Positions 1-40,623 of a stretch of 40,623 nucleotides of DNA are shown here, one piece after another. Position 1 is the first letter of the stretch. Every line of letters begins with the position of its first letter. Under the pieces are notes generated by a model. The model was not told the origin of the DNA. It did no database searches and saw only the letters and a program-made list of their open reading frames with translations. Position numbers and translations under genes: made by a program. Origin of the DNA: Aquificota bacterium (lineage in GTDB: Bacteria > Thermosulfidibacterota > Thermosulfidibacteria > Thermosulfidibacterales > B14-G1); NCBI GenBank assembly GCA_015486015.1, contig WFSL01000026.1, positions 1-40,623 of the forward strand. The letters run 5' to 3'.

Positions 1-8
1 AACATATA

Positions 9-404
9 TCAAGCAAACGTGATATGATTCCGTTCCGTTAGCTGCGGTTCAAATCTTTCGCACCCGTAAAGCATGCCACATATGCCGGATGCTAAGTCAC
101 AAATGCCAAAGGAATCGTTTAGAGGGTGCCAGTGTGAGCAATGAAGGCATGATCCTTTTTCCCTTTCCCTAACCAGCCGGGTTATCTCTCCTTTGTAGGG
201 CTCGGCCTCTTTCAGGAGAGGAGGGATTAGCTCTCTCCACTCGGGCCTTCGGGGTTTGATGGAGAGGTGGCCGTCATCGGCCATCTCTACCAAGGCAAGG
301 GTGTCAAGGGCATGGAGGTAGCGATCAGGTGGGGGAAGGGCCTTCTCCATTTGGGATATGGTGTGTTCACTCTCTCCGATGGCTCTCAAGGCCTTCCTTA
401 CCAT
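9..404 (-). CDS. Hypothetical protein with C-terminal cysteine cluster, integrative element
   Basis: The 131-residue product has no family I can name. The first 80 residues are mainly helical and charged. The C-terminal third holds CLHCSHWHP, then GICDLASGICGMLYGC and ERFEP, which gives five closely spaced cysteines and suggests a small metal-binding (zinc-ribbon-like) domain. Its ATG at 404 overlaps the stop of the upstream DUF3987 gene by seven bases (ATGGTAA), so the two are probably translationally coupled and work together. Proteins with this kind of cysteine tail often sit behind DUF3987-type genes in mobile elements; that is recollection, not proof. The gene is complete: its stop lies just inside the left edge of the window. 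Confidence 0.6.
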   Translation of the reverse strand: MVRKALRAIGESEHTISQMEKALPPPDRYLHALDTLALVEMADDGHLSIKPRRPEWRELIPPLLKEAEPYKGEITRLVREREKGSCLHCSHWHPLNDSFGICDLASGICGMLYGCERFEPQLTERNHITFA

Positions 405-2494
405 CTGAACCCCTCTTCTCCCTCTTCTTCACTGGCAGGGGGGTGGGGAGGGTGAGGCCCGGCTTCCTCCCCGCTATCGTCGGTGGCGACTCCCCCCATA
501 AGGGACCCATTAGAATCGTCCGCTTTGTCCGCATTGTCCGTATCCCTTGTTTTTAAGTAACTTACGTCCGCTTCTTCGTCCGCCGCTTGTCCGCTTCGTC
601 CGCCATCCTGACTATCCTGGGGCGGACAAGGCGGATTAGGAGCGGATAAAGAATTGCTTGTAAATTCCTTATTTTGTTGGAGTACGGAGAAAGCGGAGAA
701 GGCGGACAACTTTTTAAGGAGTGTAGAAGTAACGATAAGACAGGAGTTATTCCTCAAGTTTGAGTCGTAACGGGTTTTTTGGATCACTAAGTCAAGGCCA
801 AGCTGAGTTTTGAGGTCTTTAATAGCTTGCACGATCTGTCTTGACTTCAACCGAAGCTCCGGCAGTGTCCGGGCGTTATAAGCGTCCCGAATATATGCGA
901 TAGGTAAGCGACCAGCCTTGATTTTTCCCCTTAGAGAGAGGATGGCCTCTACAAGGTCTTTGCCCCCACCTTTTAGCTGCGGCTGATTTCCATAAAGCTC
1001 AACCACACATCGGGCTTGGCCCAGGTAAAAGCGAGCCAGGGATATAGCCTTTCTTATGGTCTCAACCTGGACAACCGGTGTGGGCCCTTGGTCTTTTGCA
1101 ATGGCTTCCAAGGTGTGGATAAGCCCCGCAAGCCTAACGGTGTATGTTACAGTTTTGGGTTTAAAGACGGCCAATTTGTCGGGTAGATAAGGGAGGACCT
1201 TATTTAGGTCTGCGTCGAAGGCCCGGAGTTCAAGCTGGGCTTCTTTGGAGAAGATGGCTTTCACGTTTTCCAGCTTTGTTAGCTTGTCAATGAAGCATTC
1301 CCACTCATTCTGGTTTTCCTCACTCCATGGCACCAGGCTCAGCGGGGGCGGTGGGGTTTGAGTGACGAAGAAAAGAAATCTGGGGACAAGCCCGTTATCA
1401 TAGTTTTCCTGGGTGAACAGGGCTGTCAAAACTTTGGGCTGAACACCCCCCACAATACCCAGCGAGGGCTTATCGATAAAGACGGAATCTCTGCCAATTC
1501 GGTCTGCCTTAACTGGATGGCCCGAGAAAATGGATAACATATGTTCCAGGTCACTTCCTCGGTGCGCTTTGTATTGTCCGAGTCCCCGGAGAAAACCCGA
1601 AAGTTCATCAGCTTCAAGAATTAAGCCGAGAGGAGCCTTGGACAAAACCACCACAATCTTTTCCACTGTGGCATCCTGGAGGTAGAAGCTGGTCAGCCTC
1701 GGCTTGGGGCCTCTTTCTTCGGCCTGGGTGTTTTTCCACTCTTCCAAGGCCCTTTCGTATTCGTCCCAGGCCTGTTTTTGCTTTTTGTGGATAGGAGCCA
1801 TGAGGGCTTCCAGGAGGGGTGTGCTTCCCCAGCCTGGTGGTTTTACGAAAACGGTCCACAAAGCCAGGTGTTCCTCCCACCCATACTTGGGGGAGACCAC
1901 CACCCTCCTCCCTATAACACCACCCAGGACACCCAAGCCCAGGGTCGCCACGGCTTCCTCCGGGACCCCGAGGGATCGGGTAAGCTCCTTCCATAGGTTG
2001 ACAAGGCGCTGGGGGAGGGCTCCCCAGGGGAAGGGGACAACTGGGATTAAATTGTGTGGGTCTGGGAGCTCGTTTTCTTCTGGCTCCTGGGAGCAGGCCT
2101 TCTCCTTCAAGACGGCCTCAAAAACTTCTATGATTTTCTGTGGGCTAGCCTCCTCTAACCATAGTGAGAGTAATGCATAATCTGAGTTCGCCTCCTCAAG
2201 TATCTCCTTGCTACCCACTTCAATTACAGGGATCCCCTCCTTTTCGGCCCATCCCAGAAGGGCCTTTCTCTCGGCTTCCAAGGATCCCCATGTCTCCCCA
2301 TTTTGTGGTTGCACATCTAGGATCACAGATGGATTCAGGTCTTGGGCACACTTCAGGCCCTGAAAGATGTGCCAGGGCCCCCACAATCGGCCGTTCTCTT
2401 TGACAAGATCACCCGGCCAATTTTTTGGCAGGATGGCACCAAGGGATTCGAAGGAGCAAACAACCAGGAATGGGCCTTTATTCGCCACCGACAT
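398..2494 (-). CDS. DUF3987-type (YfjI-like) replication/primase-helicase protein of a mobile element
   Basis: The 698-residue product matches the DUF3987 family, proteins of prophages and integrative elements that resemble the helicase part of primase-helicases. From about residue 160 there is the family pattern: a PFPWGALPQRL entry, a nucleotide-binding loop KPPGWGSTPLLEAL, a Walker B-like LILEADELSGFL, a GHPVKADRIGRDS segment and a GLVPRFLFF arginine-finger-like segment. The Walker A loop reads GWGSTP where GxGKSP or GxGKTP is expected, so the catalytic lysine is missing. The first 150 residues are not recognised; a degenerate TOPRIM fold is possible. The last 100 residues are low-complexity and acidic. 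It lies 10 bp downstream of the HTH gene in the same direction and overlaps the next gene. Likely role: replication or maintenance of the element. Confidence 0.75.
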   Translation of the reverse strand: MSVANKGPFLVVCSFESLGAILPKNWPGDLVKENGRLWGPWHIFQGLKCAQDLNPSVILDVQPQNGETWGSLEAERKALLGWAEKEGIPVIEVGSKEILEEANSDYALLSLWLEEASPQKIIEVFEAVLKEKACSQEPEENELPDPHNLIPVVPFPWGALPQRLVNLWKELTRSLGVPEEAVATLGLGVLGGVIGRRVVVSPKYGWEEHLALWTVFVKPPGWGSTPLLEALMAPIHKKQKQAWDEYERALEEWKNTQAEERGPKPRLTSFYLQDATVEKIVVVLSKAPLGLILEADELSGFLRGLGQYKAHRGSDLEHMLSIFSGHPVKADRIGRDSVFIDKPSLGIVGGVQPKVLTALFTQENYDNGLVPRFLFFVTQTPPPPLSLVPWSEENQNEWECFIDKLTKLENVKAIFSKEAQLELRAFDADLNKVLPYLPDKLAVFKPKTVTYTVRLAGLIHTLEAIAKDQGPTPVVQVETIRKAISLARFYLGQARCVVELYGNQPQLKGGGKDLVEAILSLRGKIKAGRLPIAYIRDAYNARTLPELRLKSRQIVQAIKDLKTQLGLDLVIQKTRYDSNLRNNSCLIVTSTLLKKLSAFSAFSVLQQNKEFTSNSLSAPNPPCPPQDSQDGGRSGQAADEEADVSYLKTRDTDNADKADDSNGSLMGGVATDDSGEEAGPHPPHPPASEEEGEEGFRW

Positions 2495-2504
2495 CTCTCG
2501 ATTC

Positions 2505-2702
2505 CTACTTTGATATTGAAGGGGTTCCGCCTTTGGCTTTTATGGCTTCCAAAACTTCCTCGGGATCAAAGCGGAGAGATTTGCCTAGTTTGTAACCGGG
2601 GATCCGGCCACGGTAGTATTGTAAGCGCACCCAAGTGGTGCCCATCCCAAGGAGACGAGCCATTTCCTTTGCATCCACCATTCTTCTCTCAAACTTGTTC
2701 AT
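2505..2702 (-). CDS. Small HTH (excisionase/MerR-like) DNA-binding protein
   Basis: The 65-residue product is a helix-turn-helix protein of the excisionase (HTH_17) kind. MVDAKEMARLLGMGTTWVRLQYYRGRIPGYKLGKSLRFDPEEVLEAIK is the full domain, split here: the recognition helix lies in GTTWVRLQYYRG and the wing in IPGYKLGKSLRF, followed by the typical DPEEVLEAI. An AAAGGAGG ribosome-binding site sits directly upstream. It is the first gene of the leftward operon with the DUF3987 gene and is divergent from the integrase operon. It may act as excisionase, as repressor of the divergent promoters, or both; the 16-bp inverted repeat at 2725-2740 is the obvious candidate site. Family assignment is firm, exact role is inference. 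Confidence 0.75.
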   Translation of the reverse strand: MNKFERRMVDAKEMARLLGMGTTWVRLQYYRGRIPGYKLGKSLRFDPEEVLEAIKAKGGTPSISK

Positions 2703-2724
2703 GTCAATTTCCTCCTTTTAACTG

Positions 2725-2740
2725 TTATGTCTTGACATAA
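2725..2740. promoter_or_regulatory. Candidate operator: 16-bp inverted repeat in the divergent control region
   Basis: TTATGTC and GACATAA form a perfect 7-bp inverted repeat separated by TT. It lies between the divergent HTH/DUF3987 and integrase operons and covers the -35 hexamer of the rightward promoter. A dimeric regulator, perhaps the adjacent HTH protein, bound here would block that promoter. Symmetry and position are seen directly; the regulator is inferred. Confidence 0.55.
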
Positions 2741-2760
2741 ACTAGTTCTGGCATTACGAT
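2732..2760 (+). promoter_or_regulatory. Sigma70-type promoter of the integrase operon
   Basis: TTGACA (2732-2737), a 17-bp spacer and TACGAT (2755-2760) precede the rightward gene starting at 2791. The -35 box forms part of the inverted repeat at 2725-2740, which implies repression by a protein bound there. Confidence 0.55.
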
Positions 2761-2790
2761 TATCCAGTAGAGACAGAATGGAGAATTTTG

Positions 2791-3693
2791 ATGTTATCGT
2801 TACGCATTAAGGACAAACTCCCGCCCAGAGCCTTAGAAGGGCTGGCTTTCCTATTGAGCTTGCCAAGTAGGGCCCCCCTGCAACTGAAGGAGGGGCCCCT
2901 ATCAGACACCTGGACTCTACGGGGTGAGTTTCTGGTGCCTAAATGGCCTATACGGGATGAGGGTTTGACAGAGGCTTACTTCAGGAGGGTGAAGAGAGAG
3001 GTGGAGAGATTGGCCCGTTATGTAGGCGAGGCTTTGCTTGGGGCTGATATAGTGCTGGATACCTACTATAACTACCCCGGCCCTTCAGCCCAGAGCTTCA
3101 GGATAAGGGTGGCAGTAGGTAGAAGGGAGTTGATAGAGAGGAGACGGGTGTTGAAGCATATGTTTGATCCCCTCTATCGCCTGAAACCCTCTCTCTTCCG
3201 TGAAGACCTTGAGTTTTATCTGATCCCGGACCTTCGCATGTTAGACGCCTCAAAGCTGGAGGAGATACCAGAGTGGAGGCGACTGAAGGAGGCATTGATA
3301 AAGAGTGGGTGTATTGACAACTCTTACCGTTTGACGGTGCCCCGCTTTGAAACCCTGGAGAGAGAGATCAATAGGGCTCTGTCGCCCCTTGAGGTTAGGA
3401 AGTGCGTTGTATGCGGGAAGAGACTTACAAAGCGTCGAAGAACCAAGAGGCTATGTTCCTCTCCCTGTAGGCAAAAGAGAGCACGTGTGAAGAAGAGGTT
3501 GGAAGGGCTATTGGAAGGGCTAGGGATATTGCCCGGAACCGAGCTCACAGAGGAGAAGCTTTCAGAGATTGTGCGCCAAATGAGGAAGGAGGAGAAAAGG
3601 CGAGCAAGCTACACTGATAGGTTTGGGGTAGAACCCAGGCCGGTAGCTAACTGGAGGATATTAATCCGAGATATTTTGGAAGGGGGTAAGTGA
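2791..3693 (+). CDS. Hypothetical protein with CxxC...CxxxC zinc finger, co-transcribed with integrase
   Basis: The 300-residue product is not recognised as a named family. The first 190 residues are a mixed alpha/beta region with many arginines. Near residues 205-226 lies CVVCG, then a basic stretch, then CSSPC followed by RQKRARVKKR; four cysteines in this spacing resemble the zinc finger of CGNR-type proteins and point to nucleic-acid binding. The ATG at 2791 is preferred over the in-frame TTG at 2788 because GGAG lies seven bases upstream of it. The stop overlaps the integrase start (TGATG), so the two genes form one operon under the promoter at 2732-2760. It could be a directionality or regulatory partner of the integrase; there is no direct evidence of function. 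Confidence 0.65.
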   Translation: MLSLRIKDKLPPRALEGLAFLLSLPSRAPLQLKEGPLSDTWTLRGEFLVPKWPIRDEGLTEAYFRRVKREVERLARYVGEALLGADIVLDTYYNYPGPSAQSFRIRVAVGRRELIERRRVLKHMFDPLYRLKPSLFREDLEFYLIPDLRMLDASKLEEIPEWRRLKEALIKSGCIDNSYRLTVPRFETLEREINRALSPLEVRKCVVCGKRLTKRRRTKRLCSSPCRQKRARVKKRLEGLLEGLGILPGTELTEEKLSEIVRQMRKEEKRRASYTDRFGVEPRPVANWRILIRDILEGGK

Positions 3694-4790
3694 TGGCACG
3701 GGTATTTAAGCGTGGCAGGGATTGGTGGATTGATTTTTTAGATGAGGAGGGCCGGCGTCACCGGAAAAAGATCGGTCCCAATTACCGGGTGGCCCAGGAT
3801 GTTCTCCACGACATTCTGGCAAAGGTGGCAAAGGCTGAATACCTGGGGGTGGTGGAGGAGCGGAAAATTGGCTTCACTGATTTTTGCAGGGAATACCTGG
3901 AGAGATACGCCAGAACCCGCCTTTCCCCCAGGTCTTATGAGAGGGAGGAGGGGATCATCAGGAAACACTTTATCCCCTTCTTCAAGGGCTACCTGAAGGC
4001 CATCACCAGGTCTAAGATCGAGGCTTACATGGCCCAGCGCCTGGAAGGGGGTGCCTCACCTACCACTGTGGCCCACGAGTTTAGCCGACTTCGCCACATG
4101 CTCAATTGGGCCGTGGGGCAAGGCTACCTGAAGAGGAGCCCTGCCAAAGGGGTAAAGCCACCTAAGCCTGAACCTGGCCGGCTCCGCTATCTTACCGCCG
4201 AGGAGCTGGCCCGGCTGATGGAGGCCTTAGAACCCTCCTCCCTGATGGAGAACCCTTACAACAAGGGAGACAAGGTGAGCGACCTGGTGAGGGGCTATCT
4301 CAAGCCTCTGGTGATCCTGGCCATCAATACGGGTTGCCGGTTAGGAGAGCTTCTCTCTTTGGAGTGGAAGGACGTTAACCTGAGGGAGAGGTTCATCACC
4401 TTGGAGCACACAAAGAACAATGAGAGGCGCATTGTCCCTTTGAACCAGGAGGCTTATGAGGCCATCAAGGGCCTGCCCAGGAGGATAGACACCGAAAGGC
4501 TCTTTCCCTTTACCCGTCACCAGGTCCATGGTGCCTTTTACAGGGCCGTGAGGAGGGCTGGGATCAAAGATTTTCGCTTTCACGACTTGAGGCATACCTT
4601 CGCTTCTTATCTGGCAATGAGCGGGGCAAATATGAGGACTATCCAGGAGCTTCTGGGCCACAAGGATATGAGAATGACCCTTCGATATTCCCACCTTTCA
4701 CCTGCCCACCTGAAGGAGGCGGTCAATAATTTGAAACTCCCTGGCGAAGATTCTGAGTTGGCACCTATGTGGCACCAGAGAGAATCTTGA
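3693..4790 (+). CDS. Tyrosine recombinase (phage-type integrase)
   Basis: The 365-residue product is a site-specific recombinase that cuts and joins DNA through a tyrosine. It has an N-terminal arm-binding region, a SAM-like core-binding domain (about residues 58-150, with SPTTVAHEFSRLRHMLNWAV) and a catalytic domain. The catalytic residues are present: R216 (TGCRLGE), K241, H297 and R300 (FHDLRHTF), H323 (LLGH) and Y332 (LRYSH). The ATG at 3693 in TGATG is chosen over the GTG at 3690 because the AGGGGG ribosome-binding site is better spaced. The gene ends 32 bp before the 3' end of tRNA-Glu, the usual arrangement for an element that integrates into a tRNA gene. It looks intact and probably mobilises the element to its left. 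Confidence 0.93.
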   Translation: MARVFKRGRDWWIDFLDEEGRRHRKKIGPNYRVAQDVLHDILAKVAKAEYLGVVEERKIGFTDFCREYLERYARTRLSPRSYEREEGIIRKHFIPFFKGYLKAITRSKIEAYMAQRLEGGASPTTVAHEFSRLRHMLNWAVGQGYLKRSPAKGVKPPKPEPGRLRYLTAEELARLMEALEPSSLMENPYNKGDKVSDLVRGYLKPLVILAINTGCRLGELLSLEWKDVNLRERFITLEHTKNNERRIVPLNQEAYEAIKGLPRRIDTERLFPFTRHQVHGAFYRAVRRAGIKDFRFHDLRHTFASYLAMSGANMRTIQELLGHKDMRMTLRYSHLSPAHLKEAVNNLKLPGEDSELAPMWHQRES

Positions 4791-4822
4791 AATCGGCATG
4801 TCTCGTAAGTGCCTAAAAAAAT

Positions 4823-4845
4823 TGGCGGTCCCAAGGGGATTTGAA
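4823..4845. other. Probable chromosomal attachment site (att) at the 3' end of tRNA-Glu
   Basis: The integrase gene ends next to this 3' part of tRNA-Glu (acceptor and T arm). Tyrosine recombinases encoded beside a tRNA usually recombine within that tRNA, and the 3' part is restored by the element. No second copy of this stretch is visible between 1 and 4800, so the partner site should lie left of the window. The placement is inference from context; the exact core is unknown. Confidence 0.4.
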
Positions 4846-4899
4846 CCCCTGTCGCCGACGTGAGAGGCCGGTGTCCTAACCGGGCTAGACGATGGGACC
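4823..4899 (-). tRNA. tRNA-Glu (anticodon CTC)
   Basis: Read on the minus strand, the sequence folds as a full cloverleaf: acceptor stem GGTCCCA paired with TGGGACC, D arm with GTCTAG, anticodon stem CCGGC/GTCGG around CTCTCAC (anticodon CTC), and T arm with GGTTCAAATCC. The CCA end is encoded. It follows tRNA-Gln by three bases and is probably cut from the same transcript. It is the likely target of the neighbouring integrase. Confidence 0.95.
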
Positions 4900-4902
4900 G
4901 CC

Positions 4903-4977
4903 TGGCTGGGAAGGGAGGACTCGAACCTCCATTAGCGGATCCAGAGTCCGCCGTCCTGCCAATTAGACGACTTCCCA
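4903..4977 (-). tRNA. tRNA-Gln (anticodon CTG)
   Basis: On the minus strand the acceptor stem TGGGAAG pairs with CTTCCCA. The D arm contains GTCTAATTGGCAGGAC, the anticodon loop holds CTG within GGACTCTGGATCC, the T arm contains GGTTCGAGTCC, and CCA is encoded. It stands directly upstream of tRNA-Glu and downstream of a good promoter at 4990-5018. Confidence 0.95.
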
Positions 4978-4989
4978 ATAACAAAACAA

Positions 4990-5018
4990 ATGATACCTTC
5001 AACTTTACTTCCCGTCAA
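4990..5018 (-). promoter_or_regulatory. Promoter of the tRNA-Gln/tRNA-Glu transcript
   Basis: On the minus strand TTGACG (5018-5013), a 17-bp spacer and TATCAT (4995-4990) lie 13 bp before the 5' end of mature tRNA-Gln. This is a near-consensus sigma70 promoter for the two-tRNA unit. Confidence 0.6.
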
Positions 5019-5046
5019 TACTTCACATCCTTTGCTCCTTCTCCAG

Positions 5047-5075
5047 TTGTGAGCAATGAGAAAGGGGGTTAATAT
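5047..5075 (+). promoter_or_regulatory. Probable promoter of rtcB
   Basis: TTGTGA (5047-5052), a 17-bp spacer and TAATAT (5070-5075) precede rtcB. The predicted start of transcription is about 5082, just before the AGGGGGG ribosome-binding site, which gives a very short leader. Confidence 0.45.
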
Positions 5076-5092
5076 TTTCTTAGGGGGGTGAG

Positions 5093-6538
5093 ATGACAAC
5101 GCTGAAGAAAATAGATAGCTACCGCTGGATGGTGCCTCAAGACTACAAGCCCGGTATGAGGGTTCCAGGCATCATTTATGCAAAAGAATCTATGATAAAG
5201 GCCATAGAGAAGGACCAATCCGTGGAGCAAGTGGCCAATGCTGCTACCCTCCCTGGCATCATCAAGGCCTCTCTGGCCATGCCAGACATCCACTACGGCT
5301 ACGGCCTGCCTATTGGCGGTGTGGTGGCTACAGATATCTCTAAAGGGGGAGTGATCACCCCTGGGGGGGTAGGCTTCGACATCAATTGCGGGGTGAGGCT
5401 ATTACGTACGGACCTTACCCTTCAAGATGTGGAGGGCCGAATAGAGGGGCTTATAGATGCCTTATTCTCTACAGTGCCCACAGGGGTAGGCTCTAAGGGT
5501 CCCCTAAGGATCAAAGGAACGCAGTATAGGGAGGTCCTGCGTAAAGGAGCGGCTTGGGCCGTAGAGCAGGGTTATGGTTGGCCTGAAGATCTGGAGAACA
5601 CTGAGTCTCAAGGCTGCCTTCCCGGAGCCGATCCATCTCTGGTAAGCAGCAAGGCCCAGGAGAGGGGGAAAGACCAACTGGGGACCCTGGGATCGGGGAA
5701 TCACTTTTTGGAGATCCAGGTGGTTCGGCAGGTCCTCAATGAGCCATTGGCCTCTGTTATGGGCTTAGAAGAAGGCCAGATCACCATCATGATCCACTCA
5801 GGCTCTCGAGGCTTTGGACACCAGGTGTGCACCGACTTCCTCAAGGTGATGGAACGTGCCCTGCAGAAGTACCAGATTCAGGTCCCCGACCGTCAGTTGG
5901 CCTGCGCCCCATACGATTCCCAGGAGGGGCAGGACTATCTGGGCGCCATGGCGTGTGCTGCCAACTATGCATGGGCCAATCGTCAGTGCCTGGCCCATTG
6001 GGCTCGTCAGGCTTTCTCCAAGACCTTCGGCAAAAGTGCTCAAGAGCTAAAAATCGAACAAGTCTATGACGTTGCCCACAACATCGTCAAGATAGAGGAG
6101 CACATCGTGGATGGGGAGAAGTACAAGCTGGCTGTCCACCGTAAAGGGGCAACCCGGGCCTTTCCACCTGGGCATTCCGAACTTCCTGCCCATTATCGAG
6201 AGGTGGGGCAGCCTGTCATTATTCCTGGAGATATGGGAAGAGCGTCTTACGTCCTGGTAGGTACCCATCGGGCCATGGAGGAAACCTTCGGCTCCACCTG
6301 CCACGGGGCGGGCAGGATCCTTTCCCGCCAGGCAGCCAAAAGGGCCCTAAAGGGCAGGTCCATTCAGGAGGAGATTAATAAGTATGGCATCTATGCCCGC
6401 GCATCCAGCAAGGCCACCTTGGTGGAAGAGGTCCCGATGGCCTATAAGGACATAGACGATGTGGTGGAGGTAGTCCATAAGGCGGGCATCGCCCAGTTGG
6501 TGGTGAGACTCCAACCCCTGGGTGTAATCAAAGGTTGA
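5093..6538 (+). CDS. rtcB: RNA ligase RtcB (3'-phosphate/5'-hydroxyl RNA ligase)
   Basis: The 481-residue product is a GTP- and manganese-dependent ligase that joins RNA ends with 2',3'-cyclic phosphate or 3'-phosphate to 5'-hydroxyl ends, used in tRNA splicing in archaea and RNA repair in bacteria. Family motifs are complete: GGVGFDINCGVRLLRTDL, GTLGSGNHFLEIQ, HSGSRGFGHQVC, HRKGATRAFPPG and CHGAGR. The histidine of that last motif is residue 404, the guanylylated residue. Length is as in archaeal and long bacterial RtcB. The start has a strong AGGGGGGTGAG site. There is no archease gene beside it. It converges with the lipoprotein gene and overlaps it by 11 bp. The position next to tRNA genes fits RNA repair but may be chance. 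Confidence 0.97.
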   Translation: MTTLKKIDSYRWMVPQDYKPGMRVPGIIYAKESMIKAIEKDQSVEQVANAATLPGIIKASLAMPDIHYGYGLPIGGVVATDISKGGVITPGGVGFDINCGVRLLRTDLTLQDVEGRIEGLIDALFSTVPTGVGSKGPLRIKGTQYREVLRKGAAWAVEQGYGWPEDLENTESQGCLPGADPSLVSSKAQERGKDQLGTLGSGNHFLEIQVVRQVLNEPLASVMGLEEGQITIMIHSGSRGFGHQVCTDFLKVMERALQKYQIQVPDRQLACAPYDSQEGQDYLGAMACAANYAWANRQCLAHWARQAFSKTFGKSAQELKIEQVYDVAHNIVKIEEHIVDGEKYKLAVHRKGATRAFPPGHSELPAHYREVGQPVIIPGDMGRASYVLVGTHRAMEETFGSTCHGAGRILSRQAAKRALKGRSIQEEINKYGIYARASSKATLVEEVPMAYKDIDDVVEVVHKAGIAQLVVRLQPLGVIKG

Positions 6539-7004
6539 AGGGACAGCCCTTTCGGGCAAAGACCCTCAGAAAGGCTTTTCCATCCCCAATAGGGGCGGAA
6601 ATCCAATAGACAGAGGTGCCCTTAGCAAAGAGGTAGTGCTCCTGGCCCAGTCCCAGGAAGTGAAGAAAGGAAAGGCAACCTATTCTACCCGTAGAGAAGT
6701 GGAAAAAGGGGCTTCCTCCTTTATTCATTTTATTTATCATAAGCTTTACTTGCTGAGAAGCCACCTCCTCGGAAGGTGCCTGTGACACCCATATCATGGC
6801 CCTTTTATTCTCCTCAACATACACAGCGATAGCCCCCTTTACGGCCTGGATCCTCTTACCATGAAGCCTATTGATTTCCCTTAGCGCCTCTTTCCCCTTG
6901 ACAAGCTTCAACAGCCGGTAGCCCTTGATTTCGCCTGGAAAGGACCAGGTAGCAGAACTGCAAGCCGCCACCAAGACAAGGATCACCACCAGGGTCCTCT
7001 TCAT
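6528..7004 (-). CDS. Putative lipoprotein of unknown function
   Basis: The 158-residue product starts with a lipoprotein signal peptide: MKRT, a hydrophobic run and the lipobox VAAC, with cysteine about residue 15. The mature part is soluble and shows alternating beta strands and helices, with IQAVKGAIAVYVEENKRAM in the middle. I do not recognise the family; the layout resembles small lipoproteins that monitor or bind ligands at the membrane. It ends in a convergent 11-bp overlap with rtcB and stands 44 bp downstream of the macrodomain gene on the same strand, so the two may be co-transcribed. Membrane anchoring is well supported; function is unknown. Confidence 0.65.
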   Translation of the reverse strand: MKRTLVVILVLVAACSSATWSFPGEIKGYRLLKLVKGKEALREINRLHGKRIQAVKGAIAVYVEENKRAMIWVSQAPSEEVASQQVKLMINKMNKGGSPFFHFSTGRIGCLSFLHFLGLGQEHYLFAKGTSVYWISAPIGDGKAFLRVFARKGCPFNL

Positions 7005-7048
7005 CTTTTCCCCTCGCCTTATTGGATAATTACCGGGAAGCTGAGACC

Positions 7049-7585
7049 TTACTCCTCCAAGAGCCTCTTTAACACCCCTTCATGAGTATCCAGGTCCTTT
7101 TTTCGATAAAGGACCAAGCGAATGCGCTTAACCGACCTGAGATGGGGAATGGTCTCCAAGATGGCCCTAAACGCCACCACCGCTGCCTCCTCCATGGGGT
7201 AGCCAAAGGCCCCAGTAGAAATGGCAGGAAATGCTATAGACTTGAGGCCCTTTTCATCGGCCAGCTTTAAGGCATTTCTGTAACAGGCAGCCAGCCTCTC
7301 AGCAGGTTGGGCATCTATGCCGTAGACGGGCCCCAAGACATGAATCACAAAGGGATTGGGCAGGTTGTGCCCACTGGTGATCACTGCCTCGCCGGGCTTT
7401 ATGGGAGCCAAGGGACGACACTCCTCCTTCAAGCCTGGACCCGCTGCCCGATGGATAGCCCCTGCTACTCCACCCCCCGGCCTGAGCCAGGCATTAGCAG
7501 CGTTAACGATGGCGTCGAATCCATCCTGTGCCACAATGTTACCCTTCACACATTCCAAGAGCACATCGCCAATCTGCCGCTCCAC
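7049..7585 (-). CDS. Macrodomain protein (ADP-ribose-binding, probable O-acetyl-ADP-ribose deacetylase)
   Basis: The protein is a stand-alone macrodomain, which binds ADP-ribose and typically removes acetyl or ADP-ribosyl groups. Motifs: VKGNIVAQDGFDAIVNAANAWL, GGGVAGAIHRAAGP, AVITSGHNLP, VIHVLGPVYG and FPAISTGAFGYPMEEAA, all characteristic of the MacroD-type fold with the conserved NAAN and GGGVAGAI loops. The GTG at 7585 is preferred (178 residues) because the domain begins just after it and a purine-rich AGGTGGGGG lies upstream; an in-frame TTG at 7633 would add 16 residues. Its start faces murG across a 150-bp divergent gap. The cellular substrate cannot be told from sequence. Confidence 0.9.
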   Translation of the reverse strand: MERQIGDVLLECVKGNIVAQDGFDAIVNAANAWLRPGGGVAGAIHRAAGPGLKEECRPLAPIKPGEAVITSGHNLPNPFVIHVLGPVYGIDAQPAERLAACYRNALKLADEKGLKSIAFPAISTGAFGYPMEEAAVVAFRAILETIPHLRSVKRIRLVLYRKKDLDTHEGVLKRLLEE

Positions 7586-7732
7586 AACACGCCCCCACCT
7601 CTTTGAGGATTCAATTGCAATGTACCGGGCCAAATGTCAAGTAAATCGTTGAAAGGGCTCTCCTCCAAAGTGCTTGTCAACGGCTCCCTATTACGGTACC
7701 ACTAAAATAAATACCCCCCTTATGGAGGAAGA

Positions 7733-8827
7733 GTGACTGGCAGGGTAATCATCGCAGGCGGTGGCACAGGGGGGCATCTATTCCCGGCTCTGGCCGTGGC
7801 AGGGGAACTAAGAGAATTGGGCATCGAGGAGGTACACTTTGTGGGTACAGACAGAGGCATAGAGGCCAGGGTATTGCCACGGGAGGGATATCCCTTGCAT
7901 ACAGTGGCAGCCGAAGGGTTTAGAGGAAGAGGGATAAGAAGCCTTAGGGCCATAGGCAAGTTGCTCCTGGGGTATGTTCAGTCCATCCGACTGCTGAGGA
8001 GCCTGCGCCCTTGCTGCGTATTGGGGATGGGTGGTTATGCCTCTCTATCTATGGGCTTGGCTGCGGCTACGTTAAGGGTCCCCCTCTTTCTGCACGAGCA
8101 AAACGTGATATGCGGGTTGGCCAACAAGCTACTCTTCCCCTTCGCCCGTGAGGTATTTCTCTCGTACCCTCGTACAAAGGGGGTGCATAGGAGAGCAAAG
8201 GTACGGGTGACGGGAAATCCTGTGAGAAAGGAACTCCTCCATGCCCAAGAGGATCCTACCTTCTTCGGCATCTCCCCAGGGAAAAGGGTGGTGCTTGTGT
8301 TTGGAGGAAGTCAAGGGGCCAGGAGAATCAACGAAGCCGTTGTGGGATCCTTAGGACTACTCTCCGAATATAAAGATGACTTGGCCTTTATTCATCAGAC
8401 AGGGAAAGGGTACGAAAGGGAGATAGGGGAAGCCTACGCCTCAGCAGGGATTGAAGCTCATGTAACCCCCTTCATCTACGAGATGGGAAAGGCCTATGCT
8501 ACTGCACGCCTGGTGGTATGCCGGGCTGGGGCCACCACCTTGGCAGAAGTGACAGCCCTGGGAAAGCCTTGCATTCTTATCCCCTTTCCCCATGCCGCGG
8601 GGGCACATCAACTCCAAAACGCCAAAGCCTTGGAGGAGCAAGGGGCAGCCATAGTACTAACCGAAGACGAATTGGCCCCTGCAGCTCTTGGGAAAATGAT
8701 TGTACATCTCATGGCCAATGGTGAGGTCCTGAAAAGTATGGCAAGAGAGGCCAGAAGGCTTGGTAGGCCTCAGGCGGCCCACGAGATAGCTGTGAGGTGC
8801 TTGGAGGCAGCAGGTGATAGAAGGTAG
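7733..8827 (+). CDS. murG: UDP-GlcNAc:lipid I GlcNAc transferase MurG
   Basis: MurG adds GlcNAc to undecaprenyl-pyrophosphoryl-MurNAc-pentapeptide (lipid I) to make lipid II on the inner face of the membrane. The 364-residue product has the N-terminal GGGTGGHLFPALAVA loop (residues 9-23), LGMGGYAS, HEQN, TGNPVR, VFGGSQGARRIN and the donor-site CRAGATTLAEVTALGKPCILIPFPHAAGAHQLQNA. The GTG start has a GGAGGAA site three bases upstream. It is the first gene of the murG-murC-murB-ddl-ftsZ operon and its stop overlaps murC by 14 bp. In most genomes ftsW lies before murG; here the upstream gene is a divergent macrodomain protein. Confidence 0.97.
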   Translation: MTGRVIIAGGGTGGHLFPALAVAGELRELGIEEVHFVGTDRGIEARVLPREGYPLHTVAAEGFRGRGIRSLRAIGKLLLGYVQSIRLLRSLRPCCVLGMGGYASLSMGLAAATLRVPLFLHEQNVICGLANKLLFPFAREVFLSYPRTKGVHRRAKVRVTGNPVRKELLHAQEDPTFFGISPGKRVVLVFGGSQGARRINEAVVGSLGLLSEYKDDLAFIHQTGKGYEREIGEAYASAGIEAHVTPFIYEMGKAYATARLVVCRAGATTLAEVTALGKPCILIPFPHAAGAHQLQNAKALEEQGAAIVLTEDELAPAALGKMIVHLMANGEVLKSMAREARRLGRPQAAHEIAVRCLEAAGDRR

Positions 8828-10175
8828 CGTCCATTTCGTAGGAATGGGGGGAGTGGGGATGAGTGCACTCGCCAGGATCCTCCTCTCTATGGGTATCCAG
8901 GTAAGCGGCTCTGACATCCAAAGGAACAGGCTCCTGGAGCAGTTGGAGAGTTTGGGTGCCAAGGTATACATAGGTCATAAGGCCACTCATGTAGGAAACG
9001 CCTCTCTGGTAGTCTATTCCACAGCCATCAAAGGGGGGAATCCGGAGCTTGAGGAAGCTAAGAAGAGGGGCATCCCCGTGATGCATAGGGGAGAGCTACT
9101 GGCCATGATAATGAGTGAAAAGGAGGGGATAGCCATTGCAGGGTCCCATGGGAAGACCACCACTACCTCCATGGTAGCTTCAATACTGATGCATGCAGGT
9201 TTAGAGCCCACGGTGTTGGTGGGCGGGAGGATCCTTTCTATAGACACCAATGCCCTCCTGGGCAAGGGCACGCTCATCATAGCCGAGGCCGATGAGAGCG
9301 ATGGCTCTTTTCTTCATCTGTTGCCCCAATATGCCGTGGTCACCAATGTGGACAAGGAACATTTAGATCACTACGGAGATTACGAGAACCTGATAAGGGC
9401 CTTTCAGGGATTTATAGGTAAGGTACAAGGTAAGGTTGTGGTCTGCTGGGATGACCCAGCATTAAGGGGGATAGTGAACGCCAATCATGTGACCTATGGT
9501 CTCTCTGCTGGAGCCACTTACAGGGCGATAGGGATAGTGAAAGGAGAAGGAGAGCAGAGCTTTGTCTGTCTTAGAAACGGTAAAAAGCTGGGCAGGGTAC
9601 GCATTACCCTTCCCGGTGATCACAATATTCAGAATGCCCTGGGGGCATTAGCGCTTTCCATAGAGGTAGGCGTAGACTGGGGACACGCTGTGGAGGCCTT
9701 GGCCTCCTTTAAAGGCGTTGATAGGAGGCTTACGCTCAGAGGCGTGGCAGGTAATGTGGCCGTTGTGGACGACTACGGACATCATCCCACCGAGATTGTA
9801 CATACCTTGCGTGCCGCGCGGGAGCGCTGGCCAGGCAGGAGAATAGTGGTGGTGTTTCAGCCCCATAGGTACACGAGGACAAAAAACCTCTTAGAGGAGT
9901 TTTGGGGGGCCTTTTATGGGGTGGATCGCATGGTAGTGATGGAAATATATCCAGCTGGGGAGTCTCCCAACGGGGTGACAGGAGAAGATGTGTGGAGAGG
10001 GGTAAAAAAGAGGAGTTGCCCCCATGCTGTCTATATCCCTACAAAGGGAGAGGTAAGGGATTATGTGGTGAGGCACTTGAAGGGTGGGGACCTCCTTCTC
10101 ACCCTTGGAGCCGGGGACGTTTGGAAGGTAGGGGATGAGGTGCTGGAGGTATTAAGGAGACGATGTACACCTTGA
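8814..10175 (+). CDS. murC: UDP-N-acetylmuramate--L-alanine ligase MurC
   Basis: MurC adds L-alanine to UDP-MurNAc with ATP, the first amino acid of the peptidoglycan peptide. The 453-residue product has the N-terminal UDP-binding domain (HFVGMGGVGMSALA), the ATP loop GSHGKTTTT at residues 110-118, the EADESDGSF motif, TNVDKEHLDHYG, GDHNIQNALGALAL, DDYGHHPTEI and FQPHRYTRT, in the order expected for Mur ligases. Length is normal. The GTG start lies inside the end of murG and the stop overlaps murB by 13 bp, so translation is coupled through the cluster. Confidence 0.97.
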   Translation: MIEGSVHFVGMGGVGMSALARILLSMGIQVSGSDIQRNRLLEQLESLGAKVYIGHKATHVGNASLVVYSTAIKGGNPELEEAKKRGIPVMHRGELLAMIMSEKEGIAIAGSHGKTTTTSMVASILMHAGLEPTVLVGGRILSIDTNALLGKGTLIIAEADESDGSFLHLLPQYAVVTNVDKEHLDHYGDYENLIRAFQGFIGKVQGKVVVCWDDPALRGIVNANHVTYGLSAGATYRAIGIVKGEGEQSFVCLRNGKKLGRVRITLPGDHNIQNALGALALSIEVGVDWGHAVEALASFKGVDRRLTLRGVAGNVAVVDDYGHHPTEIVHTLRAARERWPGRRIVVVFQPHRYTRTKNLLEEFWGAFYGVDRMVVMEIYPAGESPNGVTGEDVWRGVKKRSCPHAVYIPTKGEVRDYVVRHLKGGDLLLTLGAGDVWKVGDEVLEVLRRRCTP

Positions 10176-11062
10176 AGGAGCAGGTACCGCTCAGCAGATT
10201 CACCACTTTCAAAATCGGTGGCCCTGCCAGGTTGCTGGCTGAACCAGGCAATCTGAATGCGTTGCGGGCCCTCTATCGGCTCGCCCATGAGGAAGGTTGG
10301 CCGGTGCTCCTGATAGGGAAAGGCTCCAATATGTTGGTGGGGGATGGAGGTTTCCCTGGGTTGGTAATCCTGACAAGGGCTTTGAGCAAAGCGGAAATAA
10401 AAGAGAGAAGGATACGCGTCCAATGCGGCGTCTCTATCCCAGAGTTAGCCAGAATGGCCATGAAGGCTGGCCTCTCAGGGTTAGAGAGAATAGGGGGCAT
10501 ACCTGGGACCATAGGGGGAGGGCTAATTAGCAACGCAGGCTCATTTGGGCAATCCTTGGGCGAGTTGGTGGAAGAGGTAGAGGTTTTAGTGGACGGTGAA
10601 AGGGAGGTCCTGAGAGGCAAGGAGGTATATTGGGGATACAGGGAGTCAAGTTTGAAGGGGAGCACAGTGCTAAGGGCAAGCCTTCGACTGGTGCCCGGAG
10701 ATAAAATACACATAGAAAGGGAGATGGCTCTCTGGAACAGGGAAAGGAGAAGAATGCAGCCTCTGGACAGGCCATCGGCAGGTTCGGTGTTTAGGAATCC
10801 AGGGGGAGAGAGTGCAGGACGTATCATAGAGGAGGCTGGCCTCAAGGGGTTAAGGGTGGGAGATGCTATGGTTTCTGAACGTCATGCCAACTTCATTGTA
10901 AATATGGGAAGGGCCAAGGCCAAGGATGTAACCCACCTCATCAGCATGGTCAAGAAACGGGTTGAAATCGCCTTTTCTATCACCCTGGAGGAGGAGATAG
11001 TCTATGCGGGGATCTTTGAGGGGGATGAAGATTGCATTGCTGTTAGGGGGGCCATCGTCTGA
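10163..11062 (+). CDS. murB: UDP-N-acetylenolpyruvoylglucosamine reductase MurB (type II)
   Basis: MurB reduces the enolpyruvyl group of UDP-GlcNAc-enolpyruvate to UDP-MurNAc with NADPH and bound FAD. The 299-residue product has the FAD-binding TTFKIGGPA, GKGSNMLVGDGGF and GGIPGTIGGGLISNAGSFG motifs, the YRES arginine (residue 160), the catalytic serine in SAGSVFRNP (about 208) and a C-terminal LEEEI glutamate. The short length matches the type II enzymes of Gram-positives and many anaerobes rather than the E. coli type. It overlaps murC and ddl. Confidence 0.96.
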   Translation: MYTLKEQVPLSRFTTFKIGGPARLLAEPGNLNALRALYRLAHEEGWPVLLIGKGSNMLVGDGGFPGLVILTRALSKAEIKERRIRVQCGVSIPELARMAMKAGLSGLERIGGIPGTIGGGLISNAGSFGQSLGELVEEVEVLVDGEREVLRGKEVYWGYRESSLKGSTVLRASLRLVPGDKIHIEREMALWNRERRRMQPLDRPSAGSVFRNPGGESAGRIIEEAGLKGLRVGDAMVSERHANFIVNMGRAKAKDVTHLISMVKKRVEIAFSITLEEEIVYAGIFEGDEDCIAVRGAIV

Positions 11063-11957
11063 GCGAGAAGTCTCCCTAAAAACCGGGAGGGCCGTGGCAC
11101 AAGCCATGAGAGAGGAAGGACTCAATGTGGCGGAGGTAGATGTAGGGAATAATTTAGAGGCCTTGGTGGACGATATAAAGAGGGTGAAGCCCCAGGTGGT
11201 TTTTATTGCTCTTCATGGCAGGTTTGGCGAGGATGGAGTGATCCAGGGGATCCTGGAGTACATGAACATTCCCTATACAGGCTCCGGTGTGATGGCAAGT
11301 GCACTGGCCATGAATAAGGTAGCCTCCAAAAGGCTTTTTGCATACCACGGTATCCCCGTAGCTAAGTACACCATATTCCGCAAAGGGGGATGGACACTGC
11401 CAGGGGAGGCCACCTTGGGTGAACTTCGCTATCCCTTAGTGGTAAAGCCTGCCGCCGAAGGCTCCACCATTGGGGTAAGCATCGTTAAAGGGGAGAGTGA
11501 GTTGGAGCCTGCGCTTCAAGAGGCTTACAAATATGGAGACACTGTCTTGGTAGAAGAGTACATAGAAGGAAGGGAACTCACCGTAGGTATACTCGGCGAT
11601 GAGCCTCTTCCAGTGATTGAGATCATTCCCAAGTCAGGATTTTATGACTATAAAACCAAGTACACCAAGGGAATGGCTGAGTATCATGTGCCAGCGAGGC
11701 TCTCAAAAGAGACCTTTGCCATGACCCAGGAGATGGCCCTATTGGCCCATAGGGCGCTGGGATGTTGTGACGTCTCCCGGGTAGACTTTCGCCTGTCCAC
11801 TGATGAGATCCCTTACGCTCTGGAAGTGAACACCATCCCTGGCATGACAGAGACCAGTCTCTTACCAAAGGCAGCAGCGGCGGCTGGGATATCCTTCAGG
11901 GAATTGGTGCTTCGTATCTTGGAGTCTGCATTGAAGGGTGGAGGAGGTGCCAAGTGA
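11004..11957 (+). CDS. ddl: D-alanine--D-alanine ligase
   Basis: Ddl joins two D-alanines with ATP to give the terminal dipeptide of the peptidoglycan precursor. The ATP-grasp motifs are present: [85 protein letters not shown] and the metal-binding [13 protein letters not shown]. The start is uncertain. ATG 11004 has a good GGAGGAG site seven bases upstream, while ATG 11025 gives the usual N-terminus MKIALLLGG but follows its purine run without spacing. Either way the gene begins inside murB (38 or 59 bp). Its stop overlaps the ftsZ GTG start. Confidence 0.96.
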
Positions 11958-13072
11958 CCCGGATAACCATAGAAGACTACCTGCCCCGAGGGGCGATACT
12001 GAAGGTGGTGGGCGTAGGGGGGGCCGGGGGAAATGCAGTGGACAACATGATAGAGCACGGCCTTCAGGGGGTAGAGTTTGTGGCCATCAATACTGATGCC
12101 CAGGCCCTGAACAGGTGTAAGTCTCCAGTGAAGGTACACATAGGCTCCAATATCACCAAAGGCTTGGGGGCCGGGGCCCGGCCTGAGATCGGGAGGATGG
12201 CTGCCGAAGAGGAAAGGAACAGGATAAAGGAGGCCCTGCAAGGTGCGGATATGGTCTTTGTAACTGCTGGCATGGGCGGGGGCACTGGTACGGGAGCCGC
12301 CCCTATAGTAGCCCAGGTGGCCAAGGAGGTGGGAGCCCTCACGGTGGCTGTTGTGACCAAGCCCTTCCTTTTTGAAGGGAGGCAGAGGATGAGGAATGCA
12401 CAGGAAGGCCTTGTAGAGCTCAGCGAACATGTGGATACCCTCATCACCATCCCCAACGAGAGGCTCTTTGAGGTAGTAGATGAGAGGACCAGTATAAAGG
12501 ATGCCTTTAAGATAGCCGATGATGTGCTCCGCCAGGGTGTTCAGGGCATCTCCGATATTATCACCGTCCCTGGATTAGTAAACGTGGACTTTGCTGACGT
12601 TAAGACCATCATGGAGGACAGGGGTGTAGCACTCATGGGAACAGCCACTGCCAGGGGAGAAGACAGGGCAAGAAATGCAGCCATTGGCGCTGTTTCAAGC
12701 CCTCTGCTGGAAGAAGTGAGGGTAGACGGGGCCAGGGGGGTGCTCATCAACATCACAGGGGGCCCAGACCTTACCCTAACAGAGGTCAGGGATGCAGCCG
12801 TAGTGGTATACGAAGCAGCACACGAGGAAGCCAACATCATCTTTGGTGCCGTGATTGATGAGAGAATTGAAGGGGAAGTGAGGGTTACAGTAATTGCCAC
12901 AGGGTTCTCTCCAGTCTTTCCAGGAGTCCCTGAGGAGAAGGCAGAGGTGACTGAGGCTCCTCCCGAGCAGCAGGAGCAGTCCCAAGAGGAGAACCTCCTT
13001 CTGGAGGAGTGGGGTGATCTGGATGACCTCCCTCCCATCATTCAAAGGATCCTGGAGAAGAACGGGCATTGA
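11954..13072 (+). CDS. ftsZ: Cell division protein FtsZ
   Basis: FtsZ is the tubulin-like GTPase that forms the division ring. The 372-residue product shows [10 protein letters not shown] (residues 20-29), the tubulin signature GGGTGTG (108-114), the T7 synergy loop [11 protein letters not shown] and a complete C-terminal domain up to VTVIATGF. A glutamate-rich linker of about 45 residues follows, then a conserved-looking tail [18 protein letters not shown]. That tail is the usual docking peptide for FtsA/ZipA-type anchors, so a membrane anchor should exist although ftsA is not in this cluster. The GTG start overlaps the ddl stop by four bases and has GGAGGAGG upstream. The stop overlaps the next gene (TTGA). 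Confidence 0.98.
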
Positions 13073-14721
13073 TCTCCAGGGCATTAGCCACTGCCTGGGA
13101 CCGCCTGTTGAAGGATGAAGAGGGGACCCAACTCTGCGCCCAGGGATGGGACCTCTCTATGCTTCTATTCTTTCCAAATCTCTACCGTGTGGGCATGGCG
13201 AATTTGGGATTCCAGACCATTTACCGGATTGCCAACAGTGTACCCGGTGTCTCGTGTGACAGGTGCTTTTTGCCAGATCCATCCCTCACTCCTTTCTTGG
13301 ATAAGGGTGAGGAGCTGGTATCTATGGAACTCAAGCTTGCCCCCAGGGAGTTTCACATACTCGCGTTTTCCGTGAGTTTCGAACCCGATCTTTTCAATGT
13401 GATACGCCTCTTACGCTGGTCTAAGGTGGAGCCTATTGCCTCTCACAGAAGGCCCAGCGATCCGCTGGTAATCATCGGCGGGATCGTACCTTCTGCAAAT
13501 CCAGAGCCGTTTGCGGTGTTGGCAGACATCATCTTGGTAGGCGAGGGGGAGGAGCTGCTTCCCCAGGTGTTGGAGGCAATCAAAGGCGAGGGAACCGGGA
13601 AAACCACCAAGCTCTTCCACAGGCTTAGCAGTATACCTGGCGTCTATATACCTTCCTTGTACAGGCCTCATTACGATCACTTTGGGAGGTTCATGGGAGT
13701 TACTCCAGTGGGGGATGTGCCCATGCCCATCCGCTGGCGTTCATGGGGCAGGTTCTGCCAAGAGGGTAACCAAGCCCCATTGATTACCCAACACTCTGTC
13801 TTCCCCGGAACCCTCCTTGTAGAGGTAAGTAGAGGCTGTCCGCACCTGTGCCGTTTCTGCTTGTCCGCTCACCTCTACCGTCCGGTAAGGATGGTAGAGA
13901 AAGGGAGGCTCCTGAAATCTATTGATAGGCCTTGCCAAAAGCTGGGATTAATGGGCACCTCTATCTCCCATTATCCCCACCTTGTCCAGATAGTGGATAA
14001 GGCAGTTTCTGTAGGGAAAGAGGTCTCCTTCTCCTCCTTGAGAGTTGATGCTCCCCTCCCTGTGCTGAGGTTGGTGAGCCAGCAAGGTAAAAGGGCCACA
14101 TTTGGGATTGAGGCCGCCACTGAGAGATTAAGGAGGGTTGCAGGCAAACCCATCCCTCAGGACACGATCATGGAACGCCTTCTTTACTGTGTGGCGCATG
14201 GTGCAAGGACCCTGAAGCTTTACTTTATGATAGGCCTGCCTACAGAGATGGAGGAGGACATTGAGGCCCTTGTATCCTTCCCCAAGGAACTCCTCCACCA
14301 CTGCCGTAAGGAATCTCTCCCATTGCCCCAAGTGCATATCAGCCTTTCCCCTTTTGTGCCAAAACCACATACCCCATTCCAGTGGTTTCCTATGGATACC
14401 AGAGAGACCTTGAGGGCGAAGATAAGAAAGGTGGAATCTGGCCTCAGGGGGATAAAGAGGGTGGTGGTCACAGGGGAAGGACCCAAGTGGTCTCTTCTGC
14501 AAGGCCTTATATCCAAGGGGGACAGGAAAGTAGGAGAGGCCCTGGCCCTCTCAGTGGCCAACGATAAGGACTGGCTGAATGCCATTAAGGGATTTAACCT
14601 GAGTCTGGAATACTACCTCCATAGGATGCGAGATATGGATGAGCCCTTCCCATGGGAGATCGTAGATACTGGCTGGGGAAAGGAGGAACTCCGCCAAAGG
14701 GGATGGTTCTCCAACACATAA
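13069..14721 (+). CDS. Radical SAM protein with N-terminal B12-binding-like domain
   Basis: The 550-residue product has an N-terminal Rossmann-like domain ([17 protein letters not shown], then [28 protein letters not shown]) of the kind that binds cobalamin in many radical SAM enzymes. The radical SAM core follows, with the cluster motif CPHLCRFC (CxxxCxxC) at about residue 258. Further core features are [12 protein letters not shown] and [23 protein letters not shown]. It resembles the YgiQ/TIGR03960-like group, whose function is mostly unknown. The TTG start shares bases with the ftsZ stop (TTGA) and has GGAGAAG upstream, so it is translated from the cell-wall operon. A radical SAM gene in this place recurs in deltaproteobacterial genomes (recollection). 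Substrate unknown. Confidence 0.88.
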
Positions 14722-14781
14722 ATCCTCCGTTGGATTAATAATTTAGAGTGCATTCATGGAGACACATCACTACTTTCTCTA

Positions 14782-16857
14782 TCAAGAGCCCCCTGCTTCT
14801 CCCTTGCTTTCCTCGATGATCCTTTGAGCCAAATGGGGAGGGACCTCCTCGTAGTGTGAGAACTCCATGGAATACGTACCCCTGCCCCCAGTTATAGAGC
14901 GTAGTTCAGGTGCATAGCGTAGGATCTCTGCCAAGGGAACCTGAGCCCTGATGATTTGGTTTTTCCCCTTGGCTTCTACCCCAAGAATCTTTCCCCTCTT
15001 AGCATTAAGATCGCCAATCACGTCGCCTACGCACTCATCCGGTGAGATCACCTCTAAGGTCATGATGGGTTCCAGGAGTACAGGATTGGCCTGGGCAGCT
15101 GCCTTCTTGAATGCCAAGGATCCAGCAATTTGGAAGGCAAGATCTGAGGAGTCCACAGGGTGGAAAGAACCGTCGTAAAGCACCACCTTCACATCCACTA
15201 CAGGATACCCTGCCAATACCCCTTCCTGCATGGCGCCCCTGACCCCCTTCTCAACAGAGGGGATGTACTGCCTGGGTATGGCTCCACCTACGATCTGATT
15301 CGAAAACTCGAAGCCTTCTCCCCTGGAGAGGGGCTCTACCTCAATCCATACATCTCCATACTGCCCCCTTCCGCCAGTCTGTTTCTTATATCTCCCCTGC
15401 ATCTTTACCTTCTTTTTGATGGTCTCCTTGTAAGGGACTTTGGGGGTGTGGAGCTCTACCTCCACCCCGTACTTTCTCTTGAGCCTCTCCACAATGGTCT
15501 CAAGGTGGAGCTGCCCCAGACCGGAGATGATAAGCTCCTTGGTCTGTTCATCCCGGTTCACCCCAAGGCCAGGATCCTCCTCCATAAGCCTCTGAAGCGC
15601 TGCGCTGATCTTCTCCTCATCGCTTCTGCTCTTTGCCCTGATAGCAAAGGAGAGAATGGGCGCCGGGAAGGGAATCGGTGGAAACACCAGCGGCGCATCA
15701 GGTGAACACAGGGAGTCTCCAGTCCTTGTCTCTTTCAGCTTGGCCACAGCCCCTATGTCTCCTGCTATCACCCTCTCGCATGGCCTCTGTTCTTTCCCCA
15801 CCATAAAGAAAGGTTTACCCACCCTCTCCCTCACCTCCCTATTAGAGTTATAGACAGTGGAGTCCCCTTCCAGTATGCCAGAAAAAACTTTGAAAAGCGT
15901 GATCTTCCCCGCATAAGGGTCTGATATGGTCTTGAATACCAGCGCCGCAAGAGGTTCCTCTTTACTGCACCTTCTCTCCTCTTCTTCTCCCGTCTTGGGG
16001 TTGAGCCCCTTCACATGTGGCCTCCCGTCTGGGGAAGGTAGCACCTCAACCATGAGGTCCATCAACACGTCTACTCCAACATTCTCATAGGCCGAGCCCA
16101 CCAACACCGGGATTATTTCCCCCTGTTTCACCCCATTGGCCAAGGCCTCTACAAGCTCCTCCTGACCAAGCTCTTCTCCCTCCAAATACCTTTCCATGAG
16201 CTCGTCGTTAGTCTCTGCAATATCTTCTATCAGCTCATTCCTGGCTGCTACCACTGCCTCCCTGTACTCCTCCGGCACCTCGCTCGGAGAGCCCCCGTCT
16301 CCACGAAAAAGGGCCTGTCCTGACAAGAGATCTACCACCCCCTTCAGCCCTTCCCCCTTGCCCATGGGGTAAGAAACAAGGGAAGGTTTTATCCCCAGTT
16401 CCCCCTTGACCTCAGTAAGCACCCTCTCCCATTCTGCTTGCTGCTTATCCAACTCGTTGATGAAAATAATGCAAGGGATACCCATCTCTCTTGTAGAGTG
16501 CCAAAGCTTCTCCGTCTGAACCTTCAGGCCATCTACACTGCTCACCACGAAAATAGCGCCGTCTATGATCCTAAGACACCCAATGGTGTCTGAAATGAAA
16601 TTGGCGTATCCTGGGGTGTCTATCAGGTTCACCTTTCTGCCTTTGTAGGAGAAAAAGGCAACAGCGGCATTTATGGAGCACCCCCGGCGGTGCTCATCGG
16701 GATCGTAATCCATTACAGTGTTCCCCTCGCCCACCCTTCCCAACCTGCTGGTAACCCCGGCATTGAAAAGCATAGCCTCTGCCAAGGTGGTCTTACCGGT
16801 TCCACCATCAGACAAGAGGCCAATGTTTCTGATATGCTGAGTCTCGTATCCTTTCAT
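14782..16857 (-). CDS. Elongation factor G-like GTPase (FusA2 type)
   Basis: The protein has the five-domain layout of EF-G: GTPase domain, beta barrel, two ferredoxin-like domains and the domain IV/V tail (KKQTGGRGQYGDVWIEVEP, then GKILGVEAKG). It belongs to the EF-G-like paralogues rather than canonical EF-G. G1 is SDGGTGKTT, the switch I motif reads RRGCSIN instead of RGITI, and G3 is DTPGY. The G4 motif reads NELD where NKxD is expected, so the guanine-contacting lysine is replaced by glutamate. ATG 16857 (691 residues) is chosen over TTG 16875 because AAAGGAG lies seven bases upstream of it. It is transcribed alone, convergent with the radical SAM gene. Possible roles are ribosome recycling or a special translation state; not known. 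Confidence 0.9.
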   Translation of the reverse strand: MKGYETQHIRNIGLLSDGGTGKTTLAEAMLFNAGVTSRLGRVGEGNTVMDYDPDEHRRGCSINAAVAFFSYKGRKVNLIDTPGYANFISDTIGCLRIIDGAIFVVSSVDGLKVQTEKLWHSTREMGIPCIIFINELDKQQAEWERVLTEVKGELGIKPSLVSYPMGKGEGLKGVVDLLSGQALFRGDGGSPSEVPEEYREAVVAARNELIEDIAETNDELMERYLEGEELGQEELVEALANGVKQGEIIPVLVGSAYENVGVDVLMDLMVEVLPSPDGRPHVKGLNPKTGEEEERRCSKEEPLAALVFKTISDPYAGKITLFKVFSGILEGDSTVYNSNREVRERVGKPFFMVGKEQRPCERVIAGDIGAVAKLKETRTGDSLCSPDAPLVFPPIPFPAPILSFAIRAKSRSDEEKISAALQRLMEEDPGLGVNRDEQTKELIISGLGQLHLETIVERLKRKYGVEVELHTPKVPYKETIKKKVKMQGRYKKQTGGRGQYGDVWIEVEPLSRGEGFEFSNQIVGGAIPRQYIPSVEKGVRGAMQEGVLAGYPVVDVKVVLYDGSFHPVDSSDLAFQIAGSLAFKKAAAQANPVLLEPIMTLEVISPDECVGDVIGDLNAKRGKILGVEAKGKNQIIRAQVPLAEILRYAPELRSITGGRGTYSMEFSHYEEVPPHLAQRIIEESKGEAGGS

Positions 16858-16950
16858 GCCTGACTCCTTTCCCAAATTTATTTAGGATGGACGTGTAAAG
16901 CGCATGAAAATTAACAGATTTTGATCTGAGGGTCAAGAAAGGCATCCCAT

Positions 16951-17676
16951 CTACCAGCCCCTCATGATCCTGTGTGCCAAGAATGGAGGAAGCCCCTTTT
17001 CGATGATTTTGCGAGAAGTAATTTCCACAGCATACGGGATTCGCTTAAAGATCAATTTATCCCCCTTTATAATCACACAACATGCCCTGGGGTCACCATC
17101 TCTTGGTTGCCCTACGCTGCCGACATTGATAAGATATCTGGCACCTTGCTGGAGCTCCAGTTCACCTTTACAGGGTAGGTATTCTGCCTTTTCACCACAC
17201 AGCCTGAAGGCCATGGGGATATGGGTGTGCCCCACCATCACATGGGTGGCTGTGCAGCTCTCGAGGGCCACCCGAGCTTCGTAAGGATCTGTTATGTATA
17301 TCCACAGCTCTGGCGCCACAGGAGAAGAGTGGACCAGCAGTGCATCATTGACTTGGGAGGTGAGAGGAAGATCGGCAAGATACTCCCTCTCTTCGTCGTT
17401 TAGCACTTCCCTGGTCCAGCGTATAGCCTCTTGGGCAATGGGATTGAAGTCCGAGATGGAGGTCTTTCCACACGCAGCCCAGTCGTGGTTGCCGGCAACC
17501 ACCTTTGTACATGCCTCCTTTACAAGGGCGATGCATGAATTTGGATCTGGGCCATACCCCACGATATCCCCTAAGCAGTGTATAACCTCTACCTGCTGAG
17601 TTTCGAGAAACCTGAAAGTAGCCCTTAAGGCCTCCAGGTTTCCATGAATATCGGCAATGAAGGCAACGACCCCCAT
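16951..17676 (-). CDS. Calcineurin-like metallophosphoesterase
   Basis: The 241-residue product carries all metal-binding motifs of the small YfcE/MJ0936-like phosphoesterases: DIHGN near residue 9, GDIVGYGPDP, GNHD, GHTH and the family-specific NVGSVGQPRDGDPRA. These enzymes hydrolyse phosphodiesters or nucleotide substrates such as dinucleoside polyphosphates with two metal ions; the substrate is not readable. It is cytosolic (no signal peptide). It lies upstream of the EF-G-like gene on the same strand with a 93-bp gap, and its start faces the tRNA-Sec gene across a 180-bp divergent region. Confidence 0.92.
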   Translation of the reverse strand: MGVVAFIADIHGNLEALRATFRFLETQQVEVIHCLGDIVGYGPDPNSCIALVKEACTKVVAGNHDWAACGKTSISDFNPIAQEAIRWTREVLNDEEREYLADLPLTSQVNDALLVHSSPVAPELWIYITDPYEARVALESCTATHVMVGHTHIPMAFRLCGEKAEYLPCKGELELQQGARYLINVGSVGQPRDGDPRACCVIIKGDKLIFKRIPYAVEITSRKIIEKGLPPFLAHRIMRGW

Positions 17677-17743
17677 GCTTTATCAATTACTGCTTAGCCA
17701 GCACCTTTCAAGGGCTCTCCATTATCCATCATGGCTGTTCACC

Positions 17744-17772
17744 TTGACTTTGCAAACGTAAGCTCGTATAAG
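17744..17772 (+). promoter_or_regulatory. Probable promoter of tRNA-Sec
   Basis: TTGACT (17744-17749), a 17-bp spacer and TATAAG (17767-17772) form a good sigma70 promoter about 80 bp before the mature tRNA-Sec. The leader would be removed by tRNA processing. Downstream genes 18004-19433 may be read from the same start. Confidence 0.5.
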
Positions 17773-17859
17773 CCCGCAAAACAAGAGGTAGAGTTAGGTT
17801 ACGGATCATAGATGGACTTGATCATCCCATGCTAAGTTGTCTTGACCTTTTAGGATCGT

Positions 17860-17954
17860 GGAAGTGGGTGGTGGCTGGTGCTGCCCCCGGACTTCAAATC
17901 CGGTGAGCCTCCCAAAAGGGGGCTGGTGGGTTCGATTCCCACCCACTTCCGCCA
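17860..17954 (+). tRNA. selC: tRNA-Sec (selenocysteine, anticodon TCA)
   Basis: The 95-base gene folds as a selenocysteine tRNA. It has a long acceptor arm (GGAAGTGG paired with CCACTTCC), an anticodon stem GCCCCCGGACTTCAAATCCGG with anticodon TCA, and an extended variable arm built from GAGCCTCCC and GGGGGCT. The T arm contains GGTTCGATTCC, and GCCA is encoded at the 3' end. The length and the long variable arm exclude a suppressor or ordinary Ser tRNA. Its presence means that the organism should read UGA as selenocysteine in some genes (SelA, SelB and SelD lie elsewhere). No selenoprotein candidate was found in this window. Confidence 0.95.
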
Positions 17955-18003
17955 GATTCCTGGGGTCAGGATGAGATGAGTAGAGAGAAAAGGAGGAAGC
18001 AAA

Positions 18004-18504
18004 ATGAGAAGGAGACTATGGTGGCTGGCATGTGCGTTGATATTGGCCTCTCTGTGGGACGCTGTCCAGGCTGGGCCTACAATCAAAAAATTAAAGGATA
18101 CCATAGAGGTGAAGGCCGAAGGGGAGACCCTTCACTATAGAGAGACCTCCCTGTATTCCAAAGAGGCATTTAATCGGATTATCAAAGAAGACTTCAAGTC
18201 TATCCTGATCGGATCGTTAGAGAAACGATACAATGGATATGCTACGCATCCAGAGGTGGAGTTTAGCAAAGAGAAGAGCACCGTCACAGTGCGGTGCCTC
18301 ATAAAGGGTGCCATGTACGCTCCCCAATCTTATGACTTCCACTGGTTATTGAAAGATCTACCCTTCGATCTCTACCAGTTCGTGCAAAGGGACAGAGAAT
18401 TGATCTATGAAGGTACCATCAGGGGCATACCCACGATTATCAGATTGCAGTTTCCTTACAAGCCAGCCCACTGTCATGAGCACGTCTGGCCGAGATGGAG
18501 ATAG
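18004..18504 (+). CDS. Secreted protein of unknown function with C-terminal His/Cys cluster
   Basis: The 166-residue product begins with a clear signal peptide (MRRR, hydrophobic WLACALILASLW, cleavage near VQA-GP). The mature part consists mostly of beta strands and is not recognised. Its last 15 residues contain HCHEHVW, a compact cluster of three histidines, one cysteine and one glutamate that could bind a metal. The start has a GGAGGAAGC site. It begins 50 bp after tRNA-Sec and its TAG stop lies ten bases inside the MBL-fold gene, which suggests a two-gene operon, although one product is exported and the other looks cytosolic. Confidence 0.7.
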   Translation: MRRRLWWLACALILASLWDAVQAGPTIKKLKDTIEVKAEGETLHYRETSLYSKEAFNRIIKEDFKSILIGSLEKRYNGYATHPEVEFSKEKSTVTVRCLIKGAMYAPQSYDFHWLLKDLPFDLYQFVQRDRELIYEGTIRGIPTIIRLQFPYKPAHCHEHVWPRWR

Positions 18505-19433
18505 AGATCCTGGCAACAGAATCCTTAGGTGTGAGGGGCCTCTGCTGCTTTGTCACTACGAGCAGAAGGCGGATTCTCATAGATCCAGGCGTTGCGCTGG
18601 GCTATAACCGCTTTGGTTTACATCCGCATCCCTTCCAGGTGGCAGTGGGTGAAAGAATACGGGAAAGGCTAATAGAGGAATGGAATCTGGCTACGGATAT
18701 AATAATCAGCCACTTTCACGGGGACCACACCCCACTGGCACACCCCAACCCTTACCAGCTCCATGTAAATAGAGTAGCCCATCTGAACCCTGAAGCAAAG
18801 ATATGGACCAAAGACCCTTCCAATCTCTCACCGCTGGAGGAAGGGAGAGCAAAAGAGATTCTCCCTGCATTGGGAGGGAGAGTTCATGTCGCAAAGGGGG
18901 AGGTTTCAGGGGAGCTTTCCTTCTCCCTCCCTGTGCTTCATGGAGATGGGACTACACACAATGTTAGTGTGATAATGACAAAGGTGGTGGACGGTGACAC
19001 CTTCGTACATGCCCCAGGGATCCAACTCATCAATGACAAGGCAGTTTACATGATAGTAGATTGGCACCCTGATGTAGTTCTTGTAGACGGTCCTCCTCTA
19101 TACCTCCATCAGAGGTTCACCAGGAAACAGGCTATGAAGGCCTGGAAAAACGCCAAACTCCTTTCTGAGCACGTCAAGACTCTGATTATCGACCACCACC
19201 TGATGAGGAGCCTCGAGGGTATAAAGTGGCTGGGGGAGCTCTCAAGAGAGACGGGGAAGAGAATTATCTGTGGTGCTGATTTTATGGGAAAGAGAAGGCT
19301 CCTCTTGGAGGCTATAAGAGAAGAGCTGTACCGAAAGATGCCGGTCCCTCAGGATTGGGAGGAGAAATACTCCAGGGGAGAAATCAAGACCGATACATAC
19401 TGGGAACAAGGCCGAAGCCTTTATCTCATCTGA
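18495..19433 (+). CDS. MBL-fold metallo-hydrolase, UPF0282-like (archaeal type)
   Basis: The 312-residue product is a metallo-beta-lactamase-fold hydrolase. The metal site begins with SHFHGDH (about residue 73), with LHGDGTTHNVSV, DWHPD and DHH further on. The N-terminus MEIEILATESLGVRG and LIDPGVALGYNRFGLHPHP match what I recall of the UPF0282 family, best known from archaea. Function is not established for that family; hydrolysis of a small ester or nucleotide is a guess from the fold. The ATG at 18495 overlaps the end of the secreted protein gene. An archaeal-type protein in this bacterial context suggests transfer or a shared anaerobic function. Confidence 0.82.
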   Translation: MEIEILATESLGVRGLCCFVTTSRRRILIDPGVALGYNRFGLHPHPFQVAVGERIRERLIEEWNLATDIIISHFHGDHTPLAHPNPYQLHVNRVAHLNPEAKIWTKDPSNLSPLEEGRAKEILPALGGRVHVAKGEVSGELSFSLPVLHGDGTTHNVSVIMTKVVDGDTFVHAPGIQLINDKAVYMIVDWHPDVVLVDGPPLYLHQRFTRKQAMKAWKNAKLLSEHVKTLIIDHHLMRSLEGIKWLGELSRETGKRIICGADFMGKRRLLLEAIREELYRKMPVPQDWEEKYSRGEIKTDTYWEQGRSLYLI

Positions 19434-19489
19434 TCATCGCCATTTATGCCCGGTCTTCAATCGGCCCTAAGATGCCATCCTACGTTTAA

Positions 19490-19508
19490 AGGGGTTATAT
19501 AAAACCCT
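19490..19508. terminator. Weak hairpin between convergent genes
   Basis: AGGGGTT and AAACCCT flank a short AT loop and pair with one mismatch, in the 85-bp space between the MBL-fold gene and the convergent thioesterase gene. There is no long T run, so termination here is only a suggestion. Confidence 0.25.
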
Positions 19509-19518
19509 GTAAGCTTCT

Positions 19519-19965
19519 TTACGTGTGCCCCTGGATTATCGGCGGGAAGGGCTTATCAAAGTGGTAACTCACCCCCTTTGCCAAAGCGATCCTTTCCCCT
19601 TCCTGGTTTGTCACCTCCATACTGTAAAGCCCGATCCTCTTGCCCATGTGGATCTCCTTGGCCTCTGCTATCAGCTCGTCCTTCAGATTGGCCGACCTGA
19701 AGAAGCTTATATTCACCTCTATGGCAAAACCCAGTCTGCCATGGCTATTGCCTGCTATGGCAAAGGCGAAATCGCACAGCGAGAAGAGCGCTCCCTCATG
19801 GCAGACCCCAGCAGCATTCAAGTGCCTCTCTTCCACAGTTAAGGCTACCCTGGCGTAACCCGGGGCCACCCCCAATACCCGGGCGCCTAAAAGTCCCATG
19901 AGCCTGTCATGCAGAAAGGTATATTCCCCCACCCTCCTGGCCAGATGGTCCACCTCGTCCGTCAC
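19519..19965 (-). CDS. PaaI-type hotdog thioesterase
   Basis: The 148-residue product is a hotdog-fold acyl-CoA thioesterase of the PaaI group. The core motif is HLNAAGVCHEGALFSLCDFAFAIAGNS, with the catalytic acidic residue in LCDFA, followed by NISFFRSANLKDELIAEAKEIHMGKRIGLYSMEV, the typical strand pattern. Such enzymes hydrolyse (often aromatic or medium-chain) acyl-CoA to free acid and CoA. The GTG start shares bases with the stop of the isochorismatase-type gene (GTGA). It is the last gene of the TetR/ACD operon, where it could release CoA from acyl-CoA that the ADP-forming synthetases do not handle. Confidence 0.88.
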   Translation of the reverse strand: MTDEVDHLARRVGEYTFLHDRLMGLLGARVLGVAPGYARVALTVEERHLNAAGVCHEGALFSLCDFAFAIAGNSHGRLGFAIEVNISFFRSANLKDELIAEAKEIHMGKRIGLYSMEVTNQEGERIALAKGVSYHFDKPFPPIIQGHT

Positions 19966-20519
19966 CCCTCTAACTCCCCTATGAATTCTTCACTATCCAT
20001 CACCCTCAGCAGAGGGTAAAGTGGGCCCTTTTCATATATCTCCATAACGGCCTCCTGGGTCTCCCGGTCATGGGATGCCGTGCAGTCCCTCAGGATCACA
20101 GCGCGAAAGTCATTGCTCACCGCATCCAAGGCCGTGGCGAGAACACAATAGGGGGCAGTGATACCACATACAGCTACAGTATCTACGCCCAATGTCCTCA
20201 GGGTTTGATCCAGATCGGTCTTGAAAAAAGCGGATAGGCGCCTCTTCTCCAGTACCATGTCACCAGGGACCATATCCAATTCTTCCACTACCTGAACCCC
20301 TTCTGTGCCCCTTATGCAGTGTGGCCTTAGCCTGGACTTAAAGAGAAAATCCTGGGGCAAGAAGCTATCACAGGCGAATACAATCGGTATGTCCCTTTCT
20401 CTACACGCGGCGATGAGCCTGTTAATCCTGGGAATGATGGCCCTGCCTGCCTTGGCAACACCATGCTCCCCTTTAAGGTTGTCTTTGAGCATATCAACGA
20501 CGATAAGGGCCGCCCTCAT
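19962..20519 (-). CDS. Isochorismatase-like cysteine hydrolase
   Basis: The 185-residue product belongs to the isochorismatase/nicotinamidase superfamily. The catalytic triad is visible: D9 (LIVVDM), K92 (LEKRRLSAFF) and C125 (GITAPYCVLATA), with ILRDCTASH downstream. Members hydrolyse amides such as nicotinamide or N-carbamoyl compounds; the substrate here is unknown. It starts inside the stop of the fused ACD gene (ATGA overlap) and ends inside the thioesterase start, so all three are coupled. Within this operon it may release a carboxylic acid from an amide, feeding the acyl-CoA synthetases; this is inference. Confidence 0.85.
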   Translation of the reverse strand: MRAALIVVDMLKDNLKGEHGVAKAGRAIIPRINRLIAACRERDIPIVFACDSFLPQDFLFKSRLRPHCIRGTEGVQVVEELDMVPGDMVLEKRRLSAFFKTDLDQTLRTLGVDTVAVCGITAPYCVLATALDAVSNDFRAVILRDCTASHDRETQEAVMEIYEKGPLYPLLRVMDSEEFIGELEG

Positions 20520-22579
20520 CCCATGATCACCCTACAATCCACAGCCATACAGCCCTTCTCACTGCCCATAATGGGATTGATGTCCAGCTCTTGAATCTGA
20601 GGCACCTCCATGGCCAAATTAGAGAGGGCAAGAAGCATCCTAACCACAGAGGCCTTATCCACTGAAGGGCCGCCCCTGACACCCTCGAGGATGGCCTTAC
20701 CCCTCAAGCCATCGATCATCTCACGGGCTTCATTTTCGTCCAGGGGAGCTATGCCCAAGGTGAAATCTTTCCATACCTCTGTATAAATTCCCCCTAGGCC
20801 AAAGGTAATTACAGGCCCAAACTGCGGATCCCTCTTTATACCTGATATGAGCTCCACACCCTCCACCATAGGCTGAAGGAGAAAGCCCTCTATGAAAAGC
20901 CCCCTTTTAACTGCCCTGCCTTTCATCTCTCTAACGGCCTCGATAAGCCCATGGGCATCTCTAATATTGAGTGCTACCCCTCCCACCTCTGTCTTGTGCA
21001 AGGCCTCAGGGGACACAAGCTTCAATACTAAGGGATAGCCTAACCCGCTGGCCGCATCCAAGGCCTCTTCCTCGCCCTTGACCATCCTGGAAGGCGCCAC
21101 GGGGATGCCATACTTCTCCAACAACTCCAAGGCCTCTCCACCCATTAGCACCCTCCTCTCTCCTTCCACGACGGGGATCTCCCCAAGAGGCACCCTCTTT
21201 CTCTCCCTCAACGTATGGTACCTGGTAAGGATGGAAAGGGCACGTACAGCACGAGTGGCAGAGGGATAAACCATCACCCCTGCGTTTCTCTCCAACCTCT
21301 CAGCTACCCCTTCGAAATCATCCCCGTAGAGCCAGACAGTGATAGGCTTGGTCTCCTTAAAAGGTCTGTTTTTTAGCCTACCTTCTGGGTCCAGGTCGGC
21401 ATGTAGGGGAGAACCCAAGGCAGCGGAAATGAACACCACTCCGTCCACATCCTTTCTCCCCAAAAGCAATCTCAAGGCTGTATCCATAGCCCTTTCGTAT
21501 CCACCCCACATGATGGGGGGCCAGATGTCCACAGGATTGGAGACCTTGAACCACTCCGGCGCCAGGGATTGGATAGGCCCTAACTCTTCGGGAGGTATCT
21601 CTGCCATCTCCATGCCATAGGCCTCACAGGCATCAGCCATCATAATGGCACCTGCACCAGTGAAGCTGATAAGGCCCAGCCTGTTCCCCTCCATGGGGGG
21701 CAGGAAGAGGAGGGCCTTTACGGCATCCATGAGTTCCTCAGGGTCTTCCACATCCAACAGACCCGCCTTCTTGAAAGCAGCTTTGTAAACCTGGTACTCC
21801 CCCACCATGGAGCCCGTATGGGAAAGCGCCATTTTGCTTCCTACATCACTCCTTCCCGTCTTCAACACCAGCACGGGCTTCTCCTTTGAAACCCTGCTCG
21901 CCACCTGAAGGAACCGCCTGCCACCCCTTATCCCTTCCATGTGGATTGCAATCACCCTGGTCTGGGGATCCTTAGCGAAATACTCCAGGCACTCCGTAAA
22001 GCCCACGTCGCACGCATTCCCAATGTCTATACCTTTGCCTATCTTTCCCGTAAAACCCTCGGGCCCTGCATGAAAGATACCGCTCTGGCAAATCACAGAA
22101 ACGGGCCATGGATCTTTATCCCTGGGAACATCCACAAAAGAGGTGGAAAAAGGGGCGAAGTGGTTGACCACCCCTAAGGTGTTGGGGCCCACTATTCTCA
22201 ACCCAGAAGCCTCAGCCAGTTGAGTGAGTTCATCCTGAAGCTCACTCCCCCTGTCATCAGCGTCGGCAAAACCTTGGGTCACCACTACAGCCCTCTTTAT
22301 TCCCTTCTCAGCACAGTCCTTTACCACCTCCAACACCCTCTCCCTCCCCACGGCAACCACAGCTAAATCAGGTACCTCGGGCAGGGCCTTTACGTTAGGA
22401 TAGGCGGTGAAGCCCAGAATGGACCCTATCTTGGGATTCACTGGGAAGACCTTCCCCCTGTACCCAAAGCGCAAGAGATTCTCCAAGACATTGAAGGCAC
22501 CAGTACCTGTAGCCCTAGGTACACCGACGAGGGCTACAGAAGCGGGATCCAGAAAACCCTCCACAAATGCACTATCCAT
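20516..22579 (-). CDS. ADP-forming acyl-CoA synthetase, fused alpha-beta (ACD)
   Basis: The 687-residue product joins both halves of an NDP-forming acyl-CoA synthetase: acyl-CoA + ADP + Pi gives acid + CoA + ATP. The alpha part has a CoA-binding Rossmann domain (ASVALVGVPR) and the catalytic phospho-histidine H254 in LSHTGSMVGEY. The beta part is an ATP-grasp domain with YPLVLKLVSPEALHKTEVGGV (the beta histidine) and GIKRDPQFGPVITFGLGGIYTEV. ATG 22579 is used because GAGGGGG lies upstream; an in-frame TTG at 22603 would add eight residues. It stands behind separate beta and alpha genes of a second such enzyme. Acyl specificity cannot be read. Confidence 0.93.
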   Translation of the reverse strand: MDSAFVEGFLDPASVALVGVPRATGTGAFNVLENLLRFGYRGKVFPVNPKIGSILGFTAYPNVKALPEVPDLAVVAVGRERVLEVVKDCAEKGIKRAVVVTQGFADADDRGSELQDELTQLAEASGLRIVGPNTLGVVNHFAPFSTSFVDVPRDKDPWPVSVICQSGIFHAGPEGFTGKIGKGIDIGNACDVGFTECLEYFAKDPQTRVIAIHMEGIRGGRRFLQVASRVSKEKPVLVLKTGRSDVGSKMALSHTGSMVGEYQVYKAAFKKAGLLDVEDPEELMDAVKALLFLPPMEGNRLGLISFTGAGAIMMADACEAYGMEMAEIPPEELGPIQSLAPEWFKVSNPVDIWPPIMWGGYERAMDTALRLLLGRKDVDGVVFISAALGSPLHADLDPEGRLKNRPFKETKPITVWLYGDDFEGVAERLERNAGVMVYPSATRAVRALSILTRYHTLRERKRVPLGEIPVVEGERRVLMGGEALELLEKYGIPVAPSRMVKGEEEALDAASGLGYPLVLKLVSPEALHKTEVGGVALNIRDAHGLIEAVREMKGRAVKRGLFIEGFLLQPMVEGVELISGIKRDPQFGPVITFGLGGIYTEVWKDFTLGIAPLDENEAREMIDGLRGKAILEGVRGGPSVDKASVVRMLLALSNLAMEVPQIQELDINPIMGSEKGCMAVDCRVIMG

Positions 22580-22611
22580 TCTTACATCCCCCTCAACGAT
22601 CAAGGGTCCTC

Positions 22612-23256
22612 TTACCTACCCTCCACCCTCACCATCCTGGCATCGGCTATAACAAGCCTTTCACCCATAGCAAAGACGGGGTTCAAGTCCATCTCCTGAA
22701 TTCTCCTGCTGTGTGCCACATCAGATACCCTCACCAAAAATTTGGCCAAGGCCTCCTTATTCACGGCAGGATAGCCCCTGATCCCCCTTAGCAACTTCTC
22801 CCCCTTAACCTCCTCTATCATCTGCCGAGCATCCCTATCTTCAATAGGCACCAGGCGAAAGGTGACGTCCTTTAAGACCTCTATCCAGATGCCACCCAAG
22901 CCGAACATAATCACCTGACCGAATGAGGGGTCCGTAGATATACCTACAGCCAGCTCTATCCCTCGGAGGTGGGGTTGTAGAGAGAAAGCCGCGTTTGGGT
23001 CTATGGGCCTCACCCTCTCTGCCATCTCCGAAAAAGCCCTCTCTAACTCCTGGGGCCCAGAGATGCCTGTCACCACCCCACCCGCCTCGCTCTTGTGAAT
23101 GATCTTCTCCGATGAGACCTTGAGGACCACTGGATAACCCAGGAAACCAGCCTTTTCTAAAGCTTCCCCTAAACTCTCCACTTCATAGGTGGGATTAACA
23201 GGAAGCCCCTCATTGGCCAGAAAGGCTTTAGCCTCTACTTCACCCAATTGAGACAT
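22612..23256 (-). CDS. ADP-forming acyl-CoA synthetase, beta subunit
   Basis: The 214-residue product is the ATP-grasp beta subunit of an ACD. It has YPVVLKVSSEKIIHKSEAGGVVTGI, whose histidine accepts the phosphate from the alpha subunit, and GISTDPSFGQVIMFGLGGIWIEVLKDVTFRLVPI. ATG 23256 is preferred over the upstream GTG 23295 because GGAGGG lies five bases before it and the family start follows; it overlaps the end of the alpha gene by 17 bp. It should pair with that alpha subunit in an alpha2beta2 enzyme. Confidence 0.92.
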   Translation of the reverse strand: MSQLGEVEAKAFLANEGLPVNPTYEVESLGEALEKAGFLGYPVVLKVSSEKIIHKSEAGGVVTGISGPQELERAFSEMAERVRPIDPNAAFSLQPHLRGIELAVGISTDPSFGQVIMFGLGGIWIEVLKDVTFRLVPIEDRDARQMIEEVKGEKLLRGIRGYPAVNKEALAKFLVRVSDVAHSRRIQEMDLNPVFAMGERLVIADARMVRVEGR

Positions 23257-24613
23257 CTCTTCCCTCCACAAGCCTCTTTCTTTGCAGAAGCGCACCGAGG
23301 GCTAAGGCACCGTCCTCCGGAGTGACAAAGACAGGGATGCCAGCACTTTGAAGCATCTCTATCTCTTCAGCTATCTCACTCCTTACTCCCAAGAGGACCA
23401 CCACGATGGGCCTCTTGGCCTCCCGCTTCATCATGATAAGCTCCTCTACAGGAACACGGATGGCCCTGTTGTAACCCCAGAGGAAGAGAGCAACATCAAA
23501 GGGCTCTCGGAGTAATAAACGGGCTACAGGATAATAATTCTCCGGCAAAAAACCCGGTCCTGTCATGTCCACGGGGTTGTCAATGTCCACAGGGGTTTTC
23601 TCTCCTATAATCTGGTAGATCTGCCGTCTGGCCTCTTCCCTTAAGGGAGGCACCTCCCATCCATACTGAAGGAGCTTATCCATGGCCACTATGCTGGGCC
23701 CAGCAGTGAAGGTGAGAATACAGAGCCTGTTTCCTTGAGGCAGCGGAAGCATATCAAGGGCCTTCAGGACGATGGCCAGCTCCCTGGGAGATGAAGCCTC
23801 TAATACACCGGCCTGCTTGAATGCCCCAGAGTAAACAGGCTTACTCCCAGCTAAGGTCCCTGTATGGGTAAATGCGGCCTTGTTTACCTCTTGGGCCTCC
23901 CCCACCTTATAGACAGCCACAGGTTTTACAGAGGCAAGATACTTGGCAGCCTGAAAGAACCTCCTTCCATCCTCTGTACCCTCTACAAAGAGACCCACCG
24001 TCCTGGTATCATCATCGGTAGCCAGATACTCCATATAATCGGCAAATTCCAAAACCGTGCGGTTTCCCACACCAATCCACTTCGAGAGGCCCACACCTTC
24101 CTCGTAAAGGAGATAGGCTATGGTGAGACCCACGCCCCCGCTCTGAGAAACCAGGGCAATGGATCCCGGTCTGGCACGCATGTACCAGAAAAGGGGCCAG
24201 ATGTTGCTCTTCACGTTGACAAATCCCAGAGTGTTGGGTCCTAAGAGTCTGATGGAGTACATCCGGCAGATCTCTCTTATCCGATCCTCGAGTTCCCTCC
24301 CACCCTGATACTCCTTGTAGCCCCCTGCCACGATGATGGCATTCTTGATCCCCAACCCCCCACAGTTCTCTAACACCTCCACTGCCCTTTCATGACCTAC
24401 CAGGATCATGGCCAGGTCAGGGATCTCAGGTAGAGCTTGAAGATTGGGATAACAGGGAAGACCCATCAGCTCTTTGAGCCTGGGATTTACTGGATAGACA
24501 CGCCCTTTGTAACCATGGTGGATCAGATTCCAAAGGGCAGCGAAACCCACACTCAATTGGCCCTCCCGCACACCCACCAAGGCAATGCTGGAGGGGTTGA
24601 AGAATCTCTCCAT
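23240..24613 (-). CDS. ADP-forming acyl-CoA synthetase, alpha subunit
   Basis: The 457-residue product is the alpha subunit of an ACD: CoA-binding domain (MERFFNPSSIALVGV, YPVNPRLKELMG), a succinyl-CoA-ligase-like domain (LGPNTLGFVN, LVSQSGGVGLTIA, WIGVGNRTVLEFADYMEYLATDDDTR) and the phospho-histidine H250 in THTGTLAGSKPVY. It lies one base after the tetR stop and overlaps the beta gene, so the order is tetR-alpha-beta-fused ACD-hydrolase-thioesterase. Two such enzymes in one operon suggest different acyl groups, for example aryl or branched acids alongside acetate. Confidence 0.93.
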   Translation of the reverse strand: MERFFNPSSIALVGVREGQLSVGFAALWNLIHHGYKGRVYPVNPRLKELMGLPCYPNLQALPEIPDLAMILVGHERAVEVLENCGGLGIKNAIIVAGGYKEYQGGRELEDRIREICRMYSIRLLGPNTLGFVNVKSNIWPLFWYMRARPGSIALVSQSGGVGLTIAYLLYEEGVGLSKWIGVGNRTVLEFADYMEYLATDDDTRTVGLFVEGTEDGRRFFQAAKYLASVKPVAVYKVGEAQEVNKAAFTHTGTLAGSKPVYSGAFKQAGVLEASSPRELAIVLKALDMLPLPQGNRLCILTFTAGPSIVAMDKLLQYGWEVPPLREEARRQIYQIIGEKTPVDIDNPVDMTGPGFLPENYYPVARLLLREPFDVALFLWGYNRAIRVPVEELIMMKREAKRPIVVVLLGVRSEIAEEIEMLQSAGIPVFVTPEDGALALGALLQRKRLVEGRDVSIG

Positions 24614-24614
24614 C

Positions 24615-25190
24615 TTAATCCCTCATCTTTTCCAAACCATTGATGAAAAGAGCGGCGTAGTCACGGGCCACCTCCTCTATAGAATAACGACCCTCAGGTG
24701 AAAACCACTCTACTGCCCAGTTGCAGGCACCAAAAATGAAGAGAGTGGCCAGATCCTCCTTCACATCCTTCGAGATTAGCCCCTCCTCCTTGGCCTGTGC
24801 GATCGCCTCTCTCACGAGGGTATTGAGCAGATCACAAATGGTGTTCACCCTTTCCCTGTGTTGGGGAGTGAGCTCCTTCTTTTCAGTGAGGAAGATCTGA
24901 AAGGCAGCTCCATCTGTCACCAAAAAGGAGAGATAGCAGGCAATGTAACGCCTTATCCGGTCTATAGGGTGGGGATATTCCCTCCTTATCTTGAGAAACT
25001 GGGCTTGGACACGTTCTCCCACGGTAAGGAATATCTGGTAGAGTAGTTCCTCCTTGTTCTCCACATAGTAGTAGAGAGAAGCCTTTTTGATACCCACCTC
25101 CTGGGCCAGGTTTTGAAGACTGGCCCTTCTATAACCCTTTTCAGAGAAGAGCCTGGTAGCTGCCTTGTATATAGCCTTCATCTGACCCAT
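24615..25190 (-). CDS. TetR/AcrR-family transcriptional regulator
   Basis: The protein begins with a TetR HTH domain (AIYKAATRLFSEKGYRRASLQNLAQEVGIKKASLYYYVENKEELLYQIF, here named by its ends) followed by a helical ligand domain as in FadR-like regulators of acyl-CoA genes. It is first in the ACD operon and probably represses it until an acyl-CoA ligand binds. I place the start at ATG 25190, eight bases after the -10 box, which would make the mRNA leaderless; ATG 25181 is the alternative. The longer frame to TTG 25226 would start upstream of the promoter and is unlikely. Confidence 0.85.
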   Translation of the reverse strand: MGQMKAIYKAATRLFSEKGYRRASLQNLAQEVGIKKASLYYYVENKEELLYQIFLTVGERVQAQFLKIRREYPHPIDRIRRYIACYLSFLVTDGAAFQIFLTEKKELTPQHRERVNTICDLLNTLVREAIAQAKEEGLISKDVKEDLATLFIFGACNWAVEWFSPEGRYSIEEVARDYAALFINGLEKMRD

Positions 25191-25197
25191 AGACTTT

Positions 25198-25226
25198 ATG
25201 ATATCAGCACCGCAAAAGTTTGTCAA
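25198..25226 (-). promoter_or_regulatory. Promoter of the tetR-ACD operon
   Basis: On the minus strand TTGACA (25226-25221), a 17-bp spacer and TATCAT (25203-25198) are almost consensus. The predicted start of transcription is at 25190-25191, directly at the first ATG of the regulator. A CTACCAACCGGT stretch about 20-30 bp upstream is a weak candidate for an operator. Confidence 0.6.
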
Positions 25227-25380
25227 ATAAAGTTTATGAGAAAACTACCTACCAACCGGTAAAAACCTTGAAGATAGAAAAAACCACTACTCAACGGGCA
25301 CTTAGAATAACTTTTATACCCGCTCGCATTCAAAAAACCACCCCTTGCCAAATCTCCTTCAGAAACCATAAAAGCTTATT

Positions 25381-27378
25381 ATGGAGTTTTGTTTGGTGTC
25401 CGAATACAAACCAGCGGGGGATCAGCCCCATGCCATTGAAGCCTTAGTGAGGAACCTCCAGGAGGGGGTACGCCACCAGACCCTCTTGGGGGTGACGGGC
25501 TCGGGCAAGACCTTCACCCTGGCCAACGTCATCGCCCGGGTGAACCGCCCTACCCTGGTCATCTCCCACAACAAGACCCTGGCCGCCCAGCTCTATTCGG
25601 AATTCAAGACCTTCTTTCCCGAAAACGCCGTGGAGTACTTCGTCTCCTACTACGACTACTACCAGCCCGAGGCCTACATTCCCCAACGGGACCTCTACAT
25701 AGAGAAGGACTGCTCCATCAACGACGACATAGACCGCATGCGCCACTCCGCCACCCGATCTCTTCTGGAGCGCCGGGATGTCATCATCGTAGCCTCCGTC
25801 TCCTGTATCTACGGCCTGGGCTCCCCCGAGGCCTACTACGGCATGGTCATCACCTTAGAGGTGGGGGACTCCCTGGAGCGCTCCTGGCTCACCCGAAAGC
25901 TGGCAGACATCCATTACACCAGAAACGACTACGACTTCCACCGGGGCACCTTCCGGGTGAGGGGAGACGTGGTGGAGGTCTTCCCCTCCCACACCCAAGA
26001 AGAGGCCCTGCGGATAGAGCTATGGGGAGACGAGATCGAGGCCCTCTACCTCTTCGATCCCCTCACAGGAGAGATCCTGGAAGAGCCCCAGAGATTCACC
26101 ATCTACCCCGCCACCCACTACGTCACTTGGGAGGAGATGCGGAAGAAGGCTATAGCCAGCATTAAGGCCGAGCTGGAGGCCCGAGTGAAGGAGCTCAGGG
26201 CCCAGGGGAAAGAGGTGGAGGCCCAGCGCCTGTGGCAACGCACCACCTTCGATCTGGAGATGATCCAGGAGATCGGCTACTGCAAGGGCATTGAGAACTA
26301 CTCCCGCCACCTTACGGGCAGAAAACCGGGAGAGCCGCCCCCTACCCTCATCGACTATCTGCCCAAGGACGCCCTGATCATCATAGACGAGTCCCATGTC
26401 ACTATCCCCCAGCTCAAGGGCATGGTGGAGGGCGACCGCTCCCGGAAAAAGAGCCTCATAGAATACGGCTTTCGCCTCCCCTCGGCCTACGACAACCGCC
26501 CCCTCACCTTCCAAGAATTCCAGGCTCGGGTGAACCAGGTCATCTATGTCTCGGCCACCCCCGGGGACTACGAGCTGGAAAAGAGCGGCCCTTACGTGGT
26601 GGAGCAGATCATCCGACCCACAGGCCTCATGGACCCAAAGATCGAGGTCCACCCCGCCCGCCACCAAGTGGACCACCTCTACGGGGAGATCAGGAAACGG
26701 GTGGAGAGGGGGGAGAGGGTCCTGGTCACCACCCTCACCAAGCGCATGGCCGAGGACCTATGCGACCACTATCAGCAGATGGGTCTCAAGGTCTGCTACC
26801 TCCACTCGGAGATAGACACCATCGAACGCACCCGAATCATCCGGGACCTGCGCTTGGGCAAGTATGATGTCCTCATCGGGGTCAACCTCTTAAGGGAGGG
26901 GCTGGACATGCCCGAGGTCTCCTTAGTGGCCATCCTGGACGCCGACCGGGAAGGGTTTTTGCGCTCTGAGCGCTCCCTCATCCAGACGGCGGGCCGGGCC
27001 GCCCGAAACGTCAACGGCACCGTCATCTTCTACGCCGACACCATCACCGAATCCATGGACAAAGCCATCAAAGAAACGGAACGCCGGCGCCGCATCCAGG
27101 AAGAGTACAACAGGAAGCACGGCATCACCCCCACCACCATCAAAAAGTCCATCCACCAGATCCTCACCTCCGTCTACGAGGCCGACTACTACACCGTGCC
27201 CCTGGTGGAGGAAGAAAGGCTCCCTTACAAGAACCCCAGAGAACTTGAGCGAGAGATCGCCCGCCTGGAAAAACAGATGAAATCTGCCGCCGATGCCCTG
27301 GAATTCGAAAAAGCCGCCCTCATCAGGGATGAAATCAAAGAGCTAAAGAAAGCCCTGGAAGAAGTCATGGCAGGGTGA
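25381..27378 (+). CDS. uvrB: UvrABC system protein B (excinuclease subunit)
   Basis: UvrB is the damage-verifying helicase-like subunit of nucleotide excision repair, working with UvrA and UvrC. The 665-residue product has all parts: Walker [11 protein letters not shown], the beta-hairpin region [23 protein letters not shown], Walker B IIDESH, the helicase motifs ([46 protein letters not shown]) and the C-terminal UVR domain ([18 protein letters not shown]) that contacts UvrC. The ATG has no clear ribosome-binding site. The gene is visibly richer in G and C, with GCC, CTC and ACC codons, than the genes on both sides. Confidence 0.98.
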
Positions 27379-27383
27379 AGGGC

Positions 27384-27487
27384 TTTACTATAACAGCGTG
27401 ATATCCAGGCTGATTTTCCTACGTAATTTCTCACATCGCCCCTTGACAGAAGCTCCTAAATATGAGAAGTTTCCAGCGAAGTTACGG
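27384..27487. repeat. Copy A of an imperfect repeat placed before hicBA; degenerate attC-like
   Basis: Positions 27384-27404 are identical to 31256-31276, and 27452-27465 (GCTCCTAAATATGA) match 31312-31325 with one difference; CTTGACA lies between them in both copies. The repeat starts six bases after the uvrB stop and stands directly before the first hicBA pair, as copy B does before the second. Copy A has the left box TATAAC and a possible right box GTTACGG, but its arms pair poorly, so an attC function is doubtful here. Confidence 0.45.
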
Positions 27488-27490
27488 CAA

Positions 27491-27496
27491 TATAAT
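27491..27496 (+). promoter_or_regulatory. Consensus -10 box before hicB
   Basis: TATAAT is a perfect -10 hexamer; the matching -35 region is weak. Transcription would begin near 27503, which favours translation from ATG 27526 with AGGAG at 27511-27515. Confidence 0.4.
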
Positions 27497-27525
27497 CAAT
27501 TATGGTAAAGAGGAGTAGTAAAAGA

Positions 27526-27750
27526 ATGGAAACAAAGCTTACAGCGGTGTTTGAGAAATCTCCGTATGGATACATCGGATACGTAGAAGAATTACCGGGG
27601 GTAAACACTCAAGGCAAAACATTGGAGGAGACAAAGAAGAATTTAATAGAAGCCATTAGACTTGTCTTAGAAGCAAACAGGCAAATCATGGAAGAAGAAC
27701 TCACGGGTAAAGAATTTACCAAGGAGGAGATTGGGGAAGTATTAGTTTGA
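27526..27750 (+). CDS. hicB: HicB-family antitoxin
   Basis: The 74-residue product is a HicB-type antitoxin: LTAVFEKSPYGYIGYVEELPGVNTQG forms the RNase H-like beta sheet and TLEETKKNLIEAIRLVLEAN the following helix. There is no separate C-terminal DNA-binding domain. ATG 27526 is preferred for its AGGAG site; ATG 27502 lies only six bases after the -10 box. The stop overlaps the TTG start of hicA (TTGA), so toxin translation depends on the antitoxin. HicB binds and inhibits HicA. Confidence 0.85.
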   Translation: METKLTAVFEKSPYGYIGYVEELPGVNTQGKTLEETKKNLIEAIRLVLEANRQIMEEELTGKEFTKEEIGEVLV

Positions 27751-27932
27751 AAAGGAATGACCTAATTCGCCACCTTGAGAAACACGGATGTGAGTTTTTA
27801 AGAGAAGGAGCAAATCATACAGTTTATGTAAATCGCAAAGAGAAAAAAGTAAGCACGATTCCCCGGCATAGAGAAATTGATGAAAACTTAGCAAAGAAAA
27901 TTTGTAAAGATTTAGGAATACCAAGACCATAA
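27747..27932 (+). CDS. hicA: HicA-family mRNA interferase toxin
   Basis: The 61-residue product is a HicA toxin, a double-stranded-RNA-binding-fold RNase that cuts mRNA. KRNDLIRHLEKHGCEFLREG is the N-terminal helix, H24 in ANHTVYVN is the expected catalytic histidine, and IPRHREIDENLAKKICKDLGI completes the fold. It is coupled to hicB through TTGA, with the antitoxin first. The TAA stop lies in CCATAAC, similar to the left box of attC sites. A short palindrome follows (TAACCTGAC/GTCAGTTA with an unpaired C, 27942-27975). Confidence 0.87.
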   Translation: MKRNDLIRHLEKHGCEFLREGANHTVYVNRKEKKVSTIPRHREIDENLAKKICKDLGIPRP

Positions 27933-28099
27933 CAAGACGCTTAACCTGACTGCTACTCCGCTTCTCGTCAGTTATTTCTCGCCAGTTACCTGAGGCAGCT
28001 CCAGGGTGTGGTGCTCCCCCTCCCTCCAACTCCAACTTGTCTTGTTCCTGGACCACTTTTCAGAGGGAGCAGGACAGATTAGTAAAGGTTGGATGCAAA

Positions 28100-28804
28100 T
28101 TATAAAAAGCCAAGAAAGTGGAGTAACACACCAATTATAATTAAGCCTACCCAAAAAAGGAGGCCGTGAATATATGATGTAATAAGAAGTACGGCTAGGC
28201 TTTTTCTGTCTATCAAAGGGGAATTGAATGGTGACAGCTTTCCATAAAACAAATAAGAATCCTTACCAGTATCTTCCACGACATAAATACCTATTGGAAT
28301 AATTGGGACGAAGAGAATGCAGAGCCAGGCCATCATTATATCTACATTGAATACTCTGCTCCACAACTTATTTTGATGTTCAATTGTCACTCTACGTTTA
28401 AGTGGCAAAAAACCTATAAGCATAATACCAACACCATTATAGGTTCGAAGTGGAGGATACCGCTTTGGAACAGAGATATTATAAAGTTTCCGAAATTCTC
28501 CTAAGAGGAGATACTGGACTTCTTCAGGCTGTTCAGAAACGGTTATAGGTTCTTCATCCTGCTTTACTTCTTTCCCTCTTTCTTCTTCTGATTCTGAGAT
28601 AAAAGACTTAACTTTGTCATACGTCCTCCGTTTCTCAGGATCGGAAAGAATTTGATAAGCTTCAGTTATCTCTATAAACTTGCTCTGAGCCATTTTATCT
28701 GGATTAACATCAGGATGGTATTTCTTAGCTAATGCTCGGTAAGCTTTCCTTATTTCTTCTTGAGTAGCGTTTGGGGTAACTCCAAGGATTTTGTAATAAT
28801 CCAT
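28100..28804 (-). CDS. Membrane-anchored J-domain (DnaJ-like) protein
   Basis: The 234-residue product has an N-terminal J domain (residues 1-66, [25 protein letters not shown] at 30-32, [14 protein letters not shown]), which stimulates DnaK-type ATPases. An acidic linker of about 25 residues follows, then a region with two or three membrane segments ([48 protein letters not shown]). It lacks the Gly/Phe, zinc and client-binding parts of DnaJ, so it probably recruits DnaK to a membrane site. It is the third gene after two small membrane proteins, with a 28-bp gap. The operon is more AT-rich than the housekeeping genes and lies in the accessory region. Confidence 0.85.
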
Positions 28805-28832
28805 ATTAACACTCAGTCTACTTTTAATGAAC

Positions 28833-29288
28833 TTATCTGTATTTAGATCCCGATCTAGCCAAAACTACAAAGAAAGGAATTGCCAAAACTATGGGCCCTA
28901 GAAAACTTATAAGTGCTGATAATACTATTGCATAGTACCATTCCATGCTGTAGTGCATAGTCAATATCATTGAGGCAATGAAGAAAATACATCCTAGTTT
29001 AATTAACGAAGTAGAAACAGAAAATAATTCCTCATTTGAAGGCTTAAAATTAACACTATCAAACGCTTCTTTGTAGCTTGGTTGTCCTTCCTTAAGCTCT
29101 CTAAAACTTTTCTCTTTGTGTAAAGAAGCTGCAATAATACCAAGCAGGAAGTCCATTACCAGCATTGAACCGCCTATAATCCAAGCTCTTTGTAGAAAAT
29201 AATAAACAGCAAGGGCGACAAATAGTAACCAGAGTGGCTTTAACACCATCCAATCAAACTTTGCACGCATGTTAGAACTTTTGTTCAT
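28833..29288 (-). CDS. Small membrane protein, unknown
   Basis: The 151-residue product has four predicted membrane segments ([73 protein letters not shown]) in two pairs, with a cytosolic-looking loop of about 45 residues between them. No family is recognised. It starts within the stop of the preceding gene (ATGA) and is followed by the J-domain gene, so the three products may form one membrane assembly. Confidence 0.7.
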
Positions 29289-29611
29289 TTCCTTACTAAA
29301 CTAAGTTCCTTCTCTCTTTTTTCCTTCTCCCATTTTGAAGCGATAAAAACCCCCACTATGACACTGAAAATCACTGCAGCCCATTCTACTAATATCTGAG
29401 TGAAACTTATTCTTACACCATAGGCTAGGGAAGAACGTTTAGGTTGAGGAGGAGAAAAAAAGAAATGATATCCAGCGGGCGTAGTCGAGTGTGTTCCTCT
29501 GAGACTAAAGGTGTACTCCCAAGGTGGAAAGGCACAAATCAGCAAAAATAATGCTAATCCTACAACAAGGACCTTAGTCACTGGTGATAGTGACTCCCAC
29601 CATTTACCCAT
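29285..29611 (-). CDS. Small membrane protein, unknown
   Basis: The 108-residue product has two predicted membrane segments (VLVVGLALFLLICAFPPW near residue 15 and IIVEWAAVIFSVIVGVFIA-like near residue 75), with a proline- and serine-rich loop of about 40 residues probably outside the membrane. The C-terminus is charged (KWEKEKREKE). No family is recognised. It is the first gene of the membrane/J-domain operon, with an AGGTGAGCG purine-rich site before the ATG. Confidence 0.65.
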   Translation of the reverse strand: MGKWWESLSPVTKVLVVGLALFLLICAFPPWEYTFSLRGTHSTTPAGYHFFFSPPQPKRSSLAYGVRISFTQILVEWAAVIFSVIVGVFIASKWEKEKREKELSLVRK

Positions 29612-29810
29612 TTTTCGCTCACCTGCTGAATTATCATTCGTGAGAAAGCCCCTGACCTAATGGAAAGCCGGACTTACGTTTTTAGTTAGGCATATTAACC
29701 CCACCATGTTGAACCCTCACTTTGACAAAGCCTAAAGGAATCTCTAGGCAGGCTTTATCCCATACACAGCCCATAGGTCAAGTCCCATTTCCCCTGAAAA
29801 GTCAGCTCCG

Positions 29811-29842
29811 GGTCTGCCATTGAATTTTATGGAAATGACAAT
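29811..29842. repeat. Dispersed direct repeat, copy 1
   Basis: This 32-base stretch (GGTCTGCCATTGAATT, then TGGAAATGACA) recurs at 34817-34849 with about four differences in the same orientation. The two copies lie about 5 kb apart, on either side of most of the toxin-antitoxin genes. Confidence 0.6.
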
Positions 29843-29945
29843 CATGAATCCAGGGGATAAGGTATGAATCTGGCAGGGGTGTGGCTATCGTGGCTGGAGG
29901 CTCCATTTGCTTGATCTAAACTAACACCCACCGACTTGATGAGGC

Positions 29946-29973
29946 TTGTGGTCTGGATCATAGGCTTTATAAT
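29946..29973 (+). promoter_or_regulatory. Promoter of the DUF433/DUF5615 pair
   Basis: TTGTGG (29946-29951), a 16-bp spacer and TATAAT (29968-29973) precede the gene at 29991, whose GGGAGG ribosome-binding site lies just after the predicted start of transcription. Confidence 0.45.
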
Positions 29974-29990
29974 AGACTGCGGGAGGTGCC

Positions 29991-30218
29991 ATGAGGAAAC
30001 TCACCAGAATAACAGTTGACCCCCATAGGATGGGGGGAGTTCCCTGCATAAGGGATACAAGAATCCCCGTCGCTACAGTTGTAGCCATGGTAGCGGACGG
30101 AATGTCCACAAGGGAAATTCTGGATGCCTACCCCGATCTTGAAGAGGAAGACATCAGAGAGGCCCTCCTTTTTGCCGCCGAGGCAGTAAGGGAGAGGGAA
30201 ATTCCGGTTACGGCGTGA
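29991..30218 (+). CDS. DUF433-family antitoxin
   Basis: The 75-residue product is a typical DUF433 protein: RITVDPHRMGGVPCIRDTRIPVATVVAMVADGMSTREILDAYPDL is the whole domain, with the GGxPxIxxTRIPV core. DUF433 proteins are HTH-like and pair with DUF5615 PIN-like proteins as antitoxins. A GGGAGG site precedes the ATG. The stop overlaps the GTG start of the next gene (GTGA), as expected for a toxin-antitoxin pair. Confidence 0.87.
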   Translation: MRKLTRITVDPHRMGGVPCIRDTRIPVATVVAMVADGMSTREILDAYPDLEEEDIREALLFAAEAVREREIPVTA

Positions 30219-30583
30219 GATTCCTGGTAGACAACGCTCTTTCTCCTATATTTTGCAAGGAGCTAAGCAAGGCTGGATACAACTCCGTGCATGTCAGGGA
30301 CGTGGGTCTACACAAAGCAAAGGATTCTGTTATCTTTGATTACGCCGCCAAAGAAGGTAGAGTAATTATCTCTGCAGACACTGATTTTGGAACAATCCTT
30401 GCTTCAAGGGGTAGTTCTAAGCCATCGGTAGTACTCTTTAGATCCTTGCACCCCAGGAAACCCACCGAACAGGCAAAGCTACTAATAAAGATTCTGCCTG
30501 AGATAAAAGAGGATCTTTTAAAAGGAAGCGTTGTGGTTATTGAGGATACGAGGATCAGGATAAGGCAGTTACCCATCCTTTAG
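30215..30583 (+). CDS. DUF5615 PIN-like toxin
   Basis: The 122-residue product is a DUF5615 protein, a short PIN-like nuclease. The acidic residues of the active site are visible in RFLVDNALSP (first Asp), HVRDVGLHKAKDSVIFDYA and VIISADTDFGTIL. It is coupled to the DUF433 gene by GTGA. PIN proteins cut RNA with metal ions; the target is unknown. The gene looks complete. Confidence 0.87.
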   Translation: MRFLVDNALSPIFCKELSKAGYNSVHVRDVGLHKAKDSVIFDYAAKEGRVIISADTDFGTILASRGSSKPSVVLFRSLHPRKPTEQAKLLIKILPEIKEDLLKGSVVVIEDTRIRIRQLPIL

Positions 30584-30807
30584 GGGCAACCTCTGGGGTC
30601 AGAGACTGTATTGACTGTCAACCTTAATTCCCTGGTACACAATATACCTTCCCACTCTTGTAGATCGCGTGGGCAATGAGCAAAAGCTTCATCGCTGCTG
30701 CGACCTTAATTAGCCCCCTCTGGCAGCTCTACTTTTGATCTGCAACAGCCTCCCAGGGAGTCCAGATCTTGCCCAATAACCGCTGCTCTCTGTCCATTAC
30801 CCTCTCC

Positions 30808-30836
30808 TTGACCCCCACTCCCACCGCCCTTATATT
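30808..30836 (+). promoter_or_regulatory. Promoter giving a leaderless MNT transcript
   Basis: TTGACC (30808-30813), a 17-bp spacer and TATATT (30831-30836) end seven bases before ATG 30844, so transcription should start at or one base before the ATG and no ribosome-binding site can be present. The same arrangement is copied at 33731-33759. Confidence 0.6.
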
Positions 30837-30843
30837 CCCAATC

Positions 30844-31179
30844 ATGAAGCAGTTAGAGCTCAGCAAGGAGGAAAAACTTGCCCTCGAGAAACTCAAAGGC
30901 TTCTTAACAGAGAACTCCGGAACTGCAAGGATCCTTATCTTCGGCTCCAAAGCAAAGGGCTATTCCGACGATGAGTCAGACCTGGATGTGCTGATTCTTC
31001 TGCCTCACAAAGTGGATAGGTTTACCAGAAAACGCGTCATACACGCCGTGTTCGACATCAACCTTGAACACGGAACCAACATAAGCTCCATAATCTACTC
31101 TCTGGAAGACTGGGAGCAAGGCCCCCTATCCATTCTGCCCTTCAGAGAAACAGTAGAGAAAGAAGGCGTGGTCATATGA
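30844..31179 (+). CDS. MNT-type minimal nucleotidyltransferase (antitoxin)
   Basis: The 111-residue product has the polymerase-beta-like nucleotidyltransferase core with GS at 34-35 and SDLD at 45-48 (FGSKAKGYSDDESDLDVLIL), then LEHGTNISSIIYS. MNT proteins partner with HEPN toxins and can inactivate them by nucleotide addition. ATG 30844 is used: the longer frame from 30769 runs through the promoter, and the paralogue at 33767 conserves this ATG and its upstream bases. Its stop overlaps an ATG that opens a HEPN-like frame broken after 24 residues, so this antitoxin may have lost its toxin. Confidence 0.85.
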   Translation: MKQLELSKEEKLALEKLKGFLTENSGTARILIFGSKAKGYSDDESDLDVLILLPHKVDRFTRKRVIHAVFDINLEHGTNISSIIYSLEDWEQGPLSILPFRETVEKEGVVI

Positions 31180-31250
31180 AGAACGACCGACTGAAAGGCC
31201 AAATCATCGAATACTGGCGAAAGAATCCTGAAAGAAGCCATTGGGGATAA
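31176..31250 (+). pseudogene. HEPN gene remnant after MNT
   Basis: An ATG overlapping the MNT stop (ATGA) opens a frame of 24 residues (MKNDRLKGQIIEYW, then RKNPERSHWG) that ends at TAA 31248. The position and start are those of a HEPN toxin gene, but the body of the domain is missing. The next bases are the left end of repeat copy B, as if the gene had been cut by insertion or deletion there. The HEPN identity rests on context, since too little sequence is left. Confidence 0.5.
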
Positions 31251-31255
31251 GGAGT

Positions 31256-31367
31256 TTTACTATAACAGCGTGATATTCCAGCAGATCTTTAGGGCACCTT
31301 CTTGACAAGGGGCTCCCAAATATGAAACATACCTACTCAGATCGCAGTAGTATATGATGCGTTATGC
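31256..31367. repeat. Copy B of the repeat before hicAB; attC-like imperfect palindrome
   Basis: The left end is identical to 27384-27404. The two arms pair: ATAAC (31262-31266) with GTTAT (31361-31365), GC with GC, ATAT with ATAT, GATCT (31284-31288) with AGATC (31339-31343), and TAGG (31290-31293) with CCTA (31332-31335). An A at 31283 is unpaired next to the GATCT block. The right end GTTATGC is one base off GTTRRRY. A length of about 108 bp falls in the range of long attC sites. Confidence 0.4.
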
Positions 31368-31394
31368 CAAAAATGTAAATGGGGTATAAAGTAA

Positions 31395-31595
31395 GTGAAA
31401 TTTAGCGAATTGGTGAGACTTCTTGAGAAGAATGGATTCAAAATTGTAAAGGAAAAAGGTTCGGTAAGATACTATGGAAAGCCCGAATGGGATAAATTAA
31501 TCCGTATTGACTATCATGGTTCAAAGGAAGTGCCAAAAGGCACATGTCATGCTATACTGAAAGCAGCAGGTATAGAGAAAAATAAAGGGGGGTAA
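31395..31595 (+). CDS. HicA-like protein lacking the catalytic histidine
   Basis: The 66-residue product aligns along its whole length with HicA toxins: KFSELVRLLEKNGFKIVKEKGS, then IRIDYHGSKEVPKGTCHAILKAAGI. The position of the catalytic histidine (GSH) is GSV, with valine at residue 24, while the intact HicA at 27747 has H24. It may be inactive, or belong to a variant that acts without this histidine. The GTG start has no strong ribosome-binding site. It is followed one base later by hicB, toxin first, the opposite order to the other pair. Confidence 0.8.
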   Translation: MKFSELVRLLEKNGFKIVKEKGSVRYYGKPEWDKLIRIDYHGSKEVPKGTCHAILKAAGIEKNKGG

Positions 31596-31596
31596 A

Positions 31597-31854
31597 ATGA
31601 TTGATTTAGAATATTCGCTGATTATCGAGGCAACGGAAGAACCTGACTATTTTGGATTTTATTCGCCAGACTTAGAAGGTTTTACTGGAATAGGACATTC
31701 AATAGAAGATTGTATGTATAAAGCAAAATGGGGGATGAAAGAACATGTAAGGCTATTAAAAGAAAGAGGACTACCTATTCCTCCTCGGAATCCGGATCCC
31801 AAAGTAATTATTCAGAACGAAGAAAAGGTGAAGAATAAACGGGCAGTAGCATAG
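31597..31854 (+). CDS. HicB-family antitoxin
   Basis: The 85-residue product is a HicB-type antitoxin: YSLIIEATEEPDYFGFYSPDLEGFTGIGHSIEDCMYKAKWGMKEHV is the HicB fold, followed by a proline-rich IPPRNPDP linker and a short charged tail. GGGGGG lies before the ATG. It follows the HicA-like gene directly. The stop is 22 bp before an attC-like site, so the pair has the form of a gene cassette. Confidence 0.83.
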   Translation: MIDLEYSLIIEATEEPDYFGFYSPDLEGFTGIGHSIEDCMYKAKWGMKEHVRLLKERGLPIPPRNPDPKVIIQNEEKVKNKRAVA

Positions 31855-31876
31855 CTCGTGAATAAACATAAGAACG

Positions 31877-31933
31877 ACATAACAACCCATTCCAGCGGAC
31901 GGCTAACGCCGCCGCTGAGCTTGGCCGTTAGGC
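31877..31933. repeat. attC-like recombination site 1
   Basis: The 57-bp palindrome begins with ACATAAC (R''-like) and ends with GTTAGGC, an exact GTTRRRY (R'). Inside, CAGCGG (31893-31898) pairs with CCGCTG (31912-31917) and CGGC (31900-31903) with GCCG (31908-31911) around the loop TAAC; A 31899 is left unpaired. Unpaired bases in an imperfect stem are the mark of integron attC sites. The same CAGCGG-plus-unpaired-A core recurs in site 2. Confidence 0.55.
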
Positions 31934-31942
31934 GCCGGGGTG

Positions 31943-31970
31943 TTCTGATTTTTCAGGCATATGCTAAAAT
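31943..31970 (+). promoter_or_regulatory. Possible promoter of the PIN gene
   Basis: TAAAAT (31965-31970) ends six bases before ATG 31977, with a weak -35 TTCTGA (31943-31948) 16 bp upstream. If used, the mRNA would begin at the ATG. The promoter lies inside the cassette, just after the attC-like site. Confidence 0.35.
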
Positions 31971-31976
31971 GGGAAC

Positions 31977-32417
31977 ATGAGAGTCTACCTGGACATGTGT
32001 GCCATTCAAAGGCCATTGGGTACGCCCACTCATTTGTGTATCACTTTGGAGGCTGAAGCGGTACTTGGAATCCTTGCTTTGTGTGAGCAAGGGGAAATCA
32101 AGGTGGTGTCTTCGGGTGCTCTGCTTTACGAAACGCGTCGGAACCCTCATCCTTTGCGTCGTGAGTATGCATTGGCCGTACTTGCCCAGGCGAAAGAGCA
32201 TTTGAAGATATCGCGTGAAGTGGAGGAACGGGCCAAATGGCTGGAAAGTCAAGGGATAAAGCCCTTGGATGCGTTGCACTTGGCCTTTGCGGGAGTAAGA
32301 AGCGTGGACTATTTCTGTACGGTGGATGATAAACTGCTGAAGAGAGCACGGCGGTTGAAGGGAGTGTCGGTAAAAGTGGTGACACCGATTGAATTGGTGG
32401 AGGAGATGGAGCGATGA
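31977..32417 (+). CDS. PIN-domain toxin (VapC-like)
   Basis: The 146-residue product is a PIN-domain RNase. Acidic residues of the active site occur in RVYLDMCAIQRP (first Asp), in the glutamate of SSGALLYETRR, in KPLDALHLAFA and in YFCTVDDKLLKRA. The length and the DMCAIQRP start fit the PIN proteins often found with a short downstream partner. There is no ribosome-binding site before the ATG. Its stop overlaps the ATG of the frameshifted partner (ATGA). Confidence 0.85.
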   Translation: MRVYLDMCAIQRPLGTPTHLCITLEAEAVLGILALCEQGEIKVVSSGALLYETRRNPHPLRREYALAVLAQAKEHLKISREVEERAKWLESQGIKPLDALHLAFAGVRSVDYFCTVDDKLLKRARRLKGVSVKVVTPIELVEEMER

Positions 32418-32655
32418 GGATGGAGACAAAGCCGTTAGTGGAGATCAACCAACAAGCCCTTCGGGTGTTGTATCGTGAGTTAGGGGTGGTGGATGCGGTA
32501 CGGTTTTTGCGGCAGTTTACGGTGGGTTTGGAGATTACACAGAGGAACGCGAGGCGCTTCTTGGTGGGAAGGGTTTAGGAGAGATTGTGACGGAGATGAA
32601 AGAGGAAGGTGAAGCGGGGATGGCTTCTGGTGAGCAGGGAGATGATCGGGCTTAA
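32414..32655 (+). pseudogene. Frameshifted partner (antitoxin-like) gene of the PIN toxin
   Basis: The ATG overlaps the PIN stop. The frame reads MRMETKPLVEINQQALRVLY, RELGVVDAVRFLRQFTVG and then changes character and stops at TAG 32575-32577. In the next frame the sequence continues as GDYTEEREALLGGKGLGEIV, TEMKEE to TAA 32653-32655. This fits a small-protein family with FxxQFxxGxGDYTEER that I recall beside PIN toxins. One lost base near 32528 explains the break. The TAA lies inside the left box of attC-like site 2. Confidence 0.6.
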
Positions 32656-32702
32656 CACGGCGTCCAGCGGACGCGGCTGCGCCGCTGACGCTATCGTTGG
32701 GT
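32650..32702. repeat. attC-like recombination site 2
   Basis: The 53-bp palindrome begins with GCTTAAC (exact RYYYAAC) and ends with GTTGGGT (exact GTTRRRY). Inside, GCGT (32660-32663) pairs with ACGC (32688-32691), CAGCGG (32665-32670) with CCGCTG (32682-32687) and CGC with GCG around GGCT. C 32664 and A 32671 are unpaired. The core matches site 1, including the unpaired A after CAGCGG. Confidence 0.6.
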
Positions 32703-32726
32703 TGCTGACTTCGCCGAAGAATTGGT

Positions 32727-32732
32727 TATAAT
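32727..32732 (+). promoter_or_regulatory. Consensus -10 box before the second MNT gene
   Basis: TATAAT lies 25 bp after the end of attC-like site 2 and 41 bp before ATG 32774. A weak TTGCTG is 19 bp upstream. It would give this cassette its own promoter. Confidence 0.35.
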
Positions 32733-32773
32733 GAAGGCAGAGAGTAAAGGCATGGAAACAATAGGAGAGATTA

Positions 32774-33109
32774 ATGGAAACGAGAAGCGGAGCGATAAAC
32801 AGGGATGAATTACTGAGACGGGTAAAAGAGGCTGTGCGGGAGTTAGTTCCCGAAGCAGAAGTCGTTTTGTACGGTTCCCGTGCCAGAGGAACTGCTCGTG
32901 CGGATTCAGATTGGGATTTCTTGATCCTGTTGCCTCAGCCTGTAGACAGAAAGTTGGAAATGCAAATAAAAGACCGTTTATATGATATTGAATTGGAGAC
33001 AGATACGGTATTGAGCAGTATTATTCGCAGCAGGCAAGAATGGTTGTCCAAGCGATATGAAGTTGTCCCGCTGCGCCGGGAAGTAGAGAGGGATGGGATA
33101 GCGGTATGA
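32774..33109 (+). CDS. MNT-type nucleotidyltransferase (antitoxin of HEPN pair)
   Basis: The 111-residue product has the nucleotidyltransferase core GSRARGTARADSDWDFLIL (GS at 34-35, DSDWD with aspartates 46 and 48), followed by LETDTVLSSIIRSRQEW. Length and motif spacing equal those of the MNT protein at 30844, but the sequence is only distantly similar, so it is not a recent copy. Its stop overlaps the HEPN gene start (ATGA). It should be the antitoxin of that pair. Confidence 0.88.
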   Translation: METRSGAINRDELLRRVKEAVRELVPEAEVVLYGSRARGTARADSDWDFLILLPQPVDRKLEMQIKDRLYDIELETDTVLSSIIRSRQEWLSKRYEVVPLRREVERDGIAV

Positions 33110-33507
33110 GAGAAAGCGAGCTGCAGGAATTGGTGGCTTACCGTCTGCGGCGGGCGATGGAGACGTTAGAAGAAGCGCGGATAATGGGGAAGATTGAACA
33201 TTGGAATGCGTGTGCGAATCGCCTGTATTACGCGGCGTTTTACGCAGTATCCGCTTTGCTTGTGAGAGACGGACTCACAGCCACAAAACACAGCGGGGTC
33301 AAGGCGCTGTTCAATCGGCACTACGTCAAAACAGGAAAAATTTCAAAGGCGGAAGGGAGGCTTTATAATCGGCTGTTTGATTTGCGACAGGAAGGGGACT
33401 ATTTGGACTTTGTGTTGCTGGATAAGGAAAGAGTCGCTCCGCTAATGAAGGCAACAGCGGATTTTATAGAGGCGATCCGCTCGTTGTTGAGTGAAGCAAA
33501 TGATTGA
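33106..33507 (+). CDS. HEPN-domain toxin
   Basis: The 133-residue product is a complete HEPN protein: YRLRRAMETLEEARIMGKIEHWNACANRLYYAAFYAVSALL, then TKHSGVKALFNRHYVKTGKISKAEGRLYNRLFDLRQEGDY. The arginine of RLYYAAFY is present; the histidine that completes the RX4-6H RNase motif in many HEPN toxins is a tyrosine, which I believe is common in this subfamily. It is coupled to the MNT gene (ATGA). The stop lies in the left box of attC-like site 3. Confidence 0.88.
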   Translation: MRESELQELVAYRLRRAMETLEEARIMGKIEHWNACANRLYYAAFYAVSALLVRDGLTATKHSGVKALFNRHYVKTGKISKAEGRLYNRLFDLRQEGDYLDFVLLDKERVAPLMKATADFIEAIRSLLSEAND

Positions 33508-33573
33508 GCAACCCGACCCTGCCGTTCGGAGGAAGCGGCTTCGCCGTGGGCGAGCTGTGGAGGTTGGTTGGGC
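33506..33573. repeat. attC-like site 3 (divergent)
   Basis: The ends are GAGCAAC (partial RYYYAAC) and GTTGGGC (exact GTTRRRY) and pair through CAACC/GGTTG and ACC/GGT. The inner part folds as CGGC-TTC-GCCG. The pairing is weaker than in sites 1 and 2 and the CAGCGG core is absent. Confidence 0.35.
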
Positions 33574-33580
33574 AAAAATG

Positions 33581-33637
33581 GCTTACTTGTCGTGGTGCTT
33601 GGACGGCATCGCCGTGCCACTGACGCCATCGCTAGCC
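33581..33637. repeat. attC-like site 4 (degenerate)
   Basis: The right half TGACGCCATCGCTAG resembles TGACGCTATCGTTGG of site 2. ACGGC and GCCGT pair around ATC, with further GTG/CAC and CGT/ACG pairs. The outer boxes GCTTACT and GCTAGCC no longer fit the consensus. It may be a decayed site. Confidence 0.25.
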
Positions 33638-33658
33638 GTCAATCAGCATTGCCCTGAG

Positions 33659-33673
33659 GTCGCGTCTTGAATT
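33659..33673. repeat. 15-bp direct repeat, left copy
   Basis: GGTCGCGTCTTGAAT occurs here and at 34015-34029 in the same orientation, with partial similarity continuing (CAAT at the same distance). The two copies bracket the broken MNT gene. Confidence 0.6.
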
Positions 33674-33730
33674 TGACAATTTCCCGTGACGGGTACAAGC
33701 CACACTGCCCCCTACCCGTTGGTTTTCTCC

Positions 33731-33759
33731 TTGATCCCCACTCCCACCGCCCTTATATT
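33731..33759 (+). promoter_or_regulatory. Duplicated promoter of the broken MNT copy
   Basis: TTGATC (33731-33736), a 17-bp spacer and TATATT (33754-33759) copy the promoter at 30808-30836 almost base for base and end seven bases before ATG 33767. Confidence 0.5.
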
Positions 33760-33766
33760 CCCAATC

Positions 33767-34010
33767 ATGAAGGAGTTAGAGCTCAGCAAAGAGGAAAGAG
33801 TCGCCCTTGAGAAGCTCAAAAGCTTCCTAACAGGGAACTATGGAACCGCAAGGATTCTCATCTTCGCATCTTCGGCTCCAAAGCAAAGGGCTACTCCGAC
33901 GATGAGTCAGACCTGGATGTGCTGATTCTTCTGCCCCATAAAGTGGGCAGGCTTACCAGGAAACGTATCATACACGCCGTGTTCGACATTAACCTTGGAA
34001 CCACCGCTAT
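33767..34010 (+). pseudogene. Broken copy of the MNT gene at 30844
   Basis: The DNA is very similar to 30844-31075, including the bases before the ATG. After about 30 codons the 8-bp unit CATCTTCG is present twice in tandem, which shifts the frame just before the GSK motif. The original frame resumes afterwards (SDDESDLDVLILLPHKV, then RIIHAVFDINL). At about 34000 similarity stops, so the last third of the gene is missing, and the right copy of the 15-bp repeat follows. It is a recent segmental duplication that has decayed. Confidence 0.8.
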
Positions 34011-34014
34011 ATGG

Positions 34015-34029
34015 GGTCGCGTCTTGAAT
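34015..34029. repeat. 15-bp direct repeat, right copy
   Basis: Identical to 33659-33673. It begins five bases after the point where similarity to the intact MNT gene has ended. Confidence 0.6.
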
Positions 34030-34158
34030 CTAGCAATATTGTGATACCCATCGACCATGGTCATACATCCAGGAAACGCCCACCGGGTGAGCTATCGGAG
34101 ATAAACGATCCCAACCATCCGCTTTAGGGGCCAGATCAAAAACCTACTCTCCAATCCG

Positions 34159-34401
34159 TCAAGATACGGCGAATGAGCGTCCCAGCGGCTGGAATCCATC
34201 CACCTCTCCCCTTTCCAGCTTGGCCTTGATCTGCTCAAAGCGCCTAACCGTCTCAGGTGAATAAAGCCTTTCCCCACAATGTAGGCACACCTCTGCTTGC
34301 ACTTTCACCACGGCAGTGTGGATTCCTCCCCTCAATAGCTTTTCCACCTCTTTCTCCACCACTTCACCACCACACACTGGGCACCTCTCAAAGGGTCTCA
34401 T
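34159..34401 (-). CDS. YgiT-type zinc-finger antitoxin-like protein
   Basis: The 80-residue product has the two CxxC pairs of the YgiT/MqsA-type zinc finger: CPVCGGEVVEKEVEKLL near residue 8 and CLHCGERLYSPETV near residue 40. There is no full C-terminal HTH domain, so it is the short form. It begins four bases after the DUF4258 gene on the same strand; this pair is a known toxin-antitoxin-like arrangement, with the zinc-finger protein as the probable antitoxin. Confidence 0.85.
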   Translation of the reverse strand: MRPFERCPVCGGEVVEKEVEKLLRGGIHTAVVKVQAEVCLHCGERLYSPETVRRFEQIKAKLERGEVDGFQPLGRSFAVS

Positions 34402-34405
34402 CCCT

Positions 34406-34714
34406 TCACCTCCTTTCTCTCCAATTGATCCACCGTTGTGGATCGGGACGGTAAACGGTAATCAACACCGCCCACCTGTTGACTCGGTTATAGGCCCAAA
34501 CACTATGCACCGGTTCACCAAGAGAAGTATTGCCATAAATCAGACAACTGGGATAGGGCCTATCTTCGGGATACTTTTCTATGATTTCTCCCTGAAATAA
34601 GCTGAAAAAGATTTCGTCAAAAGAGAGATTATCCTCCTGCGCCTCTTCGTAGGCATGATCGGTGATTCGTACTCTGCCTACACGTATGGCCTCGATAATC
34701 TCTTCAAGTTTCAC
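34406..34714 (-). CDS. DUF4258-domain protein (probable toxin of YgiT pair)
   Basis: The 102-residue product is a DUF4258 protein: RITDHAYEEAQEDNLSFDEIF contains the conserved histidine, followed by GEIIEKYPEDRPYPSCLIYG and VHSVWAYN, then AVLITVYRPDPQRW. DUF4258 proteins are RelE/BrnT-like small proteins regarded as RNase toxins. The GTG start at 34714 has an AAAGGAGAG site. It is transcribed before its YgiT-type partner. Confidence 0.85.
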   Translation of the reverse strand: MKLEEIIEAIRVGRVRITDHAYEEAQEDNLSFDEIFFSLFQGEIIEKYPEDRPYPSCLIYGNTSLGEPVHSVWAYNRVNRWAVLITVYRPDPQRWINWRERR

Positions 34715-35080
34715 GGAAAACTCTCCTTTTTAAGAGGATAAACACATCAATTGACGAGTTCAAGCTCTCTAAAGAAACACAAATCTACCATTAGACCTTC
34801 ATACCACCCTCTCAGGGGTCCGCCATTGAATTCTTTGGAAATGACATTCGCACGATGAGCCTGAAAGTGTCAGGTCTCAACATTTGACATATTATCTCCT
34901 ATCCTGCTCCCCTTGAAAGGCGGTTTTCTGCACATTCTGGCGAAAGCCCCCACTTTGTCCGACACCTTGGCTCCGGTATGGTGATCTTCATCTCTGAGAT
35001 GGTCACCTTCAGCTGGAATTACTGGGGAGTGTGGACATGAAACATTACGGGATTCTTCCGTGATAGGGACTCACCCGCTT
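34715..35080. other. Intergenic stretch without a gene
   Basis: No convincing reading frame is present. It contains copy 2 of the dispersed repeat (34817-34849), followed by GTCTCAACATTTGACAT and scattered short palindromes. It marks the change from the toxin-antitoxin region back to metabolic genes. Confidence 0.5.
34817..34849. repeat. Dispersed direct repeat, copy 2
   Basis: GGTCCGCCATTGAATT and TGGAAATGACA match 29811-29842 in the same orientation with about four differences. Confidence 0.6.
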
Positions 35081-35509
35081 TCAATCCCTATGCGGCCTAT
35101 GCCTCCCTCTCCCTCTACCCTTGCCCAGACCTTTGCCCATTCCCATACCTTCCTCCCGCTCCCGCTTCCAAGGCTGGTAGCCCTTTTCCCCCTTAGGCTT
35201 CACTCTGGCACAGATATCGGCACTTTCAGGAGATCGGTGCTCTTCACAATAATCTCTGATCTCCTCACGAAGCCTCGATTTAACTTCTTTCATCTCTTCC
35301 CTGAGCTGCCGGAGCCTTTCACAGTTGGAGCTTTGAGGATTGATCATGGTACAGTACCTCCATACAGGGCTTCTGTTCCTTCTTCCCAAGGTCCTACTTC
35401 TATGATGGCTCTCATTCTGCCCAGGTCTCGGTTCCCATTTCATGGGTTTGGCTGAAGCAGCCCCCACCATAAACATCAGGCAAACCCCTATCATCGCTAA
35501 CTTCTTCAT
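35081..35509 (-). CDS. Small secreted basic protein, unknown
   Basis: The 142-residue product has a signal peptide (MKKLAMIGVCLMFMVGAASA, cleavage before KPMKW). The mature part holds four cysteines (RYCTM, SNCERL, DYCEEH, DICARV), probably forming two disulfides across a helix of about 40 charged residues. It ends in a tail rich in glycine, lysine and arginine (GMGKGLGKGRGRGRHRPHRD). GGAGGAG precedes the ATG. The family is not recognised; the shape resembles small periplasmic helical proteins. It stands alone downstream of the OFOR operon. Confidence 0.65.
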   Translation of the reverse strand: MKKLAMIGVCLMFMVGAASAKPMKWEPRPGQNESHHRSRTLGRRNRSPVWRYCTMINPQSSNCERLRQLREEMKEVKSRLREEIRDYCEEHRSPESADICARVKPKGEKGYQPWKREREEGMGMGKGLGKGRGRGRHRPHRD

Positions 35510-35701
35510 AATCTCCTCCTATTTTACAATTTGCCCTTTGCCAACTATCACATGAAAATAGCTTTTACAACAAAAACCCAAGCTTAACTCTCTTCAGGCC
35601 CCATTCCTTAACGCTATTCTGACATCGGAGGAGTAAAGAATCAAAAACAAATAACACACCCCCATATAAAGACCCAGTCACAAAGCCATGACACAAGAGG
35701 A

Positions 35702-36601
35702 TCAACCACTCAAGACGGGCGAGGAACCAGAGGCATCGAGCCTTTCTAAAATGCTTTCCCAGCGCTCCTGCACCCATTGTTTGAAGGCGGCCTTTTCCCC
35801 CTCCCCCATAGCAGCAAAGCGCCCTTGAGCCCCCAGATACTCCTCTATAGGTATCCAGGAAGGCTCGTGAGTAAGACGCCATCGACCATCCAGTATCTCT
35901 ATAAGTGGAAAGACGCCTGACTCCACCGCCAGCCTCCCTACCTGAACCGTCTTGCTCTCCTCCATTCGCCAACCCGTTGGACACGGACACAACACCAAAA
36001 TGAAGCGAAACCCTTTAATCCCACAGGCCTTCCGGAATTTGGTCAGGAGATCTTGAGGGTAGCTGGGGGAAGCGGTGGCTATGTATGGGATACCATGGGC
36101 TACCAATGCACCCACAAGGTCCTTCTTCCTCTCCACCTTGAGAGTAGGGTATGGAGTAGTGGTAGTCCACGCCCCCGGTGGGGTGGCAGAAGAGCGCTGA
36201 ACACCCGTATTCATGTAAGCCTCATTATCGTAGCACACATAAATGAAATCCTCATTGCGCTCAGCTGCCGCCGACAATGCGCCAAAGCCAATGTCATAAC
36301 TAGAGCCATCCCCCGCCCATACCATAACCGTGACATCCCTTTGACCCAGCCTTTCCAGGGCTGCACGAATGCCCGTAGCCACACTGGGCGCCACAGCGAA
36401 GGGTGTGTGAATGAGAGGCAGTTTCAAGGTGGCATCAGGATGACGTCCAGCAATAATGGACCAGCACGAAGCAGGAATCACCACTCGGGTCTTTTCATCC
36501 ATAACCTTGAGGGCCAGCCTCATGGCCAGCGCAGCTCCACACCCAGCACAGGCCAAGTGCCCTGGTTCCATGTGTTCAACAATGGGGTACTTCAACTCCA
36601 T
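35702..36601 (-). CDS. 2-oxoacid:ferredoxin oxidoreductase, beta subunit (TPP-binding)
   Basis: The 299-residue product is the thiamine-pyrophosphate subunit of a 2-oxoacid:ferredoxin oxidoreductase, which converts a 2-oxoacid and CoA to acyl-CoA, CO2 and reduced ferredoxin. It has the cluster-binding CAGCGAALAM near residue 18, the TPP motif WAGDGSSYDIGFGALSAAAERNEDFIYVCYDNEAYMNTGVQRS and a further CPCPTGW. The GVQRSSATPPGAWTTTT stretch is typical for pyruvate- or 2-oxoisovalerate-type enzymes. It overlaps the alpha gene by 10 bp. Gamma and delta (ferredoxin-like) subunits are absent from the cluster. Which oxoacid is used is open. Confidence 0.93.
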   Translation of the reverse strand: MELKYPIVEHMEPGHLACAGCGAALAMRLALKVMDEKTRVVIPASCWSIIAGRHPDATLKLPLIHTPFAVAPSVATGIRAALERLGQRDVTVMVWAGDGSSYDIGFGALSAAAERNEDFIYVCYDNEAYMNTGVQRSSATPPGAWTTTTPYPTLKVERKKDLVGALVAHGIPYIATASPSYPQDLLTKFRKACGIKGFRFILVLCPCPTGWRMEESKTVQVGRLAVESGVFPLIEILDGRWRLTHEPSWIPIEEYLGAQGRFAAMGEGEKAAFKQWVQERWESILERLDASGSSPVLSG

Positions 36602-37719
36602 AACACCACCCCTTCCGAGACAATGGAACTCCTATGGTAGAGGTCCTCTATCACTTCAGGTGTCACCTCCCTTCCCCCCATGGAAGCGACGCAGCACTGG
36701 ACAGGACATATGCCACCCAGGGCACTGCGCACCTCTTGGGAAAAGATGCCTTCTGCCCCATAAGAGATGGCCCTGTCTAACACCAACACCCGTTCCACAC
36801 TGGCAAGTGACTCCCTGAGGTGGTCATATGGGAAAGGCCTGAAAAGGCGAAGATTGACAAGTCCCACCCTCTCTCCATCGCTACGAAGCACGTCTACGGT
36901 GTACCGAACGGTACCAGCGAGTGCTCCAGAGGTCAGAAAGACTACAGAGGCGTCCTCCAAGCGGTAACCATCTACAGGCCTGTATGATCTGCCTGTTACC
37001 TCTCCCCATCTTTCAAAGGCTGCTGCCCAACCTTCCAAGGCCCTGGCATGGTCCTTGAAGAGGTCCCGCCGCTCCCTGTGATAAAGACCAGGCTCCAAAA
37101 CAGGCCATAGAGTGAAGGGGTCATGGTGAGAAAGGCGCAGGGGAAAATCCAGGGGAGGTAAAAATGCCTCAACTTCCTGAGGTTCTACCAGCTCCACAGG
37201 CTCAGCAGTGTGGGAGAGGACAAAGCCATCCAAGGCCACCATAACTGGCAAGCAGGATCCCTCTGCTACCTTGAAGGCCATCACTGTTAAATCCATGGCC
37301 TCCTGGGCTGAGGAGGCAAAAACCTGCATCCAACCCGTATCCCTCTGGGAAAGCATATCTTGTTGATCGCACCAGATGTTCCACGGGGCCCCTACCGCCC
37401 TGTTGGCGACGGCCATCACCACGGGTAAGCGACCCCCTGCTACCCAATGCATCATCTCATGCATAAAGAGGAGCCCCTGAGATGAAGTGGCAGTGAAAGC
37501 CCTTACACCTTGCGCTACAGCTCCGGCTACCACAGCCAGGGCAGACATTTCGGATTCGACCCTGATGTACTTGGCCTCAAGCTCGCCCTTAGCCACGTAC
37601 TCTGCCAACTTTTCAATGATGTGGGTTTGAGGAGTAATGGGGTAAGCGGCCACCACCTGTGGCTGACATACCTTAACGCCATGGGCCACTGCCTCAGCAC
37701 CTGTAAGCACTGTCCTCAC
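36592..37719 (-). CDS. 2-oxoacid:ferredoxin oxidoreductase, alpha subunit
   Basis: The product is the alpha subunit of the same enzyme, with the pyrimidine-binding domain (VLTGAEAVAHGVKVCQPQVVAAYPITPQTHIIEKLAEYV, ESEMSALAVVAGAVAQGVRAFTATSSQGLLFMHEMMHW) and domain II (VVFLTSGALAGTVRYTVDVLRSDGERVGLVNLRLFRPFP, VLDRAISYG). GTG 37719 (375 residues) matches the usual family start; TTG 37764, overlapping the upstream stop (TTGA), would add 15 residues and cannot be excluded. It lies behind the Fe-S protein gene in the same operon. Confidence 0.93.
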   Translation of the reverse strand: MRTVLTGAEAVAHGVKVCQPQVVAAYPITPQTHIIEKLAEYVAKGELEAKYIRVESEMSALAVVAGAVAQGVRAFTATSSQGLLFMHEMMHWVAGGRLPVVMAVANRAVGAPWNIWCDQQDMLSQRDTGWMQVFASSAQEAMDLTVMAFKVAEGSCLPVMVALDGFVLSHTAEPVELVEPQEVEAFLPPLDFPLRLSHHDPFTLWPVLEPGLYHRERRDLFKDHARALEGWAAAFERWGEVTGRSYRPVDGYRLEDASVVFLTSGALAGTVRYTVDVLRSDGERVGLVNLRLFRPFPYDHLRESLASVERVLVLDRAISYGAEGIFSQEVRSALGGICPVQCCVASMGGREVTPEVIEDLYHRSSIVSEGVVLWS

Positions 37720-37760
37720 TAAAACGCCCCTATTTAAGAGATCTTTAGAACCGGCCCAGA

Positions 37761-38936
37761 TCAAGCAACGCTATCCAATATCTGGGCTACATCCATAATT
37801 GTAATTTTATCTTCCTTCCCCATATCCAATATAGCATTGTTGAGCATAGTATAGCACCATGGACAGGCCACGACGAGGACCCCTGCGCCCGTCTCTAAGG
37901 CCTCATGCAAACGAATCCGCTCAATCTTCTCCTTTTCTTCCACCTCTAACCACATCCTGCCACCCCCACCCCCACAGCAGAGGCTGTATTTTTTGCTATG
38001 AGGCATCTCCACAAGCTCCAAACCGGGTATAGCAGTGAGCACTTGCCTGGGGGCCTCCCACACATCGTTGTGCTTAGTGAGGTAACAGGGGTCATGGTAT
38101 GTGACCTTTGCCTCCTTAGGTTTTGGCTTTATCAAGCCTCTTCGCAAGAGATCCTCCAAGAATTGAGTATAGTGAAGAACCTCTACCCCATCTGGAAGCT
38201 CATAGTCATGGACGAGGGTATTGTAGCAATGGGGTGAGATAGTTATGACCTTTTTGGCGCCGCTCATCAATATGTTCTCGGTGTTCTTCCCCTTGAGATC
38301 CTCAAACAGGAATGGATCCCCCATCCTCAATGCTGGGCTACCACAGCAGACCTCCCCTCTCATGATTCCAAAGTCTATCCCTGCCTTCTTAAAAATCGAA
38401 ATTATCGCCTTGGCCATTTTGTTTATGGTAGCATCATAAGAGGGGGTACAGCCTACAAATAGGATAAAATCTACCTGCTCTTCCGGTACCCACTTGACCT
38501 CTCCCTTAAGCCATTTGAAACGGTCTTCCCCAGGTTGGGCATAAGGATTGCCATTACTTTGGAGAGACTTCAGCGCACCCCTTTGGCTTGGAGCAGGCCC
38601 TATCATCTTGTCCACCAGAAGCTTCCTACCCTCCTCTATGATCTTCAGCACCTCCACACCTGCACTCATCTCCTTGCATGTGATGGTACAACTATTGCAC
38701 GTAGTGCATGAGTACAGAATGTGAGTGAGTTCCTCCCTCTTAGAAAAAAGGTCCCATTTTATGGCGTAATAAATGGATTGGGTGATACCAGAAGGCCCAT
38801 GGACCATGTAAGGGATCATGGACTGGTTTATGGGACAAGTAGAATAACAAAAGTTGCAGTTCCAACACTTAAAAATGTTATTCTCTACACTCTTAACCAA
38901 AGCTTCTTCGCTATATTTGGCCTCATCTACAGGCAT
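37761..38936 (-). CDS. (Fe-S)-binding protein with two CCG domains (HdrD/GlpC/GlcF-like)
   Basis: The 391-residue product carries two ferredoxin-type 4Fe-4S motifs, CWNCNFCYSTCP and CTTCNSCTITC, in the first 110 residues. Two cysteine-rich CCG domains follow (FVGCTPSYDA with EVCCGSPALRMGD; YHDPCYLTKHNDVWEAPR with SLCCGGGGGRMWLE). This is the layout of the iron-sulfur partner of FAD-linked oxidases and of heterodisulfide-reductase-like HdrD. ATG 38936 with AGGAGGAG five bases upstream is chosen over a longer frame to 38996. It lies 10 bp after the FAD oxidase gene and probably takes its electrons. Confidence 0.92.
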   Translation of the reverse strand: MPVDEAKYSEEALVKSVENNIFKCWNCNFCYSTCPINQSMIPYMVHGPSGITQSIYYAIKWDLFSKREELTHILYSCTTCNSCTITCKEMSAGVEVLKIIEEGRKLLVDKMIGPAPSQRGALKSLQSNGNPYAQPGEDRFKWLKGEVKWVPEEQVDFILFVGCTPSYDATINKMAKAIISIFKKAGIDFGIMRGEVCCGSPALRMGDPFLFEDLKGKNTENILMSGAKKVITISPHCYNTLVHDYELPDGVEVLHYTQFLEDLLRRGLIKPKPKEAKVTYHDPCYLTKHNDVWEAPRQVLTAIPGLELVEMPHSKKYSLCCGGGGGRMWLEVEEKEKIERIRLHEALETGAGVLVVACPWCYTMLNNAILDMGKEDKITIMDVAQILDSVA

Positions 38937-38946
38937 CTTGCTCCTC

Positions 38947-40353
38947 CTATCTCTTCCCTTCCAGTATCCCTGGATTAAGGATATTATTGGGATCAAAGAC
39001 TCTTTTAATCTGTCTCACCAAGTTGTATGCGGTCTCACCATATCTCTTTATAAAGAAAGGGGTCCTCTTGCCGAACTGACCCCACTCCCCCCCGCAGGTC
39101 CCGTACTTTACATTTAGCTCCGCTTCTCTCTGAAAGCACTCCTTGACTGCTTGCCTCCTTTTATCCTCAGGCCATTCAGGGGGCACAAAGAAAGTGGGAT
39201 GCATGGTCAAGGCACCAATGTGTCCGAAGAGATAGTTGTGAAGCTCGCTGAGCACTGAAAGCCCTTGGCTGAAGTCCTCTGCTTCCCTCATACACTGGGC
39301 CAATTGGGGCAGGTTAGAAACCACCTCTGCCACCACAATTTTACCCCCAGTAGCATCCATAAGATAAGAGGCTATCACTTCCCTGGCACTCCAGAGCTTG
39401 GCCCATTCTTCGAGGTCCGTTATCTGCCTGGCCTCTATAGGGCCTTCCTTTCTGAAGGCATCCATCACCCTTTCCATCTTTTTCCTTGCCTCTTCCTCGT
39501 CCCCTCCGATTCCCACAAAAAAGACAATGGGACCTGGGGGTGGCTCCATCTCTTTCACCCTGTAGGCTATCTCGGCCACATCCTTGGCCATGAACTCCAT
39601 GAATAGGGGGGGTGGGGCCTTCTCCAGATACATCCTCTGCACGCCCTTGGCTAAGGGCTCCAAGCGGTCGAACACTGCGATCCCATAGGCAACTTTAAAG
39701 AGTGGCACAAGCCTCATACGAATCTTGGTCACGATACCGAGGAGTCCGTCTCCTCCGATGAAGAACTTTGAAAGGTCCATCCCAGCAATTCTTCTGAGTC
39801 CTTTAGTCCCCGTCTCAATGATCTCCCCCGTGGGTAGCACCACCTCGAGGCCCAAGATGTAATCACCAGGCTTCCCTGCACAAGCGTCTATGGTGTGGGC
39901 ACTGGTGTTGTTGTTTACCAGTCCTCCAAGACTGGCCACTACCTTGCTTCCCGGCCACATGGGCAGAAAGCATCCCCTCTTTTGGAGCTCGTCTGCCATC
40001 TCTGCGCATCGGAGGCCTGGCTCCGCCTCAAAATATCCATGATCCTCCAAGATCCAAAATCTGTTGAGCCTCCTGGTGAGCAACACTATTCCTGGCTCAT
40101 GGGGTCTGCTGGCTCCTGTGAGCACTGTCCCTGATCCCCTCACGAAGACTGGAACCTTCAATTCATTGGCCAGCTTCATGATCTCCGAGATCTCCTCCTT
40201 GCTCCCAGGTAGAACGGTACAGAAAGGAAGCACCTCAGGAGAAAGATCATAGGGGAACGGATCCAAGGCGCTCTTGATCCTCTCAAATGGGCTGAGGGAA
40301 ATATACTCATCTCCCACAATCTCGGCCAGTCTTGTTATCAATTTCTCTTCCAT
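38947..40353 (-). CDS. FAD-linked oxidase (GlcD / D-lactate dehydrogenase-like)
   Basis: The 468-residue product is a flavoprotein of the GlcD/D-2-hydroxyacid dehydrogenase group. It has the PP-loop FAD domain (VLPGSKEEISEIMKLANELKVPVFVRGSGTVLTGASRPHEPGIVLLTRRLNR, FLPMWPGSKVVASLGGLVNNNTSAH, GLEVVLPTGEIIETG, DLSKFFIGGDGLLGIVTKIRMRL) and the C-terminal cap ending RQIKRVFDPNNILNPGIL. Such enzymes oxidise D-lactate, glycolate or other 2-hydroxyacids. With the CCG protein and OFOR behind it, a route from a 2-hydroxyacid to acyl-CoA is plausible. The start ATG 40353 lies 15 bp after the MmgE/PrpD-like gene. Confidence 0.92.
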   Translation of the reverse strand: MEEKLITRLAEIVGDEYISLSPFERIKSALDPFPYDLSPEVLPFCTVLPGSKEEISEIMKLANELKVPVFVRGSGTVLTGASRPHEPGIVLLTRRLNRFWILEDHGYFEAEPGLRCAEMADELQKRGCFLPMWPGSKVVASLGGLVNNNTSAHTIDACAGKPGDYILGLEVVLPTGEIIETGTKGLRRIAGMDLSKFFIGGDGLLGIVTKIRMRLVPLFKVAYGIAVFDRLEPLAKGVQRMYLEKAPPPLFMEFMAKDVAEIAYRVKEMEPPPGPIVFFVGIGGDEEEARKKMERVMDAFRKEGPIEARQITDLEEWAKLWSAREVIASYLMDATGGKIVVAEVVSNLPQLAQCMREAEDFSQGLSVLSELHNYLFGHIGALTMHPTFFVPPEWPEDKRRQAVKECFQREAELNVKYGTCGGEWGQFGKRTPFFIKRYGETAYNLVRQIKRVFDPNNILNPGILEGKR

Positions 40354-40368
40354 AGCGGCCCTCCTGGA

Positions 40369-40623
40369 CTACTCAAAAAGGGCTGTGAAATCTCGGATGG
40401 ATTCGAATAATTCGACCTCATACACCGCGTTTATGATCCTGTTCATGGTTGCTCCATCCAGCACAGCAGAGCAATTTCTCTTAAACTTCTCAATCAACTC
40501 GTCTCTGCTTAGGGAATGGTCTTTGTCATATGTGTCTCCATAGATATACTCCGCTGTGTCAACGAAAGTGCCTTTATTGGAAACAACTTCTAATGTGTAA
40601 TGAACCTGAGCCATTAGCCTTCC
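40369..40623 (-). CDS. C-terminal part of a probable MmgE/PrpD-family protein (partial)
   Basis: The frame is open to the right edge of the window, so only the last 85 or so residues are seen. The part LEVVSNKGTFVDTAEYIYGD, then LSRDELIEKFKRNCSAVLDG and RIINAVYEVELFESIRDFTALF, has the pattern of the C-terminal end of MmgE/PrpD proteins (2-methylcitrate dehydratase, aconitate decarboxylase and relatives). A methionine at 40614 is probably internal. If right, it would act on a tricarboxylate or related acid and would be the upstream gene of the oxidase operon. The assignment rests on a short stretch. Confidence 0.5.
   Translation of the reverse strand, partial: GRLMAQVHYTLEVVSNKGTFVDTAEYIYGDTYDKDHSLSRDELIEKFKRNCSAVLDGATMNRIINAVYEVELFESIRDFTALFE

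Follow-up and report, generated by a model that had tools for sequence, protein, structure and literature searches.

What kind of mobile element occupies the tRNA-Glu(CTC) gene near the start of this contig, and is it a small unit or the end of something larger? Here, the window is the whole stretch of DNA that was analysed (40,623 nucleotides). An earlier note on this sequence proved largely right: positions 1–4866 are the right, integrase-bearing end of an element integrated into tRNA-Glu(CTC). The contig begins at window base 1, 4.8 kb from the tRNA, and the element's left end is absent, so that any cargo to the left, as that note proposed, would lie beyond the contig; a search of the genome's contig ends recovered no contig overlapping the base 1 end.

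Gene content of the visible element

ORF, tRNA and Pfam calls confirmed the gene order read from the sequence in the earlier note. From left to right this comprised ORF1, the DUF3987 gene, the HTH_17 gene, a zinc-finger gene, a tyrosine integrase gene and tRNA-Glu(CTC), with the first three forming a leftward (−) group and the zinc-finger and integrase genes a rightward (+) pair. All five ORFs were intact. ORF1 (9..404, −; 131 aa in the ORF listing, with a Cys-rich C-terminus) had no Pfam or PHROG match and closes the visible part of the leftward operon, overlapping the DUF3987 stop, with the contig edge 8 bp further. No structural phage genes were found by Pfam and PHROG scans of the visible 4.8 kb, as that note had also stated, though this carries little weight alone.

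The integrase (3690..4790, +; 366 aa; PF00589, 4.4e-35; phrog_1, 3e-82) was intact, and its matches among solved structures were ordinary tyrosine recombinases. R217, K242, H298-x-x-R301, H324 and Y333 were located, residues which we take to be catalytic in the tyrosine recombinase family. Upstream, the zinc-finger ORF (2788..3693, +; 301 aa; likely start ATG 2791) carries the pattern C-x2-C-x12-C-x3-C at residues 206–227, matched over the finger by phrog_1271 (2.6e-06) and given no name by Pfam. Its stop overlaps the integrase start by 4 nt (GTGA, 3690–3693, if GTG 3690 is used) or 1 nt (if ATG 3693 is used), a place equivalent by position to iolg of the PICMI satellites. Full-length relatives were limited to the protein itself across 60 genomes, with none in its own phylum, where searches covered 9 genomes. 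There were none in plasmids or phages, and a single finger-only match was obtained in viral contigs. A single-sequence structure prediction (mean pLDDT 45.9) was not used.

The tRNA-Glu target and its att sites

The target gene, called as tRNA-Glu(CTC) at 4823..4899 (−), is regenerated by the element. A 45-bp att core (4822..4866), reaching from the 3′ end of the tRNA gene as far as its anticodon loop, was identified through an exact match to positions 1508–1552 of locus L020 in G001, a genome of the same genus. About 45 bp from this core lies a direct repeat pair, TTGGCACC-TATG-TGGCACCA (4758..4777, +), which repeat comparison marks as a candidate arm-type integrase site. The same pair occurs at the other end of the tRNA-Glu element of G001, and among the compared loci it was matched only in copies of the window and G001-element places; none was present in viral contigs. 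Arm-type repeat pairs were found at both ends, 45–46 bp from the core on the integrase side.

Within its own genome, neither a 33-base pattern (up to 3 mismatches) nor a search with 65 bases at E values as high as 10 returned a second tRNA-Glu att copy. The left flank of the G001 element maps to G000:C41, yet synteny is broken there and the place holds no tRNA-Glu fragment. A tRNA was present at 16 of the 19 loci examined.

A sibling element in tRNA-Thr(CGT)

A sibling element was recovered in tRNA-Thr(CGT) of the same genome, on contigs C41 and C35 joined through an exact 90-bp overlap. It forms a 7,056-bp unit between 49-bp core direct repeats, with a regenerated tRNA and, on C41, a displaced tRNA-Thr att copy at the other end, as in tRNA genomic islands. 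Its gene order is that of the window (replication protein and HTH, then zinc finger, integrase and tRNA), no structural family was recognised among the proteins scanned, and the tRNA-Thr site was empty in three related genomes (G001, G003 and G004). The sibling is thus far a nearly complete related element. Its replication ORF (775 aa) is unbroken across the C41/C35 join and matched only PF19263 (E 0.016), under the cut-off; blastp gave no significant similarity between this protein and the DUF3987 protein of the window. The zinc-finger proteins of the elements are likewise dissimilar outside the finger, and neither the sibling's zinc-finger protein nor its replication protein had relatives in viral contigs. 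The sibling integrase is frameshifted, and the sibling may therefore be dead.

Relatives were also found in other genomes. Over 443 bp, the inner left end of the tRNA-Glu element in G001 and the left end of the sibling share 91% identity. Among 80 integrase loci taken from species genomes, the full layout occurred in one, L131, in a deltaproteobacterial MAG from another phylum. L131 supplied the closest integrase (51%), and its replication protein shares 41% identity with that of the sibling along 506 aa; a 1-kb insertion separates its zinc-finger gene from int.

The HTH protein and the divergent intergenic region

The 65-aa HTH_17 protein (2505..2702, −) is of excisionase type, with a putative AlpA/Xis role. 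It matched PF12728 at 3.5e-07 (30.8 bits against a cut-off of 27), the excisionase family phrog_1840 at 4.6e-05 and TIGR01764 at 1.7e-05, the last under that model's own cut-off, and had no relatives in viral contigs. The sole PADLOC match, to mad1, was weak and was put down to general HTH similarity.

The earlier note had placed a perfect 16-bp inverted repeat over the −35 of the integrase promoter. The repeat (2725..2740) proved to be of 7+2+7 form, TTATGTC-TT-GACATAA, in which 14 of 16 bases pair and the central 2 bp separate the 7-bp arms. The overlap itself stood: it contains the TTGACA of a promoter-like match (TTGACA-17-TACGAT; 2732..2760, +) facing the zinc-finger/integrase pair, a match that is weak on its own because five such sites were found in positions 1–5200 against 3.2 expected. 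The repeat occurs once in the window and has no counterpart in the sibling. When the 88-bp intergenic region was shuffled, repeats with arms of at least 7 bp arose in 2.9% of the versions for spacers up to 4 and in 4.8% for spacers up to 8, and the window contains 13 with spacers up to 4. The repeat is a weak candidate operator, which in the earlier note was part of a putative on/off switch and might be bound by the HTH protein.

The replication gene and iteron-like clusters

The DUF3987 gene (398..2494, −) encodes a 698-aa putative replicative helicase (PF13148, 1.4e-45, 156.5 bits; phrog_2373 DNA helicase, 3.6e-34). Comparison with solved structures gave nothing useful, and the protein had no relatives in viral contigs. 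In the 3′ part of this gene, GTCCGC recurs in either orientation as an iteron-like cluster (518..707), with copies at 518, 527, 566, 578, 589 and 598 (+) and at 622 and 702 (−), together 8 of the 15 occurrences in the whole window. The last two copies are separated by an AT-rich stretch (636–690, 64% AT), leaving one copy beyond it. The top 7-mer count of the cluster was reached in 1 of 300 shuffles, and an iteron-like cluster in the 3′ part of the sibling's replication gene was equally rare (1 of 300); the L131 cluster was weaker (23 of 300). We regard the window cluster as a candidate replication origin, although the repeat count could partly stem from repetitive coding sequence, a point against the reading favoured below.

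Nature of the element

Taken with the gene set, these sites indicate that the locus is probably a small, phage-satellite-like or hitch-hiking integrative element in tRNA-Glu(CTC), of which positions 1–4866 are the integrase end; its full size is probably about 7 kb. The satellite- or island-type element with its own replication protein proposed in the earlier note has gained from the complete sibling, the three empty sites and the att copy in G001, as well as from the PICMI-type gene set. In such an element, Int would recombine the core in the tRNA anticodon loop, positioned by the paired arm sites at each end, and since the element brings the 3′ half of the tRNA, the gene would stay whole. 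The divergent HTH protein would act as excisionase. Because it appears to share one operon with the DUF3987 helicase, switching on the leftward operon would lead to both excision and replication, the latter probably starting at the iteron-like cluster that the helicase gene contains. The zinc-finger protein and Int would be expressed from one promoter; this co-production and the iolg-like position make the former probably an accessory factor for integration or excision. We infer that the element could depend on a helper phage; no helper phage and no cos/pac site were identified, nor any packaging gene among the proteins scanned.

The closest parallel lies in the PICMI satellites. As described in the portions of the PICMI report used here, the search model combines PF00589, PF12728 and DUF3987/DUF5906, the AlpA criterion accepts PF05930 or PF12728, and integration is beside fis (PMC10803314). 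According to the same portions, PICMIs span about 6–7 kb between direct repeats and rely on a helper phage for induction and packaging; AlpA drives excision and leaves satellite gene expression unchanged; a gene overlaps int by 1, 4 or 13 nt in 21 of 35 subfamilies; all families of this gene are given as of unknown function, the one in PICMI115 being needed for excision; and complete PICMIs are reported only in Vibrio (PMC10803314). The window element shares three of the four marker genes (Int, HTH_17 and DUF3987), a gene that overlaps the int start by 4 or 1 nt and a lack of recognised capsid-remodelling genes, and the sibling's 7,056 bp is close to the PICMI size; the comparison covers gene content, overlap and size. 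Unlike PICMIs so described, it targets a tRNA anticodon-loop site and not fis, its host lies outside Vibrionaceae and carries two such elements, and its int-overlapping gene carries a zinc finger (PMC10803314).

The part of the PICI account consulted describes an AT-rich region 3′ of the replication gene with an iteron set on each side, and phage-like particles that carry the element's DNA (PMC6092414). Like PICIs, the window element has int, regulator and replication genes and a specific att site; its repeats on either side of an AT-rich stretch may be a counterpart of the PICI iteron sets. The iteron-like repeats of window and sibling differ in lying inside the 3′ part of that replication gene, and no packaging or capsid genes were recognised among the proteins scanned (PMC6092414). 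With the anticodon-centred Islander class, as far as the sections used define it, it shares a tyrosine integrase, a regenerated tRNA, an anticodon-centred core and, in the sibling and G001, the displaced 3′ fragment; unlike that class it is very small, has its own helicase, and its displaced fragment was not found in its own genome (PMC4383910).

The strongest alternative, though unlikely, reads the locus as a mobilizable element or an integrative plasmid whose spread uses non-phage means, such as a conjugative helper or natural transformation. Consistent with this are the replication, HTH and Int functions, the presence of an iteron-like cluster and the lack of any packaging gene seen, but no relaxase or transfer gene was present among the proteins scanned and the gene set fits the PICMI search model. 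An ordinary prophage or genomic island of larger size, with this locus as its end and its structural or cargo genes left of the contig end, is quite improbable: the contig does end at base 1, integrases of the same family occur at 45 loci in viral-collection contigs and DUF3987 proteins are known in phages (phrog_2373), yet the same-order sibling fits whole into 7,056 bp, its scanned proteins include no recognised structural family, and L131 repeats that order. It is very improbable that only a decayed integrase is left next to the tRNA gene and that no element lives on: the frameshifted sibling integrase speaks for this, and against it stand five intact window ORFs, an integrase with its motif residues, and arm and core sites in place.

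Beyond the satellite-like reading of this locus, we tentatively propose, as a possibility, that elements on the PICMI plan form a satellite family which targets tRNA anticodons, extends far outside Vibrionaceae and includes two or more further phyla. In this family the int-overlapping gene would encode a CGNR-type zinc-finger protein that binds DNA as the partner of Int, the origin would lie within the replication gene, in its 3′ part, and elements would swap their integrase-plus-att modules with one another. If true, finding the PICMI plan in a deltaproteobacterial MAG and in a phylum with few sampled genomes would make minimal satellites older and wider than described, and the int-overlapping gene would gain a testable identity as zinc-finger partner of the integrase. 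Because both ends, the empty sites and the paired arm repeats are available for the sibling, the att architecture is directly testable.

Two details appear to be new here: arm-type repeats paired at both ends, and replication genes with iteron-like clusters in their 3′ part. Among literature titles on satellites, candidate phyla and iteron, zinc finger or excisionase, none described a family of the window type; no title pairing a CGNR zinc finger with an integrase was judged relevant to such elements. An "integrase overlapping gene" was met only in the PICMI paper (PMC10803314), and literature combining DUF3987 with an integrase, as far as the parts consulted indicate, includes PMC10803314 and PMC5862659.

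Gene order and integration site of the tRNA-Glu element

ORF calls, the tRNA, and Pfam and PHROG profile matches bore out the order of five ORFs and tRNA-Glu read in the earlier note. The zinc-finger gene stop and the integrase start overlapped by 4 nt with a GTG start or 1 nt with an ATG start. The inverted repeat at 2725–2740, described there as a perfect 16-bp repeat, was in fact 7+2+7 and imperfect over 16 bp. It occurred once in the whole window and, because equally good repeats were reached in 2.9–4.8% of shuffled intergenic copies, is no more than suggestive of an operator. The genome comprises 1.62 Mb in 43 contigs and the window begins at the first base of contig C26; the element is therefore cut.

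Pattern and similarity searches detected no second copy of the tRNA-Glu att in the element's own genome. In the same-genus genome G001, positions 1508–1552 of L020 matched the 3' half of tRNA-Glu (window 4822–4866) exactly over 45 bp; non-tRNA sequence followed up to the contig end, and the full tRNA-Glu(CTC) gene had no match in that assembly. An element integrated in tRNA-Glu should leave a displaced piece of the gene at its far end, and the 45-bp G001 match is that piece. In the related genomes G002 and G003, the tRNA-Gln/tRNA-Glu pair was present at 98% identity and was followed by other sequence and, read by eye, no integrase.

A sibling element in tRNA-Thr(CGT)

Searching nine genomes with the window integrase revealed a broken paralogue on contig C35 of the same genome. 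C35 opens at base 1 with the N-terminal part of a large replication protein and continues with an HTH_17 gene (profile match 1.6e-07), a CGNR zinc-finger protein of 234 aa (1.2e-05), the integrase split by two frame changes (L127:1480-2632) and tRNA-Thr(CGT). The frame changes may reflect either mutation or assembly error. Contig C41 carried a second copy of the tRNA-Thr 3' half, and its end shared an exact 90-bp overlap with that of C35, which is assembly evidence for adjacency, short of proof. Once joined, 7,056 bp lay between two exact 49-bp cores and the replication ORF ran unbroken across the join (775 aa). The tRNA-Thr site lacked an insertion in G001, G003 and G004, where ubiE likewise flanked it on one side, and G002 had its own att copy there. 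No structural phage family was recognised among the sibling proteins scanned, a set holding only some of the small ORFs. Two neighbouring genes lay at the sibling left end (L046:3415-3869): one small, its DUF4258 match below threshold (E 0.01) and part of its sequence also present in the G001 element end, the other of 72 aa and without a match.

Integrase relatives in other phyla

Among integrase relatives in species genomes, the best 80 of 168 were kept. A tRNA start fell between −80 and +250 bp relative to the integrase stop in 32 of 78 assessable loci, the tRNA facing the integrase in 23 of these. Part of a tRNA was duplicated within six loci, and in four of the six (L133, L135, L149, L160) the cores ended at or spanned the anticodon loop. 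The closest relative in this set (51%), L131 from a deltaproteobacterial MAG, was also the only one of the 80 loci with the full layout. Its order ran from the replication protein through a small gene to the HTH, then from the zinc finger to the integrase and tRNA-Glu(TTC), an inserted 0.99-kb segment bounded by terminal inverted repeats (L131:3851-4841) separating the zinc-finger gene from the integrase. The L131 replication protein shared 41% identity over 506 aa with that of the sibling; for the zinc-finger protein, the match to the sibling protein was only weak (1.3e-04) and that to the window protein fell short of significance (0.07).

Integrases of the same family also occurred in two very small tRNA elements, with gene pairs named by eye: ~3.3 kb in tRNA-Pro (L135:2814-6180), with an integrase and an AbiEi/AbiEii-like pair, and ~1.9 kb in tRNA-Thr (L149:787-2783), with a shortened integrase and a HigB/HigA-like pair. 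In L132, L134, L135 and L140 the 5' end of a same-strand tRNA overlapped the integrase 3' end, so the restored half would be the tRNA 5' half. Another CGNR-like protein lay near an integrase and tRNA-Leu(TAA) on G001 contig C88, differently arranged (L130:1489-4055).

Candidate arm-type sites and replication origin

Each element end examined carried a pair of direct repeats that look like arm-type integrase sites. The pair was TTGGCACC-TAT-n-TGGCACC in the window and G001, and GGACACC-TATA-TGGACACC at the sibling left end and in G002 and G006; the sibling integrase end carried the latter with one base changed. Pairs lay 45–46 bp from the core on the integrase side (window and sibling) and about 132–152 bp from it on the far side. 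Beginning at the repeat, the inner left ends of the G001 element and the sibling were 91% identical over 443 bp though the two occupy different tRNAs, which suggests that integrase/att modules have been swapped between elements.

A repeat cluster within the replication gene is a candidate replication origin. GTCCGC occurred 15 times in the window, eight of them at 518–707, in both orientations, and ATGACG 11 times in the sibling, 10 of them clustered in ~200 bp of the corresponding part of the replication gene. The top 7-mer count was equalled in 1/300 shuffles for each, and counts in the neighbouring segments tested in both were unremarkable. L131 held a weaker cluster (23/300 shuffles; TGTAGCA at 429, 486, 546 and 555), and a 9-bp spacing was common to all three.

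Comparison with PICMI satellites

The model genes of PICMI, phage satellites of Vibrionaceae, are given as integrase (PF00589), AlpA (PF05930/PF12728), primase (DUF3987/DUF5906) and Fis (PMC10803314); three of these four were found in the window. PICMI115 is described as 6,110 bp with int, iolg (integrase overlapping gene), alpA, up1, prim and up2, its excision requiring int, iolg and alpA (PMC10803314), and DUF3987 ATPases are predicted replicative helicases of mobile elements (PMC5862659). The window element probably works like a PICMI, but we do not call it one because it differs in integration site, in host and in how many such elements one genome carries.

Elsewhere in the window, positions 28001–32000 had lower G+C (38–49%), few long ORFs and no detected Rfam family, and a selenocysteine tRNA gene lay at 17860–17954.
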